From contig JANSYF010000007.1 of the NCBI GenBank assembly GCA_024742575.1, positions 1 through 64,000 of the forward strand: DNA of 64,000 bases. Reading direction: 5' to 3'. Position 1 is the stretch's first letter, and every line of letters starts with the position of its first letter. The notes under the pieces are model-generated. The model was not told the DNA's origin. It did no database searches and was given only the letters and a program-made list of their open reading frames with translations. Below are positions 1 to 64,000 of this stretch, one piece after another. The DNA is from Paracoccaceae bacterium (GTDB lineage Bacteria > Pseudomonadota > Alphaproteobacteria > Rhodobacterales > Rhodobacteraceae). The position numbers and the translations under genes were made by a program.

Positions 1-1
1 A

Positions 2-106
2 TGCCGCCGGCTCTCAAAGGATTGGGAAAAATCCATCGCCAGCGCAGAGGCGTGGATCACCATCGCCCACATTCGACGTGTCACACGCCATCTCGCAAGG
101 GATTAA
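2..106 (+). mobile_element. C-terminal tail of an IS5-family transposase (partial at window edge)
   Basis: Frame 2 is open from the window edge to a TAA at 104-106. It reads a basic tail (RRLSKDWEKSIASAEAW, then IAHIRRVTRHLARD) that looks like the end of IS5-type DDE transposases, where this final helix follows the last catalytic Glu. Only about 34 residues are visible, so neither the catalytic triad nor the left inverted repeat can be checked. The element must end shortly after position 106, but I could not place the right inverted repeat or a target duplication. The family call rests on the tail pattern only. Confidence 0.6.
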
Positions 107-473
107 TAATGCTCAGATAGTTTCGAATCGGACTCTTAGAGATCGTCTTTGGCTTTGCTTTTTGGATGACGGTCAACGTGAAATAAACGTGGAATGTTAT
201 AGAGCCACGTCCCCAAGGGATGCTTACCGTCACGTGATAGATGGCACCAACCCAACTTGGGTTTTCGGCTTGGTGGATTCCCTTGAGAACGGTCACCTTA
301 TCGCTGGCGGCCGCGCAATAGGTCAGCAATGCTTTGACTGCGTTGTCCGCCGACGATTTTCCAGCACAAGCCGATGATACGGCGGCCTGAATTTCGCCGG
401 ACGTGCCCAAACCCGCGATTCCGGATTTATGGTTTTCGGAACTGTCCCAGTCGCTTGAAAAGGTGAAAGGCAT
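81..473 (-). CDS. Hypothetical protein, 3' end probably altered by the adjacent IS
   Basis: I recognise no family. The chosen start has a GGGGGA ribosome-binding site 4 nt upstream; an ATG 30 nt further out (503) has none. The 130-residue product has no signal peptide or clear membrane helix, but it is rich in Ser, Ala and Gly near the N-terminus and has two Cys (about residues 36 and 53). The middle (PSWVGAIYHVTVSIPWGRG) looks like beta strands. Its last 8-9 codons are read from the opposite strand of the transposase tail, so the natural C-terminus was probably replaced when the IS inserted. It could be a degraded fragment. Confidence 0.4.
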   Translation of the reverse strand: MPFTFSSDWDSSENHKSGIAGLGTSGEIQAAVSSACAGKSSADNAVKALLTYCAAASDKVTVLKGIHQAENPSWVGAIYHVTVSIPWGRGSITFHVYFTLTVIQKAKPKTISKSPIRNYLSIINPLRDGV

Positions 474-582
474 GTTGTCCCCCCATGTGCCCAGATGCTG
501 CATGTGTGATGCGCACTGTTTCTAGAAATCAGCGATGCGGGTACGGGATATCGTCGTTACTGGAATTTGGCTGTGAACGCGA

Positions 583-903
583 TCACTCTTCCAGCGAAGT
601 GATATACGCCACCATGTCGTCAATGTTGCCGCCTATCATGTAATCGGTATAGCGCGGCATCTCGGCGTGAATGGGCCGGACGATCCGAGCTCGGATCTGT
701 TCACGGGTCCGGTAGACAGCGATAGCGGCAAAGCTGGGTGGCTCCAGTTTAAATGGGCCATCTCGTTCGATGACATGGCAGGCTGAACAATATTCCTCAG
801 CGATCTGTTTCCCCATTGTAGCGTTGCCATCTTGCGCAAACGCGGCCCCGGACAGGCACGTCAGAAGCAAGGGGATGCAGTACCGAAGGTTGCGCGTGGT
901 CAT
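583..903 (-). CDS. Small exported class I c-type cytochrome
   Basis: A 106-residue periplasmic monohaem cytochrome c. The start at 903 gives a signal peptide (MTTRNLRYC, then a hydrophobic core ending AAFAQ at about residue 24). An upstream in-frame start would put 25 charged residues before it, so I rejected that. The haem-binding CSACH is at residues 39-43, and a Met in HAEMPRY is the likely distal ligand. The fold and size fit small electron carriers that feed oxidases or dehydrogenases. It lies 86 nt downstream of the VWA gene on the same strand and may be co-transcribed, but nothing in the sequence names its redox partner. Confidence 0.8.
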   Translation of the reverse strand: MTTRNLRYCIPLLLTCLSGAAFAQDGNATMGKQIAEEYCSACHVIERDGPFKLEPPSFAAIAVYRTREQIRARIVRPIHAEMPRYTDYMIGGNIDDMVAYITSLEE

Positions 904-989
904 TGTCTTCTCCGTCGCTCTGGGGCGGTGTTTCTCCACGCTACGCCCATCCGGCCCTTCCAGCAAAGGTTTTGGCAACCAACCCTATT

Positions 990-2210
990 CTATCGCGCCA
1001 TGACGATCAATGTGCCGTAGGCCGGGGCGCGTGGCACCGCCGATGGGGCAGCCCAGATCACCCCATGTCGCGGTGCCGGGGGGAGTGGCGCATCAAGATC
1101 GGTCAGGACGATCAACAGCGATGGATCGAACGTGCGGCACGCATCAAAGACGGGCGCGAAATCGGTGCCGCCACCGCGCCGGATCTTAAGCTGATGCAAC
1201 GCATCGGCGCTATCGAGTCGGGTCTGGCTGTGCAACGTGGTGTCGAACCCCCAAAGGTGCAGTTCCGCCTCGCTGCGGCGCTGGATACCAAGAACTTCTC
1301 CTGCGAACAGATCCAATTGTATGTCGGTCACCGAACTTGACGTGTCTAGGGCTATGATGATGCGCGGACGGCGCTGATCGCGCGCCAATCCGGCCTGAAA
1401 TGCAGGGGATGGGGCGTCTGCCGCGCGCGCCAAAGCCTCTTGCGCCACCCAGCGCGCAGCCGGTCGTTTGTGGGACGGGCTTGGCACATCACTGACCGAC
1501 TTGAGCAACAGCCGACGCAAATGCCGTTCCCACGGAACTGTGGAGTTGGGCAGGTCACTAAACCGGATCAGCGCAGGACCGATGCCGGCACCGGCAGATC
1601 GTCCCAATTCCAGCGCCTGTTCAACGCGGGTGGCCCACACATCGCTTTGGGTTTCAACCGATCCCTTGCTGGTCAGGTCGGGTGAAAACCGACGTTTGAG
1701 CATATAATCCTCGACAGCGGGGTTCACCTGCGATGGGTCGCCTTCTGATGGGGCCGCGATTGCGTGGTACAATCGATCCGTGTCCCACTCGGCCAGAATA
1801 TTCGGCGCGACCGTGTCCATCCCCGGCAACAGATCAATCAGTTCCTTCGCGCGCACCGCCGGGCGGGGCAGCGCATGTCCCCCAGATAGCAACGCTTCGT
1901 TAACTATCGCGTCCGCCGCCAGAGTGTATAGTTTCGGCTTGAAGCGGCGCCCTAACCGTGCCGCCATCTCGGCCTGTCGGGCGGAATGGCGCAGCGCGAC
2001 ATGCAACACGTGATGGGCGGTCAAGCCGATCTGTTCAGGCGGGGGATGTTGTGTGAAGGAAGGCCCGTAATAGATTGTATCACCATTGGTTTCCGTCTCA
2101 GAATCGTGGTCCCGATGGCTGCACCACAGCGCCAGCGCTGCAATGGCCGGGTCCACGTCGCCCATCTGTGCCAAGGCCGAACGTGCACGGCGGCTGTGTT
2201 GACCAGACAT
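990..2210 (-). CDS. VWA-like protein with putative metallopeptidase domain (DUF2201 type)
   Basis: 406 residues. The N-terminal half resembles the putative metallopeptidase domain found beside MoxR ATPases, with a His-rich helix HHVLHVALRH at residues 66-75 in the place of a zinc-binding helix; it lacks the Glu of a standard HExxH. The C-terminal part is VWA-like, with a MIDAS-type DTSSS at 289-293 and further Asp-rich loops (VLTDLDAPL). Proteins of this architecture act with a MoxR AAA+ ATPase in metal insertion or complex remodelling. Here the ATPase gene ends 5 nt upstream, so the pair is almost certainly one operon. The substrate is unknown. Confidence 0.8.
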   Translation of the reverse strand: MSGQHSRRARSALAQMGDVDPAIAALALWCSHRDHDSETETNGDTIYYGPSFTQHPPPEQIGLTAHHVLHVALRHSARQAEMAARLGRRFKPKLYTLAADAIVNEALLSGGHALPRPAVRAKELIDLLPGMDTVAPNILAEWDTDRLYHAIAAPSEGDPSQVNPAVEDYMLKRRFSPDLTSKGSVETQSDVWATRVEQALELGRSAGAGIGPALIRFSDLPNSTVPWERHLRRLLLKSVSDVPSPSHKRPAARWVAQEALARAADAPSPAFQAGLARDQRRPRIIIALDTSSSVTDIQLDLFAGEVLGIQRRSEAELHLWGFDTTLHSQTRLDSADALHQLKIRRGGGTDFAPVFDACRTFDPSLLIVLTDLDAPLPPAPRHGVIWAAPSAVPRAPAYGTLIVMAR

Positions 2211-2215
2211 CGGGG

Positions 2216-3322
2216 CTACAACGCCCCGGCCTCGGCCCGCGCCGTGGCATACTCGGCATAAGCTTCCGATCCCCGGAACGCCTCGTGAAGCCCCTGCGCC
2301 AGCGCTTTCCGGATCAAGACCTCAAAGCCGAAACTTGACAACTCGCCCAGCGGCAGCGCTTGCAGCCGTTCGGATTTCAAGGTCCGGATATCGGCCATCA
2401 CGTCGATCACGTCGCCGATCGTGTCGGCATCGGTTTGCGCAACCAGCCCGTAAATCAAGCCGACCAGCCCGTTCAGAGTCTCGGGATAAAGGTCCAGCCG
2501 TTGCCCACGCGGGGTTGCAAGCATGTCTTGCACCGTCACCATCGCGTCCAGCTCATCTGCCACGCGGGCAAATTCGGCAGCGGGGGCAACACCAACGGTT
2601 CCCGCCACCATTGTATCGCGGATCCGGCGGTTGGTGGCGACCTGCATGATCTGGCTCACCCGTTCCCATGACCGGGGGGTGCATGCGATCATGTCGCCAC
2701 GCCGGAGGCTGTCCTCTGTGGTGTCCAGCAAATCAGGTCGCGCGCGAAGAAAGGCCGTCACGGCCGGGTGCAAAGATTGATCCACTGCGTAACGCTCAAG
2801 CCAGTCTTTGGAATTGGCTGTGACGTGCAGATGTACCAGCCGGTCGGACAGGGCCGTGCCCATCTCGTAAGCCACCGCACCGTCTTCGACCGTATTGCCC
2901 GCAGCCACGATGAAGACGCTGTCGGGCAGGGTGTGCCGCCCAACCCGCCGTTCCTGTAAAAGACCATAGACCGTAGGTTGCAAATAAGGCGACGCGGCTG
3001 TCAGTTCATCCAGAAACAGGATGGCAGGTATGTCTGGCTCGTCCGGCAAATCTTCGGGCCGATACCACAGCGTTTTGCGGGTTTCGTGATCGTAATAGGG
3101 CAAGCCACGCAAATCCTGCGGTTCGATCGTGGTCAGCCGAATGTCAAATAGCTGTGCGCCAATCTGGTTTGCAAGTGTCTGGACAAGCTGCGTTTTTCCG
3201 ACGCCGGGTTTGCCATGCAGCATCCATGAGGTAGTCAACGTACCAGTGCTTTGCGCGTCCCACGCTGCCCGTAAAACCTCCAAGGCATCGCCAGCTGAAA
3301 CCGTTTGGGCGTTAACGCTCAT
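2216..3322 (-). CDS. MoxR-family AAA+ ATPase
   Basis: A cytoplasmic 368-residue AAA+ ATPase. Walker A is GKPGVGKT at residues 37-44, Walker B is ILFLDEL at 101-107, and a sensor-1-like VAAGN follows. Length and motifs fit the MoxR/RavA group, which remodel or activate partner complexes together with a VWA protein. The partner is encoded immediately downstream (5-nt gap). The start overlaps the stop of the preceding membrane-protein gene by 4 nt (ATGA type), so three genes are probably translationally coupled. No specific client can be inferred from sequence alone. Confidence 0.9.
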   Translation of the reverse strand: MSVNAQTVSAGDALEVLRAAWDAQSTGTLTTSWMLHGKPGVGKTQLVQTLANQIGAQLFDIRLTTIEPQDLRGLPYYDHETRKTLWYRPEDLPDEPDIPAILFLDELTAASPYLQPTVYGLLQERRVGRHTLPDSVFIVAAGNTVEDGAVAYEMGTALSDRLVHLHVTANSKDWLERYAVDQSLHPAVTAFLRARPDLLDTTEDSLRRGDMIACTPRSWERVSQIMQVATNRRIRDTMVAGTVGVAPAAEFARVADELDAMVTVQDMLATPRGQRLDLYPETLNGLVGLIYGLVAQTDADTIGDVIDVMADIRTLKSERLQALPLGELSSFGFEVLIRKALAQGLHEAFRGSEAYAEYATARAEAGAL

Positions 3323-4023
3323 GCCGGGACCTCTTGCGTGGCAGGGCCGTCCAACAAGGCTGCCAACCGCGCATGACCAGATACTCCGCGTGCATCAAAG
3401 GTAACCGACCGGAGGTACACGTCCTCGCGCAAGTTGGCTATGTGCAAACTCCGCTCGCTGAACTCTGCATCAAACAGCGTTGTTGCGATCAATTCTCGCT
3501 CCTCCGGGGCCAAAGGCAAAATACGCGGCTTGCCCTCGCGGGTTTGTAGCGAAACCAATGTCAAGGGCGTGACATGGGCCAACTCTGACTGCTCGACCAC
3601 CAGCATCAACTCTCCACTCGTTTGACCGCGATGCGCCGCCAGTTTGGTCAGCACCCGCCGGGCGCGGAAATTCAACGTGTCCAGAACCCGCGCGACCTCG
3701 TCTTCATCCATCAATGTTTTGCGTTTCTCTGTAGAGACGCGCAGCACCTTCATTTCAAAAAAGCCGATCACGATGATCATCGCGACAGGGGCTTGCGAAA
3801 TCGGCAAAGCAAGGTCGCGCCAAACGAACATGGCAGCCACAAAGGGCGACAAGGCAATGAAATAGCGCAGCGGTTCGTTTTCGAAAATCACCCGCAGCGC
3901 CATTGCCGCTCCGCCGCCCTTGGGCAGGAACGCGATGCGATGCAGCACTTTGCGCGGGACCGATCCGGTCTCAAGCGCCTTTGGGTTCCAGACCGTATCT
4001 GGGGACAGAATAAACGCACTCAT
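3319..4023 (-). CDS. Uncharacterised inner-membrane protein upstream of MoxR/VWA pair
   Basis: I do not recognise the family. With the start at 4023 (MSAFILSPD) the product is 234 residues. The open frame extends far upstream, but that extension crosses the divergent promoter region and is unlikely to be translated. Two adjacent hydrophobic segments at about residues 56-90 form a membrane hairpin. The rest is a charged cytoplasmic region (KRKTLMDEDEVARVL). Its 4-nt overlap with the MoxR gene suggests it anchors or recruits the ATPase/VWA complex at the membrane; that is inference from context. Confidence 0.7.
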   Translation of the reverse strand: MSAFILSPDTVWNPKALETGSVPRKVLHRIAFLPKGGGAAMALRVIFENEPLRYFIALSPFVAAMFVWRDLALPISQAPVAMIIVIGFFEMKVLRVSTEKRKTLMDEDEVARVLDTLNFRARRVLTKLAAHRGQTSGELMLVVEQSELAHVTPLTLVSLQTREGKPRILPLAPEERELIATTLFDAEFSERSLHIANLREDVYLRSVTFDARGVSGHARLAALLDGPATQEVPA

Positions 4024-4122
4024 GGCAATCGAGGTAGCACCACGGGCACACGTGGCAAAGTGTGTCGGAGCTTTTTGTGCGTCCGGGCTTTTCCTTTCTG
4101 GTCCGCGTGATAGCTCAAGCGC

Positions 4123-4779
4123 ATGGTGTTGACTGTAAAAGCTGTGACCAAATCGTTTCCCGCGGCGGATGGCGACGTGCCCGTTCTGCGTGGTGTGTCG
4201 CTGTCGCTGGACCGAGGCGAGACCTTGGCCCTGACGGGAGAGTCCGGTTCGGGCAAAAGTACGCTTCTGCATCTCATCGGGGGCTTGGATCGGGTCGACA
4301 GCGGATCGATCACAGTTGGCGGTCGCGAGATCACCAAGATGAACGACACTGAGCGGGCAGCGCTTCGGCGCTCCGACGTGGGGGTCATCTTTCAGCAGTT
4401 CAACCTGATCCCGTCGATAACAGTCGAAGCGAATATCGCGTTTCAGGCGCGCTTGGCTGGTGGCTTCGATGCTGATCAAGCCGGGCGCTTATCCAAGGCG
4501 CTAGGCCTGACGGAACACCTAAACAAATACCCCGAAGCCTTGTCAGGTGGGCAACAACAACGTGTTGCAATTGCCCGTACACTGACAGCCCGGCCCAAGC
4601 TGGTTCTGGCTGATGAACCAACGGGCAACCTGGACGAAGCCACCGCGTCAGAGGTTTTAGGACAGATGCTGCGCCTTGTGCGGGAAACAGGCGCTGCGCT
4701 GTTGATCGTCACCCATTCCCAAAGCGTGGCCCGCCGGATGAGCCGCCGAGTGAACCTGAGTCAGGGGCACGTGGTGTGA
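4123..4779 (+). CDS. ABC transporter ATP-binding protein, LolD/MacB-like (AttE type)
   Basis: A 218-residue nucleotide-binding subunit. Walker A GESGSGKST at 39-47, signature LSGGQQQR at 140-147 and Walker B LVLADEPTG at about 160-168 are all intact. Sequence style (GGLDRVDSGSI, ADEPTGNLD) is that of the LolD/MacB/FtsE branch, which pairs with FtsX-type permeases and usually drives extrusion or mechanotransmission rather than import. The permease gene starts inside its stop codon (GTGA overlap). With the lipocalin-like gene beyond, the trio matches the AttE-AttF/G-AttH arrangement known from Agrobacterium. Confidence 0.92.
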   Translation: MVLTVKAVTKSFPAADGDVPVLRGVSLSLDRGETLALTGESGSGKSTLLHLIGGLDRVDSGSITVGGREITKMNDTERAALRRSDVGVIFQQFNLIPSITVEANIAFQARLAGGFDADQAGRLSKALGLTEHLNKYPEALSGGQQQRVAIARTLTARPKLVLADEPTGNLDEATASEVLGQMLRLVRETGAALLIVTHSQSVARRMSRRVNLSQGHVV

Positions 4780-7172
4780 TCCCGACTGCGCTGACAGCCC
4801 TTTTGTCCCATTGGCGCTGCAACGGATTGCAGTTCTTTGCAATGATTGCAGGATTGGCTTTGGCAACTGCGCTTTGGTCAGGTGTGCAAGCCATTAATGC
4901 CGAGGCGCGCGCGAGCTATGACGCGGCAGCCGCGACTTTGGGGGAAGGTCAATTCGACCAGCTCTTGCCACGGACCGGCGACGTGATCGACCAATCCACT
5001 TACATCGAACTGCGCCGCGCCGGGTGGCAGGTGTCGCCGGTGCTCGAGGGACGGTTGCGCACAGAGGCGGGCAGCGTGCGACTGGTCGGTCTTGATCCGT
5101 TGACTGCACCCGGCACCATAGCGCCTGTGGGGATGCAGGAAGACGCCAACTTTGATGATTTCCTGACGCGCGGTGTGCTTTTCGCAGCATCGGATGTGGC
5201 AGAGTCGCTTGCAGCGACCGTCACGCAGCGGGTGATCGTGGATCCAAGCATCGCGCCCGGCGTTGCGCTTTCAGATATCGGCGTGGCGCAAACGCTCTTG
5301 TCGGCCGAACGTACGCTCAGCCGACTGATCATCGCATCAGCGCAGCCGATTGGTTTGCCAGCTTTGTCAGAAGTCGCGCCCAGCCTTGTTCGCCAGCCAG
5401 CGCAAGATACAGGTGCAGACCGTCTGACAGACAGCTTCCACCTCAACCTGACCGCGTTTGGTTTGCTCAGTTTTGCGGTCGGCATCTTTATCGTGCACGG
5501 AACCATCAGTCTGGCATTCGAGCAGCGGCGCAGCATGGTTCGCACACTTCGTGCTTTAGGAGTGCCTATCAACCTTCTGATTGCGATGATGATTTCCGAA
5601 CTGATCGCGTTTGCATTGATCGCTGGCGGGATCGGGGTCGCCATTGGATACGTGATCGCGGCTGCGCTTTTGCCAAACGTGGCTGCCACCCTTCAGGGAC
5701 TCTATGGCGCATCGGTCGCAGGCACCTTGGAATTGCGTCCCGAATGGTGGCTTTCGGGAATGGCGATTGCGGTTCTCGGCACGGGGTTGGCCGCAGCGGG
5801 CGCGCTGTGGAAGATCGCACAGATGCCACTTCTGGCCAGCGCACGGCCACGGGCCTGGGCTGTGGCTTCGGGGGGAACCGCGTGGCGGCTCGGCGCAATT
5901 GCCGCGCTGCTTTTCGTTGTGGGGATCGGAATCGCGATTTGGGGTCAGGGTCTGACCCTCGCCTTTGCGCTTTTGGCGTGCGTTTTGATCGGTGCAGCCT
6001 TGATCCTGCCGCTCGTACTGCACGGCGCGGTCGGGTTTGCCAACCAGCGCGCACGCGCTGCGATGTGGCAATGGTTCTGGGCTGACACACGCCAGCAGGT
6101 GCCGGGAATGAGCCTCGCGTTGATGGCGCTCTTGCTGGCCACCGCTGCGAACGTCGGCGTATCGACGATGGTGTCGAGCTTCAGGGTCACTTTTGTCGAT
6201 TTCCTAGATCAACGGCTCGCGCCCGAGCTGTTCATCCGTGTGGAGGACGAGGCGCTAAGTCTGGAACTAGAAGCGATCTTGTTGACCCAAGCGCGCGAAG
6301 TTCTGCCACTTTTGTCTACCGAGACCGAAATCGCAGGGGTTCCCACCGACCTTTTCGGTGTGCGCGTCGGACCGACATACCGCGAGAACTGGCTGTTCCT
6401 TGAGGAGACACCGAACGTGTGGGATCGGGTCGAAGACGGACGCGCGGTGGTGGTGAGTGAACAACTGGCCCGCCGCGCAGATTTGTGGACAGGCGACCGC
6501 TTGGTCATCGCGCCCAACTTGATGCTGCCGATTGCCGCCATCGTTGCCGATTACGGCAACCCGCTGGGGCAAGCGCTGATTTCTGAGGCAGTTTTCCATG
6601 AACTCTATCCCGATCTGGTCCCAATGTCCTTTGGGGTGCGCTCAGACGATCCAACCGCACTACGGGACAGGTTGACGACAGAGTACGGCGTGCCTGAAAC
6701 CGCCATCACCGACCAGTCACGGATCAAGGCATTCTCATTGGGGGTGTTCGAACGTACCTTCACGGTTACCGGCGCGTTGAACATTCTCACGCTCGCGGTC
6801 GCGGCGTTTGCAATCCTGATGAGCCTACTGACCCTCGCGTCTATCCGGGTGCCGCAGCTTGCTCCGGCATGGGCCTTAGGGCTGACACGGCGCAAGTTGG
6901 GGCAACTCGAATTGATCCGCGCGGTCGTTTTGGCGATGGTCACAACACTGTTGGCGATCCCGTTGGGCCTGATGTTGGCGTGGGTGTTGCTGTCCTATGT
7001 GAATGTCGAGGCGTTTGGTTGGAAGCTGCCAATGTACCTTTTCCCGGGCCATTACGCGCTGCTGACGCTCTTTGCGCTTTTGGCCGCCGCATTCGCTGCG
7101 CTTTGGCCTGCGATCCGATTGGCACGAACGCCGCCGTCCAACCTGCTTAAGGTGTTCGCCAATGATCGCTAG
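4776..7172 (+). CDS. FtsX-like ABC permease (AttF/AttG-like, long fused form)
   Basis: A 798-residue inner-membrane permease with a GTG start overlapping the ATPase stop by 4 nt. One N-terminal helix (about residues 18-38) precedes a large extracytoplasmic domain. A first FtsX-type membrane block follows (about 225-430, with several helices, TLRALGVP in the first cytoplasmic loop). A second soluble domain (about 470-640) and a final FtsX block near the C-terminus (LTLASIRVPQLAPAWALG) complete it. The duplicated layout lets a single polypeptide supply both halves of the transporter. Substrate unknown; lipoproteins, lipids or envelope components are plausible for this class. Confidence 0.88.
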   Translation: MIPTALTALLSHWRCNGLQFFAMIAGLALATALWSGVQAINAEARASYDAAAATLGEGQFDQLLPRTGDVIDQSTYIELRRAGWQVSPVLEGRLRTEAGSVRLVGLDPLTAPGTIAPVGMQEDANFDDFLTRGVLFAASDVAESLAATVTQRVIVDPSIAPGVALSDIGVAQTLLSAERTLSRLIIASAQPIGLPALSEVAPSLVRQPAQDTGADRLTDSFHLNLTAFGLLSFAVGIFIVHGTISLAFEQRRSMVRTLRALGVPINLLIAMMISELIAFALIAGGIGVAIGYVIAAALLPNVAATLQGLYGASVAGTLELRPEWWLSGMAIAVLGTGLAAAGALWKIAQMPLLASARPRAWAVASGGTAWRLGAIAALLFVVGIGIAIWGQGLTLAFALLACVLIGAALILPLVLHGAVGFANQRARAAMWQWFWADTRQQVPGMSLALMALLLATAANVGVSTMVSSFRVTFVDFLDQRLAPELFIRVEDEALSLELEAILLTQAREVLPLLSTETEIAGVPTDLFGVRVGPTYRENWLFLEETPNVWDRVEDGRAVVVSEQLARRADLWTGDRLVIAPNLMLPIAAIVADYGNPLGQALISEAVFHELYPDLVPMSFGVRSDDPTALRDRLTTEYGVPETAITDQSRIKAFSLGVFERTFTVTGALNILTLAVAAFAILMSLLTLASIRVPQLAPAWALGLTRRKLGQLELIRAVVLAMVTTLLAIPLGLMLAWVLLSYVNVEAFGWKLPMYLFPGHYALLTLFALLAAAFAALWPAIRLARTPPSNLLKVFANDR

Positions 7173-8202
7173 GGCGCTTCTTTTGATCCTGTGGCTGCCT
7201 GTTCAAGCGGCCGCGCAAGGTTTTGCCGGGCTGGGCACCGATGCCGATGGCTTTGCCGTTCCGACGCCGAACCCTGTATTCGACTTCCCAAAGGATCATG
7301 GCGCGCATCCTGATTACCGCATTGAATGGTGGTATCTGACTGCAAACCTCACCGGGCCTGACGGGACCGCGTATGGTATTCAGTGGACATTGTTCCGGTC
7401 AGCCTTGGCGCCGGAAACGCGCGAGGGCTGGTCGGATCCGCAGGTATGGTTCGCCCATGCAGCAGTCACAACGCCCGACAGCCACCTTGTCGCCGAACGC
7501 ATCGCGCGGGGTGGGATCGGGCAGGCGGGTGTGACCGTAGAACCTTTCGCAGTATGGATCGACGATTGGCAGATGGCAGGGCCGTCCTTTGACGAGGTGC
7601 GCTTGACCGCGCGTGGTCAAGCCTTTGCCTATGACCTTGGCTTGCAAGCCAAAGGGCCACTGGTCTTTCATGGCGAGGGTGGGTTTTCCGTCAAGTCAGC
7701 GCAAGGCCAGGCCAGCTATTATTACTCTCAGCCGTTCTACGAGGTGACCGGCACACTGACCCTGCCGACTGGTGACGTGGCTGTGACGGGGTCAGCATGG
7801 CTGGACCGTGAATGGTCGTCGCAACCCTTGGCGGACACGCAATCGGGCTGGGACTGGTTCTCGTTGTCCTTTGATAGCGGCGACAAGCTGATGGGTTTCT
7901 TGTTGCGTGAAGACGATAGCATGTCGTTTTCCTCGGCTACCTGGATCGCGCCGGATGGCACAACCACTGCCTATCCTGACGGGGCCTTCACTGCGAAACC
8001 TATGACGTGGCACAAGGTTGCGGGGCGCGAGGTGCCGACGGAATGGGCCGTACAATTGCGGGACAAGGGCATCGACGTCACCGTGACCGCACTGAATCCC
8101 GACGCTTGGATGGCAGTATCCATCCCTTATTGGGAAGGGCCGGTCACGGTCCAAGGGTCCCACAACGGGCGCGGCTATCTGGAGTTGACAGGCTATGAGT
8201 GA
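7162..8202 (+). CDS. Exported lipocalin-like (AttH / CrtC-like) protein
   Basis: 346 residues from the ATG at 7162, which overlaps the permease stop by 11 nt. A longer in-frame reading from 7072 is buried in the permease and lacks a signal peptide. MIARALLLILWLPVQAAAQ is a typical signal sequence with cleavage near residue 19. The mature part carries the EWWYLTANL motif (from residue 55) and the later LDREWSSQP motif of the AttH/hydroxyneurosporene-synthase-like lipocalin superfamily. Members next to FtsX-type ABC systems are often misnamed iron permeases. It probably handles a hydrophobic ligand in the periplasm for the adjacent transporter. Confidence 0.85.
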   Translation: MIARALLLILWLPVQAAAQGFAGLGTDADGFAVPTPNPVFDFPKDHGAHPDYRIEWWYLTANLTGPDGTAYGIQWTLFRSALAPETREGWSDPQVWFAHAAVTTPDSHLVAERIARGGIGQAGVTVEPFAVWIDDWQMAGPSFDEVRLTARGQAFAYDLGLQAKGPLVFHGEGGFSVKSAQGQASYYYSQPFYEVTGTLTLPTGDVAVTGSAWLDREWSSQPLADTQSGWDWFSLSFDSGDKLMGFLLREDDSMSFSSATWIAPDGTTTAYPDGAFTAKPMTWHKVAGREVPTEWAVQLRDKGIDVTVTALNPDAWMAVSIPYWEGPVTVQGSHNGRGYLELTGYE

Positions 8203-8749
8203 CCCGAACAACCTTGCCGACTTTCTCGACCTTGGGTGGCAACGCCTGACACGCGGTGTGGCGGATCGGCACGCTGCTGCGCGCCACCCGATCTTTGCCA
8301 CCGTGTCTCCAACCGGTCAGCCAGAAGCCCGTACCGTGGTTCTGCGAGGGGCCAGCCGCGCTGACGGAACGCTTGAGGTGCATACCGACGGCGGGTCGGA
8401 CAAGGTCAAATCCTTACGCGCCAGTCCTCGCGCCCAGTTGATGGTCTGGGATGAAAAAGCTAAACTGCAAATCAGGTTGTCCACAAGCGTGACCATCCAT
8501 CAGGGCGAGGATGTCGCGGATCGCTGGAAAAACGTGCCAGATGGTTCGCGCATTGCGTACGGGGCATCCCCGAACCCCGGCACACTGATACCGAATGCGC
8601 ATGCGTATACCAAACTGGCAAGCCGCGAATGGTTCACCGTTCTCACCTGCCACGTCGAATCGATAGAGCTGATGCAGTTGATCGACCCGCACAGACGGGC
8701 TGTCTTTAAGGCGAATGATGGTTGGGTCGGAGAATGGCGCGTGCCGTGA
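8195..8749 (+). CDS. Pyridoxamine 5'-phosphate oxidase-fold FMN-binding protein
   Basis: 184 residues, overlapping the end of the AttH-like gene by 8 nt. The early strand pattern ATVSPTGQPEARTVVLRGA and the following KVKSLRASPRAQLMVWD match the split-barrel flavin-binding fold of PNPOx-like proteins, with Arg/Lys positions typical of FMN phosphate contacts. It is shorter than PdxH and lacks that enzyme's C-terminal active-site tail, so I do not call it pdxH. A role as a small flavin reductase or general oxidoreductase is possible. It closes the plus-strand operon. Confidence 0.8.
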   Translation: MSDPNNLADFLDLGWQRLTRGVADRHAAARHPIFATVSPTGQPEARTVVLRGASRADGTLEVHTDGGSDKVKSLRASPRAQLMVWDEKAKLQIRLSTSVTIHQGEDVADRWKNVPDGSRIAYGASPNPGTLIPNAHAYTKLASREWFTVLTCHVESIELMQLIDPHRRAVFKANDGWVGEWRVP

Positions 8750-8804
8750 CGTCAATTATTTGATGCTGCGCGCGTCGCGTGTTCACAAAACGGTCATTTT
8801 TGTC

Positions 8805-8832
8805 TTGCTTTGAAGTGTTTCTTGAGTAGTGT
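8805..8832 (+). promoter_or_regulatory. Candidate promoter of a small RNA
   Basis: TTGCTT (8805-8810) and TAGTGT (8827-8832) are separated by 16 nt and sit just upstream of a structured, terminator-ended segment. The match is moderate but the placement is right for transcription starting near 8838-8840. Confidence 0.35.
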
Positions 8833-8837
8833 GCCCG

Positions 8838-8936
8838 CTAGCGACTAAAGTCGCAGCACATTTATAGCCGATTGCGCCCGAAAGAGGCAGCGATCGAAGG
8901 AAATGGGACGGTTGGGGAGAGCCGTCCCATTTTTTT
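8838..8936 (+). ncRNA. Candidate small regulatory RNA, about 100 nt
   Basis: No usable reading frame lies between the PNPOx-like gene and the convergent nucleotidyltransferase gene. The segment folds into three consecutive stems: GCGACT/AGTCGC (8841-8854), GATTGC/GCGATC (about 8870-8895, one G-U pair), and a final 11-bp stem followed by T residues. A plausible promoter lies just upstream. I do not recognise a known RNA family, and transcription is not proven. It could instead be the 3' UTR and terminator of the upstream operon. Confidence 0.45.
8901..8936 (+). terminator. Rho-independent terminator
   Basis: A perfect 11-bp stem (AAATGGGACGG with CCGTCCCATTT) closes a 10-nt loop and continues into a T run on the plus strand. 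It ends the candidate small RNA and any read-through from the upstream operon. Confidence 0.85.
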
Positions 8937-8956
8937 GTCCGCAGACTTATCCACAA

Positions 8957-9562
8957 TTATCTGTCCGGGTTGTTTGCCCGCCAAAGTGTCCACGCGTCGG
9001 GTGTATCCAAATCGGTCAATGCGTTTTGGCCGGGCAGGGCGACCCGGATCAAACGGTGTCTGTTGGCTTGCAAAATGCCTTTTGCACCTTCGTCGCCGGT
9101 TAGGTTCTGAAACTCCGGAATCAGGCTGACAGGAAAAATAACCGGATGGCCGGGTGTACCATCGTCGCCGGTGGCCTGAACCAGAAATTCGCCGCTGGCG
9201 TCTTGGAACGCCTGTACCACGTGACTTAGATCGTCTTTCGTCAGGTCTGGCATATCTGCGGGCAGGATCATCACACCCTCAGCATTATCCGGCACTGCCG
9301 CAGCAGCGTGGCGCAAAGAGGCCGACATCCCGTCCGCCGCATTTGGAACCGGGACCCTCCGGACTGGCAAATCCTCCAATACCTCAGCACGAGGGTGTGT
9401 TGCAGAGGGCAGGGTGACAATCACATCTTGGCTTACCGCCAAGGCCCGCTTTGCCACTCCGCGCAAGAGGGGCACCCCGTCTACAAGCTCCAGCAATTTG
9501 TCCCGATCGCCCATTCGGCGACTGGCCCCGGCGGCGGGAATCACGAGTGTTATCTGGGTCAT
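8957..9562 (-). CDS. MobA-like NTP transferase (MocA/molybdopterin nucleotidyltransferase family)
   Basis: A cytoplasmic 201-residue nucleotidyltransferase. The N-terminal PAAGASRRMGDRDKLL (from residue 9) is the NTP-binding loop of the MobA/MocA superfamily, and LPADMPDL carries the metal-binding Asp. GHPVIFP and the closing DLDTPDAW are also typical of MocA-like enzymes, which transfer CMP or GMP to molybdopterin cofactors. No xanthine dehydrogenase or CO-dehydrogenase-type gene is beside it here, so the acceptor is uncertain. It ends 9 nt upstream of the dehydrogenase stop region and may be transcribed independently. Confidence 0.82.
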   Translation of the reverse strand: MTQITLVIPAAGASRRMGDRDKLLELVDGVPLLRGVAKRALAVSQDVIVTLPSATHPRAEVLEDLPVRRVPVPNAADGMSASLRHAAAAVPDNAEGVMILPADMPDLTKDDLSHVVQAFQDASGEFLVQATGDDGTPGHPVIFPVSLIPEFQNLTGDEGAKGILQANRHRLIRVALPGQNALTDLDTPDAWTLWRANNPDR

Positions 9563-9571
9563 GCCCCCAGT

Positions 9572-11977
9572 CTAACCGCGCATCTGTTCCCCGTCAGCGT
9601 CGTAAAGCGGGGTTGTGATAAGCTTGGCATCACACATCTTGCCCAGTATTTCGATCTGCGCTGTCTGTCCCTCGATCGCATTGGCGCGCGGGATCAGTCC
9701 AAGCGCGATGGATTTGCCTGAATGGTGGGAATACCCGCCGGAAGTGCAGAACCCTTGCACCGTGCCGTCGATCCAGATCGGCTCATAGGCGTTTACATCG
9801 GCGTCGGTCACGGCCACTTCAAATGCGCAGAGCACACGGTCGGGCGAAGCGGCGCGTTCTGCCTCAGCCGCCGCGCGTCCGATGAAATCAGAGTTCTTCG
9901 ACCATGCGATAAAGCGGTCCATTCCGGTTTCGCCGGGGGTGTAATCAGGCGAAAACTCAGAAAGCCAAGACCCAAAGAACTTGTCTAGGCGCAGCGACAT
10001 CATCGCGCGCATCCCGAAGGGTCGCATCCCGTGGTCTTGCCCGGCGGACCAAAGCGTGTGCCACAACTGCCGCTGCGCCACAGGTTCACAGTAAATCTCG
10101 TACCCCAAACCGCCAGTATAGCTGACCCGCTGCACAAGACAGGGTGTCATGCCGATGGTCATCGGGCGCACATCCATGAACTTCAGATCGGTCGCATCGC
10201 GTGTAACTGCGTTCAGCACCTTGCGGGCATTCGGCCCCGCGATCTGGAACCCGGTGAGCTGATCTGACACGTTTCGCACAGTCACGCCATCTGCGGCGTT
10301 CTGTTCGAACCAGCGCATGTGATAGGCTTGTGATCCGTAACTGGCGGTCAGTTGGAAATGGGTATCCGACAGGCAGGAAATGGTGAAATCTCCGATCAAC
10401 CGCCCCTTGTGCGACAGCATCGGCGTCAGCGACAACCGCCCCGGTTTTGGCACACGCCCAGCCATGACACGATCCAGCCAGTCGCGGGCGTTCGTGCCAG
10501 TCACTTCGTACTTTCCGAAGTTCTGAACTTCATTGATTCCAACGGCTTCGCGGACGGCTTTCACTTCGCGCGCGGTCGCCTCCCACGCGTTGGAACGGCG
10601 GAAAGATGGCGTCTCGTACCGCGCCTCGTCACCTTCCGCGAAGTAATTGACCACCTCAAGTCCGAACTGCGCGCCCCACACTGCGCCCATGTCGTCGAAG
10701 ATGTCATACATCATCGTGGTGCGGTTTGGCCGCGCGGCGGGCAGTTCTTCGTTCGGGTAGCTGACGGAAAAGCGTTTTTGGTAGTTCTCGATCACCTTGG
10801 GCAGGGTGTAGCCCGGGCTGATCCAATCCCCAAACCGGGCCACGTCCATCGCCGACACATCGCGTTCGCATTCGCCTTCGATCATCCATTGCGCCAGCAT
10901 CAAACCAACGCCGCCGCCTTGGCTGAACCCAGCCATCACACCGCAAGCCGACCAGTAGTTCCGCAGCCCCGGCACCGGGCCGACCAGCGGATTGCCGTCG
11001 GGGGCAAAGGTGAAAGGCCCGTGTATCACCGATTTCACACCTGCGGTTTCCAGCACTGGGAAGCGTTTATAGGCAAAGGCGATGCTGTCTTCGATCTTGT
11101 CGAAATCGTCAGGCAGTAGTTCATGCCCGAATGTCCACGGTGTGCCACCGACAGCCCAAGGGCGACAGGGCTGTTCGTAAAACCCAATGCACAAACCGCG
11201 CCCTTCCTGACGCAGATAGGACTCTCCCGCAGGGTCCATCACATGCGGATGTTCGCTGTCCCGCTCGTAGATCTTCGCGATTTCGTCCGTGACGATATAC
11301 TGGTGCTCCATCGGGTGCAGCGGCAGGTAGACCCCTGCCATCGCGCCCACTTCGCGCGCCCAAAGGCCGCCCGCATTGACCACATGTTCGGCATGGATCG
11401 TGCCCTTGTCAGTTACCACGTTCCACGTCCCGTCCGGGCGCTGGGTGGTTTCCTGCACCATCACATGGGTTTCGATCGTGGCCCCACCCATCCGCGCGGC
11501 CTTGGCATAGGCATGGGTTGTACCAGACGGATCAAGGTGCCCGTCCAGCGGGTCGTACAAGGCGCCCAGTATACCGTCCAAGTTGGTGATCGGCGCGATC
11601 TTGGCGATCTCCTCGGGGCCGACAATCTGCGTATCCAGCCCCATGTAGCGATGCTTGGCCCGCTCGGCGAGCAGCATGTCGAACCGGTCTTGGTTGTCGG
11701 CCAGCGTGATGCCGCCCACATGGTGCAGCCCGCAGGACATGCCCGTGATTTCTTCCAGCTCCTTGTAAAGCCGGATCGTATAGCCCTGCAGCGCGGCCAT
11801 GTTGGTGTCACCGTTCAGCGTGTGAAACCCGCCAGCGGCATGCCATGTTGATCCGCTTGTCAGTTCAGAACGTTCCACCAACATAACGTCTGACCAGCCA
11901 AGTTTGGTCAGGTGGTATAGCACCGAAACCCCAACAACCCCGCCGCCAATCACCACCACACGCGCCTGCGTCTTCAT
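9572..11977 (-). CDS. FAD-dependent dimethylglycine/sarcosine dehydrogenase-like protein with GcvT domain
   Basis: 801 residues from the ATG at 11977, which has AGAGGA 8 nt upstream. The Rossmann FAD site IGGGVVG is at 10-16. SGSTWHAAG contains His46, which in mammalian DMGDH/SARDH homologues carries covalently bound FAD. A DAO-fold oxidase half (to about 400) is followed by an aminomethyltransferase (GcvT) half in which folate would accept the one-carbon unit. This domain order is that of enzymes demethylating dimethylglycine or sarcosine. Substrate choice cannot be read from sequence. A second, divergent paralogue starts at 13011. Confidence 0.88.
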   Translation of the reverse strand: MKTQARVVVIGGGVVGVSVLYHLTKLGWSDVMLVERSELTSGSTWHAAGGFHTLNGDTNMAALQGYTIRLYKELEEITGMSCGLHHVGGITLADNQDRFDMLLAERAKHRYMGLDTQIVGPEEIAKIAPITNLDGILGALYDPLDGHLDPSGTTHAYAKAARMGGATIETHVMVQETTQRPDGTWNVVTDKGTIHAEHVVNAGGLWAREVGAMAGVYLPLHPMEHQYIVTDEIAKIYERDSEHPHVMDPAGESYLRQEGRGLCIGFYEQPCRPWAVGGTPWTFGHELLPDDFDKIEDSIAFAYKRFPVLETAGVKSVIHGPFTFAPDGNPLVGPVPGLRNYWSACGVMAGFSQGGGVGLMLAQWMIEGECERDVSAMDVARFGDWISPGYTLPKVIENYQKRFSVSYPNEELPAARPNRTTMMYDIFDDMGAVWGAQFGLEVVNYFAEGDEARYETPSFRRSNAWEATAREVKAVREAVGINEVQNFGKYEVTGTNARDWLDRVMAGRVPKPGRLSLTPMLSHKGRLIGDFTISCLSDTHFQLTASYGSQAYHMRWFEQNAADGVTVRNVSDQLTGFQIAGPNARKVLNAVTRDATDLKFMDVRPMTIGMTPCLVQRVSYTGGLGYEIYCEPVAQRQLWHTLWSAGQDHGMRPFGMRAMMSLRLDKFFGSWLSEFSPDYTPGETGMDRFIAWSKNSDFIGRAAAEAERAASPDRVLCAFEVAVTDADVNAYEPIWIDGTVQGFCTSGGYSHHSGKSIALGLIPRANAIEGQTAQIEILGKMCDAKLITTPLYDADGEQMRG

Positions 11978-12079
11978 CGACTCAATCCTCTTGATCGCCT
12001 CGCGCCGAGAATGATCTGCACTGTCCACCGGTCCAGTCCGAAAGCGACATATCCTGTCGTACTTCTGGGTCTCGTTACG

Positions 12080-12835
12080 TTAATCGGCGCACCATGCCTT
12101 GGCTTGCGCTGTTTTCTCTCGAAGCCACAAAACATCGAAACCCGCGATCACACGATAGCCGCGGTCAAACAAAGCCTGTGCCTGTGTTTCGTTCAGTGCG
12201 GCATTGCCCAGCGGTATGTTTGCGGCCTGCGCCGCCGCCTCAACCTTGCCCATCGCTGCCAGCAGATCGGGATGATCGAACTTTCCCATCAGGCCCAAAT
12301 CTGTTGAGAGGTCGAACATCGCGGGCACGAGCAGGTCAATCCCGCCCACCGCGCAAATCTCTTCGATATTGTCCACGGCATCCGCGGTCTCAACGAGCAG
12401 GCAACAGGTCAGATTATCTTCCATTTTGGTCGGGTATTCAGTCAGCGCCGTACCCCAGCGCGACTGGGCGATGAACGGGCCAAAGCCGCGATTGCCATTT
12501 GGTGGATAACGCATAGAGGCCACTGCACGCCGCGCATCCTCGGCGGTGCGGATCAAGGGAAAGACGATGCCTTCTGCGCCAAGGTCCAGTACGCGTTTGA
12601 CCAGCCGCGCGTCGGTTTCGGCAATCCGTACCAGAGGCGCACAATTGGTGCCTGCAGTCGCGGCTATCATAGCATGGGCCTCAGTATAGCCGATTGCCCC
12701 ATGTTCCATGTCGATGATCACCGAATCTGCGCCTGCTGCGGCAAGGGCTTGGGTGACAGTGGGAGATGGGATCGTGCAGATATGCATCGTCATCCGATCA
12801 GTGCTGTGATGCAGGCGGTGTTTCATATGTGCCAT
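12080..12835 (-). CDS. HpcH/HpaI-family aldolase
   Basis: 251 residues. The start at 12835 (MAHMKHRL) is supported by AGGAG 7 nt upstream; ATG at 12826 is a less likely alternative. The TIM-barrel motifs of class II pyruvate aldolases are present: TIPSPTVTQALAAAGAD, IDMEHG, and a metal-binding segment around VETADAVDNIEEI followed by MFDLSTDLG. Such enzymes cleave hydroxy-oxo acids to pyruvate or glyoxylate plus an aldehyde. It lies 102 nt upstream of, and on the same strand as, the first demethylating dehydrogenase, suggesting joint use in methylamine or betaine carbon metabolism (inference). Confidence 0.85.
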   Translation of the reverse strand: MAHMKHRLHHSTDRMTMHICTIPSPTVTQALAAAGADSVIIDMEHGAIGYTEAHAMIAATAGTNCAPLVRIAETDARLVKRVLDLGAEGIVFPLIRTAEDARRAVASMRYPPNGNRGFGPFIAQSRWGTALTEYPTKMEDNLTCCLLVETADAVDNIEEICAVGGIDLLVPAMFDLSTDLGLMGKFDHPDLLAAMGKVEAAAQAANIPLGNAALNETQAQALFDRGYRVIAGFDVLWLREKTAQAKAWCAD

Positions 12836-12927
12836 TCTGCGGCTCCTGTGCCATCTCATTGGTGCGAGCCTACCAACAAATCGCCCGGAGCAAAGAAAAA
12901 CCACAAGACGCGAGGTTTGTGTGGAAC

Positions 12928-12942
12928 CGACATTTGATGTCG
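12928..12942. promoter_or_regulatory. Perfect palindrome in the divergent intergenic region
   Basis: CGACAT and ATGTCG flank a 3-nt centre. It sits midway between the aldolase start (minus) and the second dehydrogenase start (plus), the expected place for an operator controlling both. The binding protein is not identifiable here. Confidence 0.4.
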
Positions 12943-13010
12943 TCTTGAGGCTATCAGAGGCGGGGTATGCCGTGATTAGTCTTATCCGACGTTGATGAAA
13001 GGATCCCGCC

Positions 13011-15425
13011 ATGCGCACCAATGCCCAAGCCGTTGTCATAGGGGGCGGTGTCATCGGCTGTTCGATTTTATACCATTTGGTAAAATTGGGCTGGAGCGAT
13101 GTCGTGCTCTTGGAACGCGACGAGCTGACCAGTGGCAGCACATGGCATGCAGCGGCCAATATCCACGGACTGCACGACAGCACAAATATCAGCCGCATCC
13201 AGCACTATACGATGACTCTTTATAATCAGCTCGAGGCGGAAACTGGCCAAAGCTGCGGTGTGTTTCAGCCGGGGTCATTGTACCTTGCTCAGACGGAAGC
13301 GCGCGAACATCAACTGCGACTGCAAGCGGCGAAGGCCAACCTCTATGGCATGAACTTTCACGAGGTCAGTCGGGCCGAAGCAGAAGTGCTGCATCCATTG
13401 GTCAACTTCGACGGCATCCGCTGCATCATGTACGAACCCGATGGCGGCAACGTCGACCCATCCGGGGTAACCGCAGCCTACGCCGCAGGCGCGCGCCAGA
13501 AAGGTGCGGAGATACATCGTTTCACGCCGGTCACTGCAACCGATCAGCAACCCGACGGCACTTGGATCGTGCGTACGCCGAAGGGCGACATCCGTACGGA
13601 GTGGGTGATCAACGCGGCCGGTCTCTGGGGGCGTGAAGTGGCGGCACTGGCTGGGATCAAATTGCCTCTTCTGCCTACCGAGCACCAGTATTTCGTGACG
13701 GAAACCATCGCCGAGATAGAAGCGATGGACCGACGCCTGCCGTCGGTTGCGGACCGGGATGGCGAATATTACCTGCGCCAAGAGGGTAAGGGCCTGCTGG
13801 TCGGAGCATACGAGAAAGACGTGCGTTTCTGGGCCGAGGACGGCACACCGCAGGGCTTTGGGCATGAGCTGTTCGCGGACGATCTGGAACGCATCGAAGA
13901 CAACATGATGCGAGCCATCGACCGGGTGCCCGCTGTTGGCAATGCCGGGATAAAACGCGTGATCAACGGGCCAATGATCTGGTCGCCCGACAGTAACGTT
14001 CTGCTGGGCCCGGTGCCCGAAAAGCAAGGCTATTTCTGCTGTAACGGCATCATTCCGGGCTTCTCGCAATCTGGTGGCATGGGTCTGATGGTGGCGCAAT
14101 GGATCATCGAAGGTGAAATGCAGTACGACATGTTCGCGTGGGATGTGGCGCGTTTCGGGGATTGGGCGGATGCCAAATTCACCAAGGCGCGCGTCGGCGA
14201 TCAATATGCGCACCGCTTCAAGATTCACTTCCCCGGTGAAGAACGCGAGGCTGGCCGTCCCGTGCGCACGCGTCCGATCTATGATACGCAAAAAGAAAAG
14301 GGCGGGGTCTTTGGCCTGAACTACGGCTGGGAACATCCGCTTTATTTCTCGAAAGACGTGCCAGATAGCGCAGGCTTTACACGTCAGCCGTGGTGGGACG
14401 TGGTTGGGCAAGAGGCGCGTACGCTGAGGGATGCGGTGGGGATCATCGACATTTCGAATTTTGCTAAATACCGCGTCATCGGGCCGGGCGCTGAAGAGTG
14501 GCTTAATGCCGTCTTCGCCAACCGCATGCCGCGCGAAGTTGGTCGCTCTTGCCTGACCCCACTTATTGGCAAACGCGGCGGGGTTGCAGGTGATGCAACT
14601 GTCACACGGCTGGCCGATGAGGAATTCTGGATCGTCAGCTCCGGCATGGCCGAGCGCTACCAAAAGCGCTTCTATGATGCGGTACCACTGCCGGCAGGTA
14701 CGACATTCGAGTCCCTTACAAATACATGGTGTGGCTTCAACGTGGCCGGGCCACAATCGCGTGCGATGCTGCAGCGGCTGACCAACACTTCCCTCGACAC
14801 GGCGGACTGGCCGTTCATGCGCTCAAAACGGATCGAGATTTCGGGCGTCGAAGTGATGGCGCTGCGCGTGTCCTTTACTGGCGATCTGGGTTGGGAATTG
14901 CATTGCCGGGCCGAGGATCAACAGACGCTCTACACAGCCCTACTCGAAACGGGTGCAGAGTTCGGCGCCGTTCCGGTTGGCAGCCGGGCGCTGATGAGCC
15001 TGCGCATGGAAAAAGGTTATGGGTCGTGGGGCCGCGAATACAGCCCGGAATACTGGCCGCAGGAATGTGGTCTGGACCGACTATGTCGCAGCGATAAACC
15101 CTATCTGAACAGCGATGCGGCGCTGGCCAACATGGCGAAACCTGCGCGCGAAAAGATGGTGCTGCTAGAGCTGGATGCAGAAGATACCGAAACGTCTAAC
15201 GCGGACGCCACCGGAGGAGAGCCGATCTTCAAAGACGGGGTTGGCATCGGGCGTGTCAGTTCCGGCGCATATGGCTATCACGTGGGCAAGTCGCTGGCGA
15301 TCGCGTTCGTCAAGAACGCGTCAGAAGGGGATAGAGTTGATATCATGGTTCTGGGACGCCCCCATCGGGCCACTATTCTTTCACAGCCGCCCTTTGATCC
15401 CAGTGGCACCCGGCTGCGCACCTGA
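13011..15425 (+). CDS. FAD-dependent dimethylglycine/sarcosine dehydrogenase-like protein with GcvT domain (second copy)
   Basis: 804 residues, paralogous to the minus-strand dehydrogenase and colinear with it from the first residue: IGGGVIG at 10-16, SGSTWHAAA with the candidate FAD-attachment His46, then DAO oxidase and GcvT halves. It has GAAAGGA just upstream of the ATG. Its GcvT half keeps the FNVAGPQSR and LRMEKGYGSWGREY landmarks. The two copies differ clearly in sequence, so they probably act on different N-methyl substrates or successive steps (for example dimethylglycine then sarcosine). That split is inference. Confidence 0.88.
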   Translation: MRTNAQAVVIGGGVIGCSILYHLVKLGWSDVVLLERDELTSGSTWHAAANIHGLHDSTNISRIQHYTMTLYNQLEAETGQSCGVFQPGSLYLAQTEAREHQLRLQAAKANLYGMNFHEVSRAEAEVLHPLVNFDGIRCIMYEPDGGNVDPSGVTAAYAAGARQKGAEIHRFTPVTATDQQPDGTWIVRTPKGDIRTEWVINAAGLWGREVAALAGIKLPLLPTEHQYFVTETIAEIEAMDRRLPSVADRDGEYYLRQEGKGLLVGAYEKDVRFWAEDGTPQGFGHELFADDLERIEDNMMRAIDRVPAVGNAGIKRVINGPMIWSPDSNVLLGPVPEKQGYFCCNGIIPGFSQSGGMGLMVAQWIIEGEMQYDMFAWDVARFGDWADAKFTKARVGDQYAHRFKIHFPGEEREAGRPVRTRPIYDTQKEKGGVFGLNYGWEHPLYFSKDVPDSAGFTRQPWWDVVGQEARTLRDAVGIIDISNFAKYRVIGPGAEEWLNAVFANRMPREVGRSCLTPLIGKRGGVAGDATVTRLADEEFWIVSSGMAERYQKRFYDAVPLPAGTTFESLTNTWCGFNVAGPQSRAMLQRLTNTSLDTADWPFMRSKRIEISGVEVMALRVSFTGDLGWELHCRAEDQQTLYTALLETGAEFGAVPVGSRALMSLRMEKGYGSWGREYSPEYWPQECGLDRLCRSDKPYLNSDAALANMAKPAREKMVLLELDAEDTETSNADATGGEPIFKDGVGIGRVSSGAYGYHVGKSLAIAFVKNASEGDRVDIMVLGRPHRATILSQPPFDPSGTRLRT

Positions 15426-15490
15426 GCTTTTTGGGGCTGCAAATGCCTCGGGGGGGGGCGCCAGCGGCGGACGCGGGTAGCAACCCCTTG

Positions 15491-15536
15491 TGTTTCCATG
15501 AATGGAAACACCAAAATGCGTTGACGCATTTTGGTG
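15491..15536. repeat. Two abutting perfect hairpins
   Basis: TGTTTCCAT/ATGGAAACA (9-bp arms, 2-nt centre) abuts CACCAAAATGCG/CGCATTTTGGTG (12-bp arms, TTGA centre); the two share 2 nt. They lie between convergent genes, so a bidirectional transcription stop is possible, but there is no long T run. The sequence resembles short palindromic repeats scattered between Rhodobacterales genes. A 9-G tract (15450-15458) lies just upstream. Confidence 0.7.
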
Positions 15537-15545
15537 TGCGCTTGA

Positions 15546-16871
15546 TCACTCGGCGGCAAGAGGCCTGATCTTAAGCGCCGTGATACGGTTGTTCTCACGC
15601 GCGACCACTTCAAAACGGAAGCCGTGAAAACTGAAACACTGACCAATCGTGGGGATCATCTGCGCCTCGTGGATCACGAGGCCCGCGACAGTGTTGGCTT
15701 CCTCGTCCGGCAGCGTCCAATCCAGTGCCCGGTTGAGGTCGCGGATCGTCATTGCGCCGTCGATCCAGTAATTGCCATCGTCGCTGCGCTTGACCGCGTG
15801 TGCGCCATCGGGATCGAACTCGTCGGTGATTTCGCCCACGATTTCCTCGAGGATGTCTTCAAGCGTGATCAATCCCTGCAGGGCCCCGTATTCATCCACC
15901 ACAAGCGCAAAATGCGTACGGCGGCGCAGGAATTGGCGCATCTGATCGTCAAGCGATGTGCTATCCGGAATGAAATAGGGCTTCATCGCCACGTCGGCGA
16001 ATTTGAAGCTGGTCATCGCTTCGGCGGGTTTTTCGCTTTCTTGCATGAAACGGTACATTGCACGGAAAAGATCCTTGGCATGCACCACGCCGATGATGTT
16101 TTCGGGATCACCACGGAACACTGGTAAGCGGGTATGGTTTGACTCCAGACACTGGCGCAGAATCTCCTGCGGGTCATTGTCGGCGTCGATCATCTCGATC
16201 CCCGACCTGTGAAGCATGATCTCTTCCACGGTGCGTTCGCTGAGGTCCAACGCGCCCAGAATGCGGTCACGGTCTTCCTTTTCCACCACGCCTTCGGAGT
16301 GGCCCAGTTGCAGGGCGCCAGCGATTTCTTCGCGAACGGCAAGGATGTGGCTGTCAGGGTCAGTCTTCACACCGAAGATGCTCAGCACGCCACGCACAAG
16401 AACGCGGACTGCGCCGACAATGGGAGAGAACACTTTGATGATCAACGCAATGACTGGCGACACCCGACTGGCGGCGGTTTCGGGGTTGGTGATGGCATAG
16501 GTTTTGGGCAACACCTCGGCAAAGACCAGCACCAGCACGGTCATTACCAATGTCGCCAATGCAACACCGGATTCGCCGAACATTCGGGTGAACAGTGCAG
16601 TGGCCAGCGACGTGGCAAGAATGTTGACCAAGTTGTTGCCCAGCAGGACCGATCCGATCAGGCGCTCATTGTCTTCTGTGATGACCAGCGCGCGGTCTGC
16701 GCCTTTGGAGCCTTTGTCGGACATTGAGCGCAGCTTGCCACGCGATGCGGCCGTCAGCGCGGTTTCCGAGCCACTGAAGAATGCCGACAGCACCAGCAAA
16801 CCAATGATGGCTGATGACGTGATCCAGAAAGCGGCGTCAGCCGCGGGTAATGCGGGTTCCATAAGATCCAA
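15546..16871 (-). CDS. CNNM/CorC (HlyC) family DUF21-CBS membrane protein
   Basis: 441 residues. A DUF21 transmembrane domain occupies about residues 14-190, with the family landmark FFSGSETALTAASR and LVFAEVLPKTYA. Paired CBS domains follow (about 208-330, with THFALVVDEYGALQGLITLEDILEEIVGEI), then a C-terminal CorC/HlyC domain. The family is linked to magnesium or cobalt efflux; the old haemolysin name is misleading. It ends close to the double hairpin and sits 60 nt downstream of xerD on the same strand, with its own likely promoter unclear. Confidence 0.9.
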   Translation of the reverse strand: MDLMEPALPAADAAFWITSSAIIGLLVLSAFFSGSETALTAASRGKLRSMSDKGSKGADRALVITEDNERLIGSVLLGNNLVNILATSLATALFTRMFGESGVALATLVMTVLVLVFAEVLPKTYAITNPETAASRVSPVIALIIKVFSPIVGAVRVLVRGVLSIFGVKTDPDSHILAVREEIAGALQLGHSEGVVEKEDRDRILGALDLSERTVEEIMLHRSGIEMIDADNDPQEILRQCLESNHTRLPVFRGDPENIIGVVHAKDLFRAMYRFMQESEKPAEAMTSFKFADVAMKPYFIPDSTSLDDQMRQFLRRRTHFALVVDEYGALQGLITLEDILEEIVGEITDEFDPDGAHAVKRSDDGNYWIDGAMTIRDLNRALDWTLPDEEANTVAGLVIHEAQMIPTIGQCFSFHGFRFEVVARENNRITALKIRPLAAE

Positions 16872-16930
16872 CGTTTTGAAAACTTGAAAGGGTTATGGGG
16901 TCAGTACCCGGCGCGTTCAAGAGCCGTGGC

Positions 16931-17857
16931 TTAGTCGCGCGCCATTGGGTGGTGATCCAGCACCAACTCTTTCAGCCGTTCTTCCAGAACATGTGTGTAG
17001 ATTTCGGTGGTCGAAACATCGGCATGGCCCAGAAAAGTCTGGATCGCCCGCAGATCGGCCCCGTTGGCCAAAAGATGCGTGGCAAACGCATGGCGCAGCG
17101 TGTGTGGCGTGACTTTGGAGGGCGACACACCGCCCTCAACAGCCAAATCCTTGATCAGCACATAAAAGGCATGGCGTGTCAGATGACCTGATTTGCCACG
17201 TGACGGGAAGAGGAAGGTTGAGGCGGATTTGCCTTGCACGCGGGCCTCATCCTCCATCGCTTCGCGCGTTTTTAGCCAGTCGCGTAGCGAGGCGCGGGCG
17301 GGCGGGGAAAGCGGCACCATGCGTTCCTTGCCGCCTTTGCCGCGGATCAGCAGCATCCTTGGATCGCCCTTGGCCGACGATAGCGGCAGGGATACCAGTT
17401 CACTGACCCGCATACCCGTTGCGTAAAGAAGCTGCATCAGGCAGGTGTTGCGTTCGCGTTCAGCGGGACTGCGCCCATGAGCGGTTGCGGCCTCAAGAAG
17501 GCGGTCGACTTCTTCGGTGGACAGCGTCTTGGGCAAGCGTTTGTCACGCCCCGGGCCGCTGATCTGCACAGCCGGGTTGTCAGCGCGAAAGCCCTCTTCG
17601 AAACAAAAACGATAGAGTTGTTTGATGGCAGACAGGCGCCGGGCTCGGGTGGATTTCGCCAGTCCTTGCGCATCACAATGCACAAGGTAATTTTCGACAT
17701 CGGTTTTCTGCGCAGCAGAGAGGGACGATCCTGAACCCGCAAGCCAGTCCGTGAAATCCGCTAAATCCCTAGCATAGGCCAATTGCGTGTTTGTTGCCGC
17801 CCCTCGTTCGGCGGCTTGTGCATCAAGAAAAGCAGCGATCCAGTGAAGATCGTTCAT
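16931..17857 (-). CDS. xerD: Site-specific tyrosine recombinase XerD
   Basis: 308 residues, the usual XerD length, with a SAM-like core-binding domain (1-105) and a catalytic domain. The active-site set is complete: Arg150 (TGMRVSEL), Lys174 (RGKGGKER), His252 and Arg255 (PHTLRHAF), His278 (LGHADVS) and nucleophile Tyr287 (TEIYTHV). With XerC it would resolve chromosome dimers at dif. There is no integrase-like N-terminal arm-binding domain or neighbouring phage gene, so the housekeeping role is favoured. The start overlaps the upstream hypothetical gene's stop by 4 nt. Confidence 0.92.
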   Translation of the reverse strand: MNDLHWIAAFLDAQAAERGAATNTQLAYARDLADFTDWLAGSGSSLSAAQKTDVENYLVHCDAQGLAKSTRARRLSAIKQLYRFCFEEGFRADNPAVQISGPGRDKRLPKTLSTEEVDRLLEAATAHGRSPAERERNTCLMQLLYATGMRVSELVSLPLSSAKGDPRMLLIRGKGGKERMVPLSPPARASLRDWLKTREAMEDEARVQGKSASTFLFPSRGKSGHLTRHAFYVLIKDLAVEGGVSPSKVTPHTLRHAFATHLLANGADLRAIQTFLGHADVSTTEIYTHVLEERLKELVLDHHPMARD

Positions 17858-19413
17858 CTCCGTGCGCCTTCCATGTCGAGAATGGCAATCTGCAACGCGG
17901 CGCGACGAGCCGTGTCTTCTAGTCCGAAAGCTCGCAAGGCACGCAGCGCGTCGGTCAATTCGGCATCGTTGCCACTGGCACCGGAGCCAAATTTTTCAAT
18001 CGTCAATAGCAAGGCTTCGCCCAGCCGATTTTGCGAAGGCATGCCTGCAAGATCAGATGGTGCTTGAGCCGGGCTAGACCAAGCGCTTGCCAATGCCGTC
18101 GCATGAGGCAAGTCCGTTGCGCCGCCCGCAGGTTGCTGCCCTAGGGCGATAGCGGCAAGGAAGACCAGATGGGGATCGGGGGTGTTTATAAGGCTTTGGG
18201 CAATGGTTTCGTAGTCATCGGACAGCAATCCTGCCGTGGCCGCGATGATCTGGGCGCGCTGCGACAGCGGCAATCCCTGTAGCCGTGATGCAAAGAGCTT
18301 TGAAAAAGGCACCAAGAGCCCTGCTGTCCGCATTTGCGGCCAAACTGCCTCAAGCGCCGAGGAAAGCGCACCTGGATCGCCGGTGGTCAGTGCAGTTTCA
18401 AATCTTTGTAGCGCCTCGACCCGATCCCAGATGCCACCAGAAGCGGCACGCATCTGTGCTGTGTAGACTCCCAAAAGCTGGTTGCTGTCGATTGCGCCCA
18501 CACGGGCCAGCCGTTCTGCCGCTTGCAACTGCGCACGCCAACCAGCGTTGCCAGTCAGTTCGACAACGGCGAAGGGCAAGGGCAGGGGCGTGGTTGGCAG
18601 CGCCTCGCCGATCGCTTCGAACAGGCGGAATTGCAACGGTGTTGGTCGCACAGGCGGCTGTATCGGTGTGGCGTCTTCGCTGTATTCTGGATCGAGAAAT
18701 CGAAGAAGGAGTTCTGCATCCAGATCGGACAATTGCCCCAGCACGACCCCGGTCTGATAAATGGTCATCGCATGCGGGAAATCGCCGCTTCGCGTCGCGC
18801 ACCAGATTCGGGTGGGCAAGTCGTTGCTCAGGCTAGGGGTGTCGTTCAAGACACCGCAGAGCGCCTCATCCGAAGAGGTCAGCAACGCCAGATCGAAAGC
18901 CAGATCGAACAGTTGTGGCGACAGATCGCCAACCCGTTCCACCAATGCTTCGGCAGGGGCAACCAGCCCGTGCGCGTAAAGCAGGTTCACGCGCGCATGA
19001 AGCACTGCGTCGCTTTTGGCGCTGGATGGGGGGTCTGCTTCGGCCAGTGTTAGGACGTGAAGTAATTCGGTCAGTGCGGGCACCGCCGGTCGGCGTGATT
19101 GCATCCGGTTCAGCGTCGCGATGAGATCGGACTCGTTGCTGCCCCGCCAAAGGGTCTGTGGCAGGCCGGTTACAGAACTCGGCAGCAGTCCCACACCGTT
19201 GACCCCCGGTGCATCAAGGGGTTGCACCTCGACATCGGGAACAGTCGCGCTTTGGGCAATCGGGTTGACGTTCGGCGTTGAAACCACGGGTGGGACGTTG
19301 CGCTGTACCGCCAACCAGTCGATGGCAGACAATGGCTGATTTTGCGTCTGCTCTTGCGCGGCGGCTGGCCATGCCAAGCAGGCCAAAACTAGGATGGTTG
19401 GTTTAATCTGCAT
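17854..19413 (-). CDS. Exported hypothetical protein
   Basis: 519 residues, no family recognised. MQIKPTILVLACLAWPAAAQ is a signal peptide, so the protein is periplasmic or envelope-associated. The mature part starts with a Pro/Val/Thr-rich linker (about 25-75). The rest is an Ala/Leu-rich, repetitive helical region reminiscent of tetratricopeptide-like solenoids (pairs such as LNLLYAHGLVAPAEALVE). It sits between a 49-residue membrane protein (11-nt overlap) and xerD (4-nt overlap), indicating one transcript. The XerD link may be only positional. Confidence 0.75.
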   Translation of the reverse strand: MQIKPTILVLACLAWPAAAQEQTQNQPLSAIDWLAVQRNVPPVVSTPNVNPIAQSATVPDVEVQPLDAPGVNGVGLLPSSVTGLPQTLWRGSNESDLIATLNRMQSRRPAVPALTELLHVLTLAEADPPSSAKSDAVLHARVNLLYAHGLVAPAEALVERVGDLSPQLFDLAFDLALLTSSDEALCGVLNDTPSLSNDLPTRIWCATRSGDFPHAMTIYQTGVVLGQLSDLDAELLLRFLDPEYSEDATPIQPPVRPTPLQFRLFEAIGEALPTTPLPLPFAVVELTGNAGWRAQLQAAERLARVGAIDSNQLLGVYTAQMRAASGGIWDRVEALQRFETALTTGDPGALSSALEAVWPQMRTAGLLVPFSKLFASRLQGLPLSQRAQIIAATAGLLSDDYETIAQSLINTPDPHLVFLAAIALGQQPAGGATDLPHATALASAWSSPAQAPSDLAGMPSQNRLGEALLLTIEKFGSGASGNDAELTDALRALRAFGLEDTARRAALQIAILDMEGARR

Positions 19414-19552
19414 CCAGTGTCACAGGTTGTCTGACTTCCGTTTGCGGCGGCGAAAAATCCGCGCCGAAAAACGGCCCAACATAGGCATAGGCTATCAGCG
19501 CTATGACGCCGATAATCAATAAATAGATCAGCCATTTTATGATGCGACCCAT
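19403..19552 (-). CDS. Small single-pass membrane protein, 49 residues
   Basis: A short frame starting at ATG 19552, preceded by GCAAGGGGC. It encodes MGRIIKWLIYLLIIG followed by more hydrophobic residues to about residue 26, then a Pro/Thr-rich acidic tail ending LDAD. Basic residues before the helix place the N-terminus inside and the tail in the periplasm. The stop lies 11 nt inside the following signal-peptide gene, supporting translational coupling. An alternative 78-residue frame here is Cys-rich, atypical, and was rejected. Function unknown. Confidence 0.7.
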   Translation of the reverse strand: MGRIIKWLIYLLIIGVIALIAYAYVGPFFGADFSPPQTEVRQPVTLDAD

Positions 19553-19684
19553 GACGCCCCTTGCCCTGCCTCGTTGATTTTTTCCAAGTTATAACTGGCC
19601 TTTTGCCTAAGATCACGTCATTCAACGCCCGTTGTCAAAAAATTGGCGGCACTTAGCCGAGATACAAGGGGTTTGTCAGGGGCA

Positions 19685-20233
19685 ATGCAGGCAAGACTCA
19701 AGAAAACGGTGGTTCTGGTCGGCATGATGGGCGCCGGGAAAACAGCCGTTGGTAAAGCTCTGGCCGCAATGCTTCACGCCCCGTTTCTTGATTCGGATTC
19801 CGAAATCGAGAAGGCCGCGAACATGACCATCCCCGAGATTTTCGCACGCGATGGCGAGGCATTCTTTCGGGTCAAAGAGCGGCAGGTCATTTCGCGGCTA
19901 CTTGAGCGGGAAAAAGGCGTTCTGTCCACAGGTGGCGGTGCTTACATGGCGGATGAAAACCGAGAGATCATTTCGAAGAACGGTGTCGCGGTGTGGTTGA
20001 ACGCCGATCTAGATCTCTTGTGGCAGCGCGTTCGACACAAAGACACAAGGCCCTTACTGCGCGTTCCTGACCCGTTTGGTGCGCTCAAGCGGTTATATGA
20101 TGAACGGGTGCCAGTGTACGCAAAAGCGGATCTGAGCGTGCAATCTGAACAGGGGCTTTCAATCGACGATATGGCGTTGCGGGTGATCGACGTGCTGAAA
20201 ACGCGCCCCGACATTCTGGAGGTGCAGGAGTGA
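19685..20233 (+). CDS. aroK: Shikimate kinase
   Basis: Phosphorylates shikimate with ATP in aromatic amino-acid synthesis. From the ATG at 19685 (GGGG just upstream) the product is 182 residues. A TTG 42 nt earlier is in frame but adds a non-homologous leader. Walker A GMMGAGKT is at 13-20, the shikimate/Mg site DSDSEIEK follows, and GGGAY and DTRPLL (lid) are in place. Its stop overlaps the GTG start of aroB by 4 nt, the common aroK-aroB coupling. Confidence 0.94.
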   Translation: MQARLKKTVVLVGMMGAGKTAVGKALAAMLHAPFLDSDSEIEKAANMTIPEIFARDGEAFFRVKERQVISRLLEREKGVLSTGGGAYMADENREIISKNGVAVWLNADLDLLWQRVRHKDTRPLLRVPDPFGALKRLYDERVPVYAKADLSVQSEQGLSIDDMALRVIDVLKTRPDILEVQE

Positions 20234-21342
20234 TTGATACGGTTCATGTTCCGCTGGAAGGACGCGCCTATGATGTGCGGATCGGGACTGATCTTTTGTC
20301 ACGGGCGGGTGCTGAAATTGCACCGCTTTTGAAACGTTCACGCGTGGCCATTGTCACAGATGCCCACGTTGCGGACCTGCATCTTGCGGCTCTGGAAGCG
20401 GCGCTCGCTGCTGAAGGCATTGCTTCGGTCAGTCTGACACTGCCCGCAGGTGAAAGCACCAAGGGTTGGCCGCAGTTCGAGCGCACCGTGGAATGGCTGC
20501 TGGAGCAGAAAGTTGAACGCCGCGATGTGGTTGTGGCACTGGGCGGTGGGGTCATCGGTGATCTGGTGGGATTTGCCGCTGCAGTTCTGCGGCGGGGTGT
20601 GCGGTTCGTGCAAATCCCGACGTCACTTCTAGCGCAGGTGGACAGCTCGGTCGGCGGCAAAACCGGAATCAATGCGCCGCAGGGGAAGAACCTGATCGGC
20701 GCTTTTCATCAGCCCGCACTGGTTTTGGCGGACATTTCCGTACTCAACACGCTGCCCAAACGCGATTTTCTGGCGGGCTACGGCGAGGTTGTGAAATACG
20801 GTCTTCTTGGGGATGCGGCGTTTTTCGATTGGCAGGATCAAAATGCCACACGCATTGCCGCACGTGACCCAGAAGCATTGGCCTACGCAGTCAAACGGTC
20901 GGTCGAAATGAAAGCCGAGATCGTGGTGCGAGACGAGACTGAACAGGGCGACCGCGCGCTGTTGAACCTTGGGCACACGTTCTGTCATGCATTCGAAGCC
21001 GCCACCGGCTATTCCGACCGGCTACTGCACGGCGAAGGAGTGGCCATTGGCTGCGCGCTTGCGTTCGAGCTGTCGTCGCGCTTGGGACTGTGTTCGCAAG
21101 AAGAGCCAAGCCGCGTGCGCGAGATGCTTAGCACGATGGGGATGAAGGTCACGCTTGCGGATATTGATGGTGACTTGCCGGATGCGCAGGCGCTGCTTGA
21201 TCTGATGGGGCAGGATAAAAAGGTGATCGACGGACAGTTGCGCTTTATCCTTGCGCGCGGCATCGGCAAAGCCTTCGTCACATCTGACGTGCCGTCAGAC
21301 ACGGTACTGAAGCTGCTAGAGGACTCGCTGTCCGAGCGATAA
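20230..21342 (+). CDS. aroB: 3-dehydroquinate synthase
   Basis: Converts DAHP to 3-dehydroquinate, using NAD and a divalent metal. 370 residues with a GTG start that overlaps aroK. The NAD loop GGGVIGDLVGF begins at 105; metal ligands are Glu186 (GYGEVVKYG), His249 (NLGHTF) and His267 (LLHGEG). SVGGKTGIN is the phosphate-binding motif. All catalytic positions are conserved and length is normal. Transcription ends at the hairpin that abuts the stop codon. Confidence 0.95.
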   Translation: MIDTVHVPLEGRAYDVRIGTDLLSRAGAEIAPLLKRSRVAIVTDAHVADLHLAALEAALAAEGIASVSLTLPAGESTKGWPQFERTVEWLLEQKVERRDVVVALGGGVIGDLVGFAAAVLRRGVRFVQIPTSLLAQVDSSVGGKTGINAPQGKNLIGAFHQPALVLADISVLNTLPKRDFLAGYGEVVKYGLLGDAAFFDWQDQNATRIAARDPEALAYAVKRSVEMKAEIVVRDETEQGDRALLNLGHTFCHAFEAATGYSDRLLHGEGVAIGCALAFELSSRLGLCSQEEPSRVREMLSTMGMKVTLADIDGDLPDAQALLDLMGQDKKVIDGQLRFILARGIGKAFVTSDVPSDTVLKLLEDSLSER

Positions 21343-21371
21343 AGAAAGGCGCTTAGAAAAGCGCCTTTCTT
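21342..21371. terminator. Bidirectional terminator between aroB and ssb
   Basis: AAGAAAGGCGC and GCGCCTTTCTT pair perfectly over 11 bp around an 8-nt loop. It lies between convergent aroB and ssb and can serve both strands, though T runs are short. Confidence 0.75.
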
Positions 21372-21373
21372 GC

Positions 21374-21895
21374 TTAGAACGGGATTTCGTCGTCGATATC
21401 GCGGGCTGGGGCGCGTGCAGGGCCACCGCCACCACCGCTGGAGCCGCCATAGTCGTTCCCGCCATGCCCGCCGCCGTAGTCGCCACCATAATCGCCACCA
21501 CCACTGCTGCTACCACCGCCGTAACCACCGCCACCGCCGCCATCGCGGCTGTCGAGCAGGGTCAGTTCACCGCGGTAAGGGCGCAAAACGACCTCGGTGG
21601 TGTAGCGATCCTGACCAGATTGGTCCTGCCATTTGCGGGTTTCCAACTGGCCCTCAATATACACCTTGGAGCCCTTTTTGAGATATTGTTCGGCGATGCG
21701 TGCCAAAGGTTCGGAAAAGATGGCAACGCTGTGCCACTCGGTCCGTTCCTTGCGTTCCCCGGTATTGCGGTCTTTCCAGTTCTCTGACGTGGCGATCCGC
21801 AGGTTGCAGACCTTGCCGCCGTTCTGGAACGTGCGCACTTCTGGATCGCGGCCGAGATTGCCGACGATGATGACCTTGTTGACTGAACCGGCCAT
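21374..21895 (-). CDS. ssb: Single-stranded DNA-binding protein
   Basis: 173 residues. The OB fold starts [15 protein letters not shown] with the typical [16 protein letters not shown] and [11 protein letters not shown] segments in the first 110 residues. A long Gly/Ser/Tyr-rich flexible linker follows, then the acidic tip DDEIPF that recruits replication and repair partners. Length and tip are normal for bacterial SSB. It stands alone between aroB (convergent) and a divergent lytic transglycosylase. I saw no clear LexA box upstream. Confidence 0.95.
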
Positions 21896-22107
21896 GTTTC
21901 CCCCATCTTGAATTCGAATCTATGACGCGCCGCGTCGTTTGAGTGACCCTACACCAGCGGTCTGCCGAATTGCCATCCGCTATTGGCAAAAGCTCTCTGC
22001 GCCATTCCATCAGCTTGTGGTTAACAAATGGTGAGCAACCAAGGCTGGTATGAAATGCGAATCCAGACTATACACCTGCAAAATCTCAACGTGGGGCGTG
22101 AGCAGTG

Positions 22108-22725
22108 ATGCGAACAACAAGACAGAGATTTGTTGCGGTGTTGTGTGCGACCGCAATGATGAGTGCGGGCACAGTTAGTGCCGAGGTGCTGTCCACAAAG
22201 AACCGTGTGGCGCTCTTTTCCAGCAAAACCAAGGTATTGGATTCGCGAGCGGCGCAGCAGTACAAAAGTTCTGTGCGGTTGCAGCCACCCAAAGTTGTTA
22301 CCCCGACCAAATGGGGCGACGCGGGCGCGGACGGGTCAGTGCCGAAATACCGGGGGCGGTATTCGGGTGTCTATGCTGGCATGGCACGAGACGCCGCCCG
22401 TCGCCACGGTATCCCCGAAGATCTGTTCCTACGACTGGTTCAGCAGGAATCGAACTTTAATCCCGACGCACGGTCACACAAAGGCGCGATTGGTTTGGCA
22501 CAATTGATGCCAGGCACGGCGCAATACCTGCGTGTTAACCCAAACGATCCGGCGGAAAACCTCGATGGTGGTGCACGCTACCTTAAGGAACAGTACCGCA
22601 AATTCGGTCAATGGCCTTTGGCGCTGGCAGCATATAATGCGGGGCCAGGCGCTGTTGAGAAACACAACGGCATTCCGCCGTACCGCGAGACCCGCAACTA
22701 CGTAAAAAAGATCTGGGGTCGGTAA
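22108..22725 (+). CDS. Lytic transglycosylase (SLT domain), exported
   Basis: 205 residues from ATG 22108; a GTG one codon upstream is an alternative. A signal peptide ends near AGTVSA (residue 25). The C-terminal 110 residues form an SLT/goose-lysozyme-like domain: catalytic Glu114 in [22 protein letters not shown], and [10 protein letters not shown]. It cleaves peptidoglycan with anhydro-muramic acid formation. Small enzymes of this type often open the wall for pili or secretion machines, and a Flp-like pilin gene follows 225 nt downstream (contextual inference). A TTAACAAATG stretch upstream resembles half a CtrA site. Confidence 0.85.
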
Positions 22726-22950
22726 ACCGTTTCAGTTCAGGTGTGTACCGCCGATTGTTTCCGATGCGCCCGAATGAGGCAGAACGGCTATCATTTTTCC
22801 AGAACTTTCACAGATCAACGCCAAAACCGATCTATTCAGGTCAAACTACTGCCCCATTCCGCCGTCACAACAGCATCAGAAAACGTGGAATTGTACCCAA
22901 GGCCAAACCCGCCGCATTGGCGATCTAAGCTGGGGAATATGGAGAGTGGC

Positions 22951-23139
22951 ATGATTAAGTTCATCAACAGCTTTCAAGCCGACGAGTCCGGCGCTGTTAC
23001 TGTAGATTGGGTGGTTCTGACCGCCGCAGTTGTGGGTATGGCGATGCTGACCTATGTGGGTCTGGCTGACAATACGCAGGCCGTAACCGACGCAACGGGT
23101 GCTGCAGTCTTGACGGCGCAAGACTTCTTGACCAATTGA
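22951..23139 (+). CDS. Flp/Fap-type pilin-like small protein
   Basis: 62 residues from ATG 22951, with GGAGAG just upstream; ATG 22939 would add four residues. DESGAVTVDWVVLTAAVVG is the N-terminal helix pattern of Flp-type IVb pilins and of TadE-like pseudopilins: a short charged leader, a Gly-Ala cleavage context, an acidic residue near mature position 5, and a long hydrophobic helix. No tad assembly genes are in the window, so it is an orphan pilin-like gene. A pilus subunit is probable but not certain. Confidence 0.65.
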   Translation: MIKFINSFQADESGAVTVDWVVLTAAVVGMAMLTYVGLADNTQAVTDATGAAVLTAQDFLTN

Positions 23140-23192
23140 TCACGCATACATCCAAGCGACTTATAGAAGCGCTTGGGTGACGCGTGACCCTT

Positions 23193-23210
23193 GGGTGAGT
23201 CATCTCACCC
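23193..23210. repeat. Short inverted repeat downstream of the pilin-like gene
   Basis: GGGTGAG/CTCACCC with a TCAT loop lies between convergent genes. It could stop transcription, but it lacks a T run on either side. Confidence 0.35.
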
Positions 23211-23222
23211 TGACGCGGCTGA

Positions 23223-25307
23223 TTATTCAGCCGCGATTTGTATAACAGGTTCCATGCTTGCCAATTGCTCATCGCTGAGATGGCACTTGACCTGATGTCC
23301 GTCGCCAAGCTGCCGAACGGGTGGCACGTCTTTTTCACAAAGCCCACCGGGCACTTGTGATTTCCAGCGGCAACGCGTCTGGAAAGGACACCCCGAGGGC
23401 GGGTTCATCGCTGACGGAATATCGCCCTCAAGTACGATATGCTTTTTTGTAACCCGCGTGTCCGCAATGGGGACAGCCGATAGCAACGCCTCGGTATAGG
23501 GGTGGTAAGGTGGTGCAAACACCTGATCCGTTGTGCCCAACTCGACGACGTGGCCAAGATACATAACCATAACGCGATCAGATAGATAGCGAACGATGCT
23601 CAGGTCGTGGCTAATGAACAGAAGCGTGGTCTTCTGTTCGCGCTGAATCTCCATAAGAAGGTCTGTTACCGCCGCCTGTACCGACACGTCCAACGCCGAT
23701 ACGGGTTCGTCTGCAACGACAATCCGTGCATTCCCCGCAAACGCGCGCGCGATGCCGACACGCTGTTTCTGTCCCCCCGACAGTTGGCGTGGCATCCGGT
23801 CGGCAAAGGCACGAGGCAGTTTGACGAGGTCAAGCAGTTGCAGCATCCGTTCGCGCCGCTCCGCATCATTGGTGCCGATGCCGAACACTTCCAGCGCGCG
23901 GATGATCTGCCGTCCCACTGTCATCGACGGGTTAAGCGTATCGAACGGGTTCTGGAATACCATCTGCACGTCCGCGATGGTCTGCGTGTCGCGCGCTTCA
24001 ATTGGTGTGGATTCGATGTTGCGGTTGTCGAGCAGGATCTGCCCGTCTGTCGCAGTTTCAAGCCCCATAAGCACCTTGGCAAAGGTAGACTTGCCACATC
24101 CGGATTCGCCAACAATGGCCAGTGTCTCGGATTCGCGCGCCTCAAAGCTTAGGGTTTCATTCGCTTTGACGACTTTCGTGTCGCCGCGTTTTCCGAATAA
24201 AGCATTTGCGGCAACTTCGTAATATTTCTTGAGGTTGTCCATTTTAAGAACAACCCGGCCCGGTTCGGACTTGAGCGTTGTGTCGCCAGCTTCCATCGGG
24301 GCTTGCCAATCGATCTCTTGGAAACGCAAACAGCGCGTTCGGTGTCGATCGTTGCCCGGCACTTCTGCCATTCTGATATCCGTCGCGTCGCAGCGGCCAG
24401 CTTCGAAATAATCGCAACGTGGGCCGAAATTGCATCCGGGTGGGCGTTCATGGGGCAGGGGAAAGTTGCCGGGAATGGCCCGCAGCGGGCGTGCGTTCTT
24501 GTCTGCGCCAGGCAGCGGAATGGACCGGAACAGGGCCTGTGTGTATGGGTGCTGCATCTCGTCGAACACGTCTTTGATCGATCCGGTTTCGACAGCTTCC
24601 CCAGAATACATGACACACAACCGGTCGCAGGTTTCCAGAACCAGACCAAGGTTGTGGCTGATGAACAGCATCGAGGTACCGTACTTCTTGCCCAGTTCTT
24701 TGACCAACTCAACGACTGCGGCTTCAACGGTCACGTCCAGGGCTGTGGTCGGTTCGTCAAGGATCAGCAATGACGGTTCGGCCATCAACGCCATGGCGAT
24801 CACGATCCGCTGTTGTTGCCCACCAGAAAGCTGGTGAGGGTAGGCATCAAGGATACGCTTTGGATCTGGCAATTTTACATCCGTGACCACCTGTAGCGCG
24901 CGATCGTACGCCTCTTTTTCAGATGATCCGCGGTGGATCATTGGCACTTCCATCAACTGGCGCCCAATTTTCATCGCCGGATTAAGCGAGGCCATGGGCT
25001 CTTGATATATCATCGCAATTTCCGAGCCACGGATCTGGCGCAACTCTTCCTGGCTCATAGTGTTCAGGTCGCGGCCTTTGAACTTGATCGACCCACCAAC
25101 AACGCGGCCGTTCTTTCCAAGATCCTGCATCACGCCAAGTGCGACGGTCGATTTACCGCAACCGGATTCACCGACCAACCCCACGGCTTCACCGGGCATC
25201 ACCTTGACCGAGAAGTCCATGACCGCCGGAATTTCCCGAAGCCTCGTAAAAAAGGAAATCGACAAGCTCTCGATTTCAAGAATGGGGCCGTCGTAATCGT
25301 CTGTCAT
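23223..25307 (-). CDS. Fused dual ATP-binding subunit of a peptide-type ABC importer (DppD-DppF-like)
   Basis: 694 residues from ATG 25307 (MTDDYDGP); AGGGA lies 9 nt upstream. Two complete NBDs are fused: Walker A GESGCGKST at 46-54 and 400-408, signatures LSGGQQQR (160-167) and LSGGQKQR, and Walker B LLILDEPTT and IVVADEPVS. Each NBD ends in the oligopeptide-transporter C-terminal region with clustered Cys (C292, C298, C306, C326 in the first), which in some Dpp ATPases binds an Fe-S cluster. One gene therefore supplies both ATPases to the permeases upstream. Substrate: peptides or similar solutes. Confidence 0.9.
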   Translation of the reverse strand: MTDDYDGPILEIESLSISFFTRLREIPAVMDFSVKVMPGEAVGLVGESGCGKSTVALGVMQDLGKNGRVVGGSIKFKGRDLNTMSQEELRQIRGSEIAMIYQEPMASLNPAMKIGRQLMEVPMIHRGSSEKEAYDRALQVVTDVKLPDPKRILDAYPHQLSGGQQQRIVIAMALMAEPSLLILDEPTTALDVTVEAAVVELVKELGKKYGTSMLFISHNLGLVLETCDRLCVMYSGEAVETGSIKDVFDEMQHPYTQALFRSIPLPGADKNARPLRAIPGNFPLPHERPPGCNFGPRCDYFEAGRCDATDIRMAEVPGNDRHRTRCLRFQEIDWQAPMEAGDTTLKSEPGRVVLKMDNLKKYYEVAANALFGKRGDTKVVKANETLSFEARESETLAIVGESGCGKSTFAKVLMGLETATDGQILLDNRNIESTPIEARDTQTIADVQMVFQNPFDTLNPSMTVGRQIIRALEVFGIGTNDAERRERMLQLLDLVKLPRAFADRMPRQLSGGQKQRVGIARAFAGNARIVVADEPVSALDVSVQAAVTDLLMEIQREQKTTLLFISHDLSIVRYLSDRVMVMYLGHVVELGTTDQVFAPPYHPYTEALLSAVPIADTRVTKKHIVLEGDIPSAMNPPSGCPFQTRCRWKSQVPGGLCEKDVPPVRQLGDGHQVKCHLSDEQLASMEPVIQIAAE

Positions 25308-25369
25308 TATGTCTATCCCTGTCGGATCGGGGGTTTTGCCCCTCTTCATCTTGCCAAGTAAACTCCGGG

Positions 25370-25394
25370 GGTCTGGGGGCAGCGCCCCCAGACC
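25370..25394. repeat. REP-like GC-rich palindrome inside the ABC operon
   Basis: GGTCTGGGGGC and GCCCCCAGACC flank AGC, a perfect 11-bp stem. It lies between the permease stop and the ATPase start. Similar CCGGGGGTCTGGGGGC-type elements are common between Rhodobacterales genes. In RNA it would form a very stable hairpin and could tune expression between the two genes. Confidence 0.65.
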
Positions 25395-25402
25395 ACCCTT
25401 GG

Positions 25403-26596
25403 TCAATCTCGCAGGCTTTCCTCACGCAAACCGTCAGCGAGCAAGTTCAGTCCAAGAACCATGCTGAGCAGTGCCACAGCGGGAACAATTGCGGGGTGCA
25501 GGTACACTTGCAGTAGCCGCCGTCCATCATTGATGGTGGTGCCCCAGTCCGGACTTTCCGGTGGCAGGCCAAGGCCGAAAAAACCCAGTGTGCCCAAAAG
25601 GATGGTGGTGTAGCCGATCCGCAGACAGAAATCGACGATCAGCGGTCCACGCGCATTGGGCAGGATTTCCCAAAGCATGATGTACCATGGACGTTCGCCC
25701 CGGGTCTGGGCGGCGGCAACATAGTCGCGGGTTTTGATGTCCATCGTCAAACCGCGCACGATACGGAACACTGTGGGCGAATTGACAAATACCACCGACA
25801 CGAAGACCACAAGAATCCCGCCTTGAAGGTTAAACAGATCCACTGCATCAGGTAGCAGCTTGAGAGCTGTCCCGGGCTGCGAAATCAGCGACAGGTACAA
25901 CCATCCCATGATCCCAAGAACCACGATCAGCATTGGCGTTCGGACCTTTGGTTGCGTGCGATAGCGTGAATTGAGCAGCACACCGACAAAGATAATCGGG
26001 AAGATGAACAACACCATCGCCATGTAATTGGGGATGCCGGTGTCCACGATTTCAGGCGTGACCAGTAGGTAGAACAGTAAGATTACCGGAAAGGCGAGGA
26101 TCAGGTTCGCCAGGAAACTGAGGAACGTGTCCAGTTTGCCGCCATAGTACCCGGCAGGCAGGCCAAGTGTGATCCCGACCATAAAGGCAAAGACCGTTGC
26201 CATGGGTGCGATCTGCACCACCACCCATGCCCCTTTGACCATTCGGCTGAACACATCGCGGGCAAGGTTATCCCCACCAAATAGGTAGTATGGGTAATAT
26301 CCCTCTTCGGCCCCCGCCAAAGGTGTGCCCGGAGCCTTGTTCTTCATTCCCGACACTTGGGACAATGGATCATGAGTGATGATTAGGTCCATCGCGCCAA
26401 AAATACCGGTGAACACCCAGAACATCACCAGCGCAAAGCCGATCATGCCGATGGTGCTGTCGAAAAGTTTGCCATAAAGGCCCAGGCGACGCTTGTAGAC
26501 CATGGACAAGGTGAACACGACCACCAGTGCGACCCAGACGGGTATGAACTGAATGAAGACGCGTGTGATGATTTCAAACCAGTTGAGCGGTTCCAT
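25403..26596 (-). CDS. Peptide-type ABC transporter permease (DppC-like)
   Basis: 397 residues, about 100 longer than typical DppC. After an N-terminal helix (about 15-33) and a second at about 52-75, it has an extracytoplasmic segment (ITHDPLSQVSGMKNKAPG). The binding-protein-dependent permease domain follows, with the EAA-type loop DYVAAAQTRGERPWYIMLWEILPNA. An extra hydrophobic stretch in the middle (MLIVVLGIMGWLYLSLI) may add a helix pair relative to DppC. It pairs with the DppB-like permease 17 nt upstream. Confidence 0.87.
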   Translation of the reverse strand: MEPLNWFEIITRVFIQFIPVWVALVVVFTLSMVYKRRLGLYGKLFDSTIGMIGFALVMFWVFTGIFGAMDLIITHDPLSQVSGMKNKAPGTPLAGAEEGYYPYYLFGGDNLARDVFSRMVKGAWVVVQIAPMATVFAFMVGITLGLPAGYYGGKLDTFLSFLANLILAFPVILLFYLLVTPEIVDTGIPNYMAMVLFIFPIIFVGVLLNSRYRTQPKVRTPMLIVVLGIMGWLYLSLISQPGTALKLLPDAVDLFNLQGGILVVFVSVVFVNSPTVFRIVRGLTMDIKTRDYVAAAQTRGERPWYIMLWEILPNARGPLIVDFCLRIGYTTILLGTLGFFGLGLPPESPDWGTTINDGRRLLQVYLHPAIVPAVALLSMVLGLNLLADGLREESLRD

Positions 26597-26613
26597 AATG
26601 CTATTCTTTCCGC

Positions 26614-27660
26614 TCAGGACACGCTGATGCGTGGGTTAAGATAAACGTAGCCGATGTCGGATATGAGCTGAGTGATCAGCACCACAAAGACCGAGACGAC
26701 GGACACGCCAAGCAGCAATTCGATGTCGTTGTTCCCCGCAGCCTGCACCAGCGTCCAGCCAAAGCCTTTGTAGTTGAACAGGGTTTCTACGATCACAACG
26801 CCGTTCAGAAGCCATGGGAATTGTAGCATGATCACTGTGAACGGGGCGATCAAAGCGTTGCGCAGCGCATGTTTCATGACGATGTTGGGAAAACTCACCC
26901 CCTTCAATCGGGCGGTGCGGATGTATTGCGCGGTCATCACCTCGGCCATGGATGCGCGGGTCATGCGCGCGATATAGCCCATGCCATACAGCGCGATCGT
27001 TATCACGGGCAGGGCGAAGTTTTCAAAGTTGGCCGACTCCATTGCGCTGGTTGCGGTGCCTTTGAACCACTTAAGCCCGGCGGCAGAGGACGCGAAAATC
27101 GCAATCAGGATAACCCCGGACACGTATTCCGGCGTGGCGGTGGTGGTGATCGCAATCGTCGACAATCCGCGGTCGGTTTTTGAACCCTCTCGCATCCCTG
27201 CCAACACGCCCAGAATAAGCGCCGAAGGCACCATGACGACCATCACCCAGAACATTAGTTTGCCCGTCAAACCCAATCGGGTTGAGATGATGCTGCCCAC
27301 TTCGTCCTTAAAGACCGTCGAAAAACCCCAATTACCCTGCAAGATCCCGCAGAAGTTCGGCGCTTCTTCCGGTGACGTGCCGGGTCTGATGCAGCGCCCC
27401 TGTATGGTTCCGTCCGCGTTTTCATGCCGGTAAGACGGCAAGACGCCCAGCCATTCGCCATATTTCACAAACATCGGTTGGAGATAGCCGTTCTTTTCCA
27501 GATAGCTGGTGACTTCGGCGTCACTCATCCGAAAATTGCCTTGCGTCTTCGCAAGCTTTTCGAGGTTCGGATAGAGATTGGTCAATGTGAAAACGAGGAA
27601 CGTCAGGCACAGACCCGTAAGGATCATGATGACAAGCCGCCTCAGTATGAAAAGTCCCAT
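26614..27660 (-). CDS. Peptide-type ABC transporter permease (DppB-like)
   Basis: 348 residues. The start MGLFILRRLVIMILTG gives the standard first helix of DppB/OppB proteins. A periplasmic domain with two Cys (about residues 90 and 104, RCIRPG and NFCGIL) precedes the membrane core. The cytoplasmic coupling loop TAQYIRTARLKGVSFPNIVMKHALRNAL is the EAA motif that contacts the ATPases. It is the first permease gene of the operon, 116 nt below the binding-protein gene and beyond a terminator-like hairpin. Confidence 0.9.
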   Translation of the reverse strand: MGLFILRRLVIMILTGLCLTFLVFTLTNLYPNLEKLAKTQGNFRMSDAEVTSYLEKNGYLQPMFVKYGEWLGVLPSYRHENADGTIQGRCIRPGTSPEEAPNFCGILQGNWGFSTVFKDEVGSIISTRLGLTGKLMFWVMVVMVPSALILGVLAGMREGSKTDRGLSTIAITTTATPEYVSGVILIAIFASSAAGLKWFKGTATSAMESANFENFALPVITIALYGMGYIARMTRASMAEVMTAQYIRTARLKGVSFPNIVMKHALRNALIAPFTVIMLQFPWLLNGVVIVETLFNYKGFGWTLVQAAGNNDIELLLGVSVVSVFVVLITQLISDIGYVYLNPRISVS

Positions 27661-27738
27661 GAATCACCCTGTTGGTGGACGGCGCATCGTCTCACCCGGT
27701 TTTTTTATGCTTTAAGCGTCTCGTCCCGTAGGACGAAA

Positions 27739-27764
27739 AAACCGCGCCCGGTGGGGCGCGGTTT
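27739..27764 (-). terminator. Intra-operon terminator-like hairpin after the binding-protein gene
   Basis: AAACCGCGCCC/GGGCGCGGTTT with a 4-nt loop is followed on the minus strand by a T run. Placed after the substrate-binding gene, it should lower expression of the permeases relative to the binding protein, a common arrangement. Confidence 0.85.
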
Positions 27765-27776
27765 GTTTGGTTAAGA

Positions 27777-29447
27777 TCAGGCTTTGAAACCGAACTTGTA
27801 CAGCTGCGGCAAGTCCGCAATGTGCTTTTCAACACCCACCAAATTGTCGCGATGGTGGCGGATCGCGGTGCGCCAATACGGCTGAATGGTCACACCTTCG
27901 TCGATCATGATTGCCTGCAGCTTACCCATGACTTCACGACGGGCATCCACATCGGCCAGCGAATTCGCTTCGGAAAGAAGCGCGTCGAACTCTTCGTTGG
28001 CAAAGCCAGCTTCGTTCCACGCCACACCGGAACGGTACGCGAGGCCCAGAACCTGTGTGCCCAGCGGGCGATGGTTCCAGTTGGTCGATGAGAACGCGTA
28101 TTTCGTCCAGTCGTTCCAGAAGGTCGAACCCGGCAGAACAGTGTGCTTGGCCTTGATACCAGCGTCGTTCAACTGAGCCACGACAGCTGCGGTCGTGTTA
28201 CGGCGCCAGTCGTCGTCAATGGATTGAACTTCGTGTTCGAAGTCGCCCATTCCTGCCTCGTCCATGAGCGCCTTCGCCTTGGCTGGATCAAACGGAATAC
28301 GCGCAACGCTTGCATCGTGTTCCGGGTGCATCGGGCCGACGTGACAGTTGTCTGCGTGGACACCATATCCCGCCATGCCAAGTTCGAGACAAACGTTGTT
28401 GTCAACGGCCATCGCAAGCGCTTGGCGCACACGTTTGTCGCCGTAAATCTTGTTGCCGTTGTCATCTTCCGCCAATTGGTTCGGACGAATGACAATGGTA
28501 AAGCCTGACGGGATTTCCGACCGTGTCAGGCCGATCGCATCGAACACGTCTACGAATTCGCCTACCGATTCCCAGTTCATGTCGATTTCTTCGGACTCGT
28601 AAGCCGAAAGGAAGGCAGCAGGGTCGGTGCCGTAGTCGATAAATTCAATACGGTCGATATACCCACCTTTGCCAGCAGAGTACCCCCACCAATCAAAGCC
28701 TTCGTTGCGTACAAGTACGCCCTTCACACCCACTTCGTGGCTTTCAGGAAGCATGAAGCCTGTGCCGATTGGGTTGCTCAGCATGTCGTTCGGGTCAAAG
28801 CTGGAATGTACGATGGCGCCTGGGTAGTCGGCCATACCTGGAATCAGCGTGATATCCGGAACCGATGCCTTGAGTAGAACAGTATGGCTGTCCACGACGG
28901 TGATGGCACCGTCGGCGGCCTTGCCTGTGCTCTCATCGATGAGTGATGCCATCCGTGCGGCCATCGAGTTGCCTTCAACTTCGGTGTCGCACCAGCCAGC
29001 GATGTTGCGCGCAACGTCTTCGGCCGTGAAATCGTCGCCGTTGTTCCACTTTACGCCCTGACGGACCTTCAGAGTGTATTCGGTCGCGTCGTCATTGGCT
29101 TCCCAGCTTTCCAGCAGCATTGGGGCGAACGACCCGTCGTTATTGTATTCAACAAGGTATTCGAGCCAGCCAGCCGTGAAGGTAGCGATCTGGGTCCAAT
29201 CATAGGTGCGCGGGTCTTTCAGTGCGCGGACTTCCATTTGGTAACGGATGGTGCCGCCTTGCTGGGCATGTGCAGCGGCGTGCGCCGGTTGCGTCAGGCC
29301 ACCCAGCGCATAGGCAGCGGTAGCCGTCAGGCCAAGCGCTGTTGTACGCGTAAGGAACTCGCGGCGATCCATATGACCGTCCTTGAATTCGCGCGCATAC
29401 ATTTCGGCTGACGGATGCAGCCGATCATTCGGAGTGGTGTGCGTCAT
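27777..29447 (-). CDS. ABC transporter substrate-binding protein (peptide family 5), Tat-exported
   Basis: 556 residues. A long N-region precedes a twin-arginine motif DRREFLT (Arg28-Arg29) and a hydrophobic stretch ending AHAAAHA, so it is exported folded by Tat. The mature part is a family-5 extracellular solute-binding protein ([22 protein letters not shown], and [11 protein letters not shown]). It would deliver peptides or related solutes to the two permeases downstream. The Tat route is less common than Sec for this family and may indicate cofactor or early folding. Confidence 0.88.
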
Positions 29448-29533
29448 CTGTTTCTCCCTGTGACACGTTTATTGTCGAGCGACGTGGATTTCGTCATTTG
29501 TTGCATCGGATCCACGGGCTTCATTATTTTGAC

Positions 29534-29565
29534 ATCATAGCGCCCGATCATTGGGCGCTCGTCAA
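29534..29565 (-). promoter_or_regulatory. Promoter with a dyad-filled 20-bp spacer (MerR-like layout)
   Basis: On the minus strand, TTGACG (29560-29565) and TATGAT (29534-29539) are separated by 20 nt. A perfect 7-bp inverted repeat (AGCGCCC/GGGCGCT, 29539-29559) fills the spacer. An over-long spacer with a central dyad is the hallmark of promoters activated by MerR-type regulators. A second perfect repeat, AGACGT/ACGTCT (29576-29591), lies just upstream. Transcription would start about 80 nt before the binding-protein gene. Confidence 0.5.
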
Positions 29566-29661
29566 TCGTCAGATTAGACGTTTTGACGTCTGATTGCGAC
29601 ACCTCCATTGTCAATATGCGACATTTCACAGCGGGCAAGGAATTCTCGGCTTATTTTTTGG

Positions 29662-30558
29662 CTAGAGTTCCGTTGCGTCAACATGGTGCCAGTTGCCCAT
29701 TCTGGCGCGAAACCAGGTCCGTTGCCGTTTGGCGAATTGCCGTGTGAGAATGGTGGATCGTTCGCGTGCCGTGTTCAGCGTCATCGACCCGTCAATCACC
29801 GCCATCAGTTCGGCAGCCCCAATAGCCTTGGCCGACGGCAAGTCGGATGACCATGTCGAGCGGTTTGCGCGGGCCTCATCCATTGCGCCGGTTGCAAGCA
29901 TTTGGTCGAACCGCGCTTCGATCCTTGGGGTCAGCCATTCCTTCGCTGCCATGACAACAAGCGGCGTGGCGGCGCTTAGTGGTAAGCGGGCAGGGGCGGT
30001 GTCATCCTGCCAGTCCGACAGACCCTTTCCCGTGCTTTTTAAAACCTCCCATGCGCGCTGAACCCGCATCGGGTTCGCGATGTCGATCCGCTCGCGGGTC
30101 TTTGCGTCCAACTCTTCGACCAGCGCTGCATGGCCTTCCGTGTCAATCCGGGACATCGCCGTGCGTCGAACGTCGTCTGGGGTTTCGGGAATTTGCGCAA
30201 GGCCTTCGGTAAGGGCGGTGAAATACAAGCCTGTTCCGCCGACAATAATGGGGCGTATGTCCGGCGTGAGGTAAGATTCCAGATCACGCAACCAGTCGCC
30301 TACGGAATATGCAACGTCGCCCGCAACGTGCCCATACAGCGCATGCGGTGCGCGTGTTTCGTCCGCCTCGGATGGGCGTGCTGTCAGGATGCGCCAATCC
30401 GAATACACCTGGATCGCGTCTGCATTGACGATCACACCGCCTTGTGCCTCGGCGATGCGCAGCGCCAGCTCAGATTTCCCGCTTGCTGTCGGGCCTGCGA
30501 TCAAGACGGGTTTCTTGGGGTCTATTTGGGCGATCCAGTCCGAAACGCTGTGCGGCAC
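29662..30558 (-). CDS. miaA: tRNA dimethylallyltransferase
   Basis: Transfers a dimethylallyl group to A37 of tRNAs reading UNN codons. 298 residues with Walker A GPTASGKS at 22-29 and the substrate-binding VNADAIQVY near 38. GGTGLYFTAL and ANPMRVQRAWEVL are family landmarks. Length is normal. It is transcribed away from pyrH, with a 130-nt divergent intergenic region between them that must hold both promoters. Confidence 0.93.
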   Translation of the reverse strand: MPHSVSDWIAQIDPKKPVLIAGPTASGKSELALRIAEAQGGVIVNADAIQVYSDWRILTARPSEADETRAPHALYGHVAGDVAYSVGDWLRDLESYLTPDIRPIIVGGTGLYFTALTEGLAQIPETPDDVRRTAMSRIDTEGHAALVEELDAKTRERIDIANPMRVQRAWEVLKSTGKGLSDWQDDTAPARLPLSAATPLVVMAAKEWLTPRIEARFDQMLATGAMDEARANRSTWSSDLPSAKAIGAAELMAVIDGSMTLNTARERSTILTRQFAKRQRTWFRARMGNWHHVDATEL

Positions 30559-30688
30559 GCTTGTTTATCCTTAGTGATTTGCGGCATTTACGGCCAGTTC
30601 GTCGGACAGGGCGACTTCGCCTTGCCCCGAGGCCGGTTTTCCGACAGGTTGCGGGCAACTTTAGACTCTCGTTGAAACGGAGCGCAAC

Positions 30689-31453
30689 ATGGCGGATTCG
30701 CAAACCCCTCATCCGAAATACAAACGCGTAATGCTCAAGATCTCGGGCGAAGCGCTGATGGGGGATCAAGGTTTCGGATTGCACCCCCCAACCGTTCAGC
30801 GCATCGCGCAAGAGGTCAAATCAGTTCACGATCTTGGGGTCGAGATTTGCATGGTCATCGGCGGCGGCAACGTGTTTCGGGGGTTGCAAGGCAGCGCACA
30901 AGGTATGGAGCGCACCACAGCCGACTATATGGGTATGCTTGCCACGGTGATGAACGCACTGGCGATGCAGTCAGCACTGGAAGAACAGGGGGTGTTCACC
31001 CGCGTGATCTCTGCCATCCGCATGGACGAGGTGGCCGAGCCCTATATCCGTCGCCGTGCAGTGCGACACCTTGAGAAAAAGCGAGTGTGCGTTTTCGCTG
31101 GTGGCACGGGGAACCCTTATTTCACAACCGATACCGCCGCGGCATTGCGCGCCAACGAGATGAACTGCGAAGCGATCTTGATGGGCAAGAACGGCGTTGA
31201 CGGGATTTACGACAAAGATCCCCGTACGAACCCTGATGCCAAGCGCTATGATGCTGTGACCTATGACGAAGTGCTGCAAAAGAACCTTAAGGTCATGGAC
31301 GCCTCGGCCATTGCGCTTGCGCGTGACAACAGCCTCCCGATTATTGTGTTTTCGCTGGATGAACCGGGTGGTTTCCGCGGTATCCTTGCTGGTGACGGCA
31401 CCTACACAAAGGTGCATGGCGGGTCGAAAGCTGGGGCGGGCGAGGCGGCTTGA
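30689..31453 (+). CDS. pyrH: UMP kinase
   Basis: Phosphorylates UMP to UDP. 254 residues of the amino-acid-kinase fold: [14 protein letters not shown] near residue 20, IGGGNVFRG, and [12 protein letters not shown] are the family signatures. The C-terminal extension after [11 protein letters not shown] is a little longer than in E. coli. It heads the frr-uppS-cdsA-dxr block. The usual upstream partners rpsB and tsf are not here; miaA lies upstream on the other strand instead. Confidence 0.95.
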
Positions 31454-31568
31454 CCAAACCGTCACAGCGCGGCAGGTGAATAAACCACAGTGACGCAAGG
31501 TGCTATACTTTCGGGCACGTGTCGCTTAGAACGCAAAACAAAGCACAAAAACCGCTCTTGAGGGCCAC

Positions 31569-32132
31569 ATGGCAGACGACTTCATTCTCGACACCGACGA
31601 TCTGACGCGCCGTATGGATGGCGCGATGGCGAACCTGCGCACGGAATTCGCCTCTCTGCGCACCGGCCGGGCCAGCGCGTCTATGCTAGAGCCTGTGATG
31701 GTTGACGCATATGGCAGCATGACTCCGATCAATCAGGTTGGCACTGTCAACGTACCGGAACCCCGGATGGTCACGGTCAACGTTTGGGACAAAGGTCTGG
31801 TCGGTAAGGTCGAAAAAGCGATCCGTGAAAGCGGTTTGGGCATCAATCCGCAGCTCAATGGCACAATCATCATGTTGCCGATCCCGGAACTGAACGAGGA
31901 ACGCCGCCGCGAGTTGGGTAAGGTTGCAGGCCAATACGCCGAACACGCGCGCGTTTCGGTGCGCAACGTCCGGCGCGACGGTATGGACCAGATCAAGAAG
32001 GCCAAGTCAGACGGACTGTCAGAGGACGACCAGAAGTTCTGGGAAGCCGAGGTTCAAGAGTTGACCGATAGTTACATTAAGAAGATCGACGCTGCTTTGG
32101 AGACAAAGCAGGAAGAGATCATGCAGGTCTGA
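31569..32132 (+). CDS. frr: Ribosome recycling factor
   Basis: 187 residues, normal length. It has the conserved [27 protein letters not shown] and [19 protein letters not shown] segments of the three-helix domain. It splits post-termination ribosomes with EF-G. It follows pyrH by 115 nt and uppS follows by 26 nt, so it probably shares transcripts with both. Confidence 0.95.
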
Positions 32133-32158
32133 GACCGCGCAGGAAGGACCGCGTCCGA

Positions 32159-32884
32159 ATGTCAAAGCCCACAGCTACAGATGACGGCCCGCGCCATGTT
32201 GCGATCATCATGGACGGAAACGGTCGTTGGGCTACCCAGCGGGGCCGACCGCGCCTTTTTGGTCATCAAGCGGGGGCGCGTCGCGTCCGCGAAATTGTTC
32301 AAGCGTGTCCCGATCTTGGGGTGGATTACCTTACGGTTTTTGCGTTCTCGACCGAGAATTGGAAGCGGACTCAGTCTGAAGTAGCTGGGTTGATGAATCT
32401 GTTTCGTCGCTACATCACTCGTGAAGCTAAGTCGCTTAAGGAAAATGATGTGTGCGTCCGATTCATCGGCGACCGCGTGCGGCTTGACAAAAAACTGGTC
32501 TCAATGATGGACGAGCTTGAGGCGCTGACGGCGAATTGCCAATCGGTGAACCTGACGATCGCGATCAACTATGGGGGGCGGGACGAGGTTGCACGCGCCA
32601 CCAAACGGTTAGCGAAAGATGTTGCCACTGGGCGGCTCAATCCTGATGATGTGGATGAAGAAACGCTGCCAAAGTATTTGGATACATGCGTTCTTCCCGA
32701 TCCAGACCTTGTTATTCGTACCAGCGGTGAGGCACGCATTTCGAATTTCCTGCTATGGCAATCAGCATATTCTGAATACGAATTCATCGATACGCTGTGG
32801 CCGGATTTTACGGCCGACGAATTCCGCACTTTGGTCGGTGGCTTTGGAACCCGCGAACGCAGGTTCGGGGCCGTGGTGGCATGA
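32159..32884 (+). CDS. uppS: Undecaprenyl diphosphate synthase (isoprenyl transferase)
   Basis: Condenses isopentenyl units in cis to make the C55 lipid carrier. 241 residues. IIMDGNGRWA near residue 16 holds catalytic Asp19; TVFAFSTENWKR and RTSGEARISNFLLWQ are diagnostic. It supplies carrier lipid for peptidoglycan and polysaccharides, matching its place beside cdsA and dxr. The stop overlaps the cdsA start by 4 nt. Confidence 0.95.
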   Translation: MSKPTATDDGPRHVAIIMDGNGRWATQRGRPRLFGHQAGARRVREIVQACPDLGVDYLTVFAFSTENWKRTQSEVAGLMNLFRRYITREAKSLKENDVCVRFIGDRVRLDKKLVSMMDELEALTANCQSVNLTIAINYGGRDEVARATKRLAKDVATGRLNPDDVDEETLPKYLDTCVLPDPDLVIRTSGEARISNFLLWQSAYSEYEFIDTLWPDFTADEFRTLVGGFGTRERRFGAVVA

Positions 32885-33669
32885 CATCCGGCAAGTGGGA
32901 CGATCTAGCCCCGCGGTTGTTTTCAGCCGTGGCAATGGTTGCCATCGGCGCGCTTGGCGTTTGGCTGGGCGGACTTTGGTTCCACGCGCTGATCGCGATT
33001 GTCGTTGGCCTGATGGTCTGGGAACTGGTGGGCATGTTGGACACCGAACGCAGCAAGAGCCCAATTATCTTGGCGGTGGTCTCTGGTTTGGCATCGATGA
33101 TCGCCATCGAAATTCCTGCATCGTTGGCGCTGCCGTTGCTGATGATGCCGTCAATGCTTGGCCTTGGCCGGATGGAACGGGGCGGTGTGACCTATGCCGT
33201 GTTCACCGCATTTATTCTGTTGGCAGGATACGGCCTGATGAGTCTGCGTGACGATTTTGGCCTGACTTGGATGGTTTGGTTGCTGCTTGTTGTCGTGGTT
33301 ACCGACATCGCTGGATATTTCGCAGGTCGTTTGATCGGTGGCCCCAAGCTTTGGCCGCGCGTTAGCCCTAAAAAAACATGGTCTGGCACTTTGGCTGGTT
33401 GGGCTGGATCGTCGGTTGTCGCGATGCTTTTTGCCGGAGTGACCAGTGCTGGTTTGGGGCTGATTGGGGTGAGTATTGCTGTCAGCATGGCCAGCCAGAT
33501 CGGTGACATTGCCGAAAGCGCCATAAAACGCCGGGCAGGGGTGAAAGACAGCTCGCACCTGATCCCAGGTCATGGTGGTTTGCTTGACCGCTTTGATGGG
33601 ATGCTGGGCGCTGCCTTGTTTATCGTGATAGCGGGCCAGCTTGTCGGATTTCCACCGGGGACCCAATGA
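32881..33669 (+). CDS. cdsA: Phosphatidate cytidylyltransferase
   Basis: Makes CDP-diacylglycerol for phospholipid synthesis. From ATG 32881 (ATGA overlap with uppS) the product is 262 residues with about seven membrane helices. The C-terminal signature SAIKRRAGVKDSSHLIPGHGG and SPKKTWSG are intact. A longer in-frame reading from 32797 lies inside uppS and is not used. dxr overlaps its stop by 4 nt. Confidence 0.94.
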   Translation: MTSGKWDDLAPRLFSAVAMVAIGALGVWLGGLWFHALIAIVVGLMVWELVGMLDTERSKSPIILAVVSGLASMIAIEIPASLALPLLMMPSMLGLGRMERGGVTYAVFTAFILLAGYGLMSLRDDFGLTWMVWLLLVVVVTDIAGYFAGRLIGGPKLWPRVSPKKTWSGTLAGWAGSSVVAMLFAGVTSAGLGLIGVSIAVSMASQIGDIAESAIKRRAGVKDSSHLIPGHGGLLDRFDGMLGAALFIVIAGQLVGFPPGTQ

Positions 33670-34838
33670 GGCGGATCACGATTTTCGGGGCCACAGGCTC
33701 AATCGGGCAGAACACGCTTGATCTGATTGGTCGGGATCGCGATGCGTACCAGGTCGTCGCGTTGACCGGTGATCAGAACATCGCACAGCTTGCTGGCGAC
33801 GCCATCAAATTCAATGCCGAAATTGCGGTCACGGCTGATCCCGCGCGTTTGGACGATTTGCGGGCAGCGCTTTCGGGATCGAATGTTGAAGCTGCTGCTG
33901 GACCTGCAGCCTTGATCGACGCGGCAAGCCGCCCTGCCGATTGGGTCATGTCGTGTATCGTTGGGTCAGCCGGTCTTGCACCCGGGTTGCGCGCCTTGGA
34001 GCAAGGGGCGACCCTTGCGCTTGCCAATAAGGAAAGCATGGTTTGCGCCGGGCAGCTTATGCTGTCGACCGCGAAGGCGCACGGTGCCTCAATCTTGCCA
34101 GTCGACAGCGAACATTCTGCGGTATTTCAAGCGCTGATCGGTGAAGACCTAAGCGCGGTAGAGCGCGTTATTATTACCGCCTCGGGCGGTGCTTTTCGTG
34201 ATTGGCCGCTTGAAGATTTGGCCAATGCGACACCGGAACAGGCGGCGACGCACCCCAATTGGGACATGGGCCAACGGATTACAATCGACAGCGCATCTAT
34301 GTTTAATAAAGCGTTGGAGTTGATTGAAACCAAAGAGTTCTTTCAGATCGATCCTTCGATCATCGAAGCCGTGGTCCATCCTGAATCCATGATCCACGCC
34401 TTGGTGGGGTTTCGCGATGGTGCATTGATGGCACACGTCGGGCCGCCCGATATGCGTCACGCCATCGGGTTCGCGTTGCACTACCCGGATCGCAAGTCGC
34501 TTCCCGTTGAACGCTTGGACTTGGTAAAGCTGGGTCAGCTTACCTTTCGCCCCGCAGACGAAACCCGTTGGCCTGCGCTTCGCCTAGCCCGAGAGGTCAT
34601 GGCGGCAGGTGGATTGTCCGGTGCCGTGTTCAATGCCGCAAAGGAACGCGCACTGGATGGGTTCATCAAAAAGCACATTGGTTTTCAACAGATCGCGGTG
34701 GTCGTGGAAGAGGTATTGTCCAGAGTTTCGGCGCATCCGGGTCATATTGATGCCGCCATCACCCTTGATAACGTCATCAAGCTAGACCATCTCGCTCGGG
34801 TACGGGCATATGAAATCATGAACGAATTAGAGGGTTGA
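33666..34838 (+). CDS. dxr: 1-deoxy-D-xylulose 5-phosphate reductoisomerase
   Basis: Commits carbon to the MEP isoprenoid pathway with NADPH. 390 residues. GATGSIGQNTLDL near the N-terminus is the NADPH loop; NKESMVCAG, PVDSEHSAVFQ (metal ligands) and the SGGAFRDWP flexible loop are conserved, with ALELIETKEFF in the C-terminal part. Placement with uppS links precursor supply to carrier-lipid synthesis. Confidence 0.95.
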   Translation: MRRITIFGATGSIGQNTLDLIGRDRDAYQVVALTGDQNIAQLAGDAIKFNAEIAVTADPARLDDLRAALSGSNVEAAAGPAALIDAASRPADWVMSCIVGSAGLAPGLRALEQGATLALANKESMVCAGQLMLSTAKAHGASILPVDSEHSAVFQALIGEDLSAVERVIITASGGAFRDWPLEDLANATPEQAATHPNWDMGQRITIDSASMFNKALELIETKEFFQIDPSIIEAVVHPESMIHALVGFRDGALMAHVGPPDMRHAIGFALHYPDRKSLPVERLDLVKLGQLTFRPADETRWPALRLAREVMAAGGLSGAVFNAAKERALDGFIKKHIGFQQIAVVVEEVLSRVSAHPGHIDAAITLDNVIKLDHLARVRAYEIMNELEG

Positions 34839-34841
34839 ACT

Positions 34842-36185
34842 TTGGATATTGCAGCGTTGTTGCCGCAGTTTGGTAGTGTGATTTGGACCCTCTTCGCTTT
34901 TGTGGTTGCCTTGTCGATCATCGTCGCCATTCACGAATATGGCCATTACATCGTTGGCCGCTGGTCGGGCATTGATGCGGATGTGTTTTCACTTGGGTTC
35001 GGTCCGGTGCTGTTCTCGCGCGTCGATAAACGCGGCACGAAATGGCAATTCGCGCTTTTGCCACTGGGCGGCTACGTAAAATTCAAAGGTGACAGCAATG
35101 CCTCCGGCGGCAAGGATGACGAGGCAATGTCTGCGCTGTCCGAAGAAGAGCGGCGGCGTACGATGAATGGTGCGCCGCTTTGGGCGCGCGCCGCAACTGT
35201 TGCGGCGGGCCCTGCGTTCAACTTTGCACTGTCGATCCTCATATTTACCGCCATTCTCATGTTGCGCGGCGAAGTTACCGACCCAGTCAAGGTGGGTGAA
35301 TTGCGCGCGGTTCCGGCCCAGAACGAACTTCAGGTGGGCGATATCCTGTTGGGAATTGAAGGCGTGGAATTGCCTGCGTACGGCGAATCCTCAAGCTTCC
35401 AATCGTTCCTTGATGAATTGCCGCAGCAAGAGCATCTGGATTACACCGTTCAACGTGGCGATGACACGTTGGTGGTGCAGGGCCCGTACGTTTATCCGCC
35501 CGTGGCGACACAAATCGTACCGCGCTCGGCGTCTGATGATGCTGGCTTTCAGGCCGGTGACATCATCGTATCCATCGATGGCCAACAGATTTATGCCTTC
35601 GAGCAATTGCGCGAAGCGGTCGAAGGATCAGGCGGCGCGACCCTAAAACTTGAAGTCTGGCGCGATGGCGACATCCGCGTTCTGGAAATGACGCCACGCA
35701 GCACTGATGAGCCCCAGCGCGATGGGACGTTCGAAACCAATTACCGCATCGGGATTGTAGGGGGTATGTTCTTTGAACCCGCCACCGAAATGACAGGACC
35801 ATTCAGCGCGTTTGTTTCGGGTGTTCAGCAAACAGGCCGCATTATTGATGGGTCGCTGTCTGGTCTTTGGTACATGATCACGGGCGCAATTGGCACGTGT
35901 AACCTGTCTGGACCGATCGGAATCGCGGAAACCTCTGGGTCAATGGCGTCGCAAGGGACGACAAACTTTATTTGGTTCATCGCAGTTCTCAGCACGGCTG
36001 TTGGTCTGTTGAACCTTTTTCCGATTCCCGTTCTGGATGGGGGCCATTTGGTGTTTCATGCTTATGAAGCAGTGACCGGACGCCCGCCAAGCGACAACGC
36101 GCTTCGCGTTCTTATGGGGATTGGGCTTACCATGCTGCTGTCTCTGATGTTGTTCGCGCTCTATAACGATCTGTTCTGTCCGTAA
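34842..36185 (+). CDS. rseP: Site-2 protease RseP (M50)
   Basis: An intramembrane zinc protease that cleaves anti-sigma factors and remnant signal peptides. 447 residues with a TTG start three nt after dxr; no better start exists downstream before the first helix. HEYGH at 31-35 holds the zinc ligands and catalytic Glu32. Two PDZ-like regions follow (GDILLGIEGVELPAYG and AGDIIVSIDGQQIYAF). NLFPIPVLDGGHLVF is the LDG motif with the third ligand. It sits upstream of bamA as in many proteobacteria. Confidence 0.93.
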   Translation: MDIAALLPQFGSVIWTLFAFVVALSIIVAIHEYGHYIVGRWSGIDADVFSLGFGPVLFSRVDKRGTKWQFALLPLGGYVKFKGDSNASGGKDDEAMSALSEEERRRTMNGAPLWARAATVAAGPAFNFALSILIFTAILMLRGEVTDPVKVGELRAVPAQNELQVGDILLGIEGVELPAYGESSSFQSFLDELPQQEHLDYTVQRGDDTLVVQGPYVYPPVATQIVPRSASDDAGFQAGDIIVSIDGQQIYAFEQLREAVEGSGGATLKLEVWRDGDIRVLEMTPRSTDEPQRDGTFETNYRIGIVGGMFFEPATEMTGPFSAFVSGVQQTGRIIDGSLSGLWYMITGAIGTCNLSGPIGIAETSGSMASQGTTNFIWFIAVLSTAVGLLNLFPIPVLDGGHLVFHAYEAVTGRPPSDNALRVLMGIGLTMLLSLMLFALYNDLFCP

Positions 36186-36209
36186 GGCCTGCAAAAAACG
36201 GTACGGATT

Positions 36210-36239
36210 CGGGGCGATTTCACAGAATCGCCCCGTTTT
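36210..36239 (+). terminator. Rho-independent terminator after rseP
   Basis: CGGGGCGATT and AATCGCCCCG pair over 10 bp, followed by TTTT. It separates the pyrH-rseP part from the bamA-lpxB part, so the latter needs its own promoter. Confidence 0.85.
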
Positions 36240-36305
36240 GCGCCCGATTGCTGACACATTTCACCAGCATTTAATGCACTGGAACCAAAGCATCCGAGGT
36301 GCGCC

Positions 36306-36464
36306 ATGCAGACCATTCAAGACAGCTACCGGTCTTTTTCCCTTCTGATCTCGATCAACTGGGATCGGATGTTTTACGTGTCCGCAATCGCGGCTTCGCT
36401 GTTTCTGGGCGCTTATCTTGGGACGCTAATGATTGGCGCGATGACACAGCCTGTCGGCTATTGA
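36306..36464 (+). CDS. Small single-pass membrane protein, 52 residues
   Basis: A short frame with GAGGTG 4 nt before ATG 36306. It reads MQTIQDSYRSFSLLISINW, then a hydrophobic helix at about residues 23-46 (YVSAIAASLFLGAYLG), ending MTQPVGY. A longer overlapping frame (65 residues from 36299) has no recognisable structure. It sits alone between the rseP terminator and bamA. Function unknown; its position among envelope-biogenesis genes is suggestive only. Confidence 0.6.
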   Translation: MQTIQDSYRSFSLLISINWDRMFYVSAIAASLFLGAYLGTLMIGAMTQPVGY

Positions 36465-36548
36465 GCAAACCGGCTTCTGCGCTTTTGACAAGCTAAGGCA
36501 ATCTCGGTACTCACATCCTAAAAGGGATGTCTGAGTAGGTTGCCAACA

Positions 36549-38891
36549 ATGACACATAAAACAGGCGAGCAGGTAACGCGGAAGTCAGCGCGTAAATCAT
36601 CGGTCCGTCCATTTCTCATAGCTGCATCGGTCGCGCTTGGTGTTGGGGTCTTCTCTGCGCCGAACATGGCATTGGCGCAGGATTTCCGATTCAACGCGAT
36701 TTCCGTCGAAGGGAACCAACGCATTGAGGCGGGCACGATTGCCAGCTTTCTGGGCGTGGCACGTGGCGAAACGATCTCTGCCGCAGAACTGAACGATGGT
36801 TATCAGCGGGTTCTTGCCTCTGGCCTGTTCGAAAGCGTCGAGATTGAACCGCGCGGCAATACACTTGTCGTACGTGTGATTGAATTCCCGACGGTGAACC
36901 GCATCACTTTTGAAGGTAATGCTCGGCTTGATGACGAAACACTGGCGACGCTGGTGCAATCGCAATCGCGTCGTGTGTTCAGCCCATCAACGGCCGAAGC
37001 TGATGCCGGACGGATCACAGAAGCCTATTCGCAGCAAGGTCGGATCGCTGCGCGCGTACAGCCCAAGGTCATTCGCCGGTCCGACAATCGCATTGATCTT
37101 GTATTTGAAGTCTTCGAAGGTGGCGTGTCCGAGATTGAACGTATCGGCTTTGCTGGCAACCAAGTCTTCAACGACCGTCGTCTGCGCCGGGTTCTGGAAA
37201 CCAAGCAAGCGGGCATCTTCCGGGCGCTGATCCAATCGGACACCTTTATCGAAGACCGGATCGAATTTGACCGTCAGGTGCTACGCGATTTTTATCAATC
37301 GCGTGGCTATGTCGATTTCCGCACGACCAGCGTGAATGCCGAACTTAGCGAAGAACGCGATGGCTATTTCATCACGTTTAATGTCGAAGAGGGCCAGCAA
37401 TTCAACTTTGGCGAAGTGACCGCCACATCCGATCTGGCCGAAGTTGACACAGACGTATTCCAGCGTGCCATCCGCCTGCGATCTGGTCGGACGTATTCCC
37501 CAACCGCTGTGGAAACTGAAATCGCACGGCTTGAGCGTCTGGCTATCCGCGAAGGTCTGAACTTTGTGCGTGTGGAGCCTCGTGTCACCCGCAACGACCG
37601 CGATCTGACGCTAGACGTTGAATTCTTGCTGACCCGCGGTGAGCGCGTGTTTGTCGAACGTATCGACATCGAAGGCAACACGACAACGCTTGACCGAGTT
37701 GTCCGCCGGCAATTCCGTGTTGTTGAAGGCGATCCTTTCAACCCACGCGAAATTCGCGAAAGTGCTGAACGCGTTCGTGCGCTTGGGTTCTTTGGTGACT
37801 CTCAAGTCGAAGCCCGCGAGGGGTCAACACCGCAGCAAGTCATCATCGATGTAGATGTCGAGGAACGCCCGACAGGGTCTCTTAGCTTTGGCGGGTCGTA
37901 TTCGACCAGCAGTGGTTTTGGCGCCGCGATCACGTTCCGCGAGCGCAACTTCTTGGGTCGGGGTCAGCAGCTTGCGCTGGGTGTGACCACAGGCGTCGAC
38001 TCGTCGAACTACAGCTTCAGCTTTACCGAACCTGCGTTCCTTGGTCGCGATGTCGCGTTCAACATCAGCGTGAACTACCTTGAGACAGACAATGCCAACG
38101 CTGAATATGACACCGCAATCGGCAACTTCACAACCGGGTTCACCTTTCCGGTGTCCGAGAATGGCCGCCTGAACCTGCGCTACGGGGCACGGTATTCCGA
38201 AATCACCAACCTTGACCCATCGGTCGGTCAAATCATCACAGCCGAAGCTGGGCGCGGTGAAGTTTGGGATAGCTTTATCGGCTACCGCTATAGCTATGAC
38301 ACGCGCCGTACGGGTCTGAACCCCAACGCTGGTGTGCTTCTGGAATTCGGTCAGGACTTCGCGGGTCTGGGCGGTGACAGCACCTATATCGAAACCAATT
38401 TGCGGGCGGTGGCGCAAACCAAAATCTTGAATGACGATGTGACACTGCGGGCAACGTTGCAGGCCGGAGCGTTAAGCTATTCGGAAGGCTCGTCGCGCGT
38501 CACTGATCGCTTTTCGCTTGGGACAAACCTGATGCGCGGGTTCGAAGGTGGTGGCATTGGCCCGCGCGAGGTGGGACCGGGCGATGTGAATGATCCGTTG
38601 GGCGGTAACTATTTTGCCGTCGCGCGGTTTGAAGCGGAATTCCCGCTTCCTCTGCCAGAAGAATACGGCGTTTCCGGCGGCGTGTTCTATGATGTCGGAA
38701 GTCTCTGGGGTTTGGAAGAAACCAACGCCAACGTCCTTTATGATGACTTTACGCCGCGCCATGTGATCGGAGTGTCGTTGTTTTGGACCACACCGCTGGG
38801 TCCGCTGCGTTTCAACTTCTCCGAAGCGTTGAGCAAGGAAAAGTTTGACGAAGAACAAACCTTCGACCTGACAATTTCAACGCAGTTCTAA
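36549..38891 (+). CDS. bamA: Outer-membrane protein assembly factor BamA
   Basis: Central subunit of the BAM complex, inserting beta-barrel proteins. 780 residues from ATG 36549; TTG 36540 is a less likely start. A signal peptide ends at MALAQ (about residue 43), with an unusually long basic N-region. Five POTRA-type repeats follow (pattern ISVEGNQRI, ITFEGNARL, IGFAGNQVF, and IDIEGNTTT), then the barrel from about 430 with the RGFEGGGIGPRE loop (VRGF/Y-type motif) and a terminal Phe. The next gene starts immediately after its stop. Confidence 0.94.
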   Translation: MTHKTGEQVTRKSARKSSVRPFLIAASVALGVGVFSAPNMALAQDFRFNAISVEGNQRIEAGTIASFLGVARGETISAAELNDGYQRVLASGLFESVEIEPRGNTLVVRVIEFPTVNRITFEGNARLDDETLATLVQSQSRRVFSPSTAEADAGRITEAYSQQGRIAARVQPKVIRRSDNRIDLVFEVFEGGVSEIERIGFAGNQVFNDRRLRRVLETKQAGIFRALIQSDTFIEDRIEFDRQVLRDFYQSRGYVDFRTTSVNAELSEERDGYFITFNVEEGQQFNFGEVTATSDLAEVDTDVFQRAIRLRSGRTYSPTAVETEIARLERLAIREGLNFVRVEPRVTRNDRDLTLDVEFLLTRGERVFVERIDIEGNTTTLDRVVRRQFRVVEGDPFNPREIRESAERVRALGFFGDSQVEAREGSTPQQVIIDVDVEERPTGSLSFGGSYSTSSGFGAAITFRERNFLGRGQQLALGVTTGVDSSNYSFSFTEPAFLGRDVAFNISVNYLETDNANAEYDTAIGNFTTGFTFPVSENGRLNLRYGARYSEITNLDPSVGQIITAEAGRGEVWDSFIGYRYSYDTRRTGLNPNAGVLLEFGQDFAGLGGDSTYIETNLRAVAQTKILNDDVTLRATLQAGALSYSEGSSRVTDRFSLGTNLMRGFEGGGIGPREVGPGDVNDPLGGNYFAVARFEAEFPLPLPEEYGVSGGVFYDVGSLWGLEETNANVLYDDFTPRHVIGVSLFWTTPLGPLRFNFSEALSKEKFDEEQTFDLTISTQF

Positions 38892-39476
38892 ATGACGCAC
38901 ACGTATCGCACAGCTTTAGGAGCGCTCTTCGGGGCGCTTCTTTGCGTATCGCACATGGTGCAAGCACAACAGGACGGTGGCTTGTCGAATGTCGGGGTCG
39001 TGCAAAGCCTGATCCTGACAGTGGCACCAGAAGCGCTCTATACCAAAAGTGACTTTGGCCAACGGATCGCCCGCGAGATAGAAGCGGAAAGCGCTGAGAT
39101 CGCCGGAGAAAACCGACGGATTGAATCCGAATTGACGGCCGAAGAACGGGAATTGACTGAATTGCGAGATACGCTTGCCCCAGCCGATTTTCGCGCACGT
39201 GCCGAAGCCTTTGACGAAAAGGTTCAGCGTCTTCGCCGCGAGCAGGATGAAAAGGCCCGTGCTGTCGGCACCCGCAACGAAGAAGCCCGCCGTGCGCTTT
39301 TGACGGCTGCGCAGCCTCTGCTGCTGCAACTGATGATCGAGAGTGGAGCAGTGGCTGTTCTTGACCGCCGCGTCGTGCTGCTTAGCGTGGACTCTGTCGA
39401 TATTACCGAACAAGCCATTTCGCGGGTCAATGCCGAATTTGGCGAAGGGGCCAATATCCTGCCGCTGCGTCCCTGA
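38892..39476 (+). CDS. skp: OmpH/Skp-family periplasmic chaperone
   Basis: 194 residues with a signal peptide (cleavage near HMVQAQ, residue 26). The central 70-150 region is a highly charged heptad-like helix (ELTEERELTELRDTL style), forming the Skp tentacle coiled coil. Skp holds unfolded outer-membrane proteins and delivers them to BamA. Its ATG follows the bamA TAA directly. Sequence is diverged from E. coli Skp, but position and architecture agree. Confidence 0.85.
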   Translation: MTHTYRTALGALFGALLCVSHMVQAQQDGGLSNVGVVQSLILTVAPEALYTKSDFGQRIAREIEAESAEIAGENRRIESELTAEERELTELRDTLAPADFRARAEAFDEKVQRLRREQDEKARAVGTRNEEARRALLTAAQPLLLQLMIESGAVAVLDRRVVLLSVDSVDITEQAISRVNAEFGEGANILPLRP

Positions 39477-39539
39477 AACCTTGCTCCCCGGCAAGGGGAT
39501 TGGTACTCAAAGCCTTAAAAGAAAATAAAAGGACGCCCC

Positions 39540-40001
39540 ATGAGCGACATGCTTCTTCGCGCAGACATCCAGTTGATCCAGCGCATTCTGCCGCACCGCT
39601 ATCCGTTCCTTCTTGTGGATCGCGTGGAAGAGATCGATGGAACGCAATCGGCGCTGGGTATCAAGAATGTCACGATGAACGAGCCGCATTTTCAGGGGCA
39701 CTTTCCGGGCACCCCGATCATGCCGGGTGTGACGATCATCGAAGCGATGGCACAGACCGCTGCCGTGATGGTGGGCACCGCGCTCGACCTCGCGGACAAG
39801 GAAATGCTGATCTACTTCATGGCCATCGATAAATGTAAATTCCGCCGCAAGGTTATTCCCGGTGATCAGCTAGAGATGCGCCTGACCACACTGCGTGGCA
39901 AGCCCGGTGGCAAGGTCTGGAAATTCGCTGGCGTGGCGTCTGTAGACGGCGAAATGGCGGCAGAATGTGAATTCTCGGCCATGATGGATCTGCCCGCGTG
40001 A
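39540..40001 (+). CDS. fabZ: 3-hydroxyacyl-ACP dehydratase FabZ
   Basis: Dehydrates 3-hydroxyacyl-ACP in fatty-acid elongation. 153 residues, hot-dog fold. Catalytic His54 ([13 protein letters not shown]) and Glu68 (TIIEAMAQ) are present. It competes with LpxA for hydroxyacyl-ACP, which explains the neighbourhood. lpxA overlaps its stop by 4 nt. lpxD, which sits before fabZ in enterobacteria, is missing here. Confidence 0.95.
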
Positions 40002-40783
40002 CAGCTCAAATTCACCCTAGCGCTGTGATCGAAGACGGTGCTCAGATCGGCAACGGCTGCGTCATCGGTCCGTTTTGCCATGTAGGGCCAGAGGTTGTTC
40101 TGGCGGACAATGTCACGCTGAAAAGCCATGTCGTGATCACAGGCCAGACAACGATCGGAGAAGGAACGCACATCTATTCCTTCGCCGTGATCGGAGAGAT
40201 CCCGCAGGACCTCAAGTTTGGTGGTGAAAAGACCAGTCTGATCATCGGTGCACGCAATCGCATCCGCGAACACGTGACGATGAACACCGGGACCAAGGGC
40301 GGCGGTGGCGTGACGCGTGTGGGTGACGACAATCTGTTCATGGCAGGCTGTCACGTTGCGCATGATGTGCAAATCTGCAACCGGGTCATCGTAGTCAACA
40401 GCGCTGCCTTGGCCGGGCATTGTATCCTTGAAGACGATGTCATCGTCGGGGGCCTGTCCGGTGTGCATCAGTTCGTGCGGATTGGTCGTGGTGCAATTAT
40501 CGGCGCTGTCACGATGGTGACCAATGACGTCATTCCATATGGTCTTGTGCAGGCTGAACGGGGGCGCCTGGACGGGCTAAACCTTGTGGGGTTGAAACGC
40601 AAAGGCGTCAGCCGGGCTGACATCACAGCGCTTCGGGCGGCGTTCCAGATGCTGGCACAGGGCGAAGGTGCGTTTCAGGAACGGGCCAAGCGATTGGGTG
40701 AAGAAACCGACAGCGAATACGTCCATCACATCGTAGACTTCATTCTTGGAGAGACTGACCGCTCCTTCCTCACACCGGGCTAA
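39998..40783 (+). CDS. lpxA: UDP-N-acetylglucosamine acyltransferase
   Basis: First step of lipid A synthesis: transfers a 3-hydroxyacyl chain from ACP to UDP-GlcNAc. 261 residues with a GTG start inside the fabZ stop. Hexapeptide repeats ([17 protein letters not shown]) build the left-handed helix; catalytic His122 lies in HVAHD. The C-terminal helical tail is normal. Confidence 0.95.
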
Positions 40784-40786
40784 GCG

Positions 40787-41689
40787 ATGACACTGGCGTT
40801 GATCTGCGGGCAGGGGCGGTTGCCGCGTATCGTGGCTGAGGCACAGTCGCAGCGACCGCTGGTTTGTGTGCTGACCGGGTTCGAACCCGATGGTTTGAGC
40901 GCCGACCTGACCTTCCACCTTGAAACACTGGGCAGCTTGCTCGACTCCCTTAAGAGGCGCGGAGTCACACAGGTGTGTCTTTGCGGTGCAATCCGACGTC
41001 CCCCGGTTGACCCTGCACGGCTGGACGCAAAAACAGCGCCTCTTGTGCCAAGACTGCAAACTGCACTGACGTCAGGCGACGATGGTGCCTTGCGGATTGT
41101 GATGGCGCTATTCGAAGAAGCGGGGTTTGCCATCGCCGCCGTTCACGACTTGGTGCCAGACCTTCTGCCCGCGTCCGGTGTGCTCACACTTAAATCCTAT
41201 GACCTGCAGAACAGTATCGAAGCTGCCATGGGTGAACGCACCGTAGCCGCCATGGGCGCGCGCGATGCGGGTCAGGCTTGTGTTGTGCGCGGTGACAGCA
41301 TCGTTGCGCGCGAGGATGCGGCGGGAACGGACGCCATGCTCACCCGTCTGGCGCGGGACCGTGCCAACAGCAGCGGCGATCTTCTAAGCAACCCGATCAA
41401 CGCCGCCAGCGATATGTTTGGCGGCTTGCTGGGTGATGCAACGGATTGGCTCACCGGGGGGGGCACGGCTTCCGAAGGCGGTATCCTGTTCAAAGCGCCG
41501 AAACCCGGCCAGGATCGGCGCGCGGATCTTCCGGTGATCGGGACAGGGACGCCGGATGCCGTGGCCGCCGCTGGATTGTCGGGGGTCGTAATAGAAGCGG
41601 GGGGCGTGATGATCCTCGACAGGGCCAAGACCGTGGCGCGTTGTGATGCGTTGGGCCTGTTCCTGTGGGTGCGGGAAAAGGGCGGCTGA
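40787..41689 (+). CDS. lpxI: UDP-2,3-diacylglucosamine pyrophosphatase LpxI, with a central insertion
   Basis: Makes lipid X from UDP-diacylglucosamine; LpxI is the alphaproteobacterial replacement for LpxH. 300 residues instead of about 270-280. N-terminal ICGQGRLP and C-terminal KAPKPGQDRRADLPVIG and GLSGVVIEAGG are typical. Between TDAMLTRLARDR (to 192) and GGILFKAPKPG (from 231), about 38 extra residues rich in Gly, Asp and Ser are inserted. The lpxB ATG overlaps its stop. Confidence 0.92.
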   Translation: MTLALICGQGRLPRIVAEAQSQRPLVCVLTGFEPDGLSADLTFHLETLGSLLDSLKRRGVTQVCLCGAIRRPPVDPARLDAKTAPLVPRLQTALTSGDDGALRIVMALFEEAGFAIAAVHDLVPDLLPASGVLTLKSYDLQNSIEAAMGERTVAAMGARDAGQACVVRGDSIVAREDAAGTDAMLTRLARDRANSSGDLLSNPINAASDMFGGLLGDATDWLTGGGTASEGGILFKAPKPGQDRRADLPVIGTGTPDAVAAAGLSGVVIEAGGVMILDRAKTVARCDALGLFLWVREKGG

Positions 41690-42852
41690 TGCGGATCTTC
41701 GTCATTGCCGGAGAGGCCTCGGGCGACAAACTGGGCGCGGCTTTGATGGCAGGCTTGCGCAAACATGCTGGAGATATGTCGTTCATAGGGATTGGCGGCG
41801 ACCGCATGATCGCCGAGGGGTTGCAAAGCCTTTTTCCCATGGACGAAATCTCGATCATGGGCATCACAGAAATCCTGTCGCAATACCGCCAGCTCAAGGC
41901 GCGGATCCGTCAGACTGCTGATGCGGTGCTGGCCGCCAAGCCGGACGTCCTGATCACCATCGACTTGCCAGAGTTCAGCCTGCGTGTGGCCAAGTTGGTC
42001 AAAGCGCGCAGCGATATCCGGACAGTGCACTACGTGGCACCCACAGTCTGGGCGTGGCGTCCGGGGCGCGCGAAAAAGATGGCCGCCCATATTGATCAGG
42101 TGCTTGCACTCTTGCCGTTCGAGCCGCCTTACATGGAAGCCGCCGGAATGCGTTGCGACTTTGTTGGTCATCCCGTCGTAACCGATCCGGTGGCGACGAC
42201 TGTTGACGTAGCGACCTTTCGTGCAGCGCAGGGTATCGGTGACGCACCGCTGGCGCTGATTCTGCCGGGATCGCGCCGAAGTGAGGTGTCGCGCCTTTTG
42301 CCGATCTTTTCGGAAGTGATCGATAATCTGCACAAACACCGTCCCGATCTGCGCTTTGTTCTGCCTGCTGCACCGAACGTGGCCGCCCTAGTCAACCAAG
42401 CCGTTGCCACATGGTCCGTCAAACCGGTGATCATCAACCCCGCTCAGGATGGGATGTCCATCAAGCAGGCCGCGTTTGCTGCTGCTGATGTGGCGGTCGC
42501 AGCGTCGGGGACAGTGTCGCTTGAACTGGCGGCGTCGGGCACACCTATGGTGATCGCCTATGACATGAATTGGCTTTCGCGGCAGATCATAGGACGAATG
42601 CTGCGCGTCGATACTGTGACCTTGGTCAATCTTGTGTCCGAAACTCGCGTGATCCCGGAATTTATCGGTGCAAACTGTCAGCCGGAACCTATTGCAGATG
42701 CTGTTTTGGCCATCCTTGATGCTCCGGAACAGCAGAAGGCTGCAATGGCCCTAACCATGGAGCGATTGGGAAAGGGGGGCGTGCACCCGGGTGATCGGGC
42801 GGCGTTGGCAGTTTTGGATGGGCTGAAACAAAACGAGGGTTGGATCGCCTGA
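41689..42852 (+). CDS. lpxB: Lipid-A-disaccharide synthase
   Basis: Joins lipid X and UDP-diacylglucosamine. 387 residues from the ATG overlapping the lpxI TGA. GT19 family landmarks are present: IAGEASGDKLGAAL, the LITIDLPEFSLR and YVAPTVWAWRPGRAKK blocks, LPGSRRSEVSRLLP, and ASGTVSLELAASGTPMV. It closes the lipid A block. Its end overlaps a hairpin shared with the convergent ialB gene. Confidence 0.95.
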   Translation: MRIFVIAGEASGDKLGAALMAGLRKHAGDMSFIGIGGDRMIAEGLQSLFPMDEISIMGITEILSQYRQLKARIRQTADAVLAAKPDVLITIDLPEFSLRVAKLVKARSDIRTVHYVAPTVWAWRPGRAKKMAAHIDQVLALLPFEPPYMEAAGMRCDFVGHPVVTDPVATTVDVATFRAAQGIGDAPLALILPGSRRSEVSRLLPIFSEVIDNLHKHRPDLRFVLPAAPNVAALVNQAVATWSVKPVIINPAQDGMSIKQAAFAAADVAVAASGTVSLELAASGTPMVIAYDMNWLSRQIIGRMLRVDTVTLVNLVSETRVIPEFIGANCQPEPIADAVLAILDAPEQQKAAMALTMERLGKGGVHPGDRAALAVLDGLKQNEGWIA

Positions 42853-42860
42853 TCCAACCC
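42837..42860. terminator. Hairpin between convergent lpxB and ialB
   Basis: GGGTTGGATC/GATCCAACCC with a GCCT loop overlaps the lpxB stop. It lacks a T run on either side, so termination is plausible but not certain. Confidence 0.45.
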
Positions 42861-42886
42861 CCGCTAATCCCGTTTGAATGTCGCGT

Positions 42887-43510
42887 TTACTGACGCTCTT
42901 CTTCCAGTGCCGTGATCTCATCATAAGCAGCGGTAAAGCCGGATAGGGACATCGTAACAGTCACGCGTTGATCAGGTGCGAGTGCGGGAACGATCATCAC
43001 GTTCGCCACATTGCCACGACGGAATGCTGCAACATCCTCGTTCGTAAAGCCAACGCGAGCATAGCAACCCACCTGCGTGCAAAACGAGAAATCGTATCGT
43101 TTGGCCTGACCGGAATCGACGCGTACGTTCAACTTTTCGGTAAGAAGCGTCTCCAGCGGGACAACGAATGTACCGCCAGCAGCGACCTGACCACCATTCG
43201 TCAACCGAAAGATGCTGACTTCGGCAACGCTACCGCCATTCTGATCTTTCAGCAGCTGGTACATCTGGCAGGGCTCGGGACCTTCCTGAACACGCAGACA
43301 CTGAACAGCCCAGTCACCGTGGGTGGTTTTCACATAAGTGTTGTCATCCGCTGTCGGCTCTATCACGGGCTCGCCGGTGTCCAGAACTGACAGGTCGGCA
43401 TTTGCTGCCGGGGCTTCGGTGCCTTCTGTTGTCGTCGAGTCCTGTGCGGTCGCGACGCTTGCAATGGCAAGGCTGGCAATTGTGGTCAAAAGCAAAAAGG
43501 GTTTGGTCAT
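42887..43510 (-). CDS. Invasion-associated locus B (IalB) family protein
   Basis: 207 residues, exported: the signal peptide ends at VATAQ (about residue 23). After a Thr/Glu-rich linker, the IalB domain begins at about residue 60 (THGDWAVQC). It has paired Cys in QCLRVQEGPEPCQM and CTQVGC that could form disulfides. The name comes from Bartonella erythrocyte invasion; free-living alphaproteobacteria carry many homologues of unknown envelope function. Its upstream region holds two small-RNA candidates on the same strand. Confidence 0.85.
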   Translation of the reverse strand: MTKPFLLLTTIASLAIASVATAQDSTTTEGTEAPAANADLSVLDTGEPVIEPTADDNTYVKTTHGDWAVQCLRVQEGPEPCQMYQLLKDQNGGSVAEVSIFRLTNGGQVAAGGTFVVPLETLLTEKLNVRVDSGQAKRYDFSFCTQVGCYARVGFTNEDVAAFRRGNVANVMIVPALAPDQRVTVTMSLSGFTAAYDEITALEEERQ

Positions 43511-43691
43511 AAAGTCCTCTCCGAAGCATCGGTCATGTTTGTCTGTGCGTTATCATGGGCTGCGTACACTGTCAGGCCAAAACGCAAAAAGTTGACCACA
43601 GGAGTGGCGGATTCTTGCGCTTTTTCCAAGGCGATGTTTCAGCCAAGTGCACTCATGTGATGGATGAGGGGTGCAGCGCAGGTCTTTGAAA

Positions 43692-43758
43692 GAAAAAGGG
43701 AAGACACAGTGGCGTGTCTTCCCTTTCTTGCTCCCTGTCGGACCGGCCGACTATTATT
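43692..43758 (-). ncRNA. Candidate small RNA A, upstream of ialB
   Basis: A minus-strand segment with its own promoter (next entry) and a strong terminator. The predicted transcript of about 67 nt has a short hairpin (GTCGG/CCGAC) and then a 13-bp stem AAAGGGAAGACAC/GTGTCTTCCCTTT running into T residues. The reading frame of 84 codons across this region is not protein-like. Not recognised as a known family; expression is unproven. Confidence 0.5.
43693..43726 (-). terminator. Terminator of small RNA A
   Basis: A 13-bp perfect stem with a 6-nt loop; on the minus strand it continues as a T-rich stretch (TTTTTCTTTC). Confidence 0.8.
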
Positions 43759-43764
43759 GCCGTG

Positions 43765-43793
43765 ACGCTACGAAATGAAATCCACAGCGTCAA
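43765..43793 (-). promoter_or_regulatory. Sigma70-type promoter for small RNA A
   Basis: On the minus strand, TTGACG (43788-43793) and TAGCGT (43765-43770) are exactly 17 nt apart, a good vegetative promoter for this group. No protein-coding start follows within 200 nt. Confidence 0.55.
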
Positions 43794-43819
43794 CAGGCAA
43801 ATTTCATTCGTGAATTCAC

Positions 43820-43847
43820 AAAAAAGGCCACGCTTTGCAGCGTGGCC
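43820..43847 (-). terminator. Terminator of small RNA B
   Basis: A perfect 9-bp stem with a TTGC loop, followed on the minus strand by six T residues. No minus-strand protein gene precedes it. Confidence 0.8.
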
Positions 43848-43898
43848 AGTCCAACAGGGAGGATCGCCCGGATTGCAGGGGATCAATTCAACCCGGGC
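43820..43898 (-). ncRNA. Candidate small RNA B with an exposed CCUCCC
   Basis: A second minus-strand unit immediately upstream of candidate A. A TATGTT -10 box (43903-43908) predicts a start at the G of a 6-bp stem (GCCCGG with CCGGGC, about 43866-43898). A single-stranded stretch contains CCTCCC (43857-43862), complementary to Shine-Dalgarno sequences. It then ends in a 9-bp stem GGCCACGCT/AGCGTGGCC with six T residues. The -35 region is weak. Architecture is like anti-SD sRNAs of alphaproteobacteria; it remains a prediction. Confidence 0.5.
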
Positions 43899-43968
43899 GA
43901 AAAACATACTGGCGGCAAAAGGTTAAGTTTGTATGTTCGGTGCCTGAAAAGTGTCTTGGGGGACGTTT

Positions 43969-45528
43969 ATGGAAAACGGTGTGTTCGTCGGCGGCGGTGG
44001 TGAAGGTTACGGCGTCAAACAATGGTTGCGGTTGGACTATGCCAACAGGCACGGCCTTGTCGCAGGGGCAACCGGTACCGGAAAGACTGTAACGCTACAG
44101 ATTCTTGCCGAAGGGTTCTCCGCGCACGGCGTTCCAGTGTTCATGGCCGACGTCAAAGGCGATTTGTCCGGTTTGTCGAAACCGGGCAGTGCCGACTTCA
44201 AACTTCATCAACCATTCACCGACCGGGCCGGGACCATAGGCTTTGACGATTACGCATACAGGGACTTTCCCGTCACCTTCTGGGATCTGTTCGGCGAGCA
44301 GGGGCACCCAATCCGCACGACCGTCGCAGAAATGGGTCCACTGCTGATTTCGCGTCTGCTGGAACTGTCTGAAGCGCAGGAAGGCATTTTGAACATCGCG
44401 TTCCGCGTGGCGGATGAAGAAGGTCTTCCACTTCTTGATCTCAAGGATTTGCAATCCATGCTGGTCTGGCTGGGCGAGAACCGGGATACAGTTTCGCTTC
44501 GCTATGGGAATATCGCAGTGCAATCGGTTGGCGCGATCCAACGCCGTTTGCTGGTGCTCGAAAATCAAGGCGGTGCGGATTTCTTTGGTGAACCCGCTCT
44601 GGAATTGCGCGATCTGATGCGGACGGATGCCAACGGTCAGGGCCAGATCAACATCCTGGCCGCAGACAAGCTTATGGGTTCACCACGGCTCTACGCGACT
44701 TTCCTACTGTGGCTCCTGTCCGAACTATTTGAAGAACTGCCCGAAGTGGGTGATCCCGACAAACCCAAGCTGGTGTTCTTCTTTGACGAAGCGCATCTGC
44801 TGTTCGACGACGCCCCGAAAGCCCTGGTCGACAAGGTGGAACAGGTGGCGCGCTTGATCCGGTCCAAAGGGGTGGGTGTCTACTTCATCACCCAGAATCC
44901 AGACGACATTCCCGAGGATATTCTAGGCCAATTGGGCAACCGGGTGCAGCACGCCCTGCGGGCGTTCACCGCGCGCGACCGCAAAGCATTGCGCATGGCG
45001 GCGGAAACCTACCGCGAAAATCCGACTTTCGACACCGAACAGGCGATCCGCGAAGTGGGTGTTGGTGAGGCCGTGACCTCAATGCTGGAACGAAAGGGCA
45101 TTCCGGGCGTGGTTGAACGCACATTGATCCGTCCGCCATCTTCGCAGCTTGGCCCGATCTCACCCGCTGAACGCGGTGGCATTATGGGGGCAAGTGACCT
45201 TGGTGAAAAATACACCAAACGGCTAGACCGACAGTCCGCCTTTGAAATCCTTTCCCAGCGCACTGCCGAGGCCGCCGCAGCAGCCGAGGCGGCGGAACAG
45301 AAAGAATCCGAACTTGACGCGGCGATGCGGGAATATACCGCCGGGCGGCGCTACACAGGCACACGGGTCGGGCGCTCTACGTCGCAACCAACGCGCACCC
45401 GACGAACCAGCCGCAAAGATGAAAGCCTTGGCGAAGCGATCGCCAACGTGGTCGTCAAAGAGCTCAAGGGCACGACCGGTCGTCGGATTGTCCGGGGCAT
45501 CCTTGGTGGACTTTTCAAAGCCCGCTGA
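43969..45528 (+). CDS. HerA-like ATPase, DUF853 family
   Basis: 519 residues from ATG 43969, with GGGGGA 6 nt upstream; GTG 43951 is a weaker alternative. Walker A GATGTGKT at 33-40, MADVKGDLSGL next, Walker B LVFFFDEAHLLFDD near 270, and an arginine-finger-like region later (IRSKGVGVYFITQNPDDIP) place it with FtsK/HerA-type ATPases. The tail is Ala/Glu then Arg/Thr-rich. The family is widespread but its DNA or protein substrate is not established. Followed by the Atm1-type gene after 63 nt. Confidence 0.85.
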   Translation: MENGVFVGGGGEGYGVKQWLRLDYANRHGLVAGATGTGKTVTLQILAEGFSAHGVPVFMADVKGDLSGLSKPGSADFKLHQPFTDRAGTIGFDDYAYRDFPVTFWDLFGEQGHPIRTTVAEMGPLLISRLLELSEAQEGILNIAFRVADEEGLPLLDLKDLQSMLVWLGENRDTVSLRYGNIAVQSVGAIQRRLLVLENQGGADFFGEPALELRDLMRTDANGQGQINILAADKLMGSPRLYATFLLWLLSELFEELPEVGDPDKPKLVFFFDEAHLLFDDAPKALVDKVEQVARLIRSKGVGVYFITQNPDDIPEDILGQLGNRVQHALRAFTARDRKALRMAAETYRENPTFDTEQAIREVGVGEAVTSMLERKGIPGVVERTLIRPPSSQLGPISPAERGGIMGASDLGEKYTKRLDRQSAFEILSQRTAEAAAAAEAAEQKESELDAAMREYTAGRRYTGTRVGRSTSQPTRTRRTSRKDESLGEAIANVVVKELKGTTGRRIVRGILGGLFKAR

Positions 45529-45591
45529 GCACTGGTCCTTTGGGCTTGGGCGGGCTAAGTCAGGGCGTCAAACTGGACGAAAGATCTCTAC

Positions 45592-47406
45592 ATGCCCGCT
45601 GATACGACAACCGACGCCGAAATGGCTGCCAACGAACGCCGTTCCGGATTGCGTACGATCCGCAAGGTCGGGCCGTATCTGTGGCCGGACCACAAGCCTT
45701 GGGTTAAGCGTCGTGTTGTGATTGCTCTGGTCAGCCTTGTGCTGGCCAAGGTCGTCAACATGCTGGCGCCGCTGTTTTTCGGCAAGGCTGTAGATGCACT
45801 GTCGGGGCAAGCCTCTGATCTGGTTCTTGGCGGTGTAGGTCTGACACTCGCCTATGGTGTTGCCCGTTTGATGAATGTCGGTTTTCAGCAATTGCGCGAC
45901 GGCGTCTTTGCGCGTGTCGGCCAACGTGCCTTGAGATCGCTTGCTTTGGAAACCTTCACCCATATTCACCGCCTGTCGATGCGATACCACATCACGCGCA
46001 AGACTGGTGGGCTAAGCCGCATCATCGAACGCGGGGTCAAAGGCGTCGACTTTCTTTTGCGGTTCATGCTGTTCAGCGTGGGGCCGCTGATCCTTGAATT
46101 ACTGCTGGTTTCGCTTGTTCTGCTTTGGCTGTTGGATGTCCGTTATATGGCCGTCGTTCTGGTCACCATCGGTATTTACGTCTGGTTCACCTTCAAGGTC
46201 ACAGAATGGCGTGTCCGTCTGCGCCGCGAAATGAACGAACAGGATACCGACGCGAACCAAAAGGCGATCGATAGTCTGCTTAACTTTGAAACGGTCAAAT
46301 ATTTTGGCGCGGAATCCCGCGAAGCGGCCCGGTATGACCGCTCGATGGAGGCGTACGAGGGCGCGGCGATCAAGACTGCAACATCGCTGGCCATGCTGAA
46401 TTTTGGGCAAAGCGTGATCATCACGGCTGGACTCGTTGCGGTGATGGTGATGGCGGCGTTTGGCGTGCAAGCCGGCACGATCACTGTCGGAGATTTTGTC
46501 ATCGTCAATGCATACATGATCCAGATCACCATGCCGCTGAACTTCCTTGGAACAGTGTACCGCGAAATCCGTCAGGCGCTGGTCGACATGGGTGAAATGT
46601 TCGATCTTCTAGAACAGCCGCAAGAAGTATCAGATAAACCCGGCGCGCCGGGTGTTCAGGTCTCGCAGGGGGCGGTCCGGTTCGAGAATGTGAAATTCGG
46701 CTACGATCCTGCGCGCCCGATTTTGAAAGGCGTATCACTCAACGTGCGTTCAGGTGAAAACGTGGCTTTGGTTGGCCCATCAGGATCGGGCAAATCCACC
46801 ATCGGCCGCCTGCTGTTCCGGTTCTATGATGTGGTGGACGGATCCGTGAAAATCGATGGACAGGATGTGCGGGACGTGACTCAGGACAGTCTGCACGACG
46901 CGATCGGGGTCGTGCCGCAGGACACAGTGCTGTTCAACGACACAATCCGCTATAACATCGCCTATGGGCGCGCTGGTGCAACCGAGGAAGACATCATCGG
47001 GGCAGCCCGTGCCGCACAGATCCACGACTTCATTCTGTCCTTGCCCGAAGGCTATGACACGATGGTTGGCGAACGTGGGTTAAAACTGTCCGGAGGGGAA
47101 AAGCAGCGTGTCGGTATCGCGCGTACATTGCTCAAGAACCCACCAATCCTGATCCTCGATGAGGCGACATCGGCGCTTGATTCCGAAACAGAGGCGTCGA
47201 TTCAAGGCGCACTCAAACTGGCCAGCGAAGGCCGCACTGTCATCACCATTGCCCACCGCCTGTCTACAATCGCCGATGCGGACCGGATCGTCGTTCTGGA
47301 AAACGGTGAGGTGGTCGAAGAAGGTACACATGACAGCCTCTTGGCGTCTCATGGGCGGTACGCGGCCTTGTGGAATCGCCAAATGCAAGAGGAAGCGGCA
47401 GCTTGA
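45592..47406 (+). CDS. Atm1/HMT1-type ABC transporter (ABCB7-like half-transporter)
   Basis: 604 residues: six membrane helices (about 40-330) fused to an NBD. Walker A GPSGSGKST at 395-403, signature LSGGEKQR and ILILDEATSALD are intact. NFETVKYFGAE and LNFLGTVYREIRQ are diagnostic of the Atm1 group, which exports glutathione-linked sulfur or metal conjugates. The protein acts as a homodimer. It is 99 nt upstream of the exosortase gene on the same strand; co-transcription is possible but functional linkage is not implied. Confidence 0.9.
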   Translation: MPADTTTDAEMAANERRSGLRTIRKVGPYLWPDHKPWVKRRVVIALVSLVLAKVVNMLAPLFFGKAVDALSGQASDLVLGGVGLTLAYGVARLMNVGFQQLRDGVFARVGQRALRSLALETFTHIHRLSMRYHITRKTGGLSRIIERGVKGVDFLLRFMLFSVGPLILELLLVSLVLLWLLDVRYMAVVLVTIGIYVWFTFKVTEWRVRLRREMNEQDTDANQKAIDSLLNFETVKYFGAESREAARYDRSMEAYEGAAIKTATSLAMLNFGQSVIITAGLVAVMVMAAFGVQAGTITVGDFVIVNAYMIQITMPLNFLGTVYREIRQALVDMGEMFDLLEQPQEVSDKPGAPGVQVSQGAVRFENVKFGYDPARPILKGVSLNVRSGENVALVGPSGSGKSTIGRLLFRFYDVVDGSVKIDGQDVRDVTQDSLHDAIGVVPQDTVLFNDTIRYNIAYGRAGATEEDIIGAARAAQIHDFILSLPEGYDTMVGERGLKLSGGEKQRVGIARTLLKNPPILILDEATSALDSETEASIQGALKLASEGRTVITIAHRLSTIADADRIVVLENGEVVEEGTHDSLLASHGRYAALWNRQMQEEAAA

Positions 47407-47505
47407 CCATCAAGTTGCTGCGAATAACCACATCAAGGCCACAAAACGGCCCATTGAAAAGATCAAGACTTACGCCGTTAATAAGCTGAAGAGCACAGAG
47501 TAACG

Positions 47506-49083
47506 ATGTCCCGATTGGTCTTTTCACAACTTCTACTGCTGATTGAGGCGATCGCCATTGTTGCGCTTTACCAAGTGTTCAGCAATTTCGAGTGCCGTCA
47601 GACAGATCTCTTTCTTTTGTGCCGTGGAATTCGACTGGGCATGGTGCTGGGTCTTTGTCTGGCTGCCGGGTTCGCTTTGTTGTTGTTTTTTCAGCCGTCA
47701 TTGCGGGACGGTCTGCTGAAAAAGTCTGCTACAGCCAGTGGCTCTTCGCGTCGCTGGGGTGTCCTGCACCTTGCAGGCCTTGCTTTGATCGCGGCACCAA
47801 CGCTGATCCTGTCGCAAGGCCAATTGGTCGAATTTGCACCGTTTTTCCTGTCGGCTTTGGCCGCTGGTGGGATTGCTGCGCTAACCGGAGCAGCGCTGTG
47901 GCTGATGCCTGCTGCATCTTGGCGCGATCTGTTCAATGATCATGCCCGGCTTCTGCTTCCGACGATTGCAATTTCGCTGCTGATTCCGTCCTTGGCATGG
48001 GCAATCAGTTTGGCTTGGAATTGGTTCGACGCTCTTCAACTCGCGACATTCTACAGCGTTGCGATAGTTCTTGCGATCTTGGGCAACGATGTGTTCGTCA
48101 ATCTTGAACGTGAAACAATTGGGATTGTGGACTTCTATGTCGAAGTGGCTGAATCCTGTTCTGGCATCGAAGGTCTTGCTCTAACCACAGCGTTCATGGC
48201 GATCTATGCGCTCATGATGAAGGACGACCTGCGTATGGGGCGGTTCTGGCTGATTGTGTGGCCCGCTGCACTGGTCCTCAGCTTTGTTCTGAACGTTGTT
48301 CGCATCAGCGTGCTGATCTTGATTGGGGCCTTTGCCTCTCCTGACTTGGCGGTCAATGGGTTCCACAGTTTTGCTGGTTGGCTGTCTTTCACGCTTCTGG
48401 CACTGCTCATCCTGACAATCGTAAACGTGCTGCCGGGACTGAGCAAAAGACCAAAGGTCGCCCAGAAAGTGGCGGTCGCCCCTTTGACCGAGGATAAGGC
48501 TGCCGCCTTCATCGTACCTTTTCTTGCTTTCATGCTGTCAGGGCTGTTCGTCAACACGTTCTCGCAAACCCCAGAAGTTTGGTACGGCATTCAAGTTGCA
48601 GCAATGGCTTTTGCCTTGTGGGTTTTCCGCAAGCCAGTTTTGGCCTTGAGCAAAGACATTGATCTGATCGCTATCGGTGCGGGTGTTGTGATTGCTTTGG
48701 GCTGGATCGTTACAGCGCAACCCTCCGCGCCTTTTGCATCGTTGACCGAGTTTGGCACGTTTGCATTGGCTGCCTGGGTTGTGCTGCGGGTGCTTGGCAC
48801 TGCGCTTTTCGTGCCGATTGTCGAAGAACTGTTTTTCCGTGGCTACCTGTTCAGCTTGATTGACAATGGCAGCCCGGTGCGTCGCGCACTTGCAATCGCC
48901 GTAACCACTGTTGGATTTGCCGCTTTGCATTCAAGGCCGATTGCAGCTGCACTGGCTGGCATCATCTTCGCGCTAATCATGCTCCGGCGGGGCAGGGTGT
49001 TTGATGCGATTATCGCCCATGCTGTGGCCAACGCACTTATTGCCGCGGCTGCAGTTGCGACTGGGCAATGGTCTTTGATCTAA
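47506..49083 (+). CDS. xrtE: Exosortase E fused to a CPBP (CAAX-type) protease, VPEID-CTERM system
   Basis: 525 residues, almost entirely membrane helices. The exosortase half (to about 310) has the three signature residues: Cys218 (AESCSGIEGL), Arg266 (LNVVRISVL) and His287 (FHSFAGW). The C-terminal half (from about 335) is a CPBP intramembrane protease: Glu440-Glu441 and Arg445 (VEELFFRGYL), His475 (AALHS), and His505/Asn509 (AHAVANA). This fusion is the hallmark of the exosortase E/protease family. Exosortases recognise C-terminal sorting signals, cut and presumably transfer the protein. The matching substrate lies convergent, 58 nt downstream. Confidence 0.93.
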   Translation: MSRLVFSQLLLLIEAIAIVALYQVFSNFECRQTDLFLLCRGIRLGMVLGLCLAAGFALLLFFQPSLRDGLLKKSATASGSSRRWGVLHLAGLALIAAPTLILSQGQLVEFAPFFLSALAAGGIAALTGAALWLMPAASWRDLFNDHARLLLPTIAISLLIPSLAWAISLAWNWFDALQLATFYSVAIVLAILGNDVFVNLERETIGIVDFYVEVAESCSGIEGLALTTAFMAIYALMMKDDLRMGRFWLIVWPAALVLSFVLNVVRISVLILIGAFASPDLAVNGFHSFAGWLSFTLLALLILTIVNVLPGLSKRPKVAQKVAVAPLTEDKAAAFIVPFLAFMLSGLFVNTFSQTPEVWYGIQVAAMAFALWVFRKPVLALSKDIDLIAIGAGVVIALGWIVTAQPSAPFASLTEFGTFALAAWVVLRVLGTALFVPIVEELFFRGYLFSLIDNGSPVRRALAIAVTTVGFAALHSRPIAAALAGIIFALIMLRRGRVFDAIIAHAVANALIAAAAVATGQWSLI

Positions 49084-49090
49084 TGGCATA

Positions 49091-49122
49091 AAAAAAGCAT
49101 CCGACGCGGACGTCGGATGCTT
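49091..49122 (-). terminator. Terminator shared by xrtE and the VPEID-CTERM gene
   Basis: AAGCATCCGACG/CGTCGGATGCTT, a perfect 12-bp stem with a CGGA loop. On the minus strand it runs into seven T residues, so it terminates the small substrate gene; it can also slow xrtE transcription. Confidence 0.88.
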
Positions 49123-49141
49123 ATGTTCGTTGGGGTTCCAT

Positions 49142-49300
49142 TTAAGCGCGGTTGCGCCGACGGACTTCCCAAGCCAACAGCATTGCAGCAGCAACAACGG
49201 CCAAAGCCAGTGCACCACTGCTCGCGTCGATTTCCGGAACAGAAGAAGCTGTAGGTGTGCTTCCACCGCCGAAAAAGATACGCCAGCTATCCCACCACAT
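49142..49300 (-). CDS. VPEID-CTERM sorting-domain protein, exosortase E substrate
   Basis: 52 residues. The start at 49300 is set by a perfect AGGAGGT 6 nt upstream; a longer frame from 49357 has none. Layout: a 19-residue aromatic/Gly passenger (MWWDSWRIFFGGG, then STPTASS), the sorting motif VPEID at 21-25, a membrane helix (about 30-46) and a basic tail EVRRRNRA. Short motif, helix and Arg tail are the three parts of an exosortase signal. There is no N-terminal signal peptide, so the helix must insert with the N-terminus outside. It is the only such protein in the window. Confidence 0.92.
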   Translation of the reverse strand: MWWDSWRIFFGGGSTPTASSVPEIDASSGALALAVVAAAMLLAWEVRRRNRA

Positions 49301-49328
49301 AAAAAACCTCCTATATAGCAGCGCCCCC

Positions 49329-49357
49329 TGCATACACAGAATTGCCACATTCTCCAA
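49329..49357 (-). promoter_or_regulatory. Candidate promoter of the VPEID-CTERM gene
   Basis: On the minus strand, TTGGAG (49352-49357) and TATGCA (49329-49334) are 17 nt apart, predicting a short leader of about 25 nt before the strong ribosome-binding site. Confidence 0.45.
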
Positions 49358-49442
49358 GTGCGAAGCGGTTTGCGTTCACATATGCGCAACAATCATAAAT
49401 TTTGACTAAAATAGAAAAATCGCTCTCAACAAAGCTGCCTTA

Positions 49443-52400
49443 TTATTCAGCAGCACGTATCGGTGGTGTGCCATCATTTGCGTGCGATCGCTGCAAAACA
49501 CGCTTGAGATCCTCAAGCGCGGGCGCGCCGGACGTTCCTTCTTCGTAATCTGGCTCTGGACGTGATTCGGCATCATCCCAAAGAATCGTCGGGGATTTCA
49601 GCTTGCGCGCTGCCCGTTGCAGTGCCCAGTCACGACCAGCACGGCTCGCGCTGCCACCGCCCAAACGGGCAAGCAAGCGGAAGAACCAAAGCGCATACGT
49701 TGTAAACCAAACCCGCGCGGCCAGCATCGAAGGGGTAAAGACCAGCGTCAGAACTGTTGCGATGCCAAGGCCAAAGACGACCGCGGTCGCAAGCTGCTTC
49801 CACCAAAGCGCAGTTGGGCTGTCGATCGAATAACCGCCGCCAAAGAAATCAAGGCTGAGGCCAAACATCATCGGCGCAAGGCCCGCCATAGTTGTGATCG
49901 TGGTCAAAAGGACCGGGCGGATACGATCCTCAGCGGTGCGCACAATCGCCTCGATCCGGGGCATGTAGCGCGAGTATTCTTGGTAGGTGTCGATCAACAC
50001 GATGTTGTTGTTCACCACGATCCCCGCCAAAGCAACGATTCCTGTTCCGGTCATGATGATGCTGAAGGTTTGATCCATCACCAGCATCCCAATCAATACA
50101 CCCGCCGTGGACAGGACCACGGCGAGCAACACAAGAACGGCGTTATAGAAACTGTTGAATTGCGCGAGCAGGATTATGAACATCAGCCCAAGCGCCGCGC
50201 CAAAGGCGCTGCCAAGGAAAGCCTGGCTTTCCGCCTGTTCTTCCTGATCGCCGGTCCATTCCCAGTCGATGCCGGGCAGGGGGCTGGTTTCCAGCCACGT
50301 CGTCAATTCCTCAATGCGTTCATTGGCGTTCACCGGAACCACCCGCGCCCCGTCCTCCAACGCGGTTGTGACTTCGGGTACGCTGATCGACGGGCTTTGG
50401 AACAACTCATATTGTGTGCCATTGGGACCTTCGATAGGGCCGCCCGCGCGTTCTTTAAGTGTGGCCAACGTCGTTGGTCCATCTGCGCCATCGGTTACCA
50501 GCTTGAACAACCCCGGCAACACATCCGCCTTAACGTCGAAATACCGTTTTTGATCGACGCGATTGATCTCGGAAAGCTTGGCCACAGGTTTGCGCGTGAT
50601 GAAGTTGGACAACGGGATAAGTCCGTCTGCAGTCCGAACCCGCAACGTGTCCAGCGTGGATAGGAACCGATCCTCTTGCGGGAGACGTACACGGATTTCG
50701 ATCTCTTCGTCTGAACTGTCGACCCGCATCGTGTCCAATAGAATGCCGCGCGTCACCAATTGCACCATCGCACCGACCACGGCCACGTTCGCGCCGTAAC
50801 GCCCGGCTTTTTCAACGTCCACATCAATCTGCCAATCGATGCCGGGAAGGGGCAGGGTGTCTTCAATGAGTGTCAGGCCGGGGGTTGCCTCGAACTGTTC
50901 GCGCGCTGTTGCGGTCGACGCCAAAAGGTCATCCCAGTCATCGGCTTTCAGCCGCAGGTGTACGGGTTTGCCACTTGCAGGTCCGCGGTTTTGCGACAGG
51001 ATTTCGATCTCGACGCCGGGGATGACCTTTAACTGTTCGGTCAATTCTTCAATCACGATGTCGCCGTCCAGATCGGGGCGATCCGCGCGATCTTCCCACG
51101 GGATCGTTTCCAACTGCACTTGGCCGACGGTATCCTTGGGTACGGCTGCACCGCTTGCATCGGTGTTCAAGCCACCTGCTCCGGCAAAGGAAAACGCGTT
51201 TTTCACGCCGGGATGCGCAAGCACGATTTCTTCGGCCCGCATCACCAATGCGTCTTTTTCCTCAAGGCTTAGGTTGCCGCGAGCGCGCACATAGACAATC
51301 GCCTGTTCCGGTTCAGATTCGACAAAGAATTCGACGCCGTTGTTGTTTTCGCCAAAGTAGGTGAAGACGCTGAACACAAAGGCCAGAACAGCTGCGCCAG
51401 CAACGATCGGCATGATCGGATTGCCGGCAATGAACTTGATAAAGTATCCGAACACGGTTCGCCGACGACGGCCTTCAACCCGCTTGCGTGTCCATTTGAT
51501 CGACGCCGCGTCCAACACGATGGACGCCAGAACGGATCCCAAAAGGAACAGCACGATCCCCGGTATATGCGCCCCAACACCATCTGCAATCGGCGGAAAC
51601 AGGAAGCCGGGATCGAGCAACATCAGCGCACCGATGAACAACATCCCTAACACAACAGGCACCAATGCCGCACGCACCAACCACGAAGTGCGGGCGCGCA
51701 ATCCTTGCGATGCGTGATCCAGCATCCGCGAAAACCGGCCTGTGACGCCACCCATAACGGGCAGGTATATCAGAGCCACCACCAAGGAGGCGGACAGAAC
51801 AAAGATTAGGGTAACTGGCAACATCCCCATGAATTCCCCGGGGACACCGGGCCAAAACAGCATCGGCAAAAAGGCGCAAAGCGTCGTCGCGGTAGAACTG
51901 ACAACAGGCCAGAACATGCGTTTGGCCGCTTCGACATAGGCGTGCATCGGGCCGGACCCTTCGCTGATGCGTTTGTCAGCATATTCGACCACAACAATGG
52001 CCCCATCAACGAGCATCCCAACAGCCAGGATCAAACCGAACATCACGATGTTCGAAATGCTGACGCCCATGATCGACAGGAACACGAAACACAAAAGGAA
52101 TGATGTGGGAATAGCGAACCCGACAAGCAAAGCGGCTCGAAGGCCAAGCGCTGCAAGAACCACGATCATAACAAGCGCAATCGCCGTAAGGACCGAACCT
52201 TCAAGCTGTTTGACCATGCTATCCACGATGCGGGATTGGTCATTCGATGTACCCACGGTCACAGCAGCTTGCAATTCAGGCGGCCAATTTGCCTCGGCGG
52301 CGGCGACTTCTGCCTTCACCGCGTCTGCCGTGTCGATAAGGTTGAAACCCTTGCGCTTGACCACTTGCAGCGCCAACGTCTTTTCACCGTTGAACCGCGC

Positions 52401-53210
52401 GGTGCCTTCGCGGTCCTCAAACGTTAGATTAATTGTCGCCAGATCTCCAAGCGTGACGACGCGGTCGCCGTTCACCTTGACCGGTAGGTCATATACGTCG
52501 CGCTGATCGTCAAAGCTCGACGGGATTTTGACTGCAAAACTGCCTTGATCGCTGCGCAACTCACCAGCGGCGATCAACTGGTTGTTGTTTTGTACCACGT
52601 TGATCAGTTCGGTCGCCGTGACGTTGTAACTCTCCAGCTTGAGAGGGTCTATCACCACCTCAAGCATCTCGTCGCGATTGCCCGCAATCCCCGCTTCAAG
52701 CACGGAATCTAGTGATTCAAGGCGGTCCTGCAAATCCTTGGCCACCCGCGCCATAGTGCGTTCCGGAACTGGCCCGGTCAGGTTCACGATGACGATCGGG
52801 AATTCGGAAAAGTTGATTTCGGTGATAGAGTATTGTTCTGCGCCAGCGGGAAACTTGGATTGCGCCTTGTTCATCGCGTCGCGCACATCGGCCATCACTT
52901 GGGTCTTGTCCCAGCCGAATTCGAATTCGAGTGCGACTCCAGCATAACCTTCGGCAGCGGTCCCCGACAGACTTTTTAGCCCGTCCAGATCCGCCAATTC
53001 CGTTTCCATTGGCTTGACCAGCAGTGTTTCGCTGTCTGCAGCGGAGATGCCGGGGAATACCGTTGACACAAAGAGGGCGGGTATCTCGATGTCCGGTTCG
53101 CCCTCTTTTGGCAGGCCGATATAAGAGTAGGTTCCAATGGCCAAAGACAGCGCAATAAAGGCCAACACCATGCGGGCGCGTTCGGCGGCCCAGTCTACGA
53201 TCCCGGTCAT
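49443..53210 (-). CDS. RND efflux permease with an enlarged central membrane linker
   Basis: 1255 residues, about 200 more than AcrB. It has the two-fold RND layout with TM1 near 15-31, TM2-6 at about 340-487 and TM7 near 599-620. Between TM6 and TM7 are two additional hydrophobic segments (about 510-533 and 549-567) not found in AcrB. TM4 has LVDGAIVVVE (Asp402, then Gly where AcrB has a second Asp); TM10 has GIVVNNNIVLID with Asn1067 at the position of the AcrB relay Lys. A hydrophilic tail of about 70 residues ends it. The adaptor gene overlaps by 4 nt. Substrate unknown. Confidence 0.9.
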   Translation of the reverse strand: MTGIVDWAAERARMVLAFIALSLAIGTYSYIGLPKEGEPDIEIPALFVSTVFPGISAADSETLLVKPMETELADLDGLKSLSGTAAEGYAGVALEFEFGWDKTQVMADVRDAMNKAQSKFPAGAEQYSITEINFSEFPIVIVNLTGPVPERTMARVAKDLQDRLESLDSVLEAGIAGNRDEMLEVVIDPLKLESYNVTATELINVVQNNNQLIAAGELRSDQGSFAVKIPSSFDDQRDVYDLPVKVNGDRVVTLGDLATINLTFEDREGTARFNGEKTLALQVVKRKGFNLIDTADAVKAEVAAAEANWPPELQAAVTVGTSNDQSRIVDSMVKQLEGSVLTAIALVMIVVLAALGLRAALLVGFAIPTSFLLCFVFLSIMGVSISNIVMFGLILAVGMLVDGAIVVVEYADKRISEGSGPMHAYVEAAKRMFWPVVSSTATTLCAFLPMLFWPGVPGEFMGMLPVTLIFVLSASLVVALIYLPVMGGVTGRFSRMLDHASQGLRARTSWLVRAALVPVVLGMLFIGALMLLDPGFLFPPIADGVGAHIPGIVLFLLGSVLASIVLDAASIKWTRKRVEGRRRRTVFGYFIKFIAGNPIMPIVAGAAVLAFVFSVFTYFGENNNGVEFFVESEPEQAIVYVRARGNLSLEEKDALVMRAEEIVLAHPGVKNAFSFAGAGGLNTDASGAAVPKDTVGQVQLETIPWEDRADRPDLDGDIVIEELTEQLKVIPGVEIEILSQNRGPASGKPVHLRLKADDWDDLLASTATAREQFEATPGLTLIEDTLPLPGIDWQIDVDVEKAGRYGANVAVVGAMVQLVTRGILLDTMRVDSSDEEIEIRVRLPQEDRFLSTLDTLRVRTADGLIPLSNFITRKPVAKLSEINRVDQKRYFDVKADVLPGLFKLVTDGADGPTTLATLKERAGGPIEGPNGTQYELFQSPSISVPEVTTALEDGARVVPVNANERIEELTTWLETSPLPGIDWEWTGDQEEQAESQAFLGSAFGAALGLMFIILLAQFNSFYNAVLVLLAVVLSTAGVLIGMLVMDQTFSIIMTGTGIVALAGIVVNNNIVLIDTYQEYSRYMPRIEAIVRTAEDRIRPVLLTTITTMAGLAPMMFGLSLDFFGGGYSIDSPTALWWKQLATAVVFGLGIATVLTLVFTPSMLAARVWFTTYALWFFRLLARLGGGSASRAGRDWALQRAARKLKSPTILWDDAESRPEPDYEEGTSGAPALEDLKRVLQRSHANDGTPPIRAAE

Positions 53211-54511
53211 TGGATGACCTCTTCAAAACTGGGGGCCACAGGAACCCCGTCTGTGACGAACTCTTGTCCTACTGTGATGACATCTGCCGTGTCCGGCAAA
53301 CCTGTTAGGTAAATGCCCTCTGGTGCATCACGCAAAACACGAACGGGCACAAATTGTGCTGTGCTATCAGCGTCGATTATCCGCACGCCCAAAGTTCCCT
53401 CGTCATTAAGTGTCAGCGAAGACGATGCCAACACATGCGCCATGACCCCTTGAGATTGGATCAGGATTTCCGCTGTCTGCCCGTCGCGGATAGACAAGTC
53501 TGCGTTCGGTACGGTCAACTCAACGCGGAAAGTGCGTGTGGTCGGGTCTGCTGACCGAGACAGAAAGGTCACGCGCGCTTGCACATCACGGACACCATTG
53601 ATCCGGGCACCGGCCATCGCGCCAACTTCCACACTGTTGATTTCAGTTTCGGGTACAAAACCCACCACTTTGATCGGATCAAGCTGGATCACCGTGGCAC
53701 ACAGTCCGCCGGGTTGCAGTAAACTGCCAAGTTCGGCTGTATCTGTTTCAAGAACACCCGCAAACGGAGCTGAGATTTCCAAACGATCAATTTCTGTCTG
53801 TGCGCGAGTCACAGTCGCCTGCGCGCTCTCAATGCTGGCTGTCAGGCCGTCTAATCCGGCTTCTGCCGCCTTGAGGCCCGCCTCTGCGGTGGTGATCGCA
53901 GCCTGCGCACTTTGTACCAAGGCTTCGGTATTGGCGACACGTGTCTGGCTGGCAAACCCGTCTTGGCTCAGGCGTTCTGCGGCGGTGGCATTGATACGGG
54001 CTTCTTCAAGCCGTGCCTCGGCCTCGGAAACTCGCGCTTTTGCTTCGGGAATACGCGCCTCGATCTCGGGGCGGCGCGACACGGCTTCGGCCAGCCGGGC
54101 TTCGGCTTCAGCCAAGGCAGCTTGCCGCGTTCCCGGATCGACCGAGCACAGCAATTGATTTTCCTGAACAAACGCGCCTTTGCGCAGCGGCGGTGAAATG
54201 ATCTTGCCGCTCACTTCGGACACCACCGACACTTGCCGTGACGCTTCGGTTTCGCCGCGCAGCCGGACCTGTGTTCCAACTTCTTGTGCCACGGATCGCT
54301 TAGCCAACACGCGCACCACGCCATCGGCGACAGGCTCTACCTCAGGCGCTGTCACAGGCTGTGGGTCTTCGGCAACTGTTTGGACAGGCGCGGCAGGTTC
54401 TTCGCGCGGGCTAAGGCCGCTAATGAAATCAAAAAAACGTTCCCGCTCAATGACCAATCCAAAAAGGACGACAGCAACCAAACAGGCGGTGATAAATGGA
54501 ACTATGCGCAT
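53207..54511 (-). CDS. RND efflux periplasmic adaptor (HlyD/AcrA family)
   Basis: 434 residues from ATG 54511, with CAGGG upstream; a TTG at 54556 is in frame but unlikely. A single N-terminal helix (about 4-21) anchors it. The lipoyl/barrel halves (VVSEVSGKII, SAPFAGVLETD) flank a long Ala/Glu/Arg coiled-coil hairpin (about 145-260), then a beta-barrel and membrane-proximal domain. It joins the permease to an outer-membrane channel, which is not encoded here. Confidence 0.9.
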   Translation of the reverse strand: MRIVPFITACLVAVVLFGLVIERERFFDFISGLSPREEPAAPVQTVAEDPQPVTAPEVEPVADGVVRVLAKRSVAQEVGTQVRLRGETEASRQVSVVSEVSGKIISPPLRKGAFVQENQLLCSVDPGTRQAALAEAEARLAEAVSRRPEIEARIPEAKARVSEAEARLEEARINATAAERLSQDGFASQTRVANTEALVQSAQAAITTAEAGLKAAEAGLDGLTASIESAQATVTRAQTEIDRLEISAPFAGVLETDTAELGSLLQPGGLCATVIQLDPIKVVGFVPETEINSVEVGAMAGARINGVRDVQARVTFLSRSADPTTRTFRVELTVPNADLSIRDGQTAEILIQSQGVMAHVLASSSLTLNDEGTLGVRIIDADSTAQFVPVRVLRDAPEGIYLTGLPDTADVITVGQEFVTDGVPVAPSFEEVIQ

Positions 54512-54608
54512 CAAACGAACCCTGTGCCTGCTGGTCTGCTTTTGAACGGGTGCCAATATCCCGCTGGACTGTTGCCGACCCCGAACGTGTTTACGAACAG
54601 GAATACGG

Positions 54609-54629
54609 TGAACTAATCAGTTTAGATTA
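54609..54629. promoter_or_regulatory. Operator-like site 1 at the RND promoter
   Basis: TGAACTAATCAGTTTAG, containing the dyad AACT-GATT-AGTT on the other strand, overlaps the -10 box and start point. Its near-copy lies 46 bp away. The AAC...GTT symmetry is like sites bound by TetR/AcrR-type repressors of efflux pumps; a repressor here would block RNA polymerase. Confidence 0.6.
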
Positions 54630-54652
54630 AAGTCGCGGCCGATTTTTTTCAA
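54624..54652 (-). promoter_or_regulatory. Promoter of the RND adaptor-permease operon
   Basis: On the minus strand, TTGAAA (54647-54652) and TAATCT (54624-54629) are exactly 17 nt apart, a strong vegetative promoter about 115 nt upstream of the adaptor start. Confidence 0.75.
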
Positions 54653-54654
54653 GA

Positions 54655-54675
54655 TGAACCAATCAGTTTAGTTGA
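54655..54675. promoter_or_regulatory. Operator-like site 2 at the RND promoter
   Basis: TGAACCAATCAGTTTAG differs from site 1 at one position of 17 and lies immediately upstream of the -35 box. The remaining stretch 54676-54852, up to the next gene, holds only the other strand's promoter region; I see no further gene or repeat in it. Confidence 0.6.
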
Positions 54676-54852
54676 CCGCACGTCACTTTTTCCAAAGTGC
54701 TGAACCTGAACTTTTCTGGAACCGGATAACGGATAAACAACGGGATACAGCCTCGCAGGAAAACCCCGGCTTGGCACCTGTGCCGCATCACGGTATGAGG
54801 GGCGAAATCAACGCGCGTCCAGCAAGAGGCGCACGTCAAAGGGGGCTTCAGG

Positions 54853-55509
54853 ATGAGCGATACAGACAGCTTTATCGAAGAGGTGACAGAAGAGGTCCGC
54901 CGCGACCGTCTGTTCGGTCTGATGCGCCGCTACGGCTGGATCGCCGTACTGGTGGTTTTGGTGCTGGTCGGGGGCACAGCGTATCGTGAATACTCGCGCG
55001 CCGCAGAAGCCGCCACCGCACAGCGGTTTGGCAATGCGATCCTTGCAGCACTTGAAAATGACGAGGCTTCTGATCGCGTCAGCGCGCTTGACCAAATCGA
55101 AGCGCCCACCGCCGAAGGTGCAGCGATGCTGGACATGCTGATCGCTGCGGAAGAGGCGTTGGACGGCAATGGCAGCGCCGCGTCAGAACGGCTTAACGCA
55201 GCGGCGACCGATGGCGATCTGCCGGAAATCTACCGTCAGATTGCCAGCTTCAAGGCGCTGACCCGCCCCGAAAGCCCGCTTGGAGCGGATGAACGCCGTG
55301 TCGCGTTCGAGGCGATGGCCACACCCGGTGCGCCGTTGCGCCTTTTGGCAGAAGAACAACTGGCGCTGCTCGACATCGAAGCAGGTGACACCGAAGCCGC
55401 ATTGGCACGCCTCAACGCGCTTCTGTCGGATTCGGAACTGACAGCAGGCTTGCGCCGACGCGCGTCTCAGTTGATTGTGGCGCTGGGGGGCGAGATCGAG
55501 GCCTCCTGA
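54853..55509 (+). CDS. YfgM/TPR_21-like ancillary membrane protein
   Basis: 218 residues. A short acidic cytoplasmic start (MSDTDSFIEEVTEEVRRDR) precedes one membrane helix (about 27-45). The periplasmic part consists of Ala-rich helical repeats of the TPR_21 type (AEEALDGNGSAASERL, LLAEEQLALLDIEAGDTEAAL). E. coli YfgM of this architecture binds the Sec translocon and periplasmic chaperones. It precedes a BamB-like gene and der, the order yfgM-bamB-der also known from enterobacteria, which strengthens the call. Confidence 0.85.
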   Translation: MSDTDSFIEEVTEEVRRDRLFGLMRRYGWIAVLVVLVLVGGTAYREYSRAAEAATAQRFGNAILAALENDEASDRVSALDQIEAPTAEGAAMLDMLIAAEEALDGNGSAASERLNAAATDGDLPEIYRQIASFKALTRPESPLGADERRVAFEAMATPGAPLRLLAEEQLALLDIEAGDTEAALARLNALLSDSELTAGLRRRASQLIVALGGEIEAS

Positions 55510-55557
55510 TCGGAGGGCCGTCAGGGTCCGACACGACAAAAAGACGAGGGCAGGGCA

Positions 55558-56886
55558 GTGCAAGCGAAATTCATTTTGGCCAGCGTGATCGCAACCGGTG
55601 TTTTGGCGGGGTGCGGTGATCGCGAGATCATTCTGCCCGGCGAACGTCTGGGGGTGCGCGAAGTCCTGCAAGACGGGCAGGCCGCCGAAACCACCGCGAC
55701 CGAAAACGCGACAGTGGCAGCTAACCTGCCCGCCGCTTCCAATAACGCAAACTGGCCGCAAAGCCATGTCAGCCCGTCCGCCCGAACCACGCATGCGGCC
55801 CTATCGTCGAACCTGACTCCAGTCTGGACCACGTCGATCGGCCAAGGCGACAAACGCCGCGCGCGGATTATCACGGATCCGGTTGTCGCCGATGGCCGTA
55901 TCTTCACAATCGACAGCGCAGGCCGGGTCACGGCCACTTCGACGGCTGGCGAAACTCTGTGGTCGTACAGCTTGGTTCCGTTGCGCGACGACGCATCCGA
56001 GTCGCTTGCTGGTGGTCTGGCTGTGGACAATGGGCGTCTCTACGTCACGTCTGGCTTTGGCACGGTCAGCGCACTTGACGCTTCGACAGGTCGGGAAATC
56101 TGGACCCAACGGGTGCAGGCAACTGCGACCGGAGCGCCAACAGTGTTTGGCGGTCTGGTTTATGTCATCGCGGGGGATAGCACCGCATGGGCCATCGAGA
56201 CCGAAGATGGCCGCGTGCGCTGGCAATCTGATGGTTTGGGCGATGTCGGCAACGTCGCGGGCGCAGCGCCTCCGGCTGTGAACAACACCCACGTGGTGTT
56301 TGCGTTCGGCAGCGGCGCTGTGCAAGGCGCATTCCGTCAGGGTGGTCTAAACCTCTGGAGCGCCGATATCGTGGGCGCACGCCGTGGCTTTGCCATTTCG
56401 CTGGTCGACGACATCACAGGCTACCCGGTAATTGATGGCACTAACGTCTATGCAGGCAACCATTCTGGCCGTGTTGTCGCGCTTAACGTGAATTCCGGCG
56501 AACGGCTCTGGACAGCCCGTCACGGAGCGATGGATCCAGTCTGGCCTGCGGGCAACTCGGTCTATTTCGTCTCTGACCTGAACGAACTTGTGCGGTTGGA
56601 CGCAACGACCGGCGAACAAATCTGGGCGGTTGACCTGCCCGGCTATGAACCTGTGCGTCGCCCGCAGCGCCGCCGTGACGCGGCCTTTGCCAACCACGGC
56701 CCAATCTTGGCTGGCGGACGGTTGATTGTCGCATCGTCCGATGGGTTCCTTCGTTCCTTTGATCCCGCGTCGGGTGAGTTGGTCTCTCAGACCGAGATTC
56801 GAGGCGGTGCCACCACGCGCCCCGTGGTGGCGAATGGAACGCTTTACGTAGTGTCGACCAACGGTGTCCTGCACGCCTATCGCTGA
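55558..56886 (+). CDS. bamB: BamB-like PQQ-fold beta-propeller lipoprotein
   Basis: 442 residues with a GTG start (GAGGGCAGGGCA upstream). A lipoprotein signal ends LAGC with lipidated Cys19. The rest is a seven- or eight-bladed propeller with repeating GRVVALN, SALDASTGREIWTQ and VRLDATTGEQIW blades. BamB helps BamA fold outer-membrane proteins. Although the fold is that of quinoproteins, no PQQ-ligand motif is seen. Its place between yfgM-like and der is the standard context. Confidence 0.87.
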   Translation: MQAKFILASVIATGVLAGCGDREIILPGERLGVREVLQDGQAAETTATENATVAANLPAASNNANWPQSHVSPSARTTHAALSSNLTPVWTTSIGQGDKRRARIITDPVVADGRIFTIDSAGRVTATSTAGETLWSYSLVPLRDDASESLAGGLAVDNGRLYVTSGFGTVSALDASTGREIWTQRVQATATGAPTVFGGLVYVIAGDSTAWAIETEDGRVRWQSDGLGDVGNVAGAAPPAVNNTHVVFAFGSGAVQGAFRQGGLNLWSADIVGARRGFAISLVDDITGYPVIDGTNVYAGNHSGRVVALNVNSGERLWTARHGAMDPVWPAGNSVYFVSDLNELVRLDATTGEQIWAVDLPGYEPVRRPQRRRDAAFANHGPILAGGRLIVASSDGFLRSFDPASGELVSQTEIRGGATTRPVVANGTLYVVSTNGVLHAYR

Positions 56887-56953
56887 CCCCTTCCACAGGC
56901 GCGGGAAATAGGCTAGGCGGGCGGCTTGATCTGAACCGGAGTCTTGTGCGCCC

Positions 56954-58405
56954 ATGTCTTTCACCCTCGCCATCGTCGGTCGACCCAATGTCGGCAAATC
57001 GACCCTGTTCAACCGGCTGGTCGGCAAACGTCTGGCGCTTGTCGACGACCAGCCCGGTGTGACCCGTGATCTGCGCGAAGGTGCGGCCCGTCTGGGCGAC
57101 CTGCGCTTTACCGTGATTGACACTGCCGGTCTGGAAGAGGCGACAGACGAAAGCCTGCCGGGCCGGATGCGCAAACTGACCGAACGCGCGGTCGACATGG
57201 CCGACATCTGCCTGTTCCTGATCGACGCCCGCGTCGGTGTGACCCCCGCAGACGAGGTGCTGGCCGAAATCCTACGCAAACGCGCGGCGCATGTGATCCT
57301 TGGGGCCAATAAGGCCGAAGGCAACGCCGCCGAAGCAGGTGTGCTGGAAGCCTACGCTCTGGGTCTGGGTGAACCACTACGCATCTCAGCCGAACACGGC
57401 GAAGGCATGCCGGACCTTTATACGATGTTACAACCGCTGGCCGATAAGTTCGAAGAACGGGCCGAGGCGGATGCACCAGAAACCGAAGTCGATGTTGGTG
57501 AAGACGATCCCGACGCACCTCGTGCCATCACCGCGTCAAAACCACTTCAGATCGCGGTTGTGGGCCGTCCAAACGCGGGCAAGTCGACGCTGATCAACAA
57601 GATCCTTGGCGAAGATCGCCTGCTCACCGGTCCCGAGGCGGGAATCACCCGTGACGCCATTTCCGTACAAACGGAATGGGACGGCACGCATATGCGCATC
57701 TTTGACACGGCGGGCATGCGCAAAAAGGCCAAGGTGCAAGAAAAGCTGGAAAAGCTGTCCGTGTCTGATGGCCTGCGTGCGGTCAAATTCGCCGAAGTTG
57801 TGGTCGTCCTTCTAGACGCGGCCATCCCGTTTGAATCGCAGGATCTGCGCATCGCGGATCTGGCCGAACGCGAAGGCCGCGCTGTCGTTATTGCCGTCAA
57901 TAAATGGGACACGGAAGACGACAAACAGGACAAGCTCAAGATGCTGAAAGAGGAGTTCGAACGCCTCCTCCCGCAGCTTCGTGGCGCACCGCTTGTTACA
58001 GTATCCGCCAAAACCGGACGCGGCCTCGACCGCCTGCAAGCCGCCATCGTCAAAGCACACACCGTTTGGAACCGTCGCGTGACCACCGCGCAGTTGAACC
58101 GTTGGCTGGCAGGTATGCTCGAACAACACCCGCCGCCCGCACCGCAAGGCAAACGCATCAAGCTGCGCTACATGACACAGGCCAAAACCCGCCCGCCGGG
58201 TTTCGTGGTCATGTGCTCGCACCCCGACAAGATGCCCGAAAGCTACAAGCGCTACCTCGTCAACGGGTTGCGCGAAGACTTCGACATGCCGGGAACCCCC
58301 ATCCGCCTGACTCTGCGCGGGCAGGGCGACAAGAACCCCTACAAAGGTCGACGCGAAAAGAACGCCGGGGCATTGAAGAAGCATCTGGGTAAGGGGCGAG
58401 GGTAG
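56954..58405 (+). CDS. der: GTPase Der (EngA)
   Basis: Tandem-GTPase that matures the 50S ribosomal subunit. 483 residues: first P-loop GRPNVGKST at 9-17, second GRPNAGKST at 204-212, each with DTAG switch II and a KxD-type motif (NKWD in the second; the first has NKAE, as is usual for Der). An acidic linker ([10 protein letters not shown]) separates the domains, and a KH-like C-terminal domain follows. Complete and typical. Confidence 0.95.
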
Positions 58406-58460
58406 CGAGCGGAAGGTCGGGTGTGCGGGACAAAACGGCCTTTCAAATCGCTCGTCGAAG

Positions 58461-58488
58461 TGTCCGCTTTTGAAAAGAGGACATTTTT
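58461..58488 (+). terminator. Terminator after der
   Basis: TGTCC/GGACA arms enclose a second short stem CTTT/AAAG and are followed by TTTTT. It isolates the following accessory genes. Confidence 0.6.
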
Positions 58489-58530
58489 AGTGTAGTGGGA
58501 TGATAACCTAGTTATGAAAGGCCGCCGGAC

Positions 58531-58767
58531 ATGACTGTACCAAGACTAAAACGGATAAAAGTTTCCTCAGAACAAGGTCTCGGCAATTGGCTCGCCAAAA
58601 ACTCTGAAAAGGGCGAAGTTTTGCTCGTGACTTGCGGCAAGAAATCGCCAGACAAATTCATCAGTAGTGAACAGGTGCGTCTTATCTTGAGTGAACACGG
58701 CTGGTCGGCTGGTTCTAGCTACACACTAAAGGGAAACTTGGTCGGTCATGTCGCCAAACACGCCTGA
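58531..58767 (+). CDS. Hypothetical small protein, 78 residues
   Basis: No family recognised. The product is basic (MTVPRLKRIKVSSEQG) with one Cys (LLVTCGKKS) and no membrane helix or signal peptide. It resembles a compact alpha/beta domain (KGEVLLVTC strand, SSEQVRLILSEHGW helix). Its end overlaps the next gene by 20 nt, so the two are probably co-expressed. Base composition is visibly more A+T-rich than flanking der, hinting at a later acquisition. Confidence 0.6.
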   Translation: MTVPRLKRIKVSSEQGLGNWLAKNSEKGEVLLVTCGKKSPDKFISSEQVRLILSEHGWSAGSSYTLKGNLVGHVAKHA

Positions 58768-59131
58768 TAGTATCGAATGCTCGGCAGTGTATCCAACGTT
58801 GGCAGTTCGTAGTGTTGCCGACGCCTGCAACTGGTACGTTGAAAAACTGGGTTTTACTGTCAGGTTTTTGTGGGGAGAGCCTCCAACTCATGGAGCATTA
58901 TTGCTCGGCGAAGCCTGCGTGCATTTTTGGCAGGGGATTCCGCAACTTGGTGAAAACTGGATGTATTTTGACATCAACAACTTGGATGGAATGTACGAAC
59001 GCGCCAAGGGCAACGGTGTGACCATTTCGAAGGCCCCTGAGAATTACCCTTGGGGGATGCGAGAGTTCAACGCCGTTGATCTCAATGGGTACAATATTCG
59101 ATTTGGCCAACATCTTGGATCGCAGTCGTAA
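58748..59131 (+). CDS. VOC-superfamily (glyoxalase/bleomycin-resistance-like) protein
   Basis: 127 residues. The two beta-alpha-beta-beta-beta modules of the vicinal-oxygen-chelate fold are visible: VYPTLAVRSVADACNWYVEKLGF and later DLNGYNIRFGQ. Members are metal-dependent enzymes or drug-sequestering binders; substrate cannot be told here. It overlaps the preceding hypothetical by 20 nt and shares its A+T-rich composition. Confidence 0.82.
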   Translation: MSPNTPDSIECSAVYPTLAVRSVADACNWYVEKLGFTVRFLWGEPPTHGALLLGEACVHFWQGIPQLGENWMYFDINNLDGMYERAKGNGVTISKAPENYPWGMREFNAVDLNGYNIRFGQHLGSQS

Positions 59132-59227
59132 CCCAAGACCCGACCAAAAGCAGTCGTTCATACAGTATGCAGCATTTGTGCCTTTGGGCTCAAAACGGAC
59201 ATTCGCCGCGCAACCCCCAACAAAAAA

Positions 59228-59257
59228 CGGCGCACCCGAAGGTGCGCCGCTCTTTTT
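59228..59257. terminator. Bidirectional terminator
   Basis: CGGCGCACC/GGTGCGCCG with a CGAA loop, flanked by T-rich sequence on both strands. It ends both the VOC gene (plus) and the quinoprotein dehydrogenase gene (minus). Confidence 0.88.
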
Positions 59258-59273
59258 TACCGCTTGGTAAAAA

Positions 59274-61043
59274 TCAGTTCGCTGCGGCCAGCTCTTTCGG
59301 CAGGCGGAACGTCCAGAGCGTGCCACCCTGGTTGAGGTAGTTGACCTTCTTGGCCACTTCACCACCCCAGAGCGGAACCGCGCCACCCCAGCCAGAGATG
59401 ACCGAGACATACTGCTCGCCATTCTGTTCCCAGGTGATCGGCTGACCCACGATGCCCGATCCGGTCTGGAACGACCACAGCTCTTCACCGGTTTCGTCAT
59501 CCAGCGCCATGAACTTGCCTTCGGGTGTACCAAAGAACACGAGGCCACCAGCCGTGGTCATCACACCACCCCAAAGTGGCGCGTCGTTCTTGTATTCCCA
59601 AACCCATTCGCCGGTGTCTGGGTCAATCGCTTTCAAAGAACCGATATGGTCTTCGTAGTTCGGCTTGATGGTAAAGCCGGACCCCAGATAAGCTGCACCC
59701 TTTTTGTAGGTGATCGGCTCGTTCCAGATATCCATGCCCCATTCGTTGGACGGCACATAGAAGTTGCCAGTGCGCTGCGAGAACGCCATCGGCATCCAGT
59801 TCTTGCCACCAAGGAAGCCGGGGGACGAGAAGACGACGTCGCCCTTCTTGCCATCGGCTGAGGCAGTCGGATCACCCGGACGGTTGTCTTCGATAAAGAC
59901 CGGACGACCATCGTCACCAATGTCTGATGCCCAAGAGATGTCCTTGACGAACGGGTGTGCGTCAACAAATGCACCATCTTCACGGTTCAGAACGTAGAAA
60001 AACCCATTTCGGTCAGCGGTTGCATAGCGCATGTTGCCGTCGCGGTCGTTATAGGCCACGACTTCGTTCACACCATCATAGTCCCAGCCTTCGCGCGGCG
60101 TGGTCTGGTAGTGCCACTTGATCTCGCCAGTCGCGGGATCGATGCCGATGCGGCTGGCGGCATAGAGGTTATCGCCCGTGTTGCCATCTGTCGGCTCACC
60201 CGCACCACGCAGGTGGCTGTTCCACGGCGCCGGGTTGCCCGTGCCAAAGACCAGCGTGTCCGTGTCGCTATCATACGAACCGCCCAGCCATGTGGCACCG
60301 CCACCGGTCTTCCACATGTCGCCCGGCCAAGTCGCGTTCAGCGTGCCGGTCATGGTGCTTTCCTCGCCATTGAGCATGCCCATATGGCCTTCGATCACAG
60401 GACGGTTCCAAACCAGTTCACCTGTGTCGATATTGCGGGCCTGAACGGAACCGACAATGCCGAATTCACCGCCCGAGTTGCCAGTGATGACCAGATCACC
60501 AACGACCAGAGGCGCGGCTGTATAGGAATAGCCTGCCTTGTAATCGTCGATCTTGTCGCGCCAAACGACGTCACCGGTCTTGGCATCAAGCGCCACGATC
60601 CGGGCATCCAGCGTGCCAAAGATCACCTTGTCACCGGCCAATGCTGCACCACGGTTGATCACGTCACAGCAGGGCAGGATGCCTTCAGGCAGACGTGCGT
60701 CGTACTGCCAAAGCTCTTCACCGGTGTTCACATCGACCGCGTAGAGACGCGAGTAGGAACCGGTGATATACATGATGCCATCATAAACCAGCGGCTGCGT
60801 CTCCTGACCGCGCTGCTTTTCGCCACCAAGGCTGAAAGCCCAAGCCGGAACGAGGTTCTTGATGTTTTCCTTGTTCAACGTCTCCAGCGGTGAATAGCGC
60901 TGCAAATGCCGCCCCATCCCGTTGGTGACGACCTGATTGGTCATCGTCTGGTCATTGGCCAGCATGTCTTCTGTCACACCTTGTGCTACTGCGCCTGACG
61001 CGGCGAGTATGCTGACTGTGACGGCGGCAACAAATCTGTTCAT
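59274..61043 (-). CDS. PQQ-dependent alcohol dehydrogenase, lanthanide-type
   Basis: Oxidises primary alcohols in the periplasm using PQQ. 589 residues from ATG 61043 (GGAGGAATACGG upstream); the longer frame adds no signal. The signal peptide ends SGAVAQ (residue 21). Eight W-motif blades are present. The adjacent Cys pair Cys125-Cys126 (LPCCDV), metal ligands Glu193 and Asn270, catalytic Asp321 and an additional Asp323 (GWDYDGVN) are all visible. The DxD pair marks lanthanide-using XoxF/ExaF/PedH enzymes; calcium MxaF has Ala there. Methanol or ethanol as the main substrate is undecided. Confidence 0.9.
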
Positions 61044-61234
61044 CCGTATTCCTCCCATGAACTTCAGTTGCGGATATCCAGATGCACGGGGGGCGCATAT
61101 GGATGGCTGAGGGGCAGTATAGGGATTACGAAACCGTGTTGTACGCGACTTGGGTCGTAAGACCATTGGGAGGTTGACAGACCACTAAGGCCTGACATCA
61201 CGGTGGGGGAATCAATGACTGGAAGGGTATCGAA

Positions 61235-61780
61235 ATGCGTTGGCCAATCCTTGCCTTGGGAAGTGTGTTGGCGATCTGCCCGACATTGGCTCTCTCCGCG
61301 AACATTGCCGATGGGGCGCGGTCAGTTTACCTTGAAGATCAAGCCGGAAATCGGGTTGATATTGCTGAAATTTCCGTCAGCAACGGGGTGTATGAAATTG
61401 AAATGAAAGGGGAAAAATTTTCAGATCACTTTCTTTCCATGCGCCCGTTCAAATGCATCGATGGCGCTGAAAAAACGTGGTGCCACGTTCCGTATCCGTA
61501 CGCTATCGCTCGTGACATTTCTGATGAACTGACAGACCTGGAATATGACCTTTTGTTTCTGTGGAAAGACAAAGGCGAATACGGCATCGATCTGTGGAAT
61601 GGGGTCTACTACCAACTTGAACTGTCAGACGATGGTCGTATACGCGGCCACTTGCACGAGATGGACATGAACATTCTGTCTGCACCGCCCGACGCCGGGA
61701 ACATGCGCCCGATCCGGGATATTGATCTCGAACCGGGCGAAGCGGACAGCCATTGGCTGCCCGTTGTGGTGATTGAATAG
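61235..61780 (+). CDS. Exported hypothetical protein beside the quinoprotein dehydrogenase
   Basis: 181 residues, not recognised. A signal peptide ends at LALSA (about residue 22). The mature protein has two Cys (FKCIDGAEKTWCHVPYP) that may form a disulfide, and many acidic and aromatic residues. It lies between the dehydrogenase (divergent) and the cytochrome (convergent, 6 nt from its stop). A periplasmic accessory for the dehydrogenase, electron transfer or metal handling is possible (context only). Confidence 0.75.
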   Translation: MRWPILALGSVLAICPTLALSANIADGARSVYLEDQAGNRVDIAEISVSNGVYEIEMKGEKFSDHFLSMRPFKCIDGAEKTWCHVPYPYAIARDISDELTDLEYDLLFLWKDKGEYGIDLWNGVYYQLELSDDGRIRGHLHEMDMNILSAPPDAGNMRPIRDIDLEPGEADSHWLPVVVIE

Positions 61781-61786
61781 TTTAGA

Positions 61787-62197
61787 TCACTCCGAAATCG
61801 CCGAATTGTCCTGTGTCGTGATCGACACCAGGTACGACAGGATGAAATCCTGCACCGTCCGATCCTCGATCCCGACATGGCGCATCTTTGTGCCGGGCAT
61901 AAACCCGTCATTGTCTTCCATCCATGCGCGAAGTGCTGCTGTGGTCCAGACGATGCCCGACGCCTCCAATGCAATGGAGTAGTCGTAATCTTCATAGGTC
62001 CCGGCACCGCGCCCGACAATGTTCTCCAAGGGTGGGCCATATGACGAATCCGTCGGTTCAACCGCGTGGCAGCGGCGGCATTCAGCCTCGAACAGCGTCT
62101 TGCCCGCGTCGATCTTCACCTGCTCAAAGGTGGTTTCACTGGCAAAGGCGGGCAGGGCGCAAAAACTGGCGGCTGCAATCATTGCAAAACGTGTCAT
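61787..62197 (-). CDS. Small c-type cytochrome, candidate electron acceptor for the dehydrogenase (XoxG-like)
   Basis: 136 residues from ATG 62197 (AAGGAGA upstream). The signal peptide ends PAFAS (about residue 20). The haem motif CRRCH is at 40-44 and a distal Met lies in GFMPGTKM. Length and motif fit class I cytochromes such as XoxG/cytochrome cL that take electrons from quinoprotein alcohol dehydrogenases. Adjacency to one supports this role. Confidence 0.85.
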   Translation of the reverse strand: MTRFAMIAAASFCALPAFASETTFEQVKIDAGKTLFEAECRRCHAVEPTDSSYGPPLENIVGRGAGTYEDYDYSIALEASGIVWTTAALRAWMEDNDGFMPGTKMRHVGIEDRTVQDFILSYLVSITTQDNSAISE

Positions 62198-62355
62198 GGG
62201 GTGGTCTCCTTGCAAAAGATGCCCCAACGTAAGAACGCCTCAAACCCGCTAATATGATCCACATCAAGAGATACGACCTTGGCCCACATCCTTTGGTCGT
62301 ATTTTCGCAAGAAAAGCGGCTGTTACTGTGTCGGCAATCATTCTGGGAGGACATG

Positions 62356-63330
62356 ATGAGCTTTTTCTCCACCATCCGCGCGACCTCTGCCGCGCTTGTT
62401 CTTTGCGCCACCAGCGCAATTGCCGAAACCCCTGTTCTGCGGGCCGCTGTTCTTGAATACGGTACTGTGAACTGGGAACTAGACAGCATCAAACACAACG
62501 GTTTCGACACCGCCAACGGGTTCGAACTTCAGGTTCAGGGTGTGGCTGGCGGCTCTGCCGCACAGGTTGCGTTTCAGGGCGGCGAAGCGGACGTGATTGT
62601 ATCCGACTGGCTTTGGGTCGCGCGTCAGCGGGCCGAGGGCAAGGATTTTGTCTTTATTCCGTATTCCAAGGCAGTTGGTGCTTTGCTGGTACCCAAAGGC
62701 AGCACAGCCAAATCGCTGGCGGACCTCAAGGGTGGCAAGATCGGCATCGCCGGTGGTCCGCTCGACAAAAGCTGGCTGATCCTGCGCGCCTATGCGGAAA
62801 AAATGCATGGCATGGATCTGGTGTCCGAGACAGAACAAGTTTTTGGTGCTCCACCGCTGATCTTCAAGACGGGCTTGCAGGGCGAACTCGATGGCGCAAT
62901 CAACTTCTGGCACTTCCTTGCCAAGATGGAGGCAGGCGGCATGACCCCGCTGATCACCGTCGATGAGGCCGCGCGCGAACTGGGTCTTGATCCTGAAACG
63001 CCGCTGTTGGGCTATGTGATGCGCGGAGAGATGCTGCGCGACAACCCCGAACTGGTTCAAGGTATGGCGGCTGCCAGCCGCGCAACCAAAGATCTGTTGG
63101 CCAACTCCGACGCTGAATGGGACCGTCTGCGCCCGCGCATGAATGCCAAGACCGATGCACAATTCGCAGCGCTTAAGGCCGGCTTCATCGCAGGTATCCC
63201 AGCGGATCAAGCCGTCGATGAAGAGGCAGCGGCACGGATGCTGGCCCTTATGGCCGAACTTGGTGGCGAAAAGCTGATCGGCGCAGCAACGACGCTGCCC
63301 GAAGGTGTGTTTGTTCAACCCGGAAGCTAA
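62356..63330 (+). CDS. ABC transporter substrate-binding protein, SsuA/THI5-like
   Basis: 324 residues from ATG 62356 (GGGAGG 5 nt upstream). The signal peptide ends TSAIA (residue 23). The mature part is a periplasmic-binding-protein type II fold with the AVGALLVPKGST, KSLADLKGGKIGIAG and DGAINFWHFLAKM motifs of the sulfonate/nitrate/thiamine-precursor group. Next to a quinoprotein dehydrogenase it could bring in an alcohol-related compound, a cofactor or a metal chelate, but nothing decides which. Confidence 0.85.
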   Translation: MSFFSTIRATSAALVLCATSAIAETPVLRAAVLEYGTVNWELDSIKHNGFDTANGFELQVQGVAGGSAAQVAFQGGEADVIVSDWLWVARQRAEGKDFVFIPYSKAVGALLVPKGSTAKSLADLKGGKIGIAGGPLDKSWLILRAYAEKMHGMDLVSETEQVFGAPPLIFKTGLQGELDGAINFWHFLAKMEAGGMTPLITVDEAARELGLDPETPLLGYVMRGEMLRDNPELVQGMAAASRATKDLLANSDAEWDRLRPRMNAKTDAQFAALKAGFIAGIPADQAVDEEAAARMLALMAELGGEKLIGAATTLPEGVFVQPGS

Positions 63331-63332
63331 AC

Positions 63333-64000
63333 TTGACCGCAGCAGCAAACCTCAAACTGGTGAGCGATCGCAACACCCCAAAACCGGCGGACACCCCTCC
63401 GCCGGTCTTGTCTGTCACCCTCGACGGCATGCGCTTTGGTGACAAATCAGTGCTCGGCGGTATCGACCTGCGGCTGGCCCCGCGCGAAACCGTGGCGATC
63501 ACAGGCCCCTCCGGTGTGGGCAAGACGACGCTGATGCGCATCATCGCCGGGCTTGAACACCGCTACGACGGCCATGTCCGCCGCCCCGACAAACTGGCGA
63601 TGGTGTTCCAGGAACCCACCCTGATGCGCTGGCGCAGCGTCGCCGACAATCTGCGGATCACGTTGGGCCTGACGCCCGCGCGCATCGATATCGCACTGGA
63701 AGAGGTCGGCCTCGCCGGTCGCGGCACTGCCTTTCCCGATCAACTCTCCCTCGGCCAGCAACGCCGCCTGTCGCTGGCCCGCGCGTTCGCCGGGAAACCC
63801 GATGTGCTGCTGATGGACGAACCCTTCGTTAGCCTTGACGCGGACCTCTCGGACGAGATGATGACCCTCTTCGAACGCCTCCGCGACAGCCACCCTGTGG
63901 CCACGCTGCTGGTCACCCACGCGATCCCGGAGGCCGAACGCCTCGCCACGCGCATCCTCGAATTGTCAGGTAGTCCTGCGGAATTGCATACGCGTCGCCG
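63333..64000 (+). CDS. ABC transporter ATP-binding protein (partial at window end)
   Basis: Begins 2 nt after the binding-protein stop with a TTG (63333); GTG 63360 is an alternative. The frame stays open to the edge. Walker A GPSGVGKTT, signature LSLGQQRR (LSGGQ with one change) and Walker B VLLMDEPFVSLD match the nitrate/sulfonate/taurine importer ATPases. With the upstream binding protein it makes an importer whose permease should follow beyond the window. About 222 residues are visible. Confidence 0.88.
   Translation, partial: MTAAANLKLVSDRNTPKPADTPPPVLSVTLDGMRFGDKSVLGGIDLRLAPRETVAITGPSGVGKTTLMRIIAGLEHRYDGHVRRPDKLAMVFQEPTLMRWRSVADNLRITLGLTPARIDIALEEVGLAGRGTAFPDQLSLGQQRRLSLARAFAGKPDVLLMDEPFVSLDADLSDEMMTLFERLRDSHPVATLLVTHAIPEAERLATRILELSGSPAELHTRR

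Follow-up and report, generated by a model that had tools for sequence, protein, structure and literature searches.

An exosortase E/VPEID-CTERM gene pair with an apparently leaderless 52-residue substrate in a Marivita-like alphaproteobacterium

Exosortase E and VPEID-CTERM are catalogued by NCBIfam as TIGR04162 and TIGR04161, and the closest described systems are PEP-CTERM/exosortase A (EpsH), with which they share the exosortase family and a tripartite C-terminal tag, and the myxosortase-type pair of MrtJ and JDVT-CTERM. Exosortase A targets carry N-terminal signal sequences, a feature that descriptions of exosortase targets usually include, and most of the loci are linked to exopolysaccharide genes (PMC12188702). 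Two other papers describe sorting by the CPBP protease of a myxosortase, which resembles the present case in its two-gene neighbourhood and single target (PMC11980579), and anchoring to lipid by an archaeosortase (PMC7157517). For exosortase E and VPEID-CTERM themselves, a search of the open-access literature, with subscription journals outside its scope, found no study, in agreement with an earlier statement that their product and role have not been described.

That statement belonged to a prediction made from the letters of the window, a stretch of 64,000 nucleotides (positions 1 to 64,000 of contig JANSYF010000007.1) from a marine bacterium with a Marivita-like genome whose draft assembly is 3.49 Mb long and 87% complete. 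The original prediction placed here an exosortase gene and a convergent small gene for a product with VPEID, a membrane helix and an Arg tail, and we recovered both genes at those positions, each with its family profile over the curated cut-off. The first, xrtE, lies on the plus strand (47506–49083) and encodes 525 residues that are 71–82% identical to the XrtE of named Marivita loci; the second, the VPEID-CTERM precursor gene, lies on the minus strand (49142–49300) and encodes 52 residues from an ATG at 49300. Between them a terminator-like hairpin (49095–49122, listed on both strands) has a 12-pair stem, a T-run on the minus strand and fold z-scores of −5.3 on the minus and −3.7 on the plus strand. 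No sigma-70-like promoter was found in 47300–49600. As in the catalogued system, the two proteins are adjacent and far over their cut-offs, and the enzyme spans its whole model. The pair is a catalogued NCBI family and the system itself is not new; the window differs in having a substrate of 52 residues without the signal peptide that most of the relatives examined carry.

By profile search, XrtE is a member of the exosortase E/protease family TIGR04162, with the whole model covered (E 4.6e-154, 514 bits against a cut-off of 150; residues 9–525 on model positions 4–516). The exosortase domain occupies residues 52–308 (47659–48429, plus strand; PF09721, 65.9 bits, cut-off 25.7). Its predicted signature residues, Cys218 (48157–48159), Arg266 (48301–48303) and His287 (48364–48366), which we take to be the catalytic residues of the exosortase family, stand where they had been placed and are invariant in an alignment of 49 sequences that includes the window, consists nearly entirely of sequences of its type and leaves out L092 and L107. 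This first active site was thus borne out, and the original prediction had passed over a second one: the protein is a fusion, and its C-terminal part is a CPBP/Rce1-type glutamic intramembrane protease domain (residues 423–511; 48772–49038, plus strand; PF02517, 59.3 bits, cut-off 22.4), with TIGR03008 matching residues 333–525 at 108 bits (cut-off 81). The CPBP motifs EExxxR, FxxxH and HxxxN are all present, the first with Glu440-Glu441 (48823–48828) and the other two in a stretch containing His475, His505 and Asn509 (48928–49032), and E440, E441, R445, F471, H475, H505 and N509 are invariant in the same 49 sequences. Judged from these residues, both active sites of XrtE are intact. An AlphaFold2 model of the protein reached a mean pLDDT of 87.6 and a pTM of 0.63, and the PDB held no solved homologue by sequence at E ≤ 0.01 or by fold at E ≤ 0.001. 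Profiles of the neighbouring systems stay below their thresholds, XrtA scoring 42.7 bits on XrtE (cut-off 208) and MrtJ 29.2 bits on its C-terminal half (cut-off 75). In contrast to exosortase A, the window has one leaderless target and no adjoining exopolysaccharide locus; in contrast to MrtJ, XrtE adds a complete exosortase to the protease, and the window's VPEID tag has no Cys.

The small protein is, by its profile match, a VPEID-CTERM member (TIGR04161, E 6.8e-17, 61.2 bits, cut-off 33). Residues 1–20 comprise the Trp-rich head MWWDSWRIFFGGG and a Ser/Thr/Gly linker (49241–49300, minus strand), the VPEID motif follows at 49226–49240, the profile beginning at residue 21, and a hydrophobic helix with an Arg-rich tail makes up the remainder of the sorting tag (49145–49225), so that the motif, helix and basic tail of an exosortase-substrate C-terminus are all present. 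The predicted VPEID tag therefore stood; what the prediction had not noted is that the 52-mer has no recognisable N-terminal Sec signal sequence by hydrophobicity, start sites and stops. Here and in the relatives, signal peptides were assigned by hydrophobicity, start sites, in-frame stops and eye, and seven automatic calls were amended by eye to signal peptide (L079, L093, L099, L102, L107, L145, L023).

The start at 49300 is marked by a perfect Shine-Dalgarno match, AGGAGG, 6 nt before the ATG (49307–49312, minus strand). At 4–7 nt before the start, the same hexamer is matched at 6/6 positions in 8 of 10 Marivita-type loci, the window included, and at 5/6 in the other 2. Of 25 leaderless genes, 18 have an in-frame stop at most 33 codons ahead of the motif, and in these a signal peptide would hardly fit, if at all. 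In the window this stop is 45 codons away, and initiation at an upstream TTG would lengthen the product to 71 residues and include the hydrophobic stretch ENVAILCMQGALL (best 10-residue mean 2.04); L104 has a comparable upstream stretch (1.98). We judged these upstream starts unlikely, as they are without ribosome-site support and the extension is absent from close relatives with near stops. The sequence evidence thus supports translation of a leaderless precursor from ATG 49300.

Most relatives encode a Sec-type signal peptide, often a Trp-rich stretch, a Gly/Ser/Thr linker, VPEID, a helix and an Arg tail, and the gene of the window and of its Marivita relatives begins directly at the aromatic stretch. 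A Roseovarius-type clade contributes 11 further leaderless loci, and R. salinarum (L104) and L070 also have this form; the third gene of L070 was flagged as having a signal peptide and is counted, with uncertainty, as leaderless. Two cultured species, Marivita cryptomonadis and Roseovarius tolerans, are represented among the loci of leaderless type. On a quick tree of 90 XrtE rows, with leader and VPEIS labels assigned by hand, the leaderless state required 3 changes, at least 2 of them forced by supported branches. This tree left out seven partial, duplicate or divergent rows (L056, L057, L059, L060, L107, L156, L168), included L092 as a partial piece and L155 without an assessed signal peptide, and counted L169 as signal-peptide, its stretch having shown no VPEID gene. 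A single leaderless clade was rejected (p-AU 2.8e-5; 22 leaderless against 25 signal-peptide XrtE rows, L092 left out), and a grouping of L104 with the Roseovarius set was not (p 0.16). Marivita and a Roseovarius group have thus apparently lost the signal peptide independently. Loss is the likely direction of change, since the deeper branches with an observed small gene have signal peptides (a statement that does not cover L155 and L169).

The part of the protein that followed the signal peptide seems to have been kept. Trp accounts for 9.9% of the residues in 24 distinct leaderless heads and for 10.0% in 42 signal-peptide heads, against 0% in 19 short heads of the VPEIS group described below, and at least two Trp occur in the first 20 residues of 19 of the 24 leaderless and 30 of the 42 signal-peptide heads, with fewer than two in the remaining 5 and 12. 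These compositions count identical heads once, the window's head being that of L064, and leave out 11 loci (L056, L057, L059, L060, L095, L154, L155, L156, L161, L164, L168); the signal-peptide cuts are crude, and the heads of L079, L102 and L145 retain part of the signal peptide. On this evidence the Trp-rich head appears to be retained across the loss. In 7 of 10 Marivita genes, those with a WDSW head, pairwise counts, which are not independent, gave a pN/pS of 0.06 for the head and 0.08 for the tag, and the linker varied in length; the heads of the remaining three (L062, L066, L069), outside the count, are aromatic too and related, though not the same. The mean net charge is −0.6 for leaderless heads, +3.7 for their tails and +0.6 for signal-peptide heads. 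By the positive-inside rule a basic tail stays inside, and the charges of the leaderless proteins predict an N-out, C-in orientation.

The pairing of one enzyme with one target, as originally proposed, was examined genome-wide. The source draft, which is 87% complete as noted, holds one VPEID-CTERM protein over the cut-off and one exosortase-family match; a weak further match (E 0.27, 14 bits; C70, L003) was rejected, its reading frame being unlike a sorting tag. Across 390 genomes of the order, XrtE was over its cut-off in 45 and VPEID-CTERM was present at E ≤ 0.001 in 44, one in each and 35 of them over the cut-off; 42 genomes had both, 3 XrtE only and 2 VPEID-CTERM only. This co-occurrence is not due to chance (Fisher P = 3e-50, the genomes being related and hence not independent). 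The three with XrtE only (G273, G304, G380) have weak VPEID or VPEV tails near xrtE, seen with a profile built from these loci, and the two others (G178, G354) have a tag gene and no XrtE over the cut-off. In a thinner, class-wide sample of 385 genomes, XrtE was found in 4: the source genome itself, two of the same family and one of another family. The one-partner rule accordingly holds in the source draft and in the 44 positive genomes and fails in two loci: L070, from a MAG, has three tandem VPEID-type genes, and the divergent relative L155 has two longer reading frames with VPEV tails.

On the left the pair is flanked by an ABC transporter gene (45592–47406, plus strand; PF00664, PF00005) and on the right by a gene for an RND pump of the AcrB family (49443–53210, minus strand; PF00873, 482 bits). 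These are its immediate neighbours, and no polysaccharide genes stand beside it. The RND gene and the small gene share a strand, and shared transcription is possible. Comparison of neighbourhoods across the order, which had been suggested with the original prediction, showed that the convergent pair and the ABC and RND flanks are common and that a sister branch is arranged differently. Among named loci, which were retrieved with the window's XrtE and are therefore biased to its type, the usual order is ABC transporter, xrtE, VPEID gene, RND pump, with xrtE and the VPEID gene convergent in 48 of 50, the RND gene adjoining the VPEID gene in 39 of the 48 with room and the ABC gene next in 30 of 50.

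The flanks also occur without the pair. We searched 20 of the 345 xrtE-less genomes in the scan (4 congeners and the first 16 others listed), found a clear RND orthologue in 16 and dropped four weak ones (L186–L189). In 13 of these 16 stretches the ABC gene stands beside the RND orthologue, the two stop codons lying 19–990 bp apart and at most 400 bp apart in 11; in all 4 congeners without xrtE the gap is 19–53 bp, against 2036 bp in the window. That the flanks adjoin in genomes without xrtE argues that xrtE and the VPEID gene are a self-contained 2-kb cassette and the whole local system. We take the pumps as bystanders outside the system and reject either as a functional partner, as both sit side by side in genomes without the cassette. 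Distances among the XrtE sequences match those among the RND pumps (Mantel r 0.893, n = 38, 0 of 1000 permutations), and on the tree of the RND neighbour the cassette changes state 5 times, at least 4 of them forced. From the agreement of distances the cassette looks to have been mostly inherited at this site and repeatedly lost, and the same agreement counters horizontal spread as the main cause of its patchiness. L070 takes different places in the XrtE and RND trees.

The sister branch is a second subfamily with a mostly VPEISALEG tag (VPEIDAAAG in G368), in which, wherever the two genes stand together, the small one precedes xrtE in the same orientation. Its mature head has about 11 residues and no Trp, which implies that a functional head is not common to all XrtE substrates. 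Directly upstream of the small gene is a gene for a large surface-type protein, with SdrD_B in 6 of 7 scanned and, in the C-terminal 160 or so residues, a Pfam TED match in 5 of 7 at 14.2–20.7 bits, below the cut-off of 22. A Y-C pair and Q-x-A-x-W are invariant in 10 of 10 aligned domains, in line with the [YFL]C motif and Cys-Gln pair given for the thioester domain of Gram-positive adhesins (PMC8092201). An AlphaFold2 model of the domain was poor (pLDDT 48.5), and a PDB search with its sequence gave no thioester-adhesin match. The seven top PDB matches of this poor model are thioester-domain adhesins, among them the Spy0125 entries, which we assume to be of that kind, at E 0.06–0.29 and none significant. 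There is thus a hint that the C-terminus of the large protein may be thioester-domain-like.

A profile of this domain matched in 26 of the 390 genomes. The domain is present in 18 of 18 genomes of the VPEIS type, each time adjoining the small gene, and in 0 of 26 of the window's type, the split between the two types having been made by hand. The adjacency is kept even with xrtE on a separate contig (G263, G312) or not found (G178, G354), and 8 further genomes have the domain with neither XrtE over the cut-off nor a VPEID match. In the source genome the domain profile found no such domain; a Pfam TED search of that genome found nothing, and its controls were silent too.

We consider the chances about even that the pair in the window is a self-contained sorting cassette that makes one short envelope peptide. 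The precursor, whose leaderless translation from a strong ribosome site is supported as above, would insert its single helix directly, with the N-terminus out and the Arg tail in, by YidC and/or SecYEG. The coat protein of phage Pf3, a short N-out protein with a single helix and no signal peptide, is inserted directly by YidC; the 52-mer is like it in these respects, although Pf3 coat is an unprocessed capsid protein, and by analogy such a route may replace the ancestral signal peptide. Judging from its family, the exosortase half would then cleave the precursor at VPEID or close to it, on the outer side of the inner membrane and probably through a Cys acyl-enzyme, and may transfer the peptide to an acceptor, for instance a lipid. 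Most speculatively, the glutamic protease half might make a second cut that clears the helix stub or trims the product. The product would be a peptide of roughly 20–25 residues, its aromatic head rich in Trp and its Ser/Thr/Gly linker flexible, retained at the cell envelope and perhaps on polysaccharide. We favour a role in which the aromatic head would bind polysaccharide, because 4 of 8 plasmid xrtE stretches examined (from 12 records matched) lie among polysaccharide export and synthesis genes and because exosortase systems in other settings are described as stabilising surface polysaccharide (PMC12188702).

The anatomy of the precursor fits a short peptide product and does not distinguish display from release. 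If the peptide were released rather than anchored, as a secreted Trp-rich signal or agent of competition made by XrtE and its second protease, a product of only about 20–25 residues and a linker free to vary behind a conserved head in seven Marivita genes would suit it; the near-neutral charge of both kinds of head is, however, unlike that of cationic membrane-active peptides, and the two flanking transporters, paired in cassette-less genomes as well, are not dedicated exporters, and we regard release as unlikely. A role as anchor or adaptor, in which the processed end would hold the thioester adhesin in the VPEIS branch and another partner, or polysaccharide bound to the Trp-rich head, in the window's branch, is suggested by the position of all 18 VPEIS-type small genes directly behind the thioester-like gene, even with xrtE elsewhere, and by VPEIS heads that look too short for independent action. 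Against it, the source genome yields no thioester-like domain to the domain profile, loci of the window's type have no conserved third gene between the flanks, and the domain occurs in the 8 genomes mentioned without enzyme or tag, so that this role seems rather doubtful to us.

The cassette also changes state often on the RND-neighbour tree, and one leaderless locus, L092 (G123/L014), has an xrtE with an internal stop, as would be seen if the loss of the signal peptide were decay and the leaderless genes non-functional remnants. The strong Shine-Dalgarno sequence, the low pN/pS of head and tag, the intact xrtE adjoining in the window and the persistence of 11 leaderless Roseovarius-type loci in one clade make decay very improbable. 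The preferred reading, a cassette producing one short envelope peptide, can be put into a wider statement: that this is a sorting system at its minimum, in which the signal peptide has been dropped at least twice, payload and tag are left, insertion is direct and a two-protease fusion displays a Trp-rich peptide of 20–25 residues, and that the same enzyme family works, in the sister branch, on a short anchor peptide dedicated to a thioester-bearing covalent adhesin of Gram-negatives. We offer this tentatively, as a possibility that we doubt more than we believe.

In terms of novelty, the window represents a known family with a new substrate variant. A leaderless substrate, empty sites and a link to thioester adhesins were not met in the open-access literature consulted, which for leaderless sorting substrates was covered by more general searches only. 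Exosortase chemistry in bacteria is still largely inferred, and a two-gene cassette with a single 52-residue target, for which congeners provide naturally empty sites, is a very small system in which mass spectrometry could show the cleavage site, the acceptor and the role of the second protease. The signal peptide, as it appears from these sequences, was lost repeatedly, and this would be a natural experiment on what is retained of the substrate; the possible thioester-adhesin link of the sister branch provides a concrete functional lead.

The short-head subfamily of small genes, whose products mostly carry a VPEIS motif, has a consistent neighbor: in the scan of the order, a large gene of thioester type adjoined the short-head small gene in all 18 of the 18 genomes with the VPEIS type. 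This gene lies upstream of the VPEIS small gene in loci L151, L142, L148, L153, L143, L108, L163, L165, L166, L167 and others. Its product is a large protein of surface type, in most cases SdrD_B, whose C-terminus resembles a thioester domain and usually has a terminal DCLC or similar. Two genomes, G178 (locus L157) and G354 (L158), have a VPEIS small gene with this neighbor and no XrtE scoring over the cut-off.

The exosortase gene xrtE was also present on 12 Rhodobacterales plasmid records, and polysaccharide genes surrounded it in four of the eight plasmid stretches opened (L162–L169). One such stretch, from Alloyangia, also places it near xrtD. A roseobacter-type xrtE cassette occurs on a contig labeled Nocardioides marinus (L088), a label that probably reflects contamination or mislabeling.

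The xrtE of Roseovarius gaetbuli (L092/L014; G123) contains an internal in-frame TAA, although the small gene is intact. In the VPEID gene of a Roseovarius MAG (L095, 9546–9800), a frameshift lies between the signal-peptide and tag regions; it may be a sequencing error.

More than one VPEID-type gene can accompany a single xrtE. Locus L070 has three in tandem (9576–10561, minus strand) with differing heads; two are clearly leaderless, and the leader state of the one at 10025–10222 is uncertain. Near a divergent XrtE relative in L155 (G380), a pair of ORFs, roughly 200 and 375 residues long (5790–6401, plus strand; 6873–8000, minus strand), bear VPEV sorting tails, an arrangement that may be a multi-target version.
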